DNA from: Xylaria sp. FL1777
Taxonomy: Eukaryota > Ascomycota > Sordariomycetes > Xylariales > Xylariaceae
Assembly: GCA_022578965.1 (NCBI GenBank)
Contig: MU400508.1
Location: 1-64,000, forward strand
Reading direction: 5' to 3'
Length of the DNA stretch: 64,000 nt
Shown piece by piece: positions 1-64,000 of this stretch. The notes beneath the pieces are model-generated. The model was not told the DNA's origin. It did not search any database and worked only from the letters and a program-made list of their open reading frames with translations. Both the position numbers and the translations under genes were made by a program. The number at the start of each line of letters is the position of its first letter. Position 1 is the first letter of the stretch.

Positions 1-225
1 GAAAGTCTGGAACAAAATGTTGAACAGAATGTTGAACAAAATGTTGAAAAGTGAAAAGTATTTTCAAAAAAAAGTCATTTAACCAAAAATTATTTTAAAA
101 ATTCAAAATTATTATGCATAATAAGTATTTATTTGTAATCCAAAGTTGCAATGTATGTATACAAGTAATAATTTTCATATTTAAAAATAATCTTAACATT
201 TTGTCTAACATTATGTTCAAAACCC
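1..225. repeat. Imperfect inverted repeat, AT-rich element cut by the window edge
   Basis: Bases 20-50 carry a repeated unit of the form TTGAACARAATG. The reverse complement of bases 193-221 gives nearly the same string, so two arms of about 30 bases face each other across about 140 bp of AT-rich DNA. The left arm itself holds about three tandem copies of a 13-mer (AATGTTGAACAAA-like). This looks like a terminal-inverted-repeat fragment or miniature element, but the left boundary may lie outside the window. No coding sequence is seen in it. Confidence 0.45.
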
Positions 226-1541
226 CCCCAAACCCGGTACGGTTATCTCCAGATGTAAGCTCTCTGTAAGTGTACTTGAATTATGATGTGTAAGGCTTGT
301 ATTAACTCTTAACGCTTTAGTACAGGTATAAAGGATAAAGTATTTTTACCTGATAGCTGCTCTCTCTTTCACTATGTACTCACCTACCTACCTACCTACT
401 GTAGGTAAGTAGTGTGGATTGCTTGACTGCTAACTAACAACAAGTTTTAATGTTTACTTTAAGTTACAATTAGTAATGTTGACAGCAGGCACTATGCAAG
501 GCGTGGCTTGTTTAAATCGATGGGTGCCTCAACCCTGATCGTTACCAAGTGTACGGGCATTTCTCCCATGGCATCTAGGCCCTTAGGTAGGTAGGTACTT
601 ACCCTACACCACGCATGGAGGTATCTACCTAGGTAATTTTACGGTATAATGTAGGTACCTCGCTCGATACATTGTTGAACTTGCTGCTACCTAGTGTGAC
701 AAGTCAGGCGAGCCCTATCATGTTAGTTATCAGCTGGGTTGATTCACTACGTAGCTACATGTCAATCTAACGGGTAGTAACATAATATGTCTTAGTATTT
801 TTTATTTTTTATTTTTATTTTTAGCAGACACCTATGTAGGCGCTTACCCTCACCTCTTGCTACAACAAACTCATCCTCTTGCAGCTTCAGGAGGTATTAG
901 CCTCATGGGAAGCACTTGCTAAGCTCATCTCTGATTAAACCAAATTTAACTACACATACCTACCTACCTTGGTAGGTATTTAAGCAAGTACCTACTAGGT
1001 AGTTGTGCTGTGGCCAGTGGAACTTGCCTATGTTCTACTACTACCCATTTCTCATACAAACGCTTTTACTCTAGGCTAGCCCCATCTCTCACACCTTGCC
1101 TGCGTTGGAGTCCCTCCCTCAACACAACATCAGCACAGCAGCAATAGGTAGACGGGTACTGAGATACCTAGGTAGATGGACGATTACCTTGTTTTATTGG
1201 GCTTTTTCCCCAGTGATATCTGCGTTCTATAGTTTCATCTCCAGGTGAAGCCATCCAACCATCCCCGACCTCAACTCCCGTTTCCGTTTTCCTTCTCTTC
1301 CCCTCGGAAGATTCCGTCGCTTTTCCTTGACCCCGTTTGCACCCTTCCATTTTCACTTACCGCGTACATCAAGCTCTTTCGGTATTCGCTTCGCAAGCAC
1401 AAGCTTCATCTACCTACTTGGCTTTGGATGGTGGAGCTCCTATTAACTAGGCACTCTCTGTGTCTTCAACTGGTTGCTCAATGAGGATGTGCGTCCTATC
1501 ACTTGCTTATAGGCAACTTATTGCATAAAGGGGAAAACGCC
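226..1541. other. Intergenic region with TAGGTA/ACCTAC clusters
   Basis: No gene is recognisable. The region has many copies of TAGGTA and ACCTACCT (for example around 381-411, 587-660, 956-985 and 1165-1175) and an A/T tract near 797-825. It is the probable promoter and 5' UTR of the gene starting at 1542. Two short overlapping reading frames at 1168-1484 on opposite strands look like chance. Confidence 0.6.
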
Positions 1542-4500
1542 ATGGATTCCTCACAGCTCAAGAGCTTCAATAAATGGTGGAAGGATCGGTTGATGCTCAT
1601 GGTAGGGCAACACTACGATGAGAAAGCCGACGCTAAAGCCGACGCACAAGCCGAGAGAGAAAGTGCTAGAGAGAACGCTCAACTTCAGCTAGACAGCCTC
1701 CGCAACAGAGCTATTGACCCCACAGATTTGAACGATGAGGTTCGCAAGATAAAAGAAGATCGTGACGCCATCTTAAAGTCTATCGATGAACGATTGGACG
1801 AACGTATGCGCATTATCGAGAAGAGCCAACGCAAGGAACTTGAAAATCATGAGAAAGCACATGAAGAAGCCCTTGCTGAAAGATCGTTCAGAAACAGGAC
1901 TTCACCTGTTCATCCATCTGCTCCTTCTACGACTGCTACTACTACGACGACTACTACTACAGCGACTACCGAAGCTACGGGAACAGCAACCCGCGAAAGT
2001 ACGACTTCAACTTCCCAAGCTCCGGCAAATCCATCTTCTCGTCCTCCCAATGACCAAATACCATCTACTGAGGATGCGACTCCCGTGCCTGCGGCTTTCC
2101 GAGAGCAACATGGGTCAACAATGCCTGAAAAGGGCTTCTCTGCTACGCTCCAACGTGAGTTTGCTGCTGATGGAAACGAGCAGTATGTTCTCCGATATAA
2201 GACTAAAAATCGCAAAGCGTTACAAAAATCCTTGAATCCTCGAGCGAAGAGACCTCTATGTAACGATACGGTGGCGCCGTTACCAACACCCGTCTCAAAA
2301 GATTCGAGTACCGGCAATGAACTCGGCACTGCAAGGACTATCACCTTCAATGAAGTGTATCAGAACGGACAAGGTAAACAGTACGTGTTATCCAGTTTTC
2401 TTTATTTCCCTTGTTAGTAAACATTTTTGCTCTCATATGCTGTACATTACCCTCCGTGCTCCTGAAATCTTATAGGAGTGACTCAAGTGTTCCTATAAGA
2501 TACGATCACTAACTCCTAATCCCTTGCAGCAAAGATACCATCGTAAAATTTCCAGTTGATGGTGGCAAGTGGTACATCCTCAAATGCGAGGAGCACGCGA
2601 TTAGATTTAATCGAAAACCCATGGCGGGAGCTGCGAAGCATTTGGGCGGTCGGATGCATGGGCATCTAGGGAGGAGCTACGCTTTAGCTATTGAAATGCT
2701 TGGCTATCGAGTGATCGATTGCGACGAGAAACTCGCCGCGATCAATAACAAGGCTGTAGACGAAGCTTTTCGGAATGGCTATGTACCGATAAGCATTAAT
2801 AATCCTGTAAGTTGGATGCAAGTGTTTGGGGCTAGGCTAGGGTGACTAACAAAGTTATAGGAGACTAGGAAAGCACGACAAAAACAAACCGCGGCTACAC
2901 ACACGACACAGGAAGTCTCTGATAACTTGAACCAGAAGACAGAGACTATTACCGTTTCTCAAGGAAGGGGCCCGCCATCACAGACCAGCATAAAGGGCAA
3001 AGATTATTTATCCTCCCGAGGGCCGCCTAAAGCACTCTGGATGACTTCGAAAGAAATCATTACGAACCCGAAGGCCTTTCATGTTTATTATTGCTTTTGG
3101 AGTCCCGAAAGCTGCGAATACCCAGTCATGATTCTTGGTTGGGACGATCAGAAGCCTGGTGGCCTCGAACATGGCCTCGTTGACACTGGGCTGCTCGATA
3201 GGAAGAAATCCACCCCTCCTCGCTGCTATGTTTACAAGGATATTGACGGCATTAAGAATGCTGCCATAGCCGGCTGGTCACCAGGTTTTGAAGACGGTGG
3301 TCCGATGGTTAATCGGAGGAAATTTCCCGTCATGTTCTTGTATGTTTTGAGATCGAATTCTCCCCTTTTCTCTATGACTCAAGTCCCTTCTAATCCAGAC
3401 ATCATTTTTTTATGCTTGTAATCTCCTTACAAAGAAGTCTACGTACTTTCATAATCATTTCATCTTAGCGTCCTGCCGGATTTATTTATTTTACTGAGAA
3501 GATAATTCTAACTCAAGTCATTCGTAGCGACGAAAACTCGAACGTAGGCTGGGTTTCTGCAAAATGTTTAAGCAAATTTCCACTCTATAAACTGGACCCG
3601 CCTAAGGAAGAAGATCATCCTTTCAATACCGCACGTCGTTGGATTGCTAAGAAGGAGGGGTTTAGTTCGTGGGAGGAGTTTGAAAGGGCCCAAAAGGGGA
3701 GTGTTCGAGGTACGTGATCAATTTCAGTTAATCAGTCTTTCTTAGCTAAAACGGGTTCTAGAAATGGGTCGCCGCTCTGTTTCAACCCCATTAGTTTCGC
3801 CTATAACAGATTCTGACTCTTCTGGTAATGATTCCGACTGCTCAACCCGGTCCTCTATCTCTAACGTCACGAAAAAAGAGCTGCAGGACATGCGGGATAC
3901 AGCTGGTGAAATAGACGGCGATGATGATTACACTAATTCGGATGTGGACAGCAGTGCCTCGGAAAATGAATACGATGTGGGAGAAACTCTCGAGGCTGAT
4001 GGACGGCCATGGGCGTTTTACGGCCTACGAAATGTAGACTGCGCGAAAACCGGACCATGTGATAACTCCGTACGCAAGACCACCACTACCAATACTTTGG
4101 TCGCACTTCCGACCCATGAGACCACGAAGAAGGTGTACACTCAAGAAGATGGTTACTCAGCGAAAGACCCCACTCTCGAAATATTGTCTCCGGACGAATA
4201 TCTGAAAGGAAACGTAGAGAACCCAACCCACGATAATGAGGATAAGACCTCAAGCCGCACATCAACGAGAAATCTAGACGTTGCGCATGTGTTCAACCAG
4301 GCAACTTCTCCTTTTGAAGGGCCAGTCTCCCTAGCACATACTGCCCAAGCTGATGATAAAAATCGCGCCGAGGGTGGCCTTTCCACTCTTGTACATACGT
4401 CTACAGGTTTACCAAGTGCGTCCTCATCACCCGTAACGCAGGAGTTAGAAACGATATCCAAGGGGCTGAAGCGGGCGAGATCCAAGGAGATAACCAAGAT

Positions 4501-5068
4501 GGATACCGGCGTCCCTGGACAAGAGAACGCGAAGAAAGCTAAACTGGGCATGGACACCTCTGGCAACCAGGTCGTGAAGTCTACAGCGCTAGAGCCACCA
4601 TTTCCGTCTGCTTCTCGTGTCGTCCATTCGTTCTTGCCTAGCGTGCCCCTTAAACTCGTTGCGTTTGAGCTGTCCTTTTACCGCAAGGGCTCTCTCTCCT
4701 GGAACCGCGAGAGTGAGGGATCTTCCATTGAACTCTACTACCAAGAAGGCGGTGCTAGGGTCGCTACGGTGCACGGTTTATTAAATGTTGTCATCGATCC
4801 GAAGACACTAAGAGGCTTTACAAAGGAGGAAATCCCTGGTTCTAAAGGCAATAGCATCGTGACGCTATTGGCTAAGGACCCAGGCGATGCTCCCGTAAAA
4901 GTAGTGTTTGACCGTGCTAGGGGTAGTAAGATGGACATCGGAAAGATACAAGTGCGAAGTTTCGCTCGATGGCTTCGAATGGTTGTTCCCACCCTCCCGC
5001 AACTGGAACCGGGAGAGAAAGCCGAAAACGACGAACTGAGTAAAGGAATATGGCAGGCGGCCAAATGA
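1542..5068 (+). CDS. Large hypothetical protein, N-terminal coiled coil, 5 exons
   Basis: Exons 1542-2380, 2530-2806, 2861-3339, 3528-3709 and 3762-5068 join in phase to give 1027 residues. The ATG at 1542 sits in a good context (GCCATGG); an in-frame ATG at 1503 is the alternative. Residues about 30-115 are highly charged (repeated KADA/ERESA, then DERLDERMRIIEKSQRKELE) and should form a coiled coil. A Thr/Ser-rich linker follows. Exon 2 has a C-x2-H then H-x4-H arrangement (KCEEHAIRF, AAKHLGGRMHGHL) that could bind zinc; this is inference. A middle part (about 380-600) has a Trp/Tyr-rich conserved look (YCFWSPESCEYPVMILGWDD). The C-terminal exon begins with a long acidic, Ser-rich low-complexity stretch and ends in a more ordered segment. 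I do not recognise a named family. It could be a nuclear or chromatin protein, but nothing proves that. Confidence 0.75.
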
Positions 5069-6776
5069 CGAGATCTGTGGTTGCGTGTCTTACGTGGAGA
5101 AATGATTGAAGGAGGTCATGCGTCAAAGCATGAAGTGACTGTTTATTTGGGCATACACAAAAAAGGGAATAATTAAGTGACAGATCTCTACTTTCTGCCA
5201 TAGCTTAAGGCCAGGCTATGCTAGCTTTATTGCCGGCCATTGAAAATTGAAAACAATGTGGTGCGTTATTTTTACTTGCTTCTTCTACGGTAGCGAATAA
5301 GTAGACAAGTGAGTGGTTCATCTGAATCATTAGGCTACCGTACTAAATCTTGCTGCATTTAATAATTGTTGAGCAATAGTTTGCCAGAATTTCAACGTTT
5401 AAATATCATTAGACTATTGATTGATTAACTATTTGATCAACTGATAATTGAGATTGAAACATTTAAAAAAAACAATCACTTGAGTATGGGTTGGGTTGGT
5501 ACCTACATGTATGTAGGTCAGAAGTTATCCTTTATAAAATGATACCTAGGTACCTACTAGGACGTAGCAGAAGATGTAGATAAGGATTAGCATGTGAAAA
5601 TGCCAAGGTCTATAGTCAGTGCCGACGATATGGGGCGCATTCCCCCGCATTTTCGTGTGTACATGTAAAATAGGACCTAGGTATCTAGGTATACTGTAAG
5701 CCGTCTTACCTTTCAGCTGTTCCTTTTTAAGATAAACTACCTACCTACCTAGGTAACCTACAATGGTAGGCAACCAATCGTTGAAGCTGCAAACCAACTC
5801 CTAACATCTCTTCTTGCTAATAACCTGCCTGGCCTTTATCTACTGCTTTACTGAGTCAGGCTTTCAACTGCTAATGGCACACGACCTGTTTATTGGAGCA
5901 CAGGTACATTTTACCTGAATTATTCTTAATTCTTACATTTATATATCATTTGATGATGTTGCCTGGTATGCACACCACATAATGGCGGCAGCACCAGCAC
6001 TGGCTTGAACTATCTACCTACCTACCTACACACTCCTTTTGTCACTTTTATTTGTCTCAAAACATAACAACAGCATCAAGGTTAGGTAGCGGCGTGGGTT
6101 GCCTGGTCTATCCCTACCTCGAGCAGTCATTACTACGCACCTAGCATACCAAGATACCAGGACCTACCTACATAATAGGTAGGTAGCTGCAAAGTTAGGT
6201 TAGGGCCGACGCTACTACCGGTGCCTGCTCTCTCGCCAGCCCTTGATGGCTGCTCTGGTAAGTCACTTACTTGGTGGTTGGATGCACCTGCATGCCTACA
6301 CAAATTCTCCGTGTTCTTTTTTCCCTTGGCGTTCCTGCGATTCTTCCATACCCCAATCCGTTATATCATCCCTGCCACATATACCTATAACCTACTGCCT
6401 ATGCTTCGTTGTTGGAGAGAGTTTACTTGCTGGTTTGCTGAGAAGGCCGCGGGTGACGTTACTTGGTAGCAATCACGCCCTCAGCCTCGGCATTTGATCA
6501 GCTGTCGTCATCGCTTTCAACACCAACGTCAACACCACCGCTACTACCACAATACGATCACGATCACGAACATCAACATCGATAGTAGCACTAGACATCA
6601 ACAACTGACGCTAGCACAACTACAGACACCAACAGCCCCCCTGACCAACTCCTACACACTCTGTCTTTCACCTTCACCTTCAAATCCCCCACCACTCTCA
6701 TTCCCACTCGCGTTCGACACGCTGACATGCAACCTCCTCTTGTTGCGCATCGCAGGACATACCGTGGCTGACGCAC
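5069..6776. other. Intergenic region with TAGGTA motifs
   Basis: This spacer of about 1.7 kb has no supported gene. It again contains clusters of TAGGTA/ACCTACCT (about 5500-5560, 5690-5765, 6010-6030, 6160-6190). The last 300 bases are C/A-rich with CAAC/ATCAAC runs, typical of a fungal 5' UTR ahead of the gene at 6777. Short reading frames at 6221-6832 have simple composition and no family resemblance. Confidence 0.6.
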
Positions 6777-8751
6777 ATGTCGAATCCCAAGTCACCGCTC
6801 CGCGCCGACATCGACGTCGACAGTGTCGCTAATCCTCCCAACCTTGCCACTCCCGCTTCTGCTTCCACCTCGGCTCCCAACTTCTCTTCGCCCTCGTACG
6901 CTCCTCCGACGTACGCGTCCTTCTCGCCTGCGAATCTCTCCTCCACTGCTGCCGCCGCCGCTGCTAAGCGCACTTCTACCATCCTCGTCCACCAAAAGTC
7001 GCCATTGCTCCTCGCCACTCCTCCCCAGGTCACCCGCGCCCTCGCCTACAGCCACCCCTTCCTGCTCCCTTTGAACAAGCTTGTCGGACTGCTGAGTTGG
7101 ACCACCGGCGACCCCTGGGAGAGCTTCCTCTTGCTCGTTGTCTTCTGGGCTGTTGTCCAATATGGCGACAACGTCTTGCGCTTTGCCGGCCCCATCGTTG
7201 CCGTCTTCGGCATCATAGCTGGCATGTACGCCCGCCGCTATAGTCCCCTCTCGAGTAGCGGCTGGGCTGAACATCCCAGCCTGGCCAACAGCAGGGACAA
7301 GAAGAAGGGGAACAATGCCTCCTCCGCTGGCAACCAGCCCGGCCCAGGGCATCAGAGGAATGCTAGTGAGGTGACTAGTACGCGGCACCAGAAGACCCTC
7401 GACGAGATCGTCGATACCCTCAAAGTCTTCACATCTCGCTGTAACATCTTGCTCGAGCCGCTACTTGAGATGACGGATTTTCTGTCCACCCAAAGAACCG
7501 CCACCAGCGCAACAACTCGACCGGCGCTCACCACTCTTTTCGTGCGCATTCTCGCTGTTACCCCCATTTGGATTGTCCTGACCTTACCGCCCCTGCGCAT
7601 CATCACGACGAAGAGAGTTGTTCTCGTCTTTGGCACCTTGGTATTAAGTTGGCACTCTAAGGTCTGTAGGGTCACGCGGACATTGCTGTGGAGAAGCGCG
7701 GCAGTACGGAAACTGGCCCAATGGATAACCGGCTTAGGATTTGAACAGCCCGTGAGGCAACAGAAACAGCAACAAGAACAAAAGGAGGGTCTGAATGGTC
7801 AGGCTGCCAACGGTGAAGCCAAGCCAAAGCGAGCGCATGAGGCGGCCAAGATCTCCTCCTCGGCCTTGACTGAAGCTCTCAAACGCAGTCGACTGGGGGC
7901 CACGGACAAGGACTCAGGGGTCCGCTTCACTTTCATACTCTATGAGAATCAAAGACGATGGCTAGGTTTGGGGTGGACGAATAGCCTGTTTGCTTACGAG
8001 CGAGCAGCCTGGACTGATGAGCAGAATAACCCTGTCCCACCCAAGGATGAGTTCGAGTTGCCAGAAGTTGAGGATGGCCGCGCCAGATGGAGGTGGGTGG
8101 TAGGTAGCAAATGGCGCATCGACGGCGTGCCGGATATAGATGAGGTGGATTATGATGGCGAAGCCGGGAGGATGGGCTGGATATTTTATGATAACAAGGT
8201 ACGTCGTCGTCACCAGCTCTTCATGGGACGTCTCGTGCTCTCTAACTACTTTTGCGCAGTGGCAGAATGGTCGCAGAGGCATCGACGGCTGGGGCCGTTG
8301 GACGAGGAGGCGAAAGTGGTACCGGGATGCGGAACTGGTTGAGGTTCTAGAAGATGATTTACCTTCACCTTCACCACCGCCACCAGCATTGCCAGCAAGA
8401 CCACAGCCCACAGTATCTTCTGCACCCGAAACGACCGACTCAAGTGCACTACTATCATCGTCTGCTCCCGAGACCACAGTCTCAGAGGACAAAATGAAAC
8501 GCGAAGACGACACGGCTTCGCTCCTCAGCACGTCGTCTAAATCAGCGAGATTTCGGTTTCCCTCCCCTTCGCTTCGACGCCGTACGACGAGCGGGACCCA
8601 GCACTCTAGGAGAGCGAGCGAGGTCGCCAGTGTGAGGTCAAACGATGACGATAGCACGTTGGATCCTGCGCTAGAGTTGGAGATCCACGGACACCAGCGG
8701 GATCTTGGGCAATGGGGAATTGGCGATGACGCCCAGATGGGCCTTGAATGA
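6777..8751 (+). CDS. Peroxisomal dysferlin-domain membrane protein (Pex23/Pex30-32 type)
   Basis: Exons 6777-8198 and 8260-8751 (intron donor GTACGT, acceptor GCGCAG) give 637 residues. Residues about 80-145 and 250-300 hold hydrophobic hairpin-like segments (for example FLLLVVFWAVVQYGDNVLRF and FVRILAVTPIWIVLTLPPL). Near residues 380-520 is a dysferlin domain: VRFTFILYENQRRWLGLGW, then ERAAWTDE, RWRWVVGSKWRIDG, GWIFYDNKWQNGRRG and WTRRRKWYRDAE. This layout matches the fungal Pex24/Pex28-32 family, ER and peroxisome membrane proteins that control peroxisome number and size at ER contact sites. The C-terminus is a Ser/Pro-rich tail. The split codon region (DNK|WQNG) falls inside the dysferlin domain, which supports the splice. 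Which paralogue it is cannot be told from sequence alone. Confidence 0.88.
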
Positions 8752-9134
8752 GGGAAGAAGGGATCGGCGGTAGATGTTGTAAAATCACTGATTATAGGCT
8801 CCACCTTCGTCTTTTGGGAGGCGTAGCTGGCGTCTGGTAGATACCATATTCAATTACTGTTTTGCTTGGTTTTACTTTAACTTTTTTTCATTTGGGTTTT
8901 TTTTTGGCCTCCCTGCCGGTGAATCTGGTTCCATGTGAAGAATCCCGACCTCGTTGGCGTTCTACAGGCTCACAAGGCAGAACAGACAGTAACACGATGG
9001 TCTCATATATACATTCTCAATTCGATTTCTTGCACTGTCTTTCCCTTGTCTGAAAATTCCTTCATCTCCCTCATGCTAAGCGGGATCCAAACGTCCCAGT
9101 TAACCTATATAACCGATGGAAGCATTTGTGTTGT
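8752..9134. other. Convergent 3' spacer
   Basis: This lies between the stop codons of the dysferlin-domain gene (plus strand) and the sugar transporter (minus strand). It is T-rich with no supported gene, so it should hold the two 3' UTRs and polyadenylation signals. Confidence 0.5.
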
Positions 9135-11702
9135 CTAGCTAGCTCGCCGCATACCTTCCTCTTCTTCCTCTAGAGGCTTAGGGAGACTTGGACCAGCAGC
9201 GTCGGCGGGCTCGCCGATTCCTTCTTCGTCTTGTGTGCCGAGGAGTCGTTGATTCTTGAACAGAAAGTCCATGTCCTCTAGGGACACGCCCTTGGTTTCG
9301 GGGTAGAAGAGCAGGATTATCTTTAGGGAGAGATGGATTAGCGACCTGTGCGTGCGTGTCAGAGAGTGGCAGACCCAACGCACCGGAATGCAGGCAAAGT
9401 TGATGGCCATAAAGAAAAAGTAGATTTTAGACCCGATCGTCTCGATGCCTACAGGCCACACCTGCGCCACCACGATCGAGCCGATGGAGCTCCCAGAGGC
9501 CGAGAAGTTGAGACCCCGTGCGCGGACCGCTGTAGGGAAGATCTATTTGTTAGGATCGTTATCAGCTTCGTTTCCTATTCCTAGTGCCGTCCGAAGAGGG
9601 AAGGAGGCGGTGTATGAAAGGTTCACGAGTCAAGGAATTGCTGCGATGAAAAGTAGACTTTACCTCTGATCCGTACACCCACGCCGCCGGCCCGAATCCC
9701 ATGCTAAAACCCAGCGCGTATATGAAGATGAAGACGACGCAGACTATGTCGGCGCTGCGGCTCGTGTTATCTGGATAGATTTGGCCTAGGACGCCGTTGA
9801 TCTTTACGTATGCCACTTAGTTAGTGCGCGGAGTGCTTGGGAGGATCTATCTAGGACATGCATACCAACAATGCGAATCCCATGGCGAGGGTTCCTGAGA
9901 CGAGCGTGATTCGTCTCCCAAGGCGGTCGATGAGCAGCATTTCGAGGACGGTCATGCCGATTTTGAGCGTAGACTATAGTCTTGACATTAGGCGGGAAAT
10001 TCCTAGAACGAGAATTTCTTACGCCATCAGGGGATTGGGGAGGATCGATCTTACCTCGATGCCACCTGCCATCAGCGCTATGCGCGTAGATAGCCCGAGT
10101 TTCTCGAGGAGCGTGGGGAGGTAGTATTTCATCGCCGCGGCACCGCACTATGATTCATGAGGTCAGGATACAGGATACCTAGACTCACAATATCGGCTCG
10201 AAGGGAACATGGGCATCCGACTCGAGCTCAAGATGGGACACTCACCATCTGCGCCATGAACTGAAGAAGAGAGGCCCTCCACAACCGACGAAACAGATTC
10301 GGATCCCTAAAGAGCGTAACCCAGCTCGTGCCCGAGCCCCTGTATTCCTCGACGTCATCGCGGATGCGCGAGAGCTCGGCGTGGATCTGTTCGTTCGTGA
10401 AGCTCTCCTCGCGCAGCCAGTGGAGTGATCGCAGGGCCCTTTCGTGGTGGCCATGCTCCACCAGCCATCGGGGTCTTACGCGGCGGGAAGGTGAGAGTTA
10501 GCGAGTCTGCATGAAATAGGGGCGAAGGCATAGTCCTTAGCGTCGGGGGGTCGCGATGTGACTTACGTCTCGGGAAGAAAGGGCAGGCCTATGCCGAAGA
10601 GGATGCACGGGACGAGGTTGATGGCGAGCGAGAATCGCCACGATATGTACTGGCCGTAGGGAGTGTCGCTCCAGAATGTCACCCCGTATCCTGCCCTGAT
10701 GGTTAATGGTCAGTAAGTATCTAGTCAATTGGTCACTTGCGATATTGTGTCGATATGGTGGCCTACCAGAAGCCGACTGCTAGTCCAGCGACAAATCCGA
10801 CATGGTTTAATACAACATATTTCCCTCGCTTTCCGGCCGGCGCTACTTCACTGCATATATTTATTGTATTAGCAAGTTTGTAGATCGTCTCTTCTCCGTG
10901 CCGACGAAAGTTAGGCGTGGGTCGTACGTGTGCGTGACGGGCGTTTGAAGAGCGAATCATGCTGGCCGCATCGCCGCCTAAGTTGCTTCGAAGACAGAGG
11001 GAAAAAGGAAAGCATATTAATTAACAGCTAACCTCTGATATAGCGGGACAGCAGTAGATACCATCCCGATGCCGAGCCCGGAGATGATACGTCCCACGAT
11101 CATCATGGAGTATGCCCTCGGGCCCGTTGCGCCAGACTCGAATGCTATAGCTATAGCCACAATAATAATGCCTATTAAAGCTGCATATCGTCGTCCTAAA
11201 CGGTCACTTATCGGGTGAGATATGAAGACGTAGCTCACCCACGTGCCGAGATAGTAGATGGCAGTGATGACTCCTTTTTCTGAGGCTGTCGGATAGCCCA
11301 TGGCACGTCTGAAACCAGGGTGTACAAGGACCGACGAAAGAATGCCGACATTGTATCTAGAATGCGGCGGGATGAGTTAGTGAGATTATTGATTAGATAT
11401 AAAGAGAGACATCTAACTGCACCTATGAGGCTTAAGGGACTGAGTATAGTACAGAGGGACGAGAACGCAGAGCAAAATACAGCCCACTAGGTTATTAACA
11501 ACTCGTGAAAGTTTATGTTTTTGACATTATGATATCAGGTTAAGATTCATATACTGTTTTGCAAATGACACATCCTAATACTAAAAGATAATAGCTTTAC
11601 AACGTTAAAACAGAAATAGACTCACCCCCATACGAAGGACCCAAGGGCAAAGAAGGCACATAGGAGGTGCAATCGCAGGACCGCTTTGCTCAGCGTCTTC
11701 AT
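9135..11702 (-). CDS. MFS sugar transporter, 10 exons
   Basis: On the minus strand, exons 11702-11626, 11356-11033, 10850-10767, 10695-10567, 10474-10246, 10147-10055, 9973-9866, 9801-9664, 9542-9384 and 9320-9135 join without phase conflict to 508 residues, the usual sugar-porter length. Family signatures are present in order: SDRLGRRYA after TM2, RIISGLGIGM and PLYQSEVAP near TM4-5, ETPRWL before the central loop, DRLGRRITL after TM8, and YPETKGVSLEDMD after TM12. It is a plasma-membrane proton-sugar symporter by family; the substrate cannot be called. It is unusually intron-rich for this window. It diverges from another MFS gene across a 923-bp shared promoter region and lies near a pectin lyase and an alpha-glucanase, so induction by plant sugars is plausible (inference). 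Confidence 0.92.
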
Positions 11703-12625
11703 CTCAACAACGTAAATACTAATTCAAAAAAAAAATGAACGAGTAACCAGCCGCTTATCTGGGCATCTGGACAAATCTTCTACAAATCGTATCGTATTTC
11801 TAAGTTTTTGCTCCCCTCTCCCCAGGTGTCGGGGCCGCCAAGCTCATATAAAAAACAACACTCCAAGGAACATACATCCCCCTCGTGTAATGTGACTACG
11901 GTACTCGCTTGTCCCGCGTTACCATCCGTCCCCAAAATCCTAATACGGCCCGTCACGCTATTCCCCACACACGGCGAGGCGAATATTGCATTGGCACGCT
12001 GTCTCATCCGAGATGGTGGGAACAGACTACTCAGTTACTATGGTCCTTGTGAATTACTCCGCAGATTCCTTCCTACAGTCATCTTCGAATAAGACCTTAT
12101 GAGCAGGGATTACTGGCATATATAGATATGTATATCCAGCGAAACGATTGATTGGGCATAATGATTGGGGTCGCCGAGTATAAGTAGAACCGCTTGCGGT
12201 CCACCGGTTAAATGCTAGCAGTCAATATTATGACCCAATTCGTCACGTTCATGGGAGCTGTGTGTCTTCGTAATGTCCAAATAGGACGAGACATGCAATC
12301 TATTTTGCGGACCTTGGATAATCGGAAGATGTCATTCGACATCATATAGACAAAGCCGCTATCATGGCTGTGACGGAGCAGACATACAAAGTAATAATAC
12401 TTGAGTGCAAGGGGAGTGCAAGGGGTGTGTGGGAGAAGCTCTTATAAGTTATGGTGAACTGCTTAAGTCGCTACTATAAACGAGCTGAGACCCAAAGCCT
12501 GCTCAGGACTTGCCTTCTGCCCCCCGAGAAGCTTAAGAATCGAGAAATCGATCTGCTAAGATATCCGGAATTTGGGAAAAGGGGTCCTCGCAGGTGGGCT
12601 TTACCGCCGCTAGAAGAGTCTCAAT
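11703..12625. promoter_or_regulatory. Bidirectional promoter region between two transporters
   Basis: This 923-bp spacer separates the starts of the sugar transporter (minus) and the DHA1-type MFS gene (plus), so it should contain both promoters. It holds a perfect 11-bp tandem repeat, GAGTGCAAGGG twice at 12403-12424, and G/C-rich patches resembling carbon-repressor type sites. A 75-codon frame at 12451-12678 overlaps the MFS first exon in another frame and I do not believe it is real. Confidence 0.5.
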
Positions 12626-14413
12626 ATGACTCGAAATTTAGCAACGACGGGGGAGACATCTTCTTCGTCAAATGGTAAGCGAACAGTGCGTGCAGATGCA
12701 CCATGCCATGAGATGGTGATAAAACCAGTATCGAAGCTGACTTAATCTTCATGCGCTTAAGATACGGAGAGGCGAGTTTCTAGCAGAACAGCTGCAACGG
12801 ACACAGAATGGGAGGAACCTCGACCTCTTAAAAGCGATACTACGAAGATAGCCACCGATGTTCGCTGGAGAGACTTGCCCAATAAAGACCAACTATTCAT
12901 CCTTGCCCTATGTCGACTATCCGAGCCATTATCCAACGTCTGTCTTCTTCCCTACATCTTCTACCTCGTGCGCTCCGTGTTGCCCGCATCGGACGACGAC
13001 AAAACGGCCGATAACCCAGCCGCCAGTATTTCTGAGTACTCAGGCGTTCTGGTGGCGGCATTCCCACTAGCGCAATGTGCCATCAGTCTCCCATGGGGCC
13101 GATTATCCGATAAGCACGGGAGGAGATTTTCCATCATAGGAGGCCTTTTCATTTCCGTAATCGCAAATATTGGCTTCGGCCTCTCTCGCTCTTTCGGCGC
13201 GTTGTTGTTTTGGAGGATACTAGCCGGTCTAGCGAATGGCAACGTGAGTATCATGAGGACGGTAACGGCAGAGGTGGTTAGAGAGCGGAAATACCAGACC
13301 AAGGCATTCCTCCTTCTGCCGCTGGTGTTCAACTCCGGGATGGTACTAAGTCTGGCGCTCGGCGGATGTCTTGCGGAACCAGTAGTGAATCTACCGGCGT
13401 TGTTTGGCCCCAGCGGCATCTTTAACTCGAGCGGTAACCCTGATGGCGTGGTATGGACGCTGGAATATCCCTACGCACTGCCAGCACTCTTGAACGCTTT
13501 CTTGCTGGGCACGTCGTTGTTCCTCGCTGTCCTGGGTTTGAAAGAAACCCTCCCAGGAAAAGAAGAGCACAATGACTGGGGTCTTCAAACCGGGAGGGTA
13601 ATCGGGCGACTTGCAAAACGCTTATGGCATAGAGGGCGGAACTATCATAAATACACCATGATGGAAGATAGCGAGGAGGCCACTTTCTTAAATGACGGTC
13701 AATCCAGACTAGAAAAGACAGAATGCCCAGTCGCAACGACTGAATCTACAAAAGTGCCCTTCCGCGACATCTGGACGCGAGAAGTCATCTCCGCCCTTGT
13801 CTCCTTCGGCCTTCTACCGCTGCATAACTCGGCATTCATGCACATCTTCCCGGTATACCTGAGCAGCCCCCCAGCGGACAACGCCGAGGCGACATTCTTC
13901 GCCTTCTCGGGCGGTCTCGGCCTACGATCCGCGACGATCGGAATCTGGCTCGCCACCTTCGGCATAGGCGGCATCCTCCTACAGTTGTTCATCTACCCGC
14001 GGCTCCAGAAGCGTATCGGCACCCGGGGCGTCTTCCGCATCGCGCTATTCCTCTTCCCGGTGACGTATCTGGCGGCGCCGTACCTCTCGCTGCTAGCTGG
14101 GGACCATGGCGCGCGGTGGGTGTTCTTAGGCTTCATCGTCTGCGCGCAGATCATGGCGCGCACGATGGCTATCCCTAGTACTGTTATCTTGCTTACCGAG
14201 GCCGCTCCCGCTAGAACGGTGTTGGGAACCATTCACGGGGCGGGAAACATGCTCGCCAGTCTTGCCCGCGCTGTTGGACCGGCTGTTGGAGGCTATGTAT
14301 TTGCTCTTGGAGTAGAAGAGGGTATTATAGGGCTTGTTTGGTGGTTGTATTTAGTTGGCGTCGCCCTGTGTGCGTTGGCTTGGTCGTATCTCACCGAGGG
14401 CAGCAGGGGTTGA
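12626..14413 (+). CDS. MFS transporter of DHA1 (drug:H+ antiporter-like) type
   Basis: A 49-bp first exon (12626-12674) and exon 12762-14413 give 566 residues. The join restores one continuous N-terminal tail that runs into the first membrane segment (KDQLFILALCRLSEPLSNV). Without the small exon no in-frame ATG precedes that conserved segment. Motif A of the superfamily is clear (WGRLSDKHGRRFSIIGG), followed by the TM4 region WRILAGLANGNVSIMRT. There are about 12 hydrophobic segments with a long central loop around residues 250-320. The closest known groups are fungal DHA1-like and zinc-induced-facilitator-like carriers. The substrate is unknown. It shares a promoter region with the divergent sugar transporter. 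Confidence 0.88.
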
Positions 14414-14869
14414 GCCACTTGAAAATATTCATTGTATTACCGAGACTGAATTTTCTGTAGAGGTACCACCTTACTAGATACTAGAAACATGGAGAGAAAA
14501 CTGAAAAGAAGCAAGGGTTGGATTTTCCTTTGGAATTAGCATGGTTGCCCGCCTTAGTAAGTTGACGTACTTCTGTTAGTGCCGGACTATAGAATTACAA
14601 ACGTAGTTAAAGGGTTCCGCTGTGAGACTCTTATTTACGTTTTCTCCAAGATGTATTATATCTCCTTACGATGGTTAACAGCTTTGAGTATATCTAAGGC
14701 ATGGAGGGTCTTGTAGGTAAAACAGTTAATTTCAAGCAGAATCATTATATTTTCGTATGATTCTTGCGCTCTTAACTATTACATATGCGTTCAAGTACCT
14801 AGGTAAATAGTTCAACGCAATCAAAAATCTGTATTGAAATCATGTGTTAGTGAGGCAAATCTCATATCT
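14414..14869. other. Convergent 3' spacer
   Basis: AT-rich spacer between the MFS stop and the stop of the minus-strand lyase. It presumably holds both 3' UTRs. No gene is seen. Confidence 0.5.
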
Positions 14870-16553
14870 TTAGACATTTTCTAGTTTGTAACTTACAAGG
14901 TTCGGATTGAGGAAGCCACTACTACTACTTCCAGAGATAGAAGAGATAGTAATGGTATTGGATCCCGCCACAAGAGTCCCAGAGGGAATATTAACGTCAT
15001 ACACCTCGCCATATCCGCGATACGCGCCACGAGTGACTCCGCGGCTATCGATCTTGGTAGGCGCCGGGGGACTAGGGCCAGACCAGGAATTAACTTTTGC
15101 CTGCGGTCGAGAACCGGAGAAGGACAGGGTCGTCGCGATACGCAGCGTTGCCGCCCCGGGGGCAGAGGCGAGGTTGAACTTGATGGTCACGGGGTTATTT
15201 ACATTCTGGAAGAGCGCCATCGGAAACTGCCCGAGGGATGAGGAACCGATCGTATATGTCATGGGGTTCCAGGCGCTCATCCTGCTGTCGGACGGGTGCA
15301 TCCGCAGGAACTTGTCGGCGTTTAGGAACCCCGTGGGCTGTCCGTCGTACTCGCCGATCTTCCAGAGCGAGTTATGGCTCGCCAGTGTGCTGGCGATGTT
15401 CTTCGAGGTCGTCCCGCCCGCACTGACGCTTACGCCTGTAGCCGTCGCCACCTTATATTCGCCTTGGTAGAGGACCATTGTGTAGGAGCCGGTTTTCATT
15501 GCCGGAGATTTAAAAGCGCCGTTTGAGGAGGCGATGGCCCAGTACTGGGCTGCGGAATTATACCAGTGGACCACGGTCTGGAGATTACTGGGAACCCCCG
15601 AGGCAGTCCCCGACACGTACCCGCGCGATGAGGTTGGGACGAACCCCTTGACGTCGAGCTCGGAGAAGAACGAGACGTCAGCGTCCTTAATTGAGGGGAC
15701 CCCAGACCTCGAGAACACCATCATGTAAGGGCCGTGTAGGACATTAGCCCGCCACTCTTCTATCTTCACATGGCCGCTGTTCATGTACCAGTAGAGATTC
15801 GTGTCGTCGCCGCCGTTGTTGGTCTCGATGTCGCGGAAGAACGGCCCGCCTGACGAGGATTCCGGCTGTGGCGTTAGCATGCACACGTGGATCTCGTCCG
15901 AGCCGCCGTACACGCATTGCGCGTCCTTGTCGATGAACCTGGTGCTCGAGTAGAATTTCGAACGCGTCTGGCCGTTGACGAGGAAGACGTCGGAGCCTTC
16001 GACGGCGGAGCTGGAGCCCGCAGTAGTTGACACGATGCCATAGGGGTACTCGTTGGGCAGCTTTGACGATTGCAGACGAGCGATGAAACGTAACTCGCCT
16101 ATGCTCGGTTCCGCTGTGATGTAAGTAGCCATGTAGATGGTGCTATCGCCGCTCTTCGCCACCAAGTAGTGGGTGAGGGTCGACGTGACGCATGTCACCT
16201 TGACATACTTATTCGAGCCTACACGCAGCAATCGTTATTTCATCGCGCTATGTACAACCGAAGAATGGATTGAGTATTCGCGGTGAAAACTCACTCCCGC
16301 TGACCTGTGTCACGCTGACCGTTGCGGAGCCGAGCCCAGAGGAGATGTGAGAGCCTTTGCTTTGGCCCTGAAGCTCCACATTACGATACTTAATTGACGT
16401 GATATCGCAGCTCGTACCGCTGACGGTAAAGACAAGCGGTTCAGAAGACCCGGCATCGATGACATAATTGTTACCTGACTTTGTGAAGCCAAAAGCGGCC
16501 GACACCGAGGAGGCGAAGCCGAGTGCGGATAGCAACAACACTGATAGTAGCAT
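14870..16553 (-). CDS. Secreted rhamnogalacturonan lyase, PL4 family
   Basis: Minus-strand exons 16553-16295 and 16218-14870 (donor GTGAGT, acceptor GTGTAG) give 535 residues, close to the about 530 of characterised fungal rhamnogalacturonan lyases. A signal peptide is clear: [19 protein letters not shown], then [16 protein letters not shown]. The body matches the three-domain PL4 plan: an N-terminal beta-sandwich catalytic domain (about 20-270, with [11 protein letters not shown] and WYMNSGHV), a fibronectin-III-like middle domain ([22 protein letters not shown]) and a C-terminal jelly-roll carbohydrate-binding-like domain ([13 protein letters not shown] to the end). The enzyme cleaves alpha-1,4 bonds between rhamnose and galacturonate in the pectin backbone by beta-elimination. 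I did not place the catalytic Lys/His pair by alignment. Confidence 0.93.
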
Positions 16554-18880
16554 GATGATTGACTACCTCTTAATGACTAGCGGAACCCGATGTAATCGGT
16601 AGTAGCACAACCATGGCTGTGAAGCAGAGGGGCGACAAATCGAACTGGGCTTCATATTATAGTGCTTGAAAATAAAGTGACATGCGAAGTTATCCAGTCT
16701 ATGTGTCCCGGGTATGTATCAAGTAGATGGATGCTATTCAGGCATAAGCATAAGCGCAGTTGAGTCCGGAGACTAGCTAGGTATCTTAGACAGAAACAGG
16801 CAAAACGGAGGATGCCCTTGCGCAGAGTATAACGACTTGCTTGGAGATATGGAATACACCGGGAAAAGGAGAGTTTAGAATCCTGTGTTAGATTTTTGGC
16901 GTTTATTTATTATTCTTGTCTTAGCTAATGTTAATGGGTGAATGACTAAGAGTAGCCAATTATGACGGCTCTATAGACAGTCTGCCAGACTGAGAGTGTG
17001 GCATCAATCAGTCATTTAAAAGGGTTTGAAGCAACTAGTTCGATGGGCCATATACCCAGCTGTGCAGTGATAATATTGGTCCAGTTGTCAGGTATTGAGA
17101 AACATCAGCGGACCGGTGCGTCTACGCAGCTTCATCTGGGCAAGATCTCGCTAAGACGACATGGACATTGAAAGTAGTCGCCGACATGCATGCCGTTATG
17201 GTGTTGTCATTTAGTAAGCAGATGGGAATAAACAGCTAATGTTTCCCATGTAGTTATTGGGTGATAATATGAGCACCCAAGTACCAGTAAAAGCAAGTCA
17301 GGGGAACGTGAGATTGTATGCATAAGAACGCAACGAGTTCATTATCATCCTTGCTATTTAACACCATTCGCTTGGTGGAGGTAGTCGTTGGGGCCTTTGG
17401 GGACGACGCGCATCCCACCATTCTTACAGCGTCGTTGTCGTCGTCTTAGAGCTTGCGATAGGCCTCCTAGAACTCATCAGAAAGCCCTTATGGGGGTGCT
17501 TGGGTTATCATGCCTATTCTACACCTTTCGTGGTTAAGTGGGTGTATATAATAAACATGGTGAATCACATCACCAATGCTTTTGCCTACATCTTGAATAG
17601 TTGCGACTAGAGATAAAATAAGAACGATGGCGGGGCCCAAGTAAATATAGCACGAAATGGTATTCTCTAGGAAGGTGGTAGTTTTTTTACCATGGGGGAG
17701 GTGATTTCGATGGCAGATATAAACCCTAATCCATACATTCTACTGTAAGTATGTACATTTGAAACGAGCAGGAAATCACCTCGGCTAGTATATTTAGTGT
17801 AGGCATGTGCACGGCATCGGCAGGGATATGCTCCTATCGAGGAACGATCGTAGCTGTCTCTGGCATATAAGGTCGTAAGGTTGGAATTTCGTTCAACGCC
17901 AATTGCTCCTTTATGGCACGTAGCGAAAAGGAATACCGGGATTGGGAAGAGAGGCGTTGATATATATCTTGCGAGAAGCATCTTACCAGAATCTGCTGGT
18001 GCTTGAGCCAACCAACTGGGCGGGTCGTATACATAAGTATACAGCGTACATAATCACCAGTTCCGCTGCGAGCGACGGTATTTGGATTGCTAATCGGGCT
18101 AATATGAGGTTACCGGCAGCTTGGCTTCAAGCACGGAAACCCACCCTTGATCAGTAATTCACATTGTTGTTTACTGCGTAAGGATTTTTTGAAACTGCAT
18201 TAGGCCCAAGTCTAGGTTGTTTCGGGAAGTTCAGATGGCTCTGGAACAAGAAACCCATTGGTACCCGTTGCTAGTCCACTAATAAATTCTCCATGTGGAT
18301 AGGGTATACCTGCGTTTTTGGACCTGGGCGAATGATTGTCCGCAATATTGCGTTAGATAGGTTGCGTGGCGCGTGAAAGTAAATCTCAGGGGCCGGCCGG
18401 CCGGTCTTCACTACATACCCCTTGCAATACCGGTATGTACGATCATGACGCCGTCGATGGATTCGAACCCCCTGGGTCGGTGGCATTTCGGCACCAATCA
18501 GGAAATGCTGCTCATCGGGAATGGAGCCCTCAAGAGCCTATTGATCCTTCCCTTGGCTTTGTACTCCAATTGAGCAAGGCTGAGTCAGGAGCTCAAGCGC
18601 CTGCACATTGCATTGAGACTGCTCCTGAAGGTGTCCGAGTTCTCCTTCGCGGCGGCGGGGGTAGACGGAGTTATTATTAGTGTAGACGGCCTCCGTCATA
18701 GACTTGCCTGGTACGAATCGGGTTACATGGGAATTATTGTATATAGTCTTACGCTGGCGCCATCAGCACCTACGACCTGACAATAAGAGGTCAAAGGCGA
18801 AACCGTCCTTTTCTTTCCATTCATTCATTTAACTTGAAGCTTCAATCTTGACCATAGACCTTGGTGTAGCAACGATCAAG
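16554..18880. other. 2.3-kb intergenic region, no gene supported
   Basis: Between the start of the PL4 gene (minus) and the start of the GH71 gene (plus), so both promoters lie here. Several 60-114-codon frames occur but none resembles a family or splices into anything. A GGCCGGCCGGCC palindrome lies at about 18392-18403 and a TATATA-like box near 18740, about 140 bp before the GH71 start. A GGATTCGAACCCC string near 18459 resembles a tRNA T arm, but no tRNA can be folded around it. Confidence 0.5.
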
Positions 18881-20411
18881 ATGCTTCTACGTTCGCTTGT
18901 TTCCCTGGCTACGCTGTGCGCCAAATTGGCAGCGGCTGACCGGCAGGTCTTTGCTCATTACATCGTTGGCCTGACGTCTGGGCAGACTCGTGACGAGTGG
19001 CAGCAGGACATATCACAGGCGAAAGGGTCAGGAATCGACGGGTTTGCCCTCAATGTCGGAGCTCAAGACGACTATAATGCCGCCCAGCTCCAGCTAGCCT
19101 ACGATGTAGCTTCCTCGAATGGCTTCTGGCTGTTCCTTTCTTTCGATATGCAAGCTTCTCAGTGGACCGCCGATGAGATCATCAACTACATCAACACCTA
19201 CAAAGGTTATAGCAGCCAGCTCACGGTTAACTCACTCCCCGTCGTTTCGACTTTCGAGGGACCCTCGCAGGCCGACATTTGGCCTGGTGTTCGCAGCGCT
19301 ACTGGTGGCATATTCCTGATACCCGACTGGGCTTCTCTCGGCGCTCAGGGCGTGGGGGACAAGCTTTCTCTGATCGATGGTGCTTGTAAGTGTTCTTCAG
19401 TTTTTTGGTTGGTTGCAAGAGCACATTCTAACACAATACAGTTAACTGGGGTGCGTGGCCCGAACCGAACCAATTGACCATGTCGACGGGCAACGACGTT
19501 GCATATAAATCCGTTTTGCAGGGCAAGCCATACATGATGGGCGTTAGCCCCTATTTCTATACTAGTATGTTGTTAATGCCTAGGCCTTCCTCGACATTCT
19601 TCTAGACTAACTAGACGCGCCGCAGATTTACCCGGCAAGAATTGGTATTCATCCAGCGATTCGCTGTGGTTCGATCGTTGGAAGCAGGTACTTGATATTA
19701 ATCCCGAATATATCGAGATCATTACTTGTATGAAGTGTCCTCTGCTGCACTATAGTTACTGAGGCTAACTGGTGTAGGGAATGATTATGGCGAGTCGAGC
19801 TACATCAACGCTCCCATCGACCATCAAATTGTTGCCGGTGCCGGGACCTACGTCAATGGATTTGATCACACCGCCTTTCGGTTTGTGTTGCCATACTTCA
19901 TCAGCGCCTACAAAGCTGGTAGTGCAGACGTTGCTCTCTCAAGCGAGGGGGCTGTGGCATGGTATAGAACAACACCCGCAGCCATATGCAGCAACGGCGG
20001 TAGGTTAAAGCAGAATAAGGAGGCTCGTTCAATTATGCTGATGTATTCATAGGTACGGTCTGGGGCCAGGGTGGAAGTGTTTCTGCCGCCGGAGGCACCC
20101 AGGATGTTGTGTCCATCATCGCGTTGACAAATGCGTCAACTGACATCAATGTCAAGATTGGTAGTGGAGATGCTGGCCAGTCAGTGAGTGCTACTAGCAC
20201 TGTTGGAAAAGCCTCGTTCTATGAAGTTCCAACCAACGGAAGAACTGGCGCCGTGACTATCACGCTGAATGGCAAATCAACAACGGGCCCTGAAATCACC
20301 GACAACTGCCCATCTTCAGGTTATGTGAGTCACCGCGACCGCGTTGGCAAATTGAAAGCGTATTCTGACACTGAACAGGTTAACTTCAACGCGGTTACCA
20401 TCCAAGTATGA
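18881..20411 (+). CDS. Secreted alpha-1,3-glucanase (mutanase), GH71
   Basis: Six exons, 18881-19385, 19442-19564, 19626-19727, 19778-19999, 20053-20324 and 20379-20411, join in phase to 418 residues, near the size of the short fungal GH71 enzymes. The start MLLRSLVSLATLCAKLAAA is a signal peptide, directly followed by the GH71 opening RQVFAHYIVGLT. Other family landmarks are the DEWQQDISQAKGSGIDGFALN segment (split here as DEWQQDI and SGIDGFALN), LPVVSTFEGP, FNWGAWPEPN, YFYTNLPGKNW, EIITWNDYGES and HTAFRFVLPYFISAYK. The enzyme hydrolyses alpha-1,3-glucan of fungal cell walls and may serve wall remodelling, nutrient recycling or mycoparasitism. No separate binding module (such as CBM24) is seen. 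The C-terminal 100 residues are beta-rich, ending at a very short last exon. Confidence 0.92.
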
Positions 20412-20583
20412 TTATGATATAGATCTGTATGCCGGCGTCCGTGTGTTTCCAGGGTGTAACACTTGACCGAGGCGGTTTACAAGGAGTTGCCAACATAAAA
20501 TGTACTATAGAGGGGCAATTAAACGCCTCTATTCTTTCTGTATATGGACGCGGTCGGGTTCAAATATATGTGGTTGCGATCTT
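20412..20583. other. Short convergent 3' spacer
   Basis: 172 bp between the GH71 stop and the stop of the minus-strand gene. Nothing else is seen. Confidence 0.5.
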
Positions 20584-21744
20584 CTAATCAGGCTTCTTGA
20601 TACCGATTTGGAATTTGTCTGCCCACTCCGTGAATCTATCTTGGGTGCCAGCCCATGGAGCCTTAAGCATTTCGGCCGCAGCGAAGGCGTCAAAGAAGCA
20701 GGAATCCATTGCCCTGTCTATGGCGGTAGTGTCTAGCTCGTAAAATGCACAGGCAACCTCCCCGAAGCGATGGGGTAAGCTCTTTAATATCGGATATACT
20801 TCGTCTAGACGCCGGGTGATGGGCGCTGCGTGCTCAGTGGGTAGGGAAGGCAAGGTCTTTATCCGCCTCTGAATAAGAGCAGAGTAGAGCAAAGTGGTTA
20901 GTCGCAACCGCTTCAAACACGAGTCCAAGCGTTCACGTATTCTGTCGGGGTCGTTGCGGGGGATGCGTTGAGATGTCATAAGGTCGTCGATCATCTGCTG
21001 AGCCGAGACGTGGGTGTTCTGTAACTCGCCAGTGATATGCTGCATGTCTTCGTCTCCTCCATCGCCGTCCTCTTCTTCGTCTTCTTCTTCAACTTCTTCG
21101 CTCCATTCCCTGAGCTCCTCCAGCACGTCCTGGAGCGTGTCTTTGTATTCCTCGGCCTTCTTCACCAATAGCCCCGCAATGCCAAGCTGCTTTAGAAGAA
21201 TAAGATCGTCGCATGCGGCCCAGATAACGCCGGTGGTGACGATACTCCCCTTCTCACCGTTGGCACCATTCTTACGATCGGCGGACAAGACCTTGCCATC
21301 TAGGGGGATGGCTTCGACCAAGCCCCTTAGCTCTTTTAAGACGCGATAGCACCTCCACGCAAGGTCTTGGCGCACAATGATGGTGTAGGTGTCGGCGGTG
21401 CAGAGCTGGACGGCGGTGGCAGTAGCAGGGATGGGGCCAGAAACAAGCTCGCGCAGGACTTTGGCGATGGCAGAGGGCGTGAAGGGTTCGTTGATGATCA
21501 GAAGGGACAGCTTCGTGGTGTGTGCCTTTATCAGGCTCGCCGAGTCGTGGGCGAGGGCGAGGGCGTCGACCGAGCCGGCAGTATCGGGTGAGGCTGCGGA
21601 TGCAGGCGTGGACGATGAGTCTGGCAGGGCCTTGTCGAGGGCGACGGCGTGGAGGTCGTTTTCGAGCTGGGTAATAAGGCTGACGGTAGATTGCACAAGG
21701 GCTTTGAGGCTTCCGAGTGAGCCGTCGGCAGCCGGGGGGGGCAT
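20584..21744 (-). CDS. Cyclin-D1-binding-protein 1-like (GCIP domain) protein
   Basis: One uninterrupted minus-strand frame of 386 residues, starting MPPPAADGSLGSLKALVQS. It is almost all helical with repeated Leu spacing. The segment around residues 125-155 (IVRQDLAWRCYRVLKELRGL) and the region GVIWAACDDLILLKQLGIAG match the plan of the Grap2/cyclin-D-interacting protein family. An acidic loop (about residues 215-235, EEVEEEDEEEDGDGGDED) is an inserted low-complexity stretch. Animal relatives bind cyclin D and bHLH factors; the role in fungi is not established. It converges with GH71. Confidence 0.75.
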   Translation of the reverse strand: MPPPAADGSLGSLKALVQSTVSLITQLENDLHAVALDKALPDSSSTPASAASPDTAGSVDALALAHDSASLIKAHTTKLSLLIINEPFTPSAIAKVLRELVSGPIPATATAVQLCTADTYTIIVRQDLAWRCYRVLKELRGLVEAIPLDGKVLSADRKNGANGEKGSIVTTGVIWAACDDLILLKQLGIAGLLVKKAEEYKDTLQDVLEELREWSEEVEEEDEEEDGDGGDEDMQHITGELQNTHVSAQQMIDDLMTSQRIPRNDPDRIRERLDSCLKRLRLTTLLYSALIQRRIKTLPSLPTEHAAPITRRLDEVYPILKSLPHRFGEVACAFYELDTTAIDRAMDSCFFDAFAAAEMLKAPWAGTQDRFTEWADKFQIGIKKPD

Positions 21745-22331
21745 ACTTCTTTTACTTTACGTATCGGCCTGTTGTAACCAGACAGGATATTCGGGTTGGT
21801 TGAATGTTGAATTTTATATCGTGAAATTTTCTTGGAAGCGGGATGTACAAGGAGGGGTTATGCCTTAGCGATGTACCTAATGCAAGTACAGGGTACCTAT
21901 CTCGCCATTGGTCATTGGTGTAGCAGGAGGCAAAGAGCGTAGCCCCTGCATGGTCAGCTGGCTGCTGTTTTAGCAGCCCGGGCCAGCTGTGCTCTCCTGC
22001 CATGCCCTTCCTTGCGTCTATACAATCAATGCTTTAGGTACCTACTTGTAGATACCTAACCTACCACCTACATGTACAGAATATACCTAGATAGATTGAA
22101 ACATACATATAGAGACGAATCCCGGGACTACCTATGCTATAAAGCAATATCGCAGTTTTGCCGTCACAATCAGTGGAAAAGCGAAAACATCCTGTCTCAT
22201 CATAGATACGAGACCATCGTCGTAAACCTGGCTTTGTCTGTGCACGACGCACACACTGGATTGGATTCACCATAGCTCTAAAATCGTCGTATGACGTATG
22301 ATTTTACGCACCACCAGCATCATCTAGAATC
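21745..22331. other. Divergent promoter spacer with TAGGTA-type motifs
   Basis: Lies between two divergent starts. It contains several TAGGTAC/GTACCTA copies (about 21873-21900 and 22034-22092), as in the spacers near both ends of the window. No gene is supported. Confidence 0.5.
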
Positions 22332-23538
22332 ATGGGCACAGAATATTCTGAGCCCACTGACGCTTGGAGTCATATTTCCTCTGGGAGCATCTGCTCATAT
22401 GTAACCCTAGAAACGTCTCGATTAGTTATAGATCCCGACGGCGATCTTAGCCTCAAAGTGGGACAGATCAAGTGCGTGAATATCTCACCGAATGGTGAGA
22501 AAAGCGACCATTGCACCCTAGACTCTGACCACGATCATGAACTCCCAGCCATCTACACCGTCTGCTCTAGGACCTTGTCGAGAGCATCCCCTGTCTGGAA
22601 AGCGCTTCTTTATGGCGGCTTTGCCGAATCGAAACCCTCTTGCGCTTCATCCGCCTCGGATTGGCTGGTGGAACTGCCTGATGATAACCCAAAGGCCATG
22701 GCAACCATTCTCAATATCATTCACAGTCGTTTCGAATCGATACCACGAGTCAAGGAACTCGTCGATATAGAAGATCTCTATCAGCTTACTGTCTTGACTG
22801 ATAAATATGATCTCACCGCCATTCTGCGGCCATGGGCATCCGTATGGATGGAACATGCCAAAGAGAAGTGGATGTTATTTTCTTCAATGCCGCAAATCGA
22901 GCGCCTGTCCTGGATTGCTTGGGAGCTGGGGGACTCATTTCTTTATGGAAAAGCCACTGAACACCTAGCTGCCAATTGCTCTGTTGATACCAATGGTGAT
23001 TTGCTATATTACAACGACAACAAAGCTGCCACACTGTACAGCTCTACGTTAGAGCCACCAGGACTCTGCGGTAATCTCATCCAAACCTAGTTCCGTTGTC
23101 TACTCTATACTGACATTCCTAGAACTACTGAAACTTATCCGATTGAATAGCATTAAAGCTATACTAGCAGTCTACGGCAATATCATCGAAGAACTACTCC
23201 AGCGGCCTGGATCCCTTAAACCATCCACAATCTGTAAATTTGGTTCTGAGACGTGTGAAGCTGCAATTTTAGGAACTATGATTAGATCGCTTGCCTGGTC
23301 GGGGTATTGGCCCTTGCCAGTAACCACGGATGTTCGAATGAACTTGATCATGATCTGGACTCATTTTAAAGCTATCAATATACAGAGCCCGGTACATCCA
23401 GAATGCCAAGGGATAAAGAAGAAAGAGTCAGCTTTTCTGAAAGCCTCGGTACCTACAGTCATTTTTCCGTTGCCGATAAAGGAACGAATGGCCAAGCAAG
23501 CAGCGAAATCGGGTTGCCTAGGATGGTATACCTTGTAA
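22332..23538 (+). CDS. BTB/POZ-domain protein
   Basis: Exons 22332-23070 and 23123-23538 give 384 residues. The middle part (about residues 40-165) has the fungal BTB pattern: DGDLSLKVG at the first strand, IYTVCSRTLSRASPVWKALL, the acidic turn LPDDNPKAMATILNIIHSRF, then EDLYQLTVLTDKYDLTAIL. BTB domains dimerise and can recruit cullin-3 ligases. In fungi such stand-alone BTB proteins form large families of mostly unknown function. The C-terminal part is helical with no recognised domain. The splice is supported by the exact phase match and a TTCCTAG acceptor. Confidence 0.82.
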
Positions 23539-24245
23539 CAAATTGATTCGGCAATGAAAACTTATGTGAACTTCCGCCTTGCGACTAGATATGGAATGGT
23601 GTCTCAGCGTTTAACTCTCAATAAGTTGAGACTATTCATTAGTGGCGATCAGAGGTTACGATCGCCCACAGAGATATATTTAGACCTGCAATCGGAAGGA
23701 TTCCGAATGATCTGCATGGACTGTTAGTACCATAGAGATTATTGTTCCAAATTGAGTGTCTTTCCAAGTCCCTATTCAAGCATTGTTTTACACAAGTCGA
23801 TATCATCGGGCAGTTTGAGGGCTAAACAGCATAAGCGTTAATATCTTCTCGGATAAACAGCCATCTATCGTTACTTTTGCGTCGATTACGATGTTTGATT
23901 GTAGACTGCGCCGCAAAGTTCGTAGCAGCCGTGGGCTTTGGGGGCGGGCCGCCAGGTTGCAGGAGTGAGAATCATGCGATGAGTGGTTACTATTGCCATT
24001 CATTCTAGAAGCAAGCAGCGCAGTGTGTACCTGAGTCAAGAGGCTGTCACACGAGTGTCGCTTACAGAACACGCCTACATCTCGTGCCCTCAGAACGGCG
24101 CAGCGCTATCTCAAGGCTCACCTCTTCTACGGGCTATGCTCAGGTGTTGCATTTTTCAACTACACCGGGCACCGGTCTTTGTCCTACACGAAGACATGGA
24201 CCAACAACCTACGGGGTGTCCTACCGATCTGAAACCCGACTCCAA
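23539..24245. other. Intergenic region
   Basis: About 700 bp after the BTB gene. Nothing convincing is coded here. Upstream exons of the next gene could lie in 23980-24245, since that gene lacks a clear signal peptide. Confidence 0.4.
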
Positions 24246-25268
24246 ATGATGTGGTGGCTAGTTAGTCTGGTACCTATAGTATATCAACGACGGCATTTCA
24301 CTCCTATTCTGCACCATAGGGGGGGCCTTTGCTTTACCTCTCAGCGCAACGACCTGTCATGGGCTCTAGCTATCTCCTTGACCATGCTAATCGATATATC
24401 CATCCCAACGTCTTGTCTGACGGAGACATGGCTCATTCCCGCCAGCGGTACGGCTGGCGCAGGCGCCGTCCTTGGTAACCCTGCAGATCCAAATTGCTGG
24501 GCTGGGGCTCAAGATCTGGGCACCACCGTCTCGCCTGCTATATGTCCATATGGATATGCATCGGCCTGCAATATCGACTATCAGTCGCGAAGGGATGCAA
24601 GTGAAACATTGTTCGCATGTTGCCCAATGTTAGTTTTCACCCTCACACAAAATTGAGACCCTGTTTGTTCATAGATTCTGACTGCCTTTCTGACTTACAG
24701 CGGTTTCACCTGTGATATCGGCAGTTGGTCGTGCATTAGTCACTTCATCGACCTGCAGTCCCGGACATTATTTGTTACCGACACAAACGAGGACGGATTA
24801 ACCACCGTGACCCCAATCGTCCAAGCCAATGTAAATGCTCATTCCATCAGAGTAGCATTTCACTCTTCGGATATCATCGATCAGTCTGCTTCGACGACCG
24901 ACTCGGCTCGGCTGACTATAACGCCGGCCCCTACGGCGACCTTGTCGACCTCCACCTCAACTGTTACACCTCCAGTCACGAAATCGGGAAGCATTCCCAC
25001 CGGAGTATTCGTAGGCATAGGAGTGGCTAGTGCCCTTGGCGCCGTCATTTTACTTTTGGGCATCTTCTGGCTCGTGCGAAGACGGTATCGAAGAAAACAG
25101 CAGCATCCGCTATCGTCACCGCCTCCTACACCTCCACTTAGTACGACCAGATCTACATTTGAACCTGTAAACGAGTGCGCCGAAATGTTTTCCATATCAA
25201 AGCCATCAGCACTGAATGGCGCGCCACTTATACACGAGCTCGACTCCTATATAACCAATTACAAGTAA
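24246..25268 (+). CDS. Single-pass membrane protein with Cys-rich ectodomain (start uncertain)
   Basis: Exon 24246-24628 and exon 24701-25268 splice in phase (CCP|IGFTCDIGSWSC). The ectodomain has evenly spaced cysteines (SCLTETW, NCWAGAQD, ICPYGYASACNID, FACCPIGFTCD, SWSCISHF). A Ser/Thr-rich stalk follows, then one membrane segment (VGIGVASALGAVILLLGIFW) and a basic stop (RRRYRRK) before a Pro/Ser-rich cytoplasmic tail. The plan resembles fungal wall-sensor or Mid2-like surface proteins, but no function is known. The N-terminus is doubtful: the ATG at 24246 does not give a normal signal peptide, and a better hydrophobic leader (ISLLFCTIGGAFALPLSA) sits in another frame at about 24295-24348, next to a run of seven G. 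An upstream exon or a frameshift is possible. Confidence 0.6.
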
Positions 25269-25282
25269 TATTAGGGACTTAG

Positions 25283-25450
25283 TACGAAGGTGTCTGCTGA
25301 CTCATTATGGCGGTGCAAGGGTCCCGCCCTTTTCTCGTAGCCGCCGGGCCTCCGTTTTGCTATCGGCATATTAACCCACTAAGGCACCATATTAAAAAAA
25401 AAAAAGAACAGTTAAACTTACGCGAGGTATACTAATCCTCCCGCCCTAAA
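25283..25450 (+). repeat. Dispersed repeat, copy 1
   Basis: Shares long matching blocks with 36625-36790 in the same orientation, including AAGGTGTCT, GTCCCGCCCTTT, GTAGCCGCCGGGCCTCCG with TTTTGC following, and a TTAACCC block. Copy 1 is more AT-rich, with several C-to-T and G-to-A type differences. It has no coding capacity and is probably part of an old transposon. Confidence 0.65.
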
Positions 25451-25546
25451 CAATATAATTATATAAGCACTTAATTATATTATATAGAGGTGCTTGGTGG
25501 TTGTTTTGTAATTCTTTTACCTTGCTTTTGGTTACCGCCGGAAGTA

Positions 25547-25774
25547 CAGGTCGCCAGGTTAGCTCCGCGCTAGTAGCTTGTACTGGCAGGGAATTTTTGG
25601 TTATAAAAACTGTTCGATCTACTTGCTGAACAGGGGCTGTTCAGTGGCAAAACCGCTGCGAAAGTAATCAACAGTTGATTTTCTACTGAATTAACATGGC
25701 AGCCTTGTGAGTAGCAGTACTCCTGCTTTTTTAGTATTTAGCGCGGAGCTAACCTTTGAGATCCTGGCGACCTG
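25547..25774. mobile_element. MITE-like element A, TA-flanked terminal inverted repeats
   Basis: The ends are inverted copies: CAGGTCGCCAG at the left edge and its reverse complement at the right, followed by GTTAGCTCCGCGCTA in both arms. The right arm has an extra ATCTCAAAG-like insert of about 9 bases. The dinucleotide TA flanks both edges (25545-25546 and 25775-25776), as expected for Tc1/mariner/pogo-type target duplication. The 228-bp body has no coding frame and contains small internal hairpins. Confidence 0.65.
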
Positions 25775-25812
25775 TATGTGGTAATGGTCCACCGTCATCC
25801 TGCAGAAAAGTA

Positions 25813-26070
25813 CACCTCTCCAGGGATCTTCAACGTTAGCTCAATACTTGGCCCCATTTTCTGCCAAATCCAGCCAGAGCTTTTGCAGGGGGCCCTAGCA
25901 GGCCAACCAAAAAACCCTTGAAAAAGTGACCTGATTTCCCTGCAAATTTTGGACAGCTTTTCGGTACCCCTGGCCAAACCCTAGTCCAACCCCGGTATAA
26001 TCCTAGTCGAGCTCCTGGTAAAACCCCTGTTTTTTGTACTGAGCTAACGTTGAAGATCCCTGGAGAGGTG
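25813..26070. mobile_element. MITE-like element B, perfect 30-bp terminal inverted repeats
   Basis: Bases 25813-25842 and the reverse complement of 26041-26070 are identical over 30 bases, beginning CACCTCTCCAGGGATCTTCA. TA flanks both sides (25811-25812 and 26071-26072). The arm shares a frame with element A (CCAGG, ATCT, AAGGTTAGCTC versus AACGTTAGCTC), so A and B look like diverged members of one family sitting 38 bp apart. There is no transposase; a 60-codon frame inside is not convincing. Confidence 0.72.
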
Positions 26071-26459
26071 TATGCAGTTGGTTCTCTGCATGTATTTCAG
26101 CTACATAGGTACGGATGTCAGGCTTTGCCATTGTGTGTATGTATTGTAGTTGTAGATGAGATGGAGTGGACCTAGTGTCCTAATACTGTAGCTACTATAT
26201 ATACATAGCTAGGCCGTAGCTGCCTACAACGGAGTACGGATCGAGACTTTTGATTCAAGACTGGCTTCGGTCGAGCAGCTCTCATAATGCGACAGGCAAA
26301 CCTCGGCTGAAGGACGTCTCATCATGCGCTCGTATTCTGGCCATCGTATTTTACCCATGATACGTGATTGATTTGCCCGTGTCAGAATACCTTCATTTAT
26401 TACGCAACTGTTGATGTGAATACACGAGCCTGAAGCCCGAAAGCCGCTAGGATTTCACA
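26071..26459. promoter_or_regulatory. Upstream region of the HET gene
   Basis: 389 bp between inverted-repeat element B and the HET start. It holds alternating TACATA/TATATACATAG stretches around 26095-26210. No gene is seen. Confidence 0.35.
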
Positions 26460-28093
26460 ATGCGCTTCCTTCATTCCGTTGACCTTACTTTTAGTACCTT
26501 TGTTGATGATAGGGATATGCCCAAATATGCCATTCTCTCTCACACTTGGGGGCAGGACGAGGTAACTTATAAAGACATGAAGAAGCGTCCTGACGATGCT
26601 GCCAAGAAGCAGGGTTATCAGAAGATTAAAGCATGCGCTCAGAGAGCACGCGAAGATGGCCTTGAGTATTTTTGGGTTGACACCTGTTGCATTGATAAAT
26701 CCAGTAGCGCGGAGCTTTCAGAAGCGATTAATTCCATGTATCTGTTATATCGGAACTCTCAGGTCTGCTACGCTTTCTTGAATGACGTGTCAACACCGTC
26801 GACTCACACGGGCGATCGCACATGGAAATCTGAATTCCAATCTTCGCGATGGTTTACCCGTGGCTGGACGCTTCAGGAGCTAATTGCCCCTAAGTCATTG
26901 AAGTTCTATTCACACAGCTGGTCCTACGTTGGGACGAAAGTGGAGCTGGCTGTGGCCATTACGGAGAAAACTGGCATCCCGCAGGATGTCATCATATCCG
27001 GAGACTGCTCCAACTCATCGATCGCACAGCGAATGAGCTGGGCCGCGGGTCGACAGACATCCAGAAGAGAGGATGCAGCATATTGTCTGATGGGAATCTT
27101 TGACGTTAACATGTAATGTTCAAAGCCGATTAATACTTATCACTTCACACTACTAATAGCGTCATTAGGCCAATGCTTTACGGTGAAGGGAGTCGTGCGT
27201 TTCTGCGCCTACAGGAAGAGATCCTCACAAAATCTGACGATCTATCTATCTTTTCATGGGTGAGCCCCAGGATGGCGTTTTCAAGTTATCGAGGCCTCCT
27301 AGCCCGCGAGGTGTCTGAATTTGCAGAGTGTAGTGACATTAAGTGGGTAAGAGGCACGAACAACGACCCGTATCAAATCACGAACAAAGGGATACACAAC
27401 TCCCTACCACTCACTGCAAGAGTAGGGAGACCTGGTGAGTTTGTAGCCCTTCTTAGAGGGGTTTACAAGAAGCCAGACATGAAAATAGGGATATTTCTCC
27501 AGAGGGTGGGAAAAGAACAATACGGGCGCATCGAATCGGACCAATTGGCGTTGCCACAGTTCCATCTGCCCGAGGAGGAAACATCTCTGATTAAACTGTT
27601 TGTCCGTCAGAACGTTGTGATGGAAGAGGCAACCCACAATCGAGTTGCAGGCATATCACTCATCTTCGATAGCTCCGTTTTGGAGCTACTGAAGCCACCG
27701 CCAACAGCCTACTGGAATGAGGAGGCGAAATTTTTCGCATTCGAAGGGCCCATACAGTCCAAAAAGCCACCCGTCTTCATGTGCACACTCCGCAGCATTG
27801 GGACGCAGGGCGATGGAGTCACGATCACTGTTGATGCCGGCAACGAATGGGGCTCAGTATTGGGAATTGAAGAAGGATGGAATAAAGCGCCTGCTCTAAC
27901 ACCATTCATTCATAAGTTTCATTGTCGGAAGCCGAGGCACCCTGTTTTGGAAGTCAATCTCGAGCGAGGAATCTTTGATGGAGAAGCTCAACTGAAACTT
28001 GCGGTCAAGAGCTTGATAGTTGGGAATGGTCCTGGTATTCATGCTATAAGATCTAGGTTATTGGTGGGATCGTCTCGCTCTTGGCCTCACTGA
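26460..28093 (+). CDS. HET-domain heterokaryon incompatibility-type protein
   Basis: Exons 26460-27112 and 27169-28093 give 525 residues. The HET domain fills residues about 22-220: KYAILSHTWGQDEVTYKDM, EYFWVDTCCID, INSMYLLYRNSQVCYAFLND, RWFTRGWTLQELIAP and RREDAAYCLMGIFDVNMPML, then YGEGSRAFLRLQEEI, which is the usual end of this class. HET domains trigger cell death when non-self is sensed in fused hyphae. The C-terminal 300 residues have no recognised repeat or sensor domain. The intron splits the MGIFDVNM-PMLYGEG motif, a common position in this family. It lies between TE-like repeats and the NLR-type gene at 30261. Confidence 0.92.
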
Positions 28094-28331
28094 GAGACTC
28101 CAGTTTCAAAATGGCAAGTAAACAGATAACGCCGTATATAGTAAACAACAGTGAGTTCATCGTCTTCCAAAAAAAAACTTTTACCAAGGTCAGAATTGAT
28201 AATTGTATCTAGGAAGCGACACGATAAGATGGGCAGATGTTGTAAATGAGCACTGCCATATCATGAAAACCCCTTCAAAGTTCCAGAACGAGTGACCAAT
28301 CGGGAGACCCCTGTTTTCGCTAAGTGAACGA
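28094..28331. other. Convergent 3' spacer
   Basis: Lies between the HET stop and the stop of the minus-strand oxidoreductase. No gene is supported. Confidence 0.4.
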
Positions 28332-29595
28332 CTAGACCACATCCCCGGGAGCCAGACTCGAGATATCCGCACTTCTAACGGCCCCGTCGAAAATTATCTC
28401 ACTTACAATCTTCCCAGTTGATGGTGAGTTTTGTATTCCCCAGTTATCGTGACCAGTAGCTACGATAAGACCTGCGACTACGGTAGGACCTAGGAGCGGC
28501 CCTACGCCACGGTCTCTTCCCTCAATTGTCACAATAGGTCTATAAGCAGCCTGCGCAGCTATGAGCCTGCGGTTATGCAGAAGGCTAGACACATATTCGG
28601 CGGCGAGCCGAATCCGCGCGCAAACTTCCTCATCGACCTCGACTTGGTCGGAAGACGCCGGGAGGGGAGGCGCTTCAGCGTCTGTGCCAGCGGAGATGTA
28701 AACGGTGTTGTCAGGTCGTGGGTAGATCTTGACTCTGGGGAACCAAGAACCCGGAACCTTATTGTTGAAGGATACTAGCTCGGGAAGCGTCTCGGTGCTC
28801 GGAACTTCGAGAAGCAGTGTATTGTTTCTCGCACCCCCTATGGGAATCTTGGGGAGAACAGTCTTCGACCATGGACCTGCCGCCACAACAACGTAGTCTG
28901 CGAGCAACTCATTGACAATTTCGGAGCCCTTCGCTGTGTAGAGAACAGACTGGACGGCTTTCCCATCGTCAGAGTAATTAATCTTGGTAACAGAGCCAAA
29001 GATGATGGTCGCACCCTTAGCTTCCGCTTCCTGAGCCAATATCTTGGTGTACCAATAGGGATGAAGCTGAGCAGAGCCTTCTGGGCCGTTCCCTCGCAGA
29101 TTGCATGCTGTCACGCGGCCCGCGTCTACGAGCTTAGGCACTGGCTCTGTCGTTTGCACTTGAGTCTTGGATGATGGCGTTATAGTTGCTGGTGGATCTC
29201 TGCCAGGAGCATCGTCAAGGTCGATCTCGCAGTATACCGAGCGAACTCTGCGAAATCCGTAGCGATCAGCGCCGTTGTGCTCGGTAGCTAGCTCTGTGTG
29301 CAATTGCCAGCTCAACGTAGCGAGACAAGGAGGAGCGGCCCAACTTGCAACACTGGCATGTGCTTTACCAGAGGCGCCCCCGGCAATTTCAGTAGCTTCA
29401 AAAAGAGTGACCCGGTCTCTGCTACTGTCGTAGAGGGCATGTCGGGTTAAGAAGTAAGCAGTGGCACATCCAACAGCCCCTCCACCTAGGTATAGGAGCC
29501 ATTAGTCAAAAGAGTATGGTGATCAGGCGGCTGCTCGGCTGTGTCATCGACGCACCTATGACAACGATGCGCTTCGCCTTTCGATGTTCAGGCAT
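28332..29595 (-). CDS. FAD-dependent oxidoreductase (DAO family)
   Basis: Minus-strand exons 29595-29556 (40 bp) and 29485-28332 give 397 residues. The first exon ends inside the dinucleotide-binding motif, and splicing completes it as IVVIGGGAVGCATAYFL, a textbook GxGxxG FAD site with the downstream acidic residue in VTLFEATEIAGGASG. Further DAO landmarks are a substrate-side region with LHPYWYTKILAQEAEAKG, the DYVVVAAGPWS strand and the C-terminal TGHDNWGIQNSPSTGKIVSE that closes the FAD site. The family oxidises amino groups or similar C-N bonds; the substrate is not inferable. There is no targeting signal. It lies between the HET and NLR genes. Confidence 0.88.
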
Positions 29596-30260
29596 AGTCA
29601 GAAAAAAAACAATCAATTGCCAAACTTGACTGTTTCCTCGGCCAATGGCATGTTGACCTATTATTTTTTTATCAACCTGTTAATTCAAGCAAATGCATGG
29701 ACCCATCAAATATGAGAATATGTACTTTTATATATGTCAGGTTTTCCAACCCTTGTCGGCACCCCGTCTGTTTAAGACGGCCCCCAACGTTGGTGCTGTC
29801 TTACCCCGCTTCCTATTACCAGCCCGATGTTCGTCAGCATACGCCGCGGTATTCTTAAATTGGACGCCCCTGAAGATGTGCAAGCAGAAAAGTCGAACTC
29901 AGGATGTTGCGTTTCTCATGGACTCGGCCTGCTGGCAAGACCTGATCCGTGCGGCTAAAACCTTAAGTTTGACGTACCCGTTGCCTCTCCTCTAGCTGCT
30001 TGGAGAGAAGACCAAACGACCGACTATCAAGGCTGCCACGATGGTACATAAAAGCCCTAAGCCTCCTATCCGTTATGTAATACAAATAAGTACTAAGAGG
30101 CTGACGCCTACTCGAAGTCCTCAACGCAGTTTCAGGTAAACCTCCAACTAGAGGTACTCTGCGACGCAGTATCTGGCCCTAACAATGAAGAGAATCCGAC
30201 CGAACAAATTGAGTGAGCTCGGTGCACGCTGCCATACCCCAAACCATTTCTGATCATGAC
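29596..30260. other. Divergent promoter region
   Basis: 665 bp between the oxidoreductase start (minus) and the NLR-type gene start (plus). A 100-codon frame at 29693-29995 has no supporting features and is probably chance. Confidence 0.4.
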
Positions 30261-33200
30261 ATGTACAGTGTCGTAGCTGTTCCGGGAATCGGACTCGCGG
30301 CCAAGGACCCATGGAGTGACGGCGTAGTGAACTGGCTCAAGGATGACACGATGCTGCGTTATTGGCTTCCCAATGCTCGTATTATGCATGCTTCTTACGA
30401 TTGGGAAGGTTTCAGTCAAGACAGACCAATCCAGCACTTGCTCCCTCTGTTGGCAAGGGAGCTTGTGCGAGCATCTACGGCTAAGCGTCGCACATGTTTC
30501 AAGCGACCCCTTATCTTTATTGGGCATTCTCTAGGTGGGCTCATTGTCAAACAGGTGGGCTCGACTCGTGTTTTTTAGGGCCTCGCAGATCTATGACGGG
30601 CTGTACATTCAGAATCAACAACTGACGGGTCACTCAGACTGCTCTGCTTTCTGAACTTCCCCATGACGAGTACCAGCTACTGAGGAAGTCGCTTGTTGGC
30701 ATCGCTTTGTTTGGAACTCCCCATAGAGCTACATCATTGAAATCCTCGGAGGCCGTCAGTCTTGGCACTTCTCTTGACGATCCACGATCAGTAGTACAGA
30801 AAGAACCCTCCTCGTTTGCCACCTTATCCTGGGACTTTGCTCGTGTTGCAATCGTTCACCATATCCCAGTGTGCTGTTTTTTCGAACAACCTGTAAAAGG
30901 TAAAGCTTTGGTGGATGAGCAATTCAGTACAATTCCCGGCTTCAAGAACACAGCCCTCACTACAGATCACCTCCATCTCTGCAAGTATGCAGGACCCGAC
31001 GATTACAACTACAAGTTGGTACGGGACGAACTCATTGCCTTCGTGCAGGGAAGTGCCGATTGTTTGGCCAGACGCAAGGACTGTGAGTGTGACCTGTGCT
31101 GCTATCATATGTACCTAAGTAACCGATCTGCCCTCGTTAGTCTCTGCCGATAAGGTAAATGCATCCCTCAGCGCTCTATTAGGGACAGACCTTTCAGATG
31201 ATGTAGACATGATCGAGCACAACAAAGGTCCGCTGCTGCAAGGATCCGGTTCCTGGCTGCAGGCCGACCCAAACTTTAACGAATGGCTTACTTGCAAGAA
31301 GGGCCGTGTGTTCTTGCTCCACGGGAACCATGGAAAAGGGAAGACAATGCTCTCACTTTCGGTTCTTAAGGACATCACCGAAGAAATCAAGGCTAACGGT
31401 TCGGGCCCTAGTGTTCTCGTAGCCCATTTTTTCTGCGACAATAAGGATAACGGACGCAACAGCTTGGTCGCTGTCCTACGCAGCTTAGTGTATCAGCTTC
31501 TTCAGAGCCGTCCAGACCTGCCTGCTTACTTCAAGGGTTTGTTGAACAGCGAAGGAGAGCAGCTACTCAGGTCACCTACTGCTCTGCCTTCACTTTGGCG
31601 CATTCTGAGAGACTTGTTTGCCAATCCCTGTGTACATCGAGTCTACATCATCATTGACGGTCTTGATGAGTTAGACGAAGAGTCTATTGGTGAGCTCTTG
31701 AAGTATTTGGATCCTTATCTCGACTCCGAGCAGCTTTGTGCGACGGATCAGCCGAGATCTGAGGTCAAATGGTTCCTTTCCAGCCGAAATATCCCCGCCA
31801 TTACTGAAATCCTGGAGCAAACACTCAGCGTCAGCCTGGAAGAGAATGCGAAACAAGTACGAAATGCAGTATCAGACTTCATCGGCGCGCGGGTGGACGA
31901 CCTGAAGGAGGGAAAGGGTTACAACACAGGCCTTGCGAGTCTGGTTTCAAATACACTGGAGAAAATGTCCGAAGGCACTTTCCTTTACGTCTCAATGGCC
32001 TGCGGTGCACTAGCTAGACCTGACGTTCGCCTCTTTGACACCGATCAGATGTTGCAAACACTACCAAAGGGCCTGGGCCCTCTGTACGACCGGATCCTTC
32101 AGCAGACTCGCACAGGGCCAAAAAACCATGTGCAGTACACTACAAGGATCCTCAGAACGATGGTTCTTGCTCTGCGGCCTTTGAGCCTACAAGAGCTCGC
32201 GTTACTAGCGCAACTCCCGGAGGACCATCATTCTGATGAGAAGATGCTCCTTGAGTATACCGTTCTTTGTGGCTCCTTCATCACTGTGCGACAGAACACG
32301 GTGCATTTCGTCCACGAATCGGTAAAGGAATATCTTCTGTCAATTGACGATCTGTTTCCCCCTCCCTTTGGCGAGTATCAGGCGCAACTTGCAAGACTTT
32401 TCCTGAAGCTGCTTCTTGAGCCCAGCTCTTCAGGGGCCGGAGTGGACGAAGGAAAACTTGGGGTAGACGAAGCGAAGTCCATATTGGATTACCCACGCTT
32501 CTTCTGGGTTGATCATGCAAGACAAGCTGGATCTTTACTAGACTGGTCTCAATACCTGTCTACCCCTTTGTTGAGATCAAGTTCATCAGCCCAAAAACAA
32601 TGGCTCGACATCTACTGGAACCCCGTCAATGCCGACTGGCTGAAACGGCCGGAAGATTTCACCCCCCTCCACTTTGCCGCCTATGAAGGTATCAGCAGCT
32701 TGATAGGACAGCTGGTGGACCGTGGTGATGATATAAATGCAAAAGACTCCACAGGATATACTCCACTTATGTGGGCAGCAAGAAACGGCTTCGCGGACGC
32801 TGTAGAACAGCTTCTTAGCTTGAAAGCAGACCAGAAGCTCCGGACTTCCGGTGGCTTAACAGCAGTGTTTTTGGCTTCAATCAACGGCAACTATCGATCG
32901 TTGGAGAAGCTCGTTCGTGAAGGAGGACAAGTCAACATTCGTGACCAGTCGGGCTGCACGCCGGCTCACTATGCGGCAGTCAATGGACACCCGAAGGCAC
33001 TAGGTATCCTCCTCGACGCTGGAGCCGACATTGAGGCTATCTATTCAAGTCGAACACCACTACAAAGGGCATCATACAGCGGCGAGGTCTCTGTTGTCAA
33101 AGTATTGCTTGAGCACAAGGCAGATTCCAAAGTCCAAGATAAGGAAGGTCGCACGCTACTCCACCTGGCTGTTCGAAGCAACCAATTGGATATGCTAGAC

Positions 33201-35024
33201 TTTTGGCTCAACAACTCAAGCGACCTTGAGACGCAAGATCGTCAATCATGGACGCCTCTGATGCATGCAGCTTCATTCGGTAATAACAGAGCAGCTGTTC
33301 ATTTGATCAAGAACGGGGTAAACATTGAGGCAAAGACGAGAGAAGGCCACACGGCCTTGTCAATTGCGACATTAAATGGCCGAGTCGCCATCGTCAACTC
33401 TCTTCTAGATGCAGGTGCCGACCCTGAAGTCGGTTCCGATACAGACGAAACACCTTTGCAGCAGGCAGCGTGGCTTGGCAATGCCACCATGTGCCAACTT
33501 CTGCTCGAAGCTGGTGCGGATCCCAATGCTCAAACCAGCAGGATGTGGACACCACTGCATCAGGCGGCATCGAATGGCCATCAGATCGCTGCGAAGCTCC
33601 TCCTCCAATACGGAGCAGATCCGAACGCTGTTGACATGGATGATCATACTCCATCAGCACTTGCTCTGGAAAACAATCATATTGCCCTAGCGACCTATCT
33701 AAGGAATCGAGAGATTATTGGTGGCGGACAAGACCTGGACATTCCAATTCGCACCACGCAGCGTGATCCACTAGACCGAGCCCTGTGTGAATTGTTGAAG
33801 ATTTCTCCCGAGTGCGGGTATGAAGAGCTTCACGGAAACGAAGGGTTTTCGAGACCGTCAAAGGTCACTGCTCTTGTCAATGGCAAAGCTATTCACTATT
33901 TCGTCAAGTCAGGGCCAAATGAAGACATGTTCGCATGTGAGTATGATAGTTACAGCTACCTTCCAGAACCTTCCTTGCTAATAAGTTGTCTTCGCAACCA
34001 CAGCCGAGCATGAGGCTCTACGCGAGCTTGGTGAGACTGTGCCGAACCTTACGCCCTATAGTCTCGGTTTTGGCAAATATACCAACAATAACTCGAGATA
34101 CTTCCTGTTGATGGAGTGGTTGGAAATGCTTGGTAGTAATTCCACCACAGCAGAGGATAGTCACGCACTTTCGCTACCACAGAAATTGGCCAAGCTTCAC
34201 AGCACTCCGGCCCGCACACCGCCCGGCTATCGTGACCCCCAATTCGGCTGGCACCGTTCCACCTACTGCGGAATGACCAAACAGAACAACACTTTTCGCG
34301 CCTCCTGGGACAAGTTCTATAGAGAGAACAGACTACTTACGGTCTTGCGTCAAATAGAGGACAGACACGGATCTAACGAGGAACTCAGAGCTGCAATGAA
34401 GCCGATTACCGACATAGTTGTGCCCCGCTTGCTGAGAAACGGTCATCTGGGCGGCAGGCGTGGGATCCAGCCAGTGCTGATTCACGGGGACCTCTGGCAC
34501 GGGAACAAAGCATACGGCGCCAACCCGGCTTGGGAGAACCCAGAGTGGGTTCTGTTCGATCCGAGCTCAGTATGTGCACACTGGAGTCATTTCTTTCCCT
34601 TTCTAGTAACCTGAGGACTCCGAACATGTCTCGGGAGCATGCATCAGGGGCATGATATTCACCCAAAGGAGTAATTACTGACTCCAGCGAGCATAGTGCT
34701 ACTGTCACTCCGAATATGAGCTCGGCATCATGCGATGTTTCGGCGGCTTCTCCGCCACCTTCTACCACGAGTATCATCAATTGCTTCCCAGGACTGAGCC
34801 GAAGCATGAATACGAAGATCGCATTGCCCTTTACCAGCTGTAAGTATCTTGACACAATAGCCACCGGCGCGGATTGTTTATCCCCATAGAGCGTTGCGCT
34901 AATCGCCGTCCTTAGATATCATTATCTTAATCATCACCTTATGTTCCGAGGAGGAGCATACATGGACTCGGCTATGGATATCGTCAAAAGGTTGATAGAT
35001 AAATATGTTGCTTCTGAGGACTGA
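30261..35024 (+). CDS. NLR-type protein: alpha/beta-hydrolase, NACHT, ankyrin repeats, fructosamine-kinase domain
   Basis: Exons 30261-30554, 30638-31082, 31141-33936, 34004-34569, 34697-34839 and 34916-35024 join in phase to 1450 residues. Residues 1-230 form an alpha/beta hydrolase: VVAVPGIGLAAKDPW, the nucleophile elbow IGHSLGGLIVKQ (Ser90) and TTDHLHLCKY with a likely catalytic His209. The NACHT NTPase has P-loop HGNHGKGKTM (308-315) and Walker B IIIDGLDELDEES (Asp419). About ten ankyrin repeats span roughly 750-1096 (for example FTPLHFAAYEG, TPLMWAARNG, TPAHYAAVNGH, TPLHQAASNGH). The same uninterrupted exon then continues into a fructosamine kinase domain from about 1122 to the end: IHYFVKSG, ASEHEALRELGETVP, YFLLMEWLEM, the catalytic HGDLWHGN (1339-1346), VLFDPSS and CHSEYELGIMRCFGGF. 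Hydrolase-NACHT-ankyrin is a known fungal NLR plan; the kinase tail is unusual. Confidence 0.9.
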
Positions 35025-35261
35025 AAAAGATTGCGCAAAAACTTCGGGAAGAATTGGCACTGGTTCTTCACTCAATCATCAGTGCAGTTGCTATCTACAC
35101 ACTGCTACTATTTGTCTAATGTTTATTTCGTTTTTTCCCCCCTTTTCACCGGGTTTGATGGGATTTGCACTTCAGCTATAGGGAGACTCCTTTTAACTCG
35201 AACTCGATTCTTTCACGAACCTGGCCCTCTTCAATCAGTGTCCGCCGACTTGGTCAGCTGA

Positions 35262-35645
35262 CCATTTCGTGATCGCAAAAGCTACAACGCGTCGATCTTT
35301 GCCACTACTCCTTGTTGCTTAAACCGCCAGCCTATCGTCAGCATTCCAAATGGTAAACCGATCCCCGAGAACCATCGAGATGAACATTTACCTAGGGTCG
35401 ATTGGCATCTTGAGCGTGACTGGGACTGGCTATTCTCTGAAGTCGGGTACGACAGACCCGAGCTTCTCTTCACCTCGCTCCACGCCGAGTTCAACACCAT
35501 CCAGATCGTCATTCAGGATCCTAAGACGTGGTATGCCGACATCTGCGAGCTAGCCCGCAAGTTCTCCTCCAAGGGGGAGTTTCATAATGCTCTTCGTCAG
35601 CGACGAGACGATCGATACCAGGAACTGCACGTGGCTTGGGACTGA
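35262..35645 (+). pseudogene. Orphan coding fragment without a start codon
   Basis: A frame open from 35262 to the stop at 35643-35645 encodes about 127 residues with normal-looking protein composition: PIVSIPNGKPIPENHRDE, then WHLERDWDWLFSEVGYDRP, LLFTSLHAEFNTIQIVIQDP, ELARKFSSKGEFHNALRQR. No ATG occurs in frame and no clear upstream exon was found. It may be the last exon of a lost gene or a relic. It is on the same strand as the NLR gene and starts about 240 bp after its stop. I do not recognise the family. Confidence 0.45.
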
Positions 35646-36235
35646 ACAACGGTAAAGCTCGTCGGGAGACGCCGTTTCGCTTTCAGGCAAGCAAATCTTG
35701 ATGGAATAGGGGTATCGTTTAGCGACCTGGCCCGTAACTTCTCTTTCGACTCCATTCTAGCGCACTTTGCGTCCTAGATTCCAGGCGAAGCGATCCTCCC
35801 CGCCAACCCACAGCACAGCTTAGCGCTCCAGCGACCGAACAGTCTTCCCAAGAAGACAGACAAGCATCAAGTCCCCCCTTCCGCAGACCTTTTCCCCGAA
35901 AACGCAACCCCCCCCCCTTCGGAAGACTCTCCCCCGAGACAGCGTACAATCTATTCGACAAGGTCGTGTCGAGAAGCGACGGCGGAAGCGAGACGAAAAA
36001 AACATTCCCCAAGAGAGGGTACGCGGAGAAGGTTGAAAATTATAAAGTTGGCCCCGAATGATGGCTTGAGCCCCTCTAGTATGCTATCTTACATTTGAGA
36101 TCACGGAAATGACACTGGAAGACAGAAGGCGTTCTTGCTCCTCAGTCAAAGAAGCGCAAGCGAGTAGAACAAATCCGATTAGGCTCATTATAGATAAGAT
36201 GATACCCTACTATTTGCAATATTAGAACTTGGTTC
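35646..36235. other. Non-coding stretch with homopolymer and GA/CT-rich tracts
   Basis: Holds a C run near 35910-35919 and a purine-rich segment up to about 36020. Minus-strand frames here are Arg/Gly-rich and look like chance. Confidence 0.35.
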
Positions 36236-36300
36236 GACTGCCTGTGCCGGTCGTGGCGGTGCGGTCCACCTCGTAGCCGCCGAGCCGATGTTAATTCTCT
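36236..36300 (+). repeat. Dispersed repeat, possible copy 3 (partial)
   Basis: GTGGCGGTGCGGTCC followed by TCGTAGCCGCCG and GATGTTAA matches the core of the repeats at 25283 and 36625. The match is short, so relatedness is probable but not certain. Confidence 0.4.
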
Positions 36301-36368
36301 TATTTAAACGTAAACTTGCAACTAGCTTCAAAACTTAGTGTTTTATGAGTCTACTCCCTTTACTCCCT

Positions 36369-36386
36369 CTTCTTCTTCTTCTTCTT
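36369..36386. repeat. (TTC)n microsatellite
   Basis: About six TTC/CTT units in a row in non-coding DNA. Confidence 0.6.
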
Positions 36387-36624
36387 AGTGTCACAGCAGA
36401 TGTCTTTTTAGAGGTGAAGCTCTGAGTTGGGGTCCCAATTGTATATCAACCCTTATTGACAAAAGGGTAATTTGGCTACCCTTGGCCCATGGATCAGCCA
36501 GTCAGAGGCCGTGACTCTTAGTATTTGAATTATTCTCTGGCTTCGTATCTGGGTTTACTTCACGAATATCCCCTTTTGCCCGTGTAAAATACTCAAGATA
36601 AGTACAATATTGAACACTCGGCAC

Positions 36625-36790
36625 AAAGGTGTCTACTAACTATTGTGGAGGTACGGCGGTCCCGCCCTTTCCCTGTAGCCGCCGGGCCTCCGTTTTGCCG
36701 TTGGTGTGTTAACCCTACAACTTACAAGGGCACTCTGTATTAAAAGAAACGGAACGGTCGAACCCACCCGGGGTAAGCTGCTTCTCCTAC
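36625..36790 (+). repeat. Dispersed repeat, copy 2
   Basis: Same orientation and block order as copy 1 at 25283-25450 (AAAGGTGTCT, GTCCCGCCCTTTCC, GTAGCCGCCGGGCCTCCG, GTTAACCC, ATTAAAA). It is more GC-rich than copy 1. Copies 1 and 2 lie on either side of the HET/oxidoreductase/NLR segment. Confidence 0.65.
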
Positions 36791-37714
36791 TCCGAACGAT
36801 GCTGCTTCTACTTAGGCCTCCCTTGCACGTTTAATTAGCCGCGACCCTCGAGCTATCAGAAATATCGATGTAAAGCGACTAAGGAGCGTAACAGCCTCCA
36901 AGCGTCAGCTGATTTGCCAATGGCAACTATCGAAAATTCTGAGATCTGGTCAATTGGGAGATATCTTCTTTCGGCCTCTCAAGGTATTGCAATAGGGGAT
37001 ATCTACAGTAACTCCAAGAACCCCAAGCGTCCCAGGCGTTCTTCATCTAGGCAAGTCCAACGCCTGCCGATCTTAGGGTCTCGTCCTGGCTTATGTCAGA
37101 CAAGACTTAGTTTAGCACTCTAGCTTCGAGGATCTAGCGCGGCCATAAGGGATGTAGTTTGCCGTACAGAGTACCTATTCGTCTATAATATGAAATTCCT
37201 CTATCGCTCAGGCGACATATTCTACCCCGTTACACACATGTGAACTTCATCAGATCCTCCGGAATCGTGATGGAAAGGGCCGATGGCAGCACAGAACACA
37301 CTATTCAGAGACATCGTGATCCGGTAAGGCTCTGGGGCTGGGTTTCTTTTTGATTCTTTCCAGGGCTGGGATGCGGAGATCATATCTTCTTCTGTTGGCG
37401 TGCATTGGTGTTGGCTGCACCATTGGCCATCATCCATTTAGTGAGCTCAGCCTCCAATGCACTGGGCTCTGGGATAGGGCAGCAGCTCGGAAATCTTTCT
37501 AGATGTAGGCAGAACGCCGAGGATGATAAGCCACTCCTGTCTATTTTTTGGTTGCTTATTATTGGCCCCCAGCTCAGTTCTACGTCTACCACCTCAACTT
37601 GAACCGTTCCTTTCCATGTGATGGTTGCAGCTGCGTCCGGGAAGATGCTGTCCCACTTCTTCCTCAGTCGCTTCGTTGAGCCTCTTACGCAGCACACCGT
37701 GAAATACCGTGAGA
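36791..37714. other. Intergenic region upstream of the 37.7-kb gene
   Basis: About 0.9 kb. Short frames of 60-105 codons occur on both strands but none has recognisable features. It should include the promoter of the next gene. Confidence 0.4.
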
Positions 37715-39181
37715 ATGTGGCATCAACTCAAGGCCGTGTTGTTACTCGTAGCAGTGGTAGGTACGGGGACGGCTCAGCGACCATCGACTGGGTCTATTTG
37801 CGATTACTATGCTATTAGGAGGTTCGGCAAGAACTCCAGCGATACGCAGTTCATGCTGATGCAGAGTATTGTTGCACTCGCTTTCGGTGGCGGAGCGACC
37901 CTTAGCAACGCTTCGGACGATAGCACTGGCATACTCAATCCGGGGTTGTTTAATGGGTCGGCTATCAATCTAAGACCGTGGTTTGACGGTTCAAGTATGT
38001 TTCATGCTTCATCCTACCTCGATTATGTTATTTACTCAGTGCGTAGAAGCAACGACGAACTTGAACAACCAAGCCGTCGGGATCAATTGGTTGGACGATG
38101 GAGCGCAGGAACCATTGATGGCCTTCCTCAACGGCACTACCGATACGGTGGAGTTAGATGGCCAAAAAAATGAATAGTATGCCGACGATACATTCTATCT
38201 GTCAGCTTGGTCCGTATATGCTAATGCGATGAGTCTCACAGCCGACTCTTCGCCCACTTCTACTCGGCGTTTGGTAGAATCTACGGCTGCACGCTCACGG
38301 AAGGGTTTCCAAGAGCAAACGACAGTGGCAACCCAATATCCCCAGCGTACGTACATAAGTTCATGAATCTGAATCAAACGAATCTCGGGTACTTCATTGA
38401 TCAGCTCATCATGGCGAGCGAGTATTATGGATTGTCCAAAGATGACGCAAGTACTCTGAGCACATTCTTTAACTCGCGATACAACGTGCGCTGCGCGCCA
38501 GCAATTAATGGACAATTGTACTCCATCTGCCAAGCACCCGAATGCCCGCTCGCAGTTCCGAGCCCTGACTGCAACGCGTACGTGGACATTGGGCCTGGTG
38601 ATAATAGTACCGACAGCGGAGGATCCAGCACAGCGCCCACGGGTCCCTCGCAACCTATCTCCTCAACTACATCAACATCCTCAAGCGAGGTGACTACAAG
38701 TTCACCCTCTTCAACGCCACCAAGCAACGGTCCAGCTTTGTCCTCGGGCGCCATAGCAGGAATCGCGATTGGCGGGGCGGTTGTTGCTCTGCTTGCCGTG
38801 GGCTTATGGCTGTATCATCGCCGGTGGCAGAAATCCAAACAACCACCGATGGTCGCCATGCCATATACTGGAGGAAGCGGCCACCTTTCTCCATCCTTGG
38901 GGCACCACCCCTATTCCCCATACACACCAACTCTGGGAGCACACACAAGCTACACACCTTCATCAGCCCCACGAGACTCACACCTACCCCATGGGTCATT
39001 CGTAGAGCCCAAACAGCCAGAGGCGGAATTGGGAGTCCCGACTCCGGTAGTCCCTCATGGTCCGCCTGGGATAATGCAGGTTGCGGAGATGGAGAGCCCG
39101 ATGCACTCCGAGGCGGGTGGTACGGTGCCGCAAGGGAGGTTTGGGGAGTCGGCTAACACCTGGGAGCAGACGAGAGGGTGA
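37715..39181 (+). CDS. Secreted, single-pass membrane protein of unknown function
   Basis: Exons 37715-37994, 38047-38176 and 38242-39181 give 449 residues (the second acceptor could be 3 bases later, removing one residue). The signal peptide is MWHQLKAVLLLVAVVGTGTA. The ectodomain of about 230 residues has conserved-looking blocks: ICDYYAIRRFG, GILNPGLFNG, NNQAVGINWLDDGAQEPL, EYRLFAHFYSAFGRIYGC, FMNLNQTNLGYFIDQL, FNSRYNVRCAPA, CQAPECPLAVPSPDC. A Ser/Thr-rich stalk leads to one membrane segment (IAGIAIGGAVVALLAVGLWL), then HRRWQKSK and a Pro-rich cytoplasmic tail. I have a general recollection of uncharacterised fungal proteins with these blocks, but no function is known. The restored EYRLFAHF segment across intron 2 supports the model. 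Confidence 0.82.
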
Positions 39182-40852
39182 GATAAGCTGAGGGAAATAT
39201 ATGCGCTCACTTTATTTACTTGTTGTCAGTTTTCTAGCGGTTAAATGAACCGGTTACCCTCAAGCTATAGGGAAGTCATGCCGATTGGAGAATGGCGTTC
39301 TCTACGATTAATAAAAATAAACTAATATGAACTAAAATAAATAAAAGACGGTGCTTGTGGGAAACGGTTGTTCAGTCACTGTGCAATGCTGTAGGATGGG
39401 AAGTATATATTACCTCATAAGTCATTTCGACACATAAAGCAAGCTATCAATGCACCTGGTACGCAATATGGCGGCCAGATCCTTATTAAGTATAGTTAAC
39501 AGAATACTTGATTTCTAAGTACGTAAGCTTAGTAATGCCTTATAGAAGGCCTATTAACCCTACCAAGCTACTATCTTCGAGACCTTCAAGATCAAGTAGG
39601 TTCTACTAACGGGATAGACTAGCCTTTCGGTTTGGTATAAAGGAGTTGTTGCATTCTAATAATAAGGAGGTCAAGGTAAAAGAGATTAAACACTGTTGCC
39701 ATGAATATTAACGATCTTTTCCGGCGGGAACCTCATCTTCTCTCACTTGGTGTCAGAAAATACAGGATCGGTAGGTATGCCGAATACAACTCTGCAAGAT
39801 AATATGCATGAAGCTTTAGTTTATCTGGTTTACACCAATTACCATTCATGTGATTACTGAGTACCCCGAGCTTCCCCGCACATAAAAGACATGGCGTAGC
39901 AGTGTATAGGGTGATATCATGACTAGAGCGTGATAAAATTATGGCATTCGCTAGTTTACTGGGGGGATACATAAGATGAATCAAGAGACATTTGGTCTCG
40001 ATGCAATGGTAGATTGGGCAGCAACGATAGTGTGTGGTATGTGGTATGTACTGTGTGTGTTCTTTTCTACGATGGGTTGTACAGAGCGCTGCCTGCAATA
40101 CAACATGAACTGTGCCAGCAATGGCATCAAACAGTTTAGCAAATGAAATTACAGTAAAGCCGAAGCAGCAGGGAACATAGCACATCGCAAAAGAAATCAT
40201 AGAAAAACTTAACTGATAAGAGTTGAATTCCTGAATGATGACTCTATGGAAGTTATGACATCAAGTTAACCTTCTTCCAAAGAGATAGTCTTATCAGTAG
40301 TAAGGATGATGAATCATGCACATGCACTTCGGTTTATAGTATTATTCGGTATTGTCAAGGGTAAAGGACCTCACACCCTCCCTATTTCCAGTAATGACGG
40401 GGTCGCTGACCGGCTTCTGCATATGCGTGTCAGTCCTAGGGAGCTTCCGGCTACTCGACATATATAGTACAGTGCCGGTATACTAGATATCATACGTACT
40501 ATGCCACTATTCGGACACGGGAGTTCTGTCGGCAACATTGAGATGCTACGAATGAGGGCTTGGCATAATTAGGCTAGTTACGCGTGTCAGAGTAACACAT
40601 TCCTACTTGTTCGTTTGCTAATAGTGCATGAAAATGGAATGTAAGTTTATCTGCCATGGCCCTCGTTACCATTACTCTCAAAAACGTCATAGAAGCTTTC
40701 ATTTGTCTAGACCTAGCACCCCGCATAGCCAGAAATATTAATATTTAGACTTTCCGCTGTCCTGCTCCCCCACTGACTAATTCTAAAGCCCTCTTCACCT
40801 GTCATCAAAAGCTCTCGAAATATTTACCCAAATACAGGACCGATTTGCCAAA
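39182..40852. other. 1.7-kb intergenic region, AT-rich
   Basis: No gene is supported. The 155-codon minus-strand frame at 39733-40200 is rich in Cys, His and Ile, has no start context and resembles no family. It probably includes the promoter of the sulfite oxidase gene. Confidence 0.4.
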
Positions 40853-43440
40853 ATGCAGGGAGATATTCCTATACGGGAACCTGTTCAAATTCAGGTCCGT
40901 GCTATAACAACACACAAGCTTCTTCCGCTAACGACAGTAAGCCGCAAGATGAATGGAGAGTTGAGCAAGGGATAGCAGGTGTAGAACGTTACCTGCTTGA
41001 TCAGACAAAGGGGCCTAGCCGTCAGGGACGTGCTCCTGCCCCTGAACACCCAACTACTCCCCCTATTGATCCCAAGTTTGACGATAAGCTCGCTAACGAC
41101 GAGGTCCCTGGTTGGAGCGGGTAAGAAATAGCATGGTATTATCAATGAAGAGTACTAATAACTTATACCTAGATATGTCGAGTGGGAGGACTATCCGGAA
41201 AAAAGGAAGGCGGCCCATGAGATCTTGATATCACACGAATTCCCACCCCCTCCAGAATTTCAGCTCGAACAGATTCCTGGCACGAATCCGGTACTTGAAG
41301 GTAAGTATCTTAATATGTGCATATACCTCTCATAAATTAACCAATATCATATTTCTAGGTATTCGGTGGAAAGAATGGCATCGTGCCAGTAAGTAGTTCC
41401 AAAAGTTAACTTTGTTGTTTCTCTGGCCCACGCCGAAATAATCAATTACTTTCTGTAAATTCTCTGGATAGCTAGACACTATTCCATCATTGCAGAAGGA
41501 AAATCACTGACTGTTGGTTGATACTGAAGTTGGCGGGCGTCTCAAGAATGTCCCTGAAGAATCATGGGCTATTGTGCAGGAAGAGAAAGACCCAAGCATG
41601 CTGCATCTTTTGCAGTTCCCGTACAACGGAGAGCCACCGAAAAGACTCGTTACTGAGCACGACATCACGCCGAATCCTCTCCACTTCATCCGAAACCATG
41701 GCGGGTGAGTGATCGATGGAACCCGGAGGCATGTGGCACTTTACTAACCCTGAAAAGGATTCCAGTCATAGAGCCCGACTCCTGGTTTCTTCGGCTTGAG
41801 GGCCTTGTTCGAGAGCCTAAGAAGCTCACATTAGCCGACCTACAAGATGAAAGCCGGTTCCCTCGCATGGAGAGGCTAGTGACAATACAATGCAGTGGTA
41901 CTCGCCGGTTTGAACAGATTTCGCTCTACGCTGGCGAGGGAGACGAGAGTAAGTAATTCTCCCAGTCATTTATTCTCTATTTTTGCAGCTTTTTGATAGA
42001 ACGCACCTTTTCGCGTTATTAATTTCAAGTGTAGTGATCAATGCGCCATGGGCTGAAGGTGCCATTGGCACAGCGCGTTACGTTGGCGTCTCCCTCAAGA
42101 AAGTAATTAAGGATTGCGGCGGGCTCATTGATGGCGCGAAGCATCTCGAACTGGTTGGGGCAGACACCGTGAGTAAATCTCGGAGTCATCTTCTCACCCC
42201 TAGACATCTTCGGAGTAAAAAGGCGCCGTTTCAGGCAAACTCATGTTGTTAAAGCTTCCACTGATTCTCAACAACCCGATATCATAATCAGAATTTTAGT
42301 CACTGACCCAGAGCGATGCAGTATTTCAAAATGAACGAAATCATGAATTACGCTATCAGCGTACCCTACTCTAAGGTTCGAGCAAACGAGGTCATGCTTG
42401 TTTGGGAAATGAATGGCCAGAAACTCCCAAAGATACACGGCGCTCCAGTTCGAGCCGTTGTAATGGGCTATATCGGCGCAAGAAGCGTGAAATGGCTGTA
42501 TCGGGTTACAGCAATCCGTGAACCGACACGAGCACCGGTGCAAAGCAGGGAGTATCTGTACTTCAATCAGCAGGTGGGCAAGCACAACCAACGTTGGTCG
42601 GATGGAATTCAAATACAGGAGATGCCTGTTAGCAGCGCTATCGTAAGTCGCTTCTGAAATAACGCGTTTCGCTTCCTCCACCTTGGCTAAGGGGAGAGGG
42701 CCGCGGTTGACTTTTGCAAACACCTTGTTTCATTCCCCAGAAGATAAATCACTAATTCCCTACTTTATGCAGATGTCCCCTTGGAATAAACAGGTAGTAA
42801 TACATGAAGGCAAGATCTCAGTGAAAGGATGGGCCTATTCTGGAGGTGGCCGATGGCCCGAGAGGGTCGAAGTCAGCGCCGACGGAGGCTTTTCATGGTA
42901 CATGGTACCTGTCGAAAACCTTAGCCCCAAGCACAAATTTGCCTGGAGAACGTGGAAAACGGAGCTTCCTTGCGATGTGGAGGGATGGATTGAGCTTGTG
43001 GTCCGATGCTGGGACAACAGCCTAAGGTATGTCCTGAATTATTTCACATTTTCTTCACAAAATTTTATTCGAGGCTAACTTCTGTATAGTAAGTCTATCT
43101 CTATTGCTTTATCTGGAAATTCGGCCGTCCGTTAGAGGCTCTACCCCTTCCCAGAAACTCTTCATGACTCACGATGATATGCTTACATATTGTAGACACT
43201 CAGCCGACCGAAGTCAGGAATACTTGGAATTGGGGCTTGCATGTTACGAGTAGCGCACATAGAGTCAGGATTTACAGCGTCAATAAATCCAAGGAGAGGA
43301 CGAGGGCGAGGCTCGAGGACTTTGAGAAGCGGGGCACCAGCTTTGTGCCGATTACCAGGCCTACTGAGTTCCCTACCATGAGTTGGGAGGAGTATGATCA
43401 CTACTTTGCTACAGCTGGGCCGCGGGATGTTGAGGTCTAA
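40853..43440 (+). CDS. Molybdopterin sulfite oxidase, 10 exons, one phase conflict
   Basis: Proposed exons are 40853-40894 (uncertain), 40942-41120, 41173-41300, 41359-41388, 41530-41704, 41758-41948, 42035-42168, 42322-42642, 42773-43025 and 43196-43440, about 565 residues. Landmarks are VPGWSGYVEWEDYPEKRKAA, FPYNGEPPKRLVTEHDITP, HFIRNHGGIPVIEPDSWF, the molybdenum-ligand motif VTIQCSGTRRFEQI, INAPWAEGAIGTARYVGVSL, EMNGQKLPKIHGAPVRAVV, GYIGARSVKWL, MPVSSAI, VKGWAYSGGGRWPERVEVS, VVRCWDN and NWGLHVTSSAHRV. These cover the SUOX-type fold and the dimerisation domain. No heme b5 domain is present, as in many fungal forms. It should oxidise sulfite to sulfate. The consensus donor after exon 9 (AG|GTATGT at 43027) leaves one base too many for exon 10; only an A|GG junction at 43026 keeps the frame. 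The first intron (47 bp, donor GTCCGT) is also weak. Confidence 0.8.
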
Positions 43441-44567
43441 AATGAAAACTGCTGTTTCCTCTTGAAAATGTAGGCTGGCTTGTCTTAGTGAAGATATAAA
43501 TATTCCCAACCATCATTCACCTACTTACCCTATGAGCCGATTGGTGAAATTTTGACGGCGTAGCATTGGTATGGAAATCCAAGCAGGCGAAAATTCCATA
43601 AGGTAGATACCAATTTCCTCTCTGCTAAGAGCAATGATTATCCGGATTCTTTAAATGGAGACGAAATAGGAATTGTCAAAACCCCAAAATGTTGGAATTA
43701 AGTTAAATGCGTTGTTTTGTTAGCCTAGATCTATCGCCCGACGCTTTCAAGAGCCGAGTTGAAGACGCCTTTGTTAAGACTCACTCGTAGGGGTTGTTCT
43801 GTTAATACTGGTAGTTCTCAATTATGCATTCGACTATGTAGTGTTGCCACTAGGACTGGTTAGAAAGATCGCAATGTATATTAGGTACATATATGGGATA
43901 GAATAACTAGTATTGCAATGCAGTGCAACATTCTTACTAAGCATATTTTTCAAGATCGGTTTCCTTTATAAATTGGGTCAATTTTTGCTACGAGGTTACA
44001 TATTGTCGTGTTGCTATATCACGACCCCGGCAGTGAAACATTATGTTTTCCGTCAGTCTGCATGCGCTAGTAAGCCGACTCTATCTATGACCTCAAAACG
44101 CAGTACCACACGCCTCATTTTTCAGAAAAAGACGGTATACGGCTGACCGTACACATTGAAAAGCATTTAGTGTATGCCTTTTTGCACAGTATACAGTGTA
44201 CAGTAGGCGCGTTAGTGGTATTCGAAATACTAAAGCCTGATGTTGCCGAATGGCACGTTGGGAGGTTGTATTTTGTAACATAGAATGCAGCACCACGTAG
44301 GAAGCAAGATGGTTATGTATAGGCGACTCCGTCTAATGACCTGAGCATTACTCGGAAGGAATAAAATGCAACAGTCGCACTCTTTTCCTGCTGCTTGTAA
44401 ATGGCACTTAGTAAAAATCCAACCGGTCAGCATTGAAATACTACTGTTGAAAACATTTTCTCTATTTCCCCCTTTTCCGATATTCCTTTCTCATTACATC
44501 CGTTCGGATAAAACTGGTAGCAAAACTCAACCTCCTGGCCTCATATTGTCTACTCACCTCAATCAAC
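43441..44567. other. Intergenic region, AT-rich
   Basis: 1.1 kb without a supported gene. Contains the 3' UTR of the oxidase and the promoter of the next gene. A CT-rich stretch at about 44455-44490 lies near its start. Confidence 0.45.
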
Positions 44568-46127
44568 ATGTCCCTTGATTCGTTTCACTCTCTACCCAAA
44601 GAGGTGCAGGAGGCGATACTCAACGGGCCAGCCCACGCTGCCCCTCCTGGTGTTGTTCCAAACCTAGGTGTGTGAAGAAAAATTCACCGTCTCGTCCTCT
44701 AAACTGGTCTCCTTCTATGACTTTTCCGGGTTTGTCATGCCGAACTTGGGAATCTCGACTTACGTATTTCTATACATGCAGAGCATCCTCCCAACGGTAA
44801 TAATCTGGTCCTAGTCGTCATCTTAATATGCCTTACATTCGCAACAATAGCCGCTATTCTGCGCGGATATGCTCGGATTTTTGTGCTGCGAAACGTGTCC
44901 CGCGAAGATTGTAAGTTCACCTTGTCAATCCTCTGGCATCTACCATAACTAAGATACTAGAAGACATCGCTTGTATTGGATACGTAAGGCAACAATGCTC
45001 TTCAAATTTTCTAGCTTTCAACTTCTTGCTGACCTCTAGTTTTCATAGGTCTTTGCTGTTGCTTGCGCTGCTTGTGGCCTTTACTGGATCCATGGGCCGG
45101 GAACTTTTATACATCAGTGGAATGTCAAAATCAAAGACTTATTTGAGAATCTACACGTAAGTCTTGTATAATTCATTGATAGAATAATGCGTTAAATAAC
45201 GGCTAGATTCTCCTTATCGCAACGAATTTCTATGATTTATCTATCGCAGCCCTGAAAGTCGCGATATTACTTGAATGGGCACGGATATTTGCTCCCCCGG
45301 GCGCTCGAGGGCTGTTTTATGTAAGAAGCTTGAGAATACAGTCATGAGGAACGTTGTTCTTCAGACAATATCTGGAGCTGATTGCTTTAGAAATATTAAC
45401 TAACTTGTGTCCCAGAAAATGTGTCACATCTTATTGTGGATGAATGTGTTGTTTTACGGCTCGAAGATTTTGTTGATAAATCTTGAATGCATACCTCACC
45501 GCGCGATTTGGGATAAAACTATTCCCGCTAAATGTCTTGACCAGAAAATCGTGTACCTTGTTGCCGCTGCTATCGGTGTTATCTCCCACATTTTTATTCT
45601 CGCCCTCCCTCAAACCATAATCTGGAAACTCAAGATGAACATGAAGAAGAAAGTTGGAGTTTCTCTTATTTTCACTGTCGGAGTTCTGTAAGGAAATTAC
45701 CTACTTGCTGTCTGTGATTGTGTTTAGGAGACGGGACTAACATGACGATACACATAGAACCACGACGGCTGGTATCTTTCGCCTCGTTGCTACAGCCCAA
45801 TTCTTGATCTCCTCTGATGTGACATATACGATCTCATCAGTTGCTCTCTGGGGCCTGGCTGAACTGACCCTGCTGATACTGGTATATTGCCTACCCGCAT
45901 TTCCATCGGTATTCCGAGATACTGCATTAGCTAGGACATTGTCTCGGGCACTGTACTCTTGGCCCAGGGTATTCATTAGAGTTTCCGACATCGACGGACC
46001 TGGCAAAACTAATAGTAAGGAAATGAATACTATTAGCCCGTACCAGAGCAGTAATGAAACTGCCGCCCTTGATCCTTTAGGACGCATGTCCTATATTTCT
46101 ACTGGAGTTGGCTACCTCAACGACTAG
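44568..46127 (+). CDS. Rhodopsin-like 7-TM integral membrane protein (fungal PTH11-related class)
   Basis: Seven exons, 44568-44667, 44782-44910, 44964-44983 (only 20 bp), 45049-45156, 45207-45320, 45416-45687 and 45758-46127, join in phase to 370 residues. Seven hydrophobic segments are visible, starting with NNLVLVVILICLTFATIAAI and ending with ALWGLAELTLLILVYCLPA. Features of the fungal rhodopsin-domain class are present: ILRGYARIFVLRNVSREDY after TM1, IAALKVAILLEWARIFAP after TM3, CLDQKIVYLVAAAIGVISH, LPQTIIWKLKMNMKKKVGVS and VALWGLAELTLLI. There is no CFEM domain. Such proteins are plasma-membrane sensors or receptors in some plant pathogens; ligand and role are unknown here. Confidence 0.87.
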
Positions 46128-47416
46128 AACGTGGACGAGGTTGGGAAGATTGCGGTCACGACTCATTTCGAACAGATTGAAGAAAGGTACAATGTCCCTG
46201 AGAGAGTTTAGACAGTGGCTTGTTGTATGAAATGCTTAGGTTAGACGCTTAGCCTACATCCAGTGTCCTAAAAACGGGAGTTCCTGCAATTGCCTTAATT
46301 GTTGAGCGCATAAATGTTGCATTTGGAAGGGTTTCATAGGCCGTATCTAAATAGATCGTATGATATCAATCTCAGTGAAGAATGAAATATTAATACGCTC
46401 GCCATCGAAAGTAACGGCGGCGTTCTGAAGACCATGGCAACATCTATAATGGCTCCGTATACCTTAGGGCGTACAAAAAGTAGTGCTTATCTTGAATGTA
46501 TGTCATATGCTGCTGCGTCTTAGCGGAATATCAAGGGAAGAAGTAGGAACCCGATTGGTGCTCCGCTAGCCCGATCTTTCAGCTTTAATATAGATCTCGG
46601 AATTTAGATACGATCGGGTTGAACTGAGGTGATGGTTGTCTCTGAACTGCATTTTACTTGGCGAGTGGCTTGTATCATGCTCCCGCAATGTAACCTAATC
46701 TCGCATATGCAACTCGCAAAGTCGGCACTCAACTTATCATTCGATGTGAGACAAACGATAACAAAACGTGGGCATAGGCAGGCTATATCATGTCCCCTAA
46801 TCTAGTTACCATAGATGTCACTCTCTACGACGGGGTGGTCTGAGTAGTTAGTGGCGTGTCGTAATACATAATTATAGCAGCGTATTGGTACATCCTTAAA
46901 GTAGAACGGCAATGTAGTTACTGTGATTGTCCTATATGCACTGATACTTAAGAACCTACTATGCTGCTGTGACTAGACGTTAGATGTAATGTAAGTATAC
47001 CACTTTAAGGCGACACTATGAACATGGTTACCAATGGTTAGTGACCCTACCATCTCCAAGGCATGAAGGACGGGTGGCAACTATCGTGAGAGCGAAAGTT
47101 GATTAATAAGGCGAATCTCGTCATAGATCATACTAGTCTTCGAATAATGTAGATGCGGGCCAGGGGTAAGTAACGCGCTCTACGATACACCTTGCTAAAC
47201 GCGCACGTCTTCTAGGTCCTACCAGGAATAGACCTGTTCAAGTGTAAGAGACGCGGCCTGGAGCGTGTTCATCTGATCACCTATCTCGACTGCCTTGACT
47301 TCCTGTTGACTAGACTATAGTGCGAATTTATATGTGTAGGATGAAGAGCGAGGAAGATACTAAAAAATCGAATCAGGTTATCTTCACCGTCACTACTTGC
47401 TAATTATACACTTTAT
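46128..47416. other. 1.3-kb intergenic region
   Basis: Between a plus-strand stop and the amidase stop (minus). No gene or repeat is recognised. Confidence 0.45.
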
Positions 47417-49480
47417 CTAAGTAGATTCATGAGCGCTGCTCCTCTCCATCTCCTGTCTAGCAAGGTCTATAACATCCACCCAGCCAGGCGGCCGGCACTC
47501 CTCCCTCTTACACAGCTCCTCTGCATCAGACCCGAACTGTAAAAGAGCAGCCTCACTCGCCCACTCTCCCATCGCCATAAGCCCCACGGGGATTTTCCCT
47601 GGGGTCTCCGCCACGGCGACTGTACCTTTACCTGGTTGGCCTTCAGGCACCACGAAACCCGCAGGCACGCTGATACTTGGGACTCCGCAGAAATTCGCCA
47701 ACCAGACATAATACATCGTCTCCTGGGTACGGTCGCCATCACTGACGCCGTGTGTCAGCTCCGCGGCCGACCGGATCGGCCAGCCTTCGCACCGCGTCGT
47801 CGGCGTGACGATGACCATTCCTGGATAGGTGTGCCAGAGCCAGGAGAGATGCTGCATGAGTAGGTGACGTAGCTTCTGGGCTAGAGCGAGGTCCGTGGCG
47901 CGTGTAGTGCGTCCTAGGGCTAACATGATACGGATCGTGGGCGAGATACGGCTGTCAAATGGCGCGGACGTCGCTGCGTCCGTGAGCATTGTCAGGGCGT
48001 GCGCCTTCTGTCCTTCTTTTGGAAAAGGGATCTCTATTGGGACGACCTTGTAGTTCTTTTCGGTAGTAAGTCGCTGGATCAATTCACGGCAGAGTTTCTG
48101 AATTGCCGGCGAGGAGCGGCTGAACCAAGTCTCCGGGATACCGATTACTCTCGGCCGGTCGTCTCTATTATTTACTAAGGGTGACGGGATTGCATTACGG
48201 AACTCCGTAGTAGGATGCGGCTGGCTGACGACTGTAAATAAAGCGGCGAGAGAGCTGATATCGGCGGCTATAGGGCCTTGAACAGCGCAAGAGCTCGCAT
48301 GATTAACGGCTGGCTTGTATGACAAGCGGCCGTGTGTGGGTTTTAGACCGTAGACAGAGCAGAAAGACGACGGAATCCGTATGCTACCGCCACCATCACT
48401 GCCCATCGCGATAGGGACAAGGCCAACTGACACTGCATACGCGGAGCCCGAAGAGCTGCCACCCGTATAGTATTGTTGGTTATAGGGGTTGCGAGGAGTG
48501 CCAAACATGGGATTGGATCCAGATGAATCTATCTGTCTCAATGAACTGCAGCCGAGAGTAATTGACAATGAAATGCATTCTTACCCATGCCAAACTCGAC
48601 TAAGTTAACTTTGCCCATGATGATGGCGCCAGCCTCTTTTAGCTTTTCCACGGACCAGCTATCGACAATCTCCTTGACATGGCTCTCGTCGGTCGGCAAG
48701 ATGGCAGAACCGAGAGTTGTTGCGTAGCCCTCGACGTCATACTCATCCTTGATCGCGACTGGGATTCCATCGAGAGGGCTGAGTGGACGGCCCTCTTTGT
48801 AACGCAGTGTTGATGCTTTGGCGGCTTCGGTGACTAGATCAACTCGTACACTAATCCATGCTGTCGAATGCTTCCCGGGAGGCGAGGTATCTCGTCGAAT
48901 AAGAGGAAGTATAGAGTTTACAACAGCTAGAGGGGTAATTTCACGGGCAATAAAGAGGGATTGATAGTGTGCGATAGAGTATCGCACAGGGGCGGATTCA
49001 ATCAGGCTAGAAATAGACGCAGAGTTGGTTAAGGCCGGGACCGCTGTGGACACTGCGGACTCGGGTTGAGCATCATCTAGTGGGATCACCGTGGGGTCAA
49101 GTCGTGGCTCGATGTTCTCCAGAAATTCGCTGATGCGGGTCAATGAGCCGAATCCGGCGTTGCGCCAGATAAATTCTCGAAGAAAACCGAGGTGCTCCAG
49201 GCTAAATAAATAGGCATTGTGTTAATCGTTGGGCCGTAGTGCGTGGACGTTCACGATAGTCCCTGGAGGAAATGGGTTCGGGGACTTTACAGAAAGGCAG
49301 AAACTACAAGAACCCAGCCAGAAAGGATGGGATTCTGGTCTTCATTGTCATCAATGGGTACAGATGGTCTAGCTACAGTCAGTCGTCTAGAACGTCATAA
49401 CGGGACGATTTCAGCTCTTACCCGCGGATGGGTATTGGGTAAAGCAGAAAACGTTTCCGGGGAGCCGGCGAGCCTGCCAT
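47417..49480 (-). CDS. Amidase (amidase-signature family)
   Basis: Minus-strand exons 49480-49422, 49368-49291, 49201-48585 and 48528-47417 give 621 residues. The ATG at 49480 has a strong context (GCCATGG) and is the start that keeps phase through exon 2, whose product NEDQNPILSGWVLVVSAFL runs into LEHLGFLREFIWRNAGFG. Catalytic parts of the Ser-cisSer-Lys triad are visible: Lys197 in IPVAIKDEYDVEG, the GGSSSGSA motif at 274-281 and the nucleophile Ser300 in MGSDGGGSIRIP. The enzyme hydrolyses a carbon-nitrogen amide bond; the substrate is unknown. There is no signal peptide. A Zn2Cys6 regulator on the same strand begins 540 bp upstream of its start, so they may form a small functional pair. 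The first exon is the least certain. Confidence 0.88.
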
Positions 49481-50022
49481 GGCGGGCAAGTGGCATGAAA
49501 TATTGTGCCGGGTCGTGAAAAAAAGGCCAGGCGAACTACTGAGTCCGGAAAGTAGCTTGTTAAGTGCGCGTTGAGAGAGGATTTACGAAAGGTAGAAGAC
49601 CAAGTTTATAATAGGATGTAAGATGCCCGGGCGGCCGGCCGCTTGGCACTCCGACCCCGTAAGCTGGGAAAGTGAGTGCCTAATACAATGGGCCTTGCAT
49701 ATTTCAGGTACGAAGACCTTCGCTAAAGAGTATGAATACCCCTGCCAAGACTCCCGCTGACACACACACCATAGCTGACGTATGTTGTCGACTTGATTGG
49801 GAAACCGGATCCAGCATTCAGCACAGAAACAATGAAAGTATTATTTCGTTGGTCACCATATTCGATCAATAGTTTTACAGGTCATCGCCTCATAGAGTTT
49901 CTCGAGCTTGCGGAAAAACTTTATTTGGGACAACTCTCGAATTGGGGGTCGAGGCGCACTACAACACGGGGGTATGTAAAGTAGAGAGAGTGGGCACGGC
50001 TCTTGAACTACGCCGGGGGATA
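49481..50022. other. Spacer between amidase and Zn2Cys6 regulator
   Basis: 542 bp that should hold the amidase promoter and the 3' UTR of the regulator. A GGCCGGCCGC palindromic string lies near 49633. No gene is supported. Confidence 0.4.
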
Positions 50023-51782
50023 TTATGCCCAAGAAGGCTGACGAATGAACTCGGATCGGATAAAAATACGGTCATCGTGGGTTCGCATGAAAAAGCCCGC
50101 CAGTCTAACGATCATCTCCTTTCCATCCTCCATTTGCACAAGTGGCTTGGGCTCAGTCGTAACATCTCGTATCCTCATCTCATCCGGAGGAAGGCCGGGG
50201 CAGGAAGGCTCGCCGGATAATTGCCCATCATCAGTTAGAATTGCGCCGTGCTCGATTTCAATGACGCGCTTCGCCGAGGTGAACATCATAACCATCTCCC
50301 ACAAGTTCTCCTTAGCCGCGCTTAAACGCTTCATCAACGACAACGCTAGCAGCCTTGTCTTGAGGCAGCGACATTTCGCCGCGACGAAGAAGAGTAACGG
50401 TATGAAGCCCATTTCAAAAGTAAATTTGACGGCCCTGGCGCAGTAGTCAGAAGATTCGATTGCGGCGGCTGAATTGACTATCGAACGGAAAATCTCAAGG
50501 TGCGCGTCGTACGCAGTTTCGTGGAACTCGAAGGGCGTCTCTACCCATACGCGACAAATCTGATATCGCATGAACATGGTGCATCGACAGATACCAGCCA
50601 ACTTCGGCCCGGGTGATGTGGACACCAGTTGCGCAAAACTTGAATGCCACTTATCAAGCAGGGTTCGAGTAAGATCTCGCTCAGCGATCAAATCAGGAGA
50701 AACAGCCTGATGTATCATATTGCCGAGACGGTAACCGTCACTACATCGGATCAAACGAACAGTACGACCAACAATCCCATCGAGGTAGAACTGCGCATCT
50801 CTAAGGGTGGAAAAGGGAGGTATGGTATCGTCTAGACAGTGTAGATTAGGTTGTGAGCAGTCGATAACGTGGAAAAACGAAGGCAATAGGCTCAGGCGCC
50901 GGAATATGGGAGATAAATACTCCCTAGCCCACGGGAAGGACTCTTCTACCCTCTTTAGAATGGAGATACCATGCTGGCTATGCTCAGTTGCGGCGTCTTG
51001 GTTGCCGCGAAGGAATTCGATACAGACGAAGAGAATGCAGACCAGCAAGACCAAAGACTCGTTTTTCATAGTCTTGAGATGTTGAATAGCTGCGTTGTAA
51101 TGGGAGAGGACCAGGTTCTCGTCAGGCAGCGGGAGGGTCATGTCCTGTTGACGATAGACTTGCTCATAAAGTGAAGCGACAGCTACTACGGAATGCCGCA
51201 CAGCCGGCTCCATTTGGCTGAACTGGAAAACGAGATGGGTCCAAAAATAGGGGTCTAGAGGACCAGACAAGACCGGGGCGGCAACCTCGACAAAGAACTG
51301 CAAGCAACGCCGCTCCGAAGCATTATGCACGTTGGCGAATAGGTGACGCGGCCGATGCCATGACAGTCCCGAAGACGTCGAGAGTGGTGCATAGCCGTCA
51401 CATTTGCGTCCCGTACTTGTACACTAGAAGGACAAATAACACAAATTGGTCAGTGAGGATCATTGATATTTCTCGTCGTCACAAGTGGTTTGATACGATG
51501 GTCCAAGCGGGTTCATTGTTGAATGTAGGGGGGCCAGGGCTTGAATCTATTTCACCGGGTTGATTCGGGTTGGGAGATTTAAGCTAGTACTCACACGTTT
51601 ACAGGATGGCTTTTCTTCATCGCATTTCACCTTTCGGACTCTGGAGAACCGGCAAATGGTTTCATCAGCCAAGAGAACAAACGCGCAGGAGGGCTGCTGG
51701 AAGGAGATGGGTGGGATATGGGATAACCCAACTTGCAGGTTAGACAGCCTGTTCGGACTTTGACACTGCCTTTACGAGGCAT
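50023..51782 (-). CDS. Zn2Cys6 transcription factor with fungal-specific regulatory domain
   Basis: Minus-strand exons 51782-51733, 51640-51595 and 51423-50023 give 498 residues. Only after splicing does the complete zinc cluster appear at residues 13-40: CLTCKVRKVKCDEEKPSC then KRCTSTGRKC, spacing C-x2-C-x6-C-x6-C-x2-C-x6-C. This is strong proof of both small exons. The cluster is followed by DGYAPL, as in many members. The rest, from about residue 70, is a helical fungal transcription-factor domain (EPAVRHSVVAVASLYEQV, ALSLMKRLSAAKENLWEM, PLLFFVAAKCR). It acts in the nucleus and binds CGG-type sites by family. The neighbouring amidase is a candidate target (inference). Confidence 0.92.
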
Positions 51783-52910
51783 GAGGACTGCAGGCTTTCT
51801 TGGGTAGATAGACAGATGGGTAGGAAATGAGGACGATCACTGGAGACAATGCGACAGAGCCAATGAGGGCGGATAGTGTTGAATAGAGTTGGTCAATTTT
51901 GCGCGAAGAGGTAGCTGAATTGGGAATTGAAGCGTAACAGAACTAATAGTTATGCTACACTACTTCTCCAATAATTTTATAAAATCATACAATTTTCGTT
52001 CGAGTAATCAAGCCACGATCCCTTTCTTTTACCTTACCGTATTCAATACGCTCGGAAATAGAACTCGAGGATTTGGAAACAAAACCAGTCTCCTATCAAG
52101 GCAAGACGATGCAGGGCAGTGCAAGGTGACTAAGCTTTATTAGTGGGGCTAAGTCCGACCAGACCAATCAAGTCGTTCATAGCAGTGCCCATAACTATTC
52201 CTGAAGGCACAGCGCTCGAGATCCTTCTTGTCTGATAATGCCAGCAACAAAACCATATCATCTTTTCTCTACTCGTTGTAATCAGGCATTGGGTTGGACT
52301 TCCTTCTCTACTTTACAGGAAATAATTTGAATTTTAGCGAGCAGCCGTCTAGCATGACCGAACTACCACTAGGTGGCATCTCCCAAATCCCATCACCGTC
52401 AGACCGAACCGCCCCCTGACTCTGACCGCCATAATTTCGTTCACCTTAAAGGCTTACTTACAAGCAGGGTATGAGCTGTTCAACAAACTGCTGTTGTGCA
52501 GGTTCCCGTTCATGCCTGTCATTGTCTTGGCGATCAATTCCTACCGAAGCCCTTCACCATCGCATTCGCCAATAAGCGGTGAGCTGAATAGTCAATGCTT
52601 ATATGACTACGAAACTACGACAATATAGTATGGCACAGGCAAAGAAACATTGCCGTTGGGATATGATACAGACAAAGGGATCATCACCGTTCATTAGGAC
52701 CGTCGCATACTGTAGACTAAGTATAAACTTAAACAAACAAGCGTCTCGGTATTTCTTTTTCTTGGCTCACGTCAACAACCGTCTTCACCCGCTCAAGTCC
52801 GCCAATCTATTTCTCGTTATAGCGACCCTGGCCCGCTGGTTCCATCACGATCTCAACTGGCATGTAATCCGCCGCCATGAACGCAGAGCCTGCATCAAAC
52901 AACCGTGGCA
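51783..52910. other. 1.1-kb intergenic region
   Basis: Promoter of the Zn2Cys6 gene at the left. No gene is seen; small frames at 51952-52143 and 52603-52914 have no supporting features. Confidence 0.4.
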
Positions 52911-53485
52911 TTAGTCCATGAGTGTCGATGCATATTGGCCATAGGGGGAAGGGGATAACTTGCCATCTGCCCATTTCACGCTCCAGCTGTCCTTACCACT
53001 CGGAAACGCAACCCATCTACCCTCACCATCGTTGGTTAGCATGCCACCTGAGATCCTGAACGCGTCCCATTCGGTAACTAGACCGTTTGTAGGCTTCGCG
53101 CCAGAAGGATTGGCCATGTCGGTGAGGGTCATGAGGCCATCCGATCCAACAAGAGCAAGAGCATGGTCAACGATGCCAACAGGATATGTGTGGAGCTGGC
53201 TGCAACCCGCCTTCTGACTGCTTGTTTGGTAGACTCTGATGGGGGAGATATCATCGCTATCGTAGACGCCTAGGGTAGAAGCATTCGATGACAGATAGCG
53301 GTCATCGAGTTCATTCACGGAACTGAGCACAGCTGTTAGGGACCTCAGTGACTTTGAGGGCATCCCAAGGTATGGCACGCTTACGAGCTAACTTTGAGCT
53401 TGTAGAGGTCTAGCCCATCGGTGGGGGCAGCCTCGACGCTGCTGGCAATGAAGCCAAGGGAGAGGATGGCGGTAGCCCACTTCAT
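52911..53485 (-). CDS. Small secreted protein of unknown function
   Basis: Minus-strand exons 53485-53385 and 53322-52911 (donor GTAAGC, acceptor CTCAG) give 170 residues. The signal peptide is MKWATAILSLGFIASSVEA, cut before APTDG. The mature part has two Trp-rich strands (GRWVAFPSGKDSWSVKWADG) and a single Cys (KAGCSQLH), and is probably a compact beta fold. Size and secretion fit a wall-associated or effector-like protein, but no family was recognised. Another donor (GTTAGC, 11 bases earlier) does not keep phase, so the GTAAGC model is preferred. Confidence 0.78.
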
Positions 53486-55959
53486 CTTGATAGGTTAGGT
53501 AGAAAAGGGGTGATAGGAGAGAATAGGCTTGTTCTATGCTGCTTTGTATGAGGTCAGGTGAGATTGAAATTATATGTTGAGGATGGTTGACGGAACCCAG
53601 GATGAAGAAACCGACGAGAACAAAGAGAGGCTATTTATGCTCGGCGGGAGGCAACTTGCCTCCCTGTGAAACGAGGCGATTGCCCTTCCAGCGTAACCAG
53701 GTCAACATTAGTCTGATGGAAAGCGTTCCATTCATCAGTCCATGCTGCAGAGAAGATGGGGCAGCGGCGAAATTGGGTTATTCCCTTTCTTGCCTGTACT
53801 CAGAATGGTAGGTAGGGTTGCAGATTAAACCTGGGAAGCTCTTGTCCTGTGAAGCACATCAATGACGGCATGCAGCGCCGCATTGGCAAGGGGATCGATC
53901 TAGAGACGGAACAAAGCAGAAGACAGACCTTTGCCTTCAAGAATGCCAAGGTGAGAGAGCATCATTCCTATGACAGAGCCCAGGGCGGGCAATACGAGGA
54001 GTACATGGGTTGTAAACTATCTTTTAGATTGGTGCTACTTGTGAGTACCACGCATCCTTCTCCTGTCACCCCTTCATCGTAAGACTTATACCAATACCAG
54101 GAGACGCTCGAAATGACGACTGAGACTGCTGGGTATCACTTGTGGTCGCTCAGGACTGCCTGAAGCAAGGGACACCTGGCATGTCTTCTCAGGCCCGAGC
54201 CTACGAGTTGTTTGAATCCCCGAGGTAGCACTGAGAAGAAGACACTTTGGCCTGAATGAAAACTCTTCCGAAATGAACCTCTCCCAATTGCGAAGACTCG
54301 TCGAGGCGAAATATGTAGTATAGGTAGGTGAGATTGGATTCTGCTGCTGCGGTCAATCAAAACCTGGAAGGGTAGGCAATATATACAGTTGCTAATTTTA
54401 GTGATCTCAGGCCCCCGCCAGGCTCTTGGCTCATCTGAGGGGAAGCCTGGCCATCGCTAGAATCTTGAGGTCGTGGGGTGATTTAGCGGGATCGGCCGCT
54501 GAAATTCCCCTAAAGGACCGCGTTGGGCAGGCCCTGGAGGCACATGTACCGCGACCAGCAGGCTAAACTCAACAACAGCCTGCCAAGATCACTCTTCCGT
54601 CGTCCATACTTCTGGAAACAACAAACAACAAATATAACTACCTAGTATGACTACCATTCCCGGTATGGTGATATTTTGCTCCGATGGTAACCATCATACA
54701 TTGAAGATCATGAATATGTTTGTCATACATGTCGAGTGCGTTAGCGAAGTAACTAGTAAGTAGTTGAGCCCGGTCTATTTACCAAGCCTCCATTCGTTTG
54801 CGACTCTTGATATACCTATGAACCGCGAGAGACGGGCAGCTGCATTGTTCCGTTCGTAAAATATCAACTACCATGTGTTTCGCTTCTTTCTCCTTCTTTT
54901 TTGTTTCTCTAATCTATCTCTTCCACACTTACATCAGTACAATGCTGGAGATGCTAATTATAGGTACCTAGGTAGATAAGGGAACGTAAACGATGTGTCA
55001 ATAATAACTATGATATCTTTACCTTGTCGCTTTCTCTCAGCGCCCAGTTGATGACTATCTTCTTGACTGCCATCATAATCAACGCAGACTAGGGATAAAC
55101 TTGGAGTCCTTATGCAGGTATATAAGGGCTGAATCTTCTCGCTTAAAACAAGGCTTATAATAACCTTGCTCTCTGAGCTGTTCACTGAGTAGCTACTTGG
55201 TGAAATTTGGTTCAGGCTTCGACGTCAGAACAGATAATCGCGCATCTCGCTCACTAAGGAAATGCCCAGCTTTTCAAGAAATTAAGAGAAAACTGAAAAC
55301 TGAATTGATTCTGACGAGGGGAATATATTCGAAACCCACTTTAGTGACCGGCATTAACGCGTGGCCGCCGAGTCGAGCTGAAGGTTGAAGTGAGCTGCAT
55401 CTTCTAAAGTTGTTATTTATATCCTAGATCTTATTCTCGCATTCCCACCCGAGCCTTTAGCTTTACACGGGCAGCATTGTAGGAGATTCAACGGCAGCTA
55501 TACTTTGCAAGATTCCGGAACTAGCCAGCAAGCCAGCACTAATAAGGGAGCGATACGATGTGTACATATATGCCACTTGAATCACCCTCCCTGGCTTGTA
55601 ACCGAGAGCTTTCATATATCTCGTTGTGTGACGATGCAGGGTCTCACCAGATACCATTCGATTGACCGCCAGCCATGAAACCTCAAACATAGCGTGCCTA
55701 GATAGTATCTAGAGGAGGGACACGTTACAATAAGTTTCGAATGTACACAGGACTGCTTCATTTTCCGGCCGCATATCCAGAGCCTATTCTTTTCTAAGAG
55801 CATGAGCGGGCATTCTAGTACACAGGAAGCTCCAATCAAGCCCTAAATCCGCCAGCTACCTAGAGACATCGAGGGTGTATCGATTACTTTACTATATTCC
55901 ACCAACTGTGCTAGCCTCTTGGCTCTAGAGAGCGTTCATCGAGGGACAACTTCGCCAAG
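53486..55959. other. 2.5-kb intergenic region
   Basis: No gene is supported. Short frames at 53587-53811, 53849-54082 and 55463-55839 lack starts in context, splice partners or recognisable motifs. One TAGGTACCTAGGTAGATAAG-type motif occurs at 54961-54980. Confidence 0.4.
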
Positions 55960-56637
55960 ATGGATACAGCCGATCAGATCATGTACACAGGGTGTTGGGT
56001 GATACTCATGCTGTATATCGTTAGCACCGTCCTCGTTTTCGCCCGACAAAGTTGCATTGGTTGTGCAGTATCCTTTCTATCTTCATGCCTTCTCTGGCTC
56101 GATATGTTCCTGTTCAACGCCTGGTTCTTCTTCCCCGCATTCGTGTACCACACACGAGAAATTGATCTACACGTCGGCAGCACCGTTAGCCTCCTTCAAG
56201 TCATATTTACTAGCGAAGCGGCAAAGGATGTTTATCTGATGCTGCTTGGATCATGTGAGTATACCTTAAATCCCTCCTCCGGGTTCGGCACACGTCCTAC
56301 TATGTATCATACATGAGTTGTCTGTCGTCGAACCTATTGGCTCTGTTGTTAACGCATACATGTATCTAAGTCCATCTGAATAGATACTAACCCTTACTGT
56401 ACAGTCGGAAGTTGTTTGGCCGTATTCAATGCCGCTAGCATGCTACAGACCGAAGAATGCATAGCTATGAGTCGGAGTGAGCACGGGAGACTGTCGGGAT
56501 ATTTTATTGAATCGGCCTACCAAATATGCGATTACCTAGACATCGGAAACGACGACGCGATCACGTTGCCCATCGCCAATCCAACATTTATATATCATGA
56601 CAAGAAGGGTATTTGGATAATGGTGCCTTTGTCATGA
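55960..56637 (+). CDS. Small multi-pass membrane protein, hypothetical
   Basis: Exons 55960-56254 and 56405-56637 (donor GTGAGT, acceptor GTACAG) give 175 residues. Three hydrophobic stretches are visible: GCWVILMLYIVSTVLVF, CAVSFLSSCLLWLDMFLF followed by AWFFFPAFVY, and LMLLGSFGSCLAVFNAASM. The rest is polar. No family is recognised. The intron joins LLGS to FGSCLAVF in phase, which supports a real gene, but the sequence alone cannot show that it is expressed. Confidence 0.6.
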
Positions 56638-56977
56638 GTTTATAATGTGCCAACGGATATATACTATTACCAATGATCACCTCCCCATCCTCAAGGTCTT
56701 TTTCCGAGAATCAATCTGACGAAGCAAGACGCGGGGGTCCGACCGAGACGGCTTCGACCCTTGAAACAAAAACATAATACTTAACAAGCATATGGGTTGC
56801 TAAACAGATCTGTCATATCATATAGAAATAGATTCATTGTTAGACTAGCAATATAATCATGATATCCTTCACTCACGCCTGGCAATATGTACTCGTTATA
56901 ATCTGCGTCTAACCGAAGATCTTCTTACAATTTGCTTCCTCTACTAGCGGCTATTGAGACTTAGATCGGAAGAAAAG
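56638..56977. other. Convergent 3' spacer
   Basis: 340 bp between two convergent stops, AT-rich. No gene is seen. Confidence 0.4.
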
Positions 56978-58591
56978 CTAAATCGTATACCGATCTGTAT
57001 GATGTGATACGGGTCGGTAGATGAAGTAATCAAATCTGGCAGGTAATGCGGTTCCATTCAAGTCAGAACAAGCAACACCTACAAACGCCCCCGTGAAACT
57101 CCCGTGCACCTGATGTCCACCACATTCGTCAGAGAGTATAGACTCATCAAACACAGGCCCGATCTTCTGCAGCTCCTGGTCGCTCTCAAGAGCGTACCAG
57201 AATTGCAGGTCTCGACCACGGACGGTGACAGCCAGCCTTACCTTCCCCTCGTTGGGGATCTTCCTGGGCTCAGCAAAGGGGAGTTTGAGCTTCCCAAGCG
57301 GCCATGACGCTTCGGACGCCATTATGAGAAGCTCGCGTTGTCCGTCCGAGTGCGCCGTCACCGTCAGATAGAAAAAGTTATAGCGGCTATAGTAGGCCGT
57401 GAGCCCGGCGAACTGCCGCTCGTCTTCGGGCGAAAAGTCCACGACGGTCTCGGCGTCGTAGGAGAAGTGCTCCTGGCGTCGGGCTACTAGTGACTGCTCG
57501 AACCACGAGCCGATGGACTCGCGCCCGAATAGAGTGAGCTTGCCACCCTCGAGTGCGAATATGCGGTCGGTCTCTGGCGTTCGGAGCCATTGGAAGTCCT
57601 TGTGCAGTTCGTCGGCAAATGCATATTTCTTTTCGGCCCAGTACTGCTGCTCATCCCGCGCGCCGGGCAAATCTACGTCAAGTGATGGGATAGGGCCATT
57701 TTTGACGTATAACCAGTCGTCCTGCCAATATGCCTCTTGGATCGCTGTCTCACGGCCTAGCACGCAGCGGCGCTCCTGAGTGATCGGACGACCGGTCAGG
57801 TGAACCAAATACGTCTTTCCCTCTGGTGTCTCGACTATGTCACCATGGCCGGCTCTCTGCAGGGCGGCAAGCGGGTGATCTTTCGAGGACAAAATATGTT
57901 GGTGTGGGTGCACGGTGTAAGGGCCCCAGACGTCACGAGAGCGGGCAAGCGTGCACGCATGGTGATATCCTGTACCTCCCTCTGCCGTGAGCAGATAATA
58001 CCAACCGTTCCTCTTGTATAGGTGAGGACCCTCTACCAAGTCCAGGTCTGTGCCATAGAATATGTTTTTTCTCGGCCCGACGAGTTTCCCAGCGGCGGGG
58101 TCAAATTCCTGCAGCACGATACCAGCAAATGTCCGGGGCCGGCCACGGTGATCTGCCAGCATGTTGACGAACCACTTCCTACCATCGTCGTCATGAAATA
58201 GAGACGGGTCGAAGCCCGAGGAATTAGCAAAGACGGGGTCTGACCAGGGGCCCTCTATAGTGGGAGAGGAAACAATATAGTTGTGGGTATCTTTGAAGGA
58301 GCCATCCTTGCGCTTCACGTCGGTATACACGAGCCAGAACTTCTCGCCATCGTGAGTTAAACAGGGGGCCCAGACACCGCAGCTGTCGGGATCCCCACGC
58401 ATATCTAGCTGGCTCTTCCGGTTGAGCGGGCGGGTGACCAGCGTCCAGTTCGCCAAGTCCCGGGAGTGGTGGATCTGGACTCCCGGGTACCACTCAAACG
58501 TCGACGTGGCGATATAGTAGTCCTCACCGACCCGGAGGATTGAGGGGTCGGGGTTAAATCCCGGGAGGATGGGGTTTCTGACCAGCGGCAT
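56978..58591 (-). CDS. GH43 beta-xylosidase-like enzyme, intronless
   Basis: One uninterrupted minus-strand frame of 537 residues. It opens NPILPGFNPDPSILRVGEDY, the GH43 five-blade propeller start with the general base Asp15; GFDPSLF gives the modulating Asp128 and DLVEGPHLYKRNGWYYL the acid Glu187. The C-terminal 200 residues are the beta-sandwich of the XynB-type subfamily (RQFAGLTAYYSRYNFFYLTV). The expected activity is release of xylose from xylo-oligosaccharides. There is no signal peptide, so the enzyme is probably cytosolic and would act on imported oligosaccharides. Being intronless among intron-rich neighbours and resembling bacterial XynB enzymes, it could descend from a bacterial gene; this is inference. 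Confidence 0.92.
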   Translation of the reverse strand: MPLVRNPILPGFNPDPSILRVGEDYYIATSTFEWYPGVQIHHSRDLANWTLVTRPLNRKSQLDMRGDPDSCGVWAPCLTHDGEKFWLVYTDVKRKDGSFKDTHNYIVSSPTIEGPWSDPVFANSSGFDPSLFHDDDGRKWFVNMLADHRGRPRTFAGIVLQEFDPAAGKLVGPRKNIFYGTDLDLVEGPHLYKRNGWYYLLTAEGGTGYHHACTLARSRDVWGPYTVHPHQHILSSKDHPLAALQRAGHGDIVETPEGKTYLVHLTGRPITQERRCVLGRETAIQEAYWQDDWLYVKNGPIPSLDVDLPGARDEQQYWAEKKYAFADELHKDFQWLRTPETDRIFALEGGKLTLFGRESIGSWFEQSLVARRQEHFSYDAETVVDFSPEDERQFAGLTAYYSRYNFFYLTVTAHSDGQRELLIMASEASWPLGKLKLPFAEPRKIPNEGKVRLAVTVRGRDLQFWYALESDQELQKIGPVFDESILSDECGGHQVHGSFTGAFVGVACSDLNGTALPARFDYFIYRPVSHHTDRYTI

Positions 58592-59672
58592 GATGGGAAG
58601 CTTTGCAGGGTAGGAGCACGAATGGGGGCGGTAGCTATTTAGAGATTCAAGACGGAAGACGAGGATTACAAGCCGGATGTGATCGTGACATTAATTAAAA
58701 GGCTCCAGCTGGTCTTTAATACCCCTTAATACTCGAGGATAACGATTTCCACTTACAATCCGATCTTCATGGGGGGGCTTCAGCTATTGTCGTACATAGC
58801 CGTTGCCAAGATCCGTCACATCGCGGCGCATTTATCCGTAACAAACCCAATAGGCCCGACGCAGTGGAGAGGACCACTCCAGCATCGTTTAGCGCGTTAT
58901 AATATATCGGATCGTACACAAAGTATTAAGAGTCCTGAAAAGAAGTTTCTATTTTCGCCATTATGATGTTGCAAAAAGAGGTCAGTCAGGCTATAGCACT
59001 GAAACCTCCTTTTAGCATTGAATCGTTTGTAGTCGGATATCAATAGTCTCACGTGCTTTTTAGCTCAAGAACTGATGGGGTTGAAAGACTATTCGGTCGC
59101 TGCATTGATACAAATGCTTAGATATGTCCAAAATAGACTCTGTTCAAACAATCGCTCTGAAGTAGTTGAATTTGAATTCCCGAGCTGAACCAGTTCCTTT
59201 CTCATTGACGCTTCACCATAGGTGTACGAGCTTTTTTTAGGCCTCTTTCTTTCATCAATTCTGAACTGGAGCTGGTAGGAAGTGTGAGAGTGGAATGAAC
59301 TGCTTAGGTACTCAGTGACGATGTAGATCTACCCTATGAATATCGTCTGGAAAATTGGTCAGGCTGTCTCCTAGCAGAAAAGCATCGTGGAAATTTGTCA
59401 TGATTCAGTTTAAATGCCATTCTATTTGGTCAAGAGGATCACTTGCTAAGTACTCCTCATTGTAGCCTACTCATGAATTTCGGTTAAATCTTAGTTTAAT
59501 TTCAATATAGGAGACTTGCCATGTGAAATGTTGACATCTTCTAACCCACTCTACTCTACTTCAATACATCTTTAGAGCACCTAGCTATAGCTACCATAAG
59601 ATGGTCAAACCAATAAAAGCTTAAAAAAATCAGGCCGAAATACCGATATGATTTTCATGCTTTCCCCTTAGT
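58592..59672. other. Intergenic region
   Basis: Promoter of the GH43 gene plus AT-rich DNA. No gene is recognised. Confidence 0.4.
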
Positions 59673-60236
59673 ATGATTTACGAAGTCATCCTAGACCTGC
59701 AAGGGATTTCAAGGGCTAGGGATAACTTACAAATAAATGATAGCCAGGTCAACATGAACGAAATAGTAAAGCACAGTGAGAAAAACAACTTGGTTTTCAT
59801 AAGTGCGCCGGATAATCTTAGTTCTCAAGCCAAGAAGTTAGGATCAAACAAGCGACTTCGCACTTAGTCAATTTATTAGCAATCAAGGCCAGCTGTCCCG
59901 AGAAAGATTGTCTAATGGGTTTTGATAGCTAAAGAATTCGTCAAAGATTAATTTATGGCGTTAGAATTGACGAGGATGTTACAATTTACGTCCTCGGCAG
60001 GCCCGAAACTATCGCCATCTCTTCAGTTGCTCTCCAGAAGAAAATAGCTATACCTGCCCTGGGTCTGTCTGTCAGATTGAAAATCTACCAAGCCCATGTT
60101 ATATGGCGGACTTTCAGATAAATCGTTGTAGATAGAACACCAAGCTTTATGATAGGTGATAGTCCAGGCCTTGGAAAAACTGGTACATCTGTGTCTAGCG
60201 CTAAGTTTTGGCCCGCCATGGGCAGGTGACGAGAAC
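59673..60236 (+). pseudogene. Decayed helicase/ATPase-like gene fragment
   Basis: A 64-codon frame at 59673-59867 is followed, from about 59946, by a readable frame. It contains LIYGVRIDEDVTIYVLGRPE, LKIYQAHVIWRTFR, one TAA stop, then IVVDRTPSFMIGDSPGLGKTGTSVSSAKFW before more stops. The order YQAHVIW then GDSPGLGKT resembles the start of SNF2-type helicase cores (Q/H-containing motif, then Walker A). Internal stops and loss of downstream motifs make it a pseudogene. A minus-strand 64-codon frame at 60966-61160 may be another relic. Confidence 0.45.
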
Positions 60237-61589
60237 TCGTCCGTATCTGGATATTGAAGATGTGAGAGCTATAAGAGGAACTGTGCGCAGACCTTTTAAC
60301 GAAAACTACCTAATCATCTCGAAAGACGGATCTTCTTCACACATTGTAGTCTTTAGCTCAGTAGCGGTTGAATCTTGAACCTGCGCACTAACGTATGATA
60401 AACTAAATTATGATAAAGACAATTATTTTTCAATGTAATTACTTTAATTATATATACACTCTATGAATTGATGAATTGATGTTTCTCGCGTGTTCATCTC
60501 AATACCAAAACTGATTTGATTTTGGTATACGAGTGCTATGCTTTTCTCATAGCAACACAGCCAGATTAATAACACAGCCATACCAACAATATCGAACAAT
60601 GACATGAGATTCTCTACAACACTTTTTTTGAGAAGAAAGAATCGGGTGTTGTGAAAGGGGCCGTAATTATGGAGGAGCTACCCAACCTTCTAGATTACCT
60701 ACTAAAAGGGGGCCAGGGGGAGGATAGGTATTCATAACCTATACAAAGTGATTGAAAACTAGCCTAAAAACTCCAATTCATTAAAGAGCATGTTCTATTA
60801 GTACTTTATAATACTTCCTAATGGCATAACTTTCGAAATATGTCTTATATGCACTATTACTAGTTTTTATAAGCGAGGGCTGGTACTTAACAGAACGTTG
60901 GTCTCGCTTAGTATTAGTCCCACGTCACGGTTATACCGCGTCTAGACGTATTACACCTGGCTTGGCTAATAGATACTAACTATTTGGAGCCACAAACGGT
61001 TGCGCTTGGACTCAAATGAGCCGGAATATATCAATCCCGTGATAGCTAAGCTCTTGTCCATACCTCCTTGGCATGGTATCGAAATTAGCCTGTAGTCTAT
61101 AACAACTCCGCTGCGATTAATCCAGATCTTGTCATTGGCCATGACCTGGAAACCAACCAAGTATCATATTTGGGATTTTCTCAATATCTTTAGGATTCCC
61201 TCTCGCGACTAGCAACGTCGCTTTCACTTAGGATAACACTAGCATGCCCTGTGTTGAGCCTTGAGCATAAATGATGTGCCATTATTAGACTCCCTAGAGT
61301 TATTCTGGGGAGGCATGAACCAATGACAGGTTAAGCGGCTATATGGCCGTGGCTTGGCGATGAAGACGACGGTCCGGGCCTTAGCCCTGGACATGCACTT
61401 AATATACCAAGCGATAAGACGACACGACGCCGTAAGGAGCAAGAAAACAGTGTTTGCTTATTTCGCCTCGTAGGATGATGAATTTAATGATGCCTGACCC
61501 GCTCCCTGGCTATCTTGGACGCCTCCCTGGTTCCGCCCCAAGTCTCAATTATCTATTAGCCGTCAGTTGGGCATCTTGCCTGTACTATC
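60237..61589. other. AT-rich intergenic region with possible relics
   Basis: Contains a short tandem GAATTGAT repeat near 60465-60481 and a possible relic frame on the minus strand at 60966-61160. The 100-200 bp ahead of 61590 should be the peptidase promoter. Confidence 0.35.
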
Positions 61590-62605
61590 ATGAAGGTCAT
61601 TTTGATCGCGAGCGCGCTCGGGTGGGTGGATGCTGCAATCACGAGCCCCGGCTTTGCCGCACGCCGGGGAGCAGACGAATTGAGTCTTCGTCGCACGGGT
61701 CTTCCACAGTTACTTGGTAGCGAAGTCGACTCGTTGCTGGCTGATAATAACACTCATTCTGAGTATACTTCGAATTGGGCTGGCGCCGTAATGATTGGTT
61801 TGAAGCCTACATAGCGTCCAATCAGGTCTGGAAAGATTGGACTGATGCCTTAGGCAGGTACCGGATACACGACTGTGTCTGGCACTATCGTGGTCCCAGA
61901 GCCTTCCATGCCGGTGGGCGGGAGTAGCACGAGGACGTACTCAGCGTCTGCGTGGGTCGGCATCGACGGAAGTACTTGTCAGACGGCCATTTTGCAGACG
62001 GGCGTCGATTTCAGTGCAAGGGGAAAGACAATTACGTATGAGGGCTGGTACGAGTGGTATCCTGATTATGTAAGTAATAGGTCTTCAAGTTACGCACTAA
62101 AGTTATCTGGCAGCCTTTCCACGTGCCTTTACGTAGTACACCGACTGCATACGGCACAGCAGTGTTGTGGAACACGTTGGCATACCTGATGGCCGGGGAC
62201 TAATGTACGGTCGGGCTAACTGAATCTCGACAGTCGTACAGGTTTTCGAACTTCAAGATCTCGGGCGGCGATACCGTCACGATGACGGCAACGGTGTCGA
62301 GCAAGAACAGCGGCAGCGTGATCCTCGAAAACAAAACCACGGGGCAGACAGTCTCGCACACGTTTACTAACCAGGTCGGGAATCTCTGCCAGACCAATGC
62401 TGAATGGATCGTCGAGGATTTCTCGCAGGGAAACGCTCTGGTTCCCTTCGCGGACTTTGGCACTGTCGTCTTCACAAATGCTAGTGTCAATGGCGGTACC
62501 GGGCTTGAAAAGGCCGTTATCTACGACATCAAACAAGGTAACAAGGTCTATACCAGCTGCTCGACCTCGGGGTCTAGCTCTGTCACTTGTTCTTATGTAG
62601 GATAG
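61590..62605 (+). CDS. Secreted G1 glutamic peptidase (eqolisin)
   Basis: Exons 61590-61797, 61858-62069 and 62234-62605 give 263 residues, normal for the family. A hydrophobic leader (MKVILIASALGWVDA) and a propeptide to about residue 60 precede the mature enzyme, which begins near YTSNWAGAVM. Family blocks follow: TGYTTVSGTIVVPEPS, SASAWVGIDGSTCQTAILQT with catalytic Gln116 in ILQTG, YEGWYEWYPDY, and CQTNAEWIVEDF with catalytic Glu197, then LVPFADFGTVVF. These are acid proteases active at low pH outside the cell. Both catalytic residues are intact. The second intron (164 bp) can be read through for some codons, but that frame loses the YRFSNFKISGGD strand. Confidence 0.93.
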
Positions 62606-63650
62606 ATGTCTTGTATAAGTAGAGAGTGGGCATTCGCATGGAGGACTGCTCGAAGTCGAGGAGCGTGGCGTGTGTTAAGAAGTACCAATTAAGTAATTTT
62701 TGAATATTACAGCTGTGCCATATACACACATGGAGGTGGTGACTTGGTGAAGATTATTTTGATTAGGAATTTCAATCGAATTGAAACCAAGCTTGAGTCT
62801 TCATGTCACGGTTAGGTAGGTACCTGATTAACCTGATTAACCTAAGGCAGTTTTAGGCAGTACCTAGTATTGTAACCAAGTTATGTAATTATGCATGTGG
62901 GATTCGATCTATCAAGATCACCTGGGCAGTGATCTATCTACATGGGTAGGTACATGTGTAGGTAGGTACCGTAACTTCACTTGGGTACCTATGTAGGTAC
63001 CTACGCACGGGCTGCTGTCCTGCAGGCGATGCCGATCTCCACAAAGACTCCGCCACCCGCAATCAGCCAAACAGACACCTCGCGAGCCATGACCGCCTTA
63101 TTACATACATCTCATTCAAGCCGAAGTCGCAACTGGAGGCCGCGACATAGGATCTTGGAGCAGCCCCTATATCCCCCATTGATTTAACCCGGAGACGTGT
63201 CGGCCAATTACTGGACTCACCGAAGTATTATTGCCTTCCTGCTGGCTTCAAGCCTGTCACGTTGTTGTCAGCTCATGCATGACCTGACCTGGCAAACTCA
63301 AATCGATCAAGTTCGTGAAGTTACTGGCTGTGCGAGGTCCAACGCAACGTCGGTTTATTAGCGGTGCCACCGTGGCTCGCCTGGCTGGCTGCTTATACCG
63401 CTTCTGCCATCCTCTTCTTTTTTTTAAAAAAAAAGAAAGGGACGCCAATTGCCATTCCTACTACTCTTTCCCATCTATCTTATAAAACAGATCGGGAGAA
63501 GAAGGAAAGACAAGAAGAGAGAAAGAAGGAGAAGAGGAGAGAAGAAAGGAAAGAAAAGAAAAGAAAGAGAAAAGACAGAAAGAAAAGGGAAAAGAGTGAG
63601 AGGCGACTTCCGGAACCTCTTACAGCGCCCAACCCAGTGCCGTCGGAATA
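62606..63650. other. Intergenic region with TAGGTAC motifs
   Basis: Holds many TAGGTA/TACCTA copies at about 62812-63005. No gene is supported. It leads into the promoter and 5' UTR of the last gene. Confidence 0.5.
63490..63604 (+). repeat. Polypurine (GA/AAAG) tract in the leader of the last gene
   Basis: About 110 bases almost purely A and G (GAAGGAAAGACAAGAAGAGA, then AAAG-rich units), ending about 47 bp before the ATG at 63651. It is probably in the 5' UTR or core promoter. The Lys/Glu-rich frames through it are composition artefacts. Confidence 0.6.
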
Positions 63651-64000
63651 ATGTGCATTGCCCTGCTATCTACGGCGCACCCGAGATACGCCCTCATCGC
63701 CCTCGACAACCGAGACGAGTACATCCTCAGACCCACCAGTCGGCCGCATTGGTGGACCCATAAGCCTTCGGGGGCCCGGATCCTGTCACCCCGGGACCTG
63801 CATCGCCGTGAACGAGGCACGTGGATGGGCGTGAGCAGCACCGGTCGCCTTGCCATTCTCACCAATTACCGAGAGTCCAGCCAGGATGATCCAGACCATG
63901 CCATTTGCGGCGTGCGTAGCCGTGGCGCCTTGCCCACAGCATGGCTAAGTGCGCCAGCCGAGGAGAAACTTGACCATTTTGTCAAGCGCATGGTAGATGA
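63651..64000 (+). CDS. TANGO2/NRDE-family protein (truncated by the window end)
   Basis: Reads open from ATG 63651 to the last base, 116 residues. It starts MCIALLSTAHPRYALIALDN and continues into RDEYILRPTSRPHWW, the NRDE signature at the N-terminus of the transport-and-Golgi-organisation 2 family, then RGTWMGVSSTGRLAILTNYR, the next conserved block. The family's N-terminal cysteine (Cys2) is present. Animal TANGO2 is linked to heme or lipid handling; the fungal role is not settled. The C-terminus lies outside the window. Confidence 0.88.
   Translation, partial: MCIALLSTAHPRYALIALDNRDEYILRPTSRPHWWTHKPSGARILSPRDLHRRERGTWMGVSSTGRLAILTNYRESSQDDPDHAICGVRSRGALPTAWLSAPAEEKLDHFVKRMVD

What the first reader, a model, noticed from the sequence alone, without database searches (positions are those of the whole stretch)
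30261..35024. NLR-type protein carrying a C-terminal fructosamine-kinase domain
The sequence shows one long exon (31141-33936) holding NACHT, ankyrin repeats and the first part of a kinase (IHYFVKSG). In-phase splicing then leads to the diagnostic HGDLWHGN and VLFDPSS motifs. Hydrolase-NACHT-ankyrin is an established fungal NLR plan. A fructosamine/ketosamine kinase at the sensor end is one I do not know as described. It might be an integrated decoy watching glycation or phosphotransfer, a second effector, or a regulator of the hydrolase. Kinase residues look intact (Lys in YFVKSG, Asp1341), as do Ser90 and His209 of the hydrolase and the P-loop Lys.
Basis: partly seen in the sequence, partly recalled or inferred. 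Interest (0 to 1): 0.9.

Follow-up and report, generated by a model that had tools for sequence, protein, structure and literature searches.

The report
Fungal immune receptor with deglycation kinase
A fungal genome carries a predicted gene that joins an immune-receptor-type protein to a sugar-damage-repair kinase with an intact-looking active site; relatives with receptor and kinase joined occur in six fungal classes, and the kinase likely serves as the receptor's sensor, a combination we did not find described in the papers we could search.

Summary
Window 30261-35024 (+) gives a 1450-residue spliced model: hydrolase-like, NACHT (NPHP3_N, 2.2e-30), ankyrin, fructosamine kinase (PF03881, 2.8e-57). 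Ankyrin repeats and the kinase N-lobe share one unbroken frame. Kinase introns 3 and 5 match those of this genome's housekeeping FN3K gene (read by eye).

It is not a one-off: 12 of 14 database hits of receptor length carry NPHP3_N, ankyrin and PF03881, six fungal classes among the six names looked up. Eleven of these, the window and seven exon-3 frames form one NACHT clade (100/99); Alternaria is a separate fusion (AU p 0.0002). The kinase is the best conserved domain; 10 of 12 relatives keep the catalytic Asp.

New lead: 4 of 8 FN3K loci (fusion included) lie within 5 kb of a NACHT, against 0 of 44 APH and 0 of 91 P450 loci.

Best reading: an FN3K-NLR class whose kinase is a likely active sensor. 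Mechanism untested. In the closest relative seen, the kinase is annotated alone.

The parts
30261..31078 (+). Exons 1-2: alpha/beta-hydrolase-like (SesB-type) N-terminal domain, residues 1-245, interrupted by intron 1 (30555-30637); Ser90 codon 30528-30530, His209 codon 30968-30970
   Evidence: Abhydrolase_6 5.3e-4 (below cut-off) for the window; orthologue P0004 DUF676 1.9e-5, above cut-off; GHSLGG motif and invariant His209, 37 invariant columns over the window and 5 relatives; coordinates
30555..30637 (+). Intron 1 (83 bases)
   Evidence: in-frame GT..AG choice, one of three found
31083..31140 (+). Intron 2 (58 bases)
   Evidence: in-frame GTGAGT..TTAG choice, one of four found
31141..33936 (+). 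Exon 3: NACHT, winged-helix-like region, ankyrin repeats and the kinase N-lobe in one frame
   Evidence: 964-codon open frame 31119-34013
31242..31787 (+). NACHT/NPHP3_N NTPase domain, residues 281-462; P-loop GNHGKGKT, Walker B IIIDGLDE
   Evidence: PF24883 E 2.2e-30; same coordinates in six-frame search
32148..32342 (+). Winged-helix-like region, residues 583-647
   Evidence: GPIID_WHD 1.7e-4, below cut-off
32619..33701 (+). Ankyrin repeats, about residues 740-1100
   Evidence: Ank_2 6.4e-69; no tandem array at DNA level
33702..33776 (+). Linker between ankyrin and kinase, residues 1101-1125
   Evidence: low-confidence segment at the matching place of the ANK-FN3K model of P0019
33777..35000 (+). 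Fructosamine kinase (FN3K) domain, residues 1126-1443, over exons 3-6; Lys1169 codon 33906-33908, HGDLWHGN 34483-34506, FDPSS 34555-34569
   Evidence: PF03881 E 2.8e-57; PDB sequence match 6oid 1.3e-27; model of the 94% identical P0015 matches FN3K structures at ranks 1-12
33937..34003 (+). Intron 3, phase 1, inside the kinase; same place and phase as an intron of the housekeeping FN3K gene
   Evidence: comparison read by eye from the sequence
34570..34696 (+). Intron 4 (127 bases); apparently not shared: P0016, P0017 and the housekeeping gene show no break here
34840..34915 (+). Intron 5, phase 2, inside the kinase; same place and phase as an intron of the housekeeping FN3K gene
   Evidence: comparison read by eye
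34916..35024 (+). Exon 6 with the C-terminal kinase helices (LNHHLMF pocket residues) and stop

Best explanation
The window holds an NLR-type gene whose spliced product is predicted to join a hydrolase-like domain, a NACHT ATPase and ankyrin repeats to a fructosamine-3-kinase (FN3K) domain, and the kinase likely acts as the receptor's sensing end. Shown by sequence: the domain order, one unbroken frame from ankyrin into the kinase N-lobe, retained active-site residues, two intron places shared with the housekeeping FN3K gene, and matching groupings of receptor and kinase trees. Inferred: the fusion arose when a duplicated FN3K gene lost its own start and came under the receptor's reading frame. 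Inferred, untested mechanism: at rest the ankyrin part holds NACHT closed; when the tethered kinase engages its partner through its active site (a ketosamine-bearing molecule or protein, or an invader's factor that attacks FN3K), the change passes through the ankyrin repeats, NACHT oligomerises with ATP, and the clustered hydrolase-like domains kill or arrest the cell. FN3K genes beside other hydrolase-NACHT receptors would do the same in trans.
For: Domain order and significance and one frame across the junction. Kinase introns 3 and 5 match the housekeeping FN3K gene on contig C13 in place and phase (sequence, read by eye). NPHP3_N, ankyrin and PF03881 together in 12 of 14 hits of a search limited to proteins of receptor length: ten named (Cadophora, Zymoseptoria, Xylaria, Geoglossum, Lambiella, Chrysothrix, Neopestalotiopsis, Bacidia, Alternaria, Icmadophila), two unnamed; the first six were looked up and fall in six classes. 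7 of 7 further exon-3 frames run into the kinase N-lobe. NACHT clade of 19 rows at 100/99 support, with groupings matching the kinase tree. The kinase has the highest identity of the compared domains to each of the 12 relatives, domains with at most one aligned residue set aside: window to P0001/P0002/P0003 is 71/66/61% for FN3K, 54/44/32% for the hydrolase, 59/52/44% for NACHT, 55/54/46% for ankyrin. Active site over 12 fused relatives: Lys41, Gly152, Trp219, Asp234 and Phe252 equivalents 12 of 12, Asp217 10 of 12, Asn287 and His288 8 of 8 and Phe292 6 of 8 where covered; in human FN3K, D217N and D234N abolish activity and W219F nearly so (PMC11754801, passages). NLR-FN3K adjacency: FN3K 4 of 8 within 5 kb of a NACHT (fusion included), APH 0 of 44, P450 0 of 91 (Fisher p 4e-6, or 7e-5 without the fusion). 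The three neighbouring receptors fall in one clade of four NACHTs; all three have a DUF676 hydrolase match over its cut-off, C30's on a partial domain.
Against: No expression, activity or phenotype data. Two of 12 fused relatives lost the catalytic Asp (Alternaria P0012 has Asn, Icmadophila P0013 has Tyr), so catalysis is not essential everywhere, although P0013's model also has gaps. The hydrolase is not shown in every relative: P0006, P0009 and P0010 models start after it, P0012 has another N-terminus, and the nucleophile motif is missing from P0003 and P0013. The closest relative, X. arbuscula P0015 (94%), is annotated as a free kinase starting in the linker, and no X. arbuscula receptor half of 800 or more residues was among the 35 hits, so that half may be broken, split or absent there. 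Some kinases of the fused clade look truly unfused (P0020, P0023, P0038). Relatives in other classes (Cadophora, Zymoseptoria) are closer to the window than X. flabelliformis is, so transfer or paralogy, not plain descent, may lie behind the spread. Strong conservation of a kinase fits a ligand sensor, a guarded enzyme and a working effector about equally well. The three neighbouring FN3K-NLR pairs come from one receptor clade and are not three independent events.
Confidence: 0.45

Rival explanations
1. Integrated decoy or bait: the FN3K domain is carried only to be hit by a factor of a virus, bacterium or rival fungus that attacks the cell's real FN3K; its catalysis does not matter.
For: C-terminal integrated kinases are already proposed as decoys in fungal NLRs (PKinase C-terminal in 9 of 12 NLRs, PMC12258605 section 20). 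The fused kinase is a paralogue of a housekeeping enzyme. Two of 12 relatives lost the catalytic Asp.
Against: 10 of 12 keep the catalytic Asp and 12 of 12 keep the Lys41, Trp219 and Asp234 equivalents. The kinase is the slowest-changing domain of the receptor across fungal classes, unlike a bait in an arms race.
Confidence: 0.25
2. Second effector: activation clusters the kinases, which then phosphorylate sugars or glycated proteins as part of the response, while ankyrin repeats do the sensing.
For: Active-site residues kept in the window; flexible tether between ankyrin and kinase, pTM 0.64 with both domains well predicted in P0019.
Against: In the established plan the effector sits at the N-terminus (PMC9815663 passages) and a hydrolase-like domain is already there. 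The Alternaria fusion pairs FN3K with another N-terminal domain (PigL_N 1.3e-5, below cut-off), so FN3K follows the sensor end.
Confidence: 0.15
3. Two genes: receptor and kinase are separate neighbours and the fusion is a gene-model error.
For: X. arbuscula kinase annotated alone; P0011 in Psora suggests that models can be joined wrongly (ARM repeats plus FN3K, kinase outside the fused clade).
Against: No stop between ankyrin and kinase; the frame runs on into the kinase N-lobe in 7 of 7 further exon-3 frames; 12 annotated fusions in the databases; NACHT and kinase groupings agree.
Confidence: 0.05
4. The kinase is an ordinary deglycase that happens to be tethered; it repairs glycated proteins near the receptor or keeps the hydrolase or NACHT free of glycation and has no role in sensing.
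For: FN3K hallmarks kept.
Against: A likely housekeeping FN3K already exists in the genome (contig C13, groups with Rosellinia); tethering would not explain FN3K genes next to a second NLR clade.
Confidence: 0.1

Closest known systems
Fungal SesB-like/NACHT/ankyrin NLRs (PMC4986451, PMC9815663, PMC12258605; passages read)
   Same: Hydrolase-like N-terminus, NACHT with P-loop and Walker B, ankyrin repeats
   Different: An FN3K domain follows the ankyrin repeats; nucleophile is Ser in the window, P0001 and P0002 but Cys (GHCFGG) in P0004, P0005, P0007, P0008
Sordariales NLRs with C-terminal PKinase (CHK2/PRD-4-like), proposed integrated decoys (PMC12258605 section 20 read)
   Same: A kinase-fold paralogue of a free host kinase at the sensor end of an NLR
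   Different: Sugar/ketosamine kinase of the PF03881 family, not a Ser/Thr protein kinase; found in six classes, active site mostly intact
NLR gene beside a partner gene: Botrytis Bcvic1 (NACHT + ankyrin) with Bcvic2 (SNARE), A. fumigatus hetE locus (PMC11138114 passages)
   Same: A NACHT receptor gene next to the gene of a possible monitored partner, like the C28, C30 and C43 FN3K pairs here
   Different: Partner is FN3K, and in the window receptor and partner are fused
Housekeeping fungal FN3K (contig C13 copy, P0060 Rosellinia)
   Same: Motifs, two intron positions and phases; 45% identity to the window kinase
   Different: Free protein (P0060: 323 residues), outside the 41-row clade that holds the fused kinases (98)
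Human and Arabidopsis FN3K (9cxo, 6oid)
   Same: Foldseek ranks 1 and 2 for the 94% identical P0015 model; Lys41, Asp217, Trp219, Asp234 equivalents
   Different: Position of redox Cys24 (PMC11754801) is Gly; I25 is Phe and His291 is Met in the window, positions that also differ from human in the 21 fungal housekeeping enzymes compared

Membership tests
Fungal NLR (NACHT type) | NACHT/STAND NTPase with P-loop and Walker B | tested here: met
   PF24883 E 2.2e-30; PF05729 26.3 bits, 0.4 under cut-off; P-loop Lys and Walker B Asp conserved where covered
Fungal NLR (NACHT type) | C-terminal superstructure-forming repeats | tested here: met
   Ank_2 E 6.4e-69
Fungal NLR (NACHT type) | N-terminal effector domain of a known fungal class (SesB-like hydrolase) | tested here: inconclusive
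   Window below Pfam cut-offs; orthologue P0004 above DUF676 cut-off; Ser90 and His209 present, catalytic acid not assigned; PDB profile search best E 0.051
Fungal NLR (NACHT type) | Ligand-driven oligomerisation and cell death | not testable with these tools
   needs experiment
FN3K / PF03881 | Significant family match and PKL fold | tested here: met
   E 2.8e-57; model of P0015 (94% identical) pLDDT 93, top 12 Foldseek hits FN3K
FN3K / PF03881 | Lys41, Asp217, Trp219, Asp234 of human FN3K | tested here: met
   Window K1169, D1341, W1343, D1364; importance from PMC11754801 passages
FN3K / PF03881 | Phosphorylates fructosamines or ribulosamines | not testable with these tools
   Residue 244 equivalent is Tyr, the residue tied to a ribulosamine-only preference in an ancestral enzyme, but F244Y alone did not change human FN3K (PMC13223202 passages)
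NLR with integrated decoy | Extra domain is a paralogue of a free host protein | tested here: met
   FN3K on C13
NLR with integrated decoy | Free host protein is a target of invader factors | not testable with these tools
   no data found
NLRs with highly alike, hypervariable repeats | Tandem repeats nearly identical at DNA level | tested here: not met
   only a 25-base, 1.9-copy match in 32600-33850

The most novel reading that the evidence does not exclude
FN3K-NLRs are a class of fungal immune receptor that reads protein or metabolite glycation: a live ketosamine kinase, fused to NACHT-ankyrin receptors or encoded beside NACHT-WD40 receptors, senses Amadori-type sugar adducts (its own cell's stress, or a rival's or symbiont's glycated molecules) or guards the deglycation pathway, and triggers regulated cell death.
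Probability: 0.2. Interest if true: 0.88.

Novelty: new variant of a known kind. Interest (0 to 1): 0.64.

Why it matters
If right, a deglycation enzyme is linked to innate immune receptors in fungi both by gene fusion and by gene neighbourhood, in two different receptor clades. That gives fungal NLRs, whose ligands are mostly unknown (my general knowledge), a named and assayable biochemical partner (ketosamines, ATP, FN3K inhibitors). It gives FN3Ks, whose regulated processes are called largely unknown (PMC11148063, start of abstract in the listing), a possible immune role. It also offers a clean test of whether an integrated enzyme in an NLR is a bait or a working sensor, because one catalytic Asp decides it, and natural variants with and without that Asp exist.

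Tried and rejected
Amadoriase neighbour: the FAD oxidoreductase beside the gene (28335-29501, -; DAO 5.7e-36) was considered as a fellow glycation enzyme, but has no PDB relative by sequence at E 0.001 or better, so I do not link it.

NACHT-WD40-FN3K fusion on contig C28: looked possible from frames, rejected because a stop, about 640 bases and a separate start (MATLAVDENVIK) lie between.

Independent origin of every fusion: rejected for the main clade (100/99); a separate origin is accepted for Alternaria P0012 (one clade with it rejected, p-AU 0.00018). P0012 is a long branch.

Psora P0011 (ARM plus FN3K): set aside as a probable joined gene model; its kinase lies outside the fused clade. 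P0014: no PF03881 in its listed domains, but its frame ends in the kinase N-lobe.

Label counts on the kinase tree do not show one origin by themselves: 'fused' needs 12 changes, because 24 of 41 rows in that clade are labelled unfused. Many of those are exon-length frames from metagenome sources; P0091 and P0095 seem to begin in ankyrin remnants (my reading), while P0020, P0023 and P0038 look truly unfused. The clean single clade is in the NACHT tree. Trees are quick searches; one search warns of long branches among this genome's own paralogues.

Adjacency count: within 10 kb the figures are FN3K 4 of 8, APH 1 of 44, P450 3 of 91. I used 44 of 45 APH rows (the dropped row is the window kinase itself). 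P450 rows were merged to 91 loci, and one search scored only 92 of 253 candidates, so they are a sample. NACHT rows were typed with some small neighbouring pieces left out and merged to 77 loci. The 40-row NACHT tree used 40 of those 77.

Paper searches: all 10 used, on PubMed Central open-licence papers only. Gaps: 'fructosamine-3-kinase' with NACHT was covered only by the capped list (10 of 174 shown) and perhaps not by the whole-word search; 'ribulosamine' with NACHT was not searched across the library, only inside three NLR surveys (occurrences). The one ketosamine/NLR paper found (PMC4195978, passages) lists HET-E-1 and ketosamine-3-kinase as separate families. Supplementary tables (such as S10 of PMC12258605, the list of non-canonical domains) could not be opened, so FN3K may be listed there.


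Full report
What is there. The gene model at 30261-35024 (+) has six exons and 1450 codons before the stop. Pfam finds NPHP3_N (NACHT) at residues 281-462, ankyrin repeats to about 1100, and Fructosamin_kin at 1159-1443 with E 2.8e-57; NACHT PF05729 and the winged helix are under their cut-offs. The N-terminal 245 residues are alpha/beta-hydrolase-like: weak in the window (5.3e-4), above cut-off in the orthologue P0004 (DUF676, 1.9e-5), with GHSLGG and a His209 invariant over six sequences. The ankyrin part and the kinase N-lobe share one unbroken frame.

Why the splicing is believable. The same genome has eight FN3K loci (nine rows, two of them this gene). The one on contig C13 groups with a Rosellinia FN3K (99) and is the likely housekeeping gene. 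Read by eye, its two introns fall where window introns 3 and 5 fall, in the same phase: before E-H-E (phase 1) and at LYxL|YHxLNH (phase 2). So the kinase part descends from an intron-bearing FN3K gene, and the junction with ankyrin lies inside exon 3 near residue 1110, where the free enzyme has its start.

How widespread. A search with the kinase region, limited by the tool to proteins of 0.55-1.75 times 1450 residues, gave 14 proteins; 12 carry NPHP3_N, ankyrin and PF03881, one has ARM repeats (P0011), one ends early (P0014). Ten of the 12 are named: Cadophora, Zymoseptoria brevis, Xylaria flabelliformis, Geoglossum simile, Lambiella insularis, Chrysothrix, Neopestalotiopsis, Bacidia gigantensis, Alternaria dauci and Icmadophila ericetorum. 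Six were looked up and belong to Leotiomycetes, Dothideomycetes, Sordariomycetes, Geoglossomycetes, Lecanoromycetes and Arthoniomycetes. The hydrolase region is covered in eight of the 12 (P0001-P0005, P0007, P0008, P0013); P0006, P0009 and P0010 models start after it and P0012 has another N-terminus. Seven more frames end inside the kinase N-lobe as exon 3 does. In a careful tree of 34 NACHT regions these 19 rows (window, 11 fusions, 7 frames) form one clade at 100/99; Alternaria is outside, and holding it inside is rejected (p-AU 0.00018). Groupings agree with the kinase tree. One old fusion plus at least one separate one is the simplest account. The tree does not follow species: Cadophora and Zymoseptoria are nearer the window than X. 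flabelliformis is, so transfer or old paralogues are likely. The closest full receptors without PF03881, Pseudogymnoascus and Fusarium, are at 28-29% identity; that search scored only the 7993 candidates sharing most words.

Is the kinase alive. By domain, the window is 71/66/61% identical to P0001/P0002/P0003 in FN3K and 54/44/32% in the hydrolase, 59/52/44% in NACHT, 55/54/46% in ankyrin. Of residues that matter in human FN3K (PMC11754801, PMC13223202; passages), Lys41, Gly152, Trp219, Asp234 and Phe252 equivalents are kept in 12 of 12 fused relatives, Asp217 in 10 of 12, Asn287 and His288 in 8 of 8 and Phe292 in 6 of 8 where covered; I25 is Phe in 12 of 12, Cys151 is Val in 3 of 12, and His291 is not His, as in the fungal housekeeping enzymes. 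Residue 244 is Tyr in the window and 7 of 12 fused relatives, but that residue alone does not decide specificity in the human enzyme. The 94% identical X. arbuscula kinase folds with pLDDT 93 and matches FN3K structures at ranks 1-12. In an ankyrin-FN3K relative (P0019) both domains are well predicted, the linker is not, pTM 0.64: a tethered kinase.

A second link. The seven other FN3K loci were read with 9-kb stretches. Three lie beside hydrolase-NACHT-WD40 receptors: C28 in tandem, C43 and C30 head to head. Counting the fusion, 4 of 8 FN3K loci lie within 5 kb of one of 77 NACHT loci, whose 5-kb surroundings make up 1.4% of the genome; APH 0 of 44, P450 0 of 91 (Fisher 4e-6, without the fusion 7e-5). 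These three receptors sit in one clade of four among 40 NACHTs (100, quick tree), at about 35% identity to each other; the fourth (C55) has no FN3K nearby. Their kinases belong to another FN3K subfamily than the fused one (99; long branches), with HGD and the second Asp (FDPSS, YDSSA, FDATC) present. So FN3K and hydrolase-NACHT receptors are linked twice, in cis and in trans. The trans pairs are not independent of each other. Receptor genes paired with a partner gene are known (Bcvic1/Bcvic2 and the hetE locus, PMC11138114 passages).

How it may work. In the accepted plan the C-terminal part senses and the N-terminal part acts (PMC12258605, PMC9815663; passages). I place FN3K at the sensing end and think it is a working enzyme or ligand-binding sensor rather than a bait, because active site and sequence are held more tightly than any other domain. 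Whether the trigger is a ketosamine, a glycated protein or an attack on FN3K is open. All of this paragraph beyond the plan itself is inference.

Against. X. arbuscula P0015 is annotated as a free kinase that begins at a Met inside the linker, and no X. arbuscula receptor half of 800 or more residues appeared. Two of 12 fused relatives lost the catalytic Asp. The hydrolase is weakly recognised and not seen in every relative. Nothing is shown experimentally.

Known or not. No paper held both NACHT and 'fructosamine kinase'; three held NACHT and 'fructosamine', on flavonoids and epilepsy by their titles. Three fungal NLR surveys have no occurrence of fructosamin-, ribulosamine, ketosamine or FN3K in the main text. 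PMC12258605 reports 185 non-canonical domains in 8% of Sordariales NLRs and C-terminal protein kinases as putative decoys (section 20 read); its table S10 could not be opened. PMC6652019 notes an expanded fructosamine kinase family (7 members, 3 induced in coculture) and 156 ankyrin proteins in Cladonia grayi, with no link between them in the passages seen. The sequences of relatives are public, so the family is new as a described class, as far as these searches reach, not as data: a new variant of a known kind.

Noticed in passing
window 26451-27113 (+): HET-domain frame (PF06985, 4.8e-17) about 3.1 kb upstream of the NLR start; the next frame, 27134-28090, has no Pfam match. Two non-self-recognition type genes close together.
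   Followed up: no
window 28335-29501 (-): FAD-dependent oxidoreductase (DAO, 5.7e-36) divergent from the NLR; no PDB relative at 0.001.
   Followed up: partly
L011, L012, L013: FN3K genes next to hydrolase-NACHT-WD40 receptor genes, in tandem once and head to head twice.
   Followed up: yes
P0004, P0005, P0007, P0008 N-termini: Nucleophile elbow reads GHCFGG: a Cys in place of the Ser found in the window, P0001 and P0002.
   Followed up: no
L015 7134-7718: FN3K paralogue on C10 has HSNLWPGN, so the catalytic Asp is lost: a possible pseudokinase.
   Followed up: no
P0023 (Geoglossum umbratile): Kinase of the fused clade with about 70 extra N-terminal residues that match no Pfam family at E 0.5.
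   Followed up: no
P0015 (Xylaria arbuscula): 94% identical kinase annotated alone, starting at a Met inside the ankyrin-kinase linker; the receptor half may be broken, split or absent there.
   Followed up: partly
P0001 (Cadophora), P0002 (Zymoseptoria), P0003 (Xylaria flabelliformis): Relatives from other classes are nearer to the window protein than a Xylaria species is (71 and 66% against 61% in the kinase), which hints at gene transfer or old paralogues.
   Followed up: no
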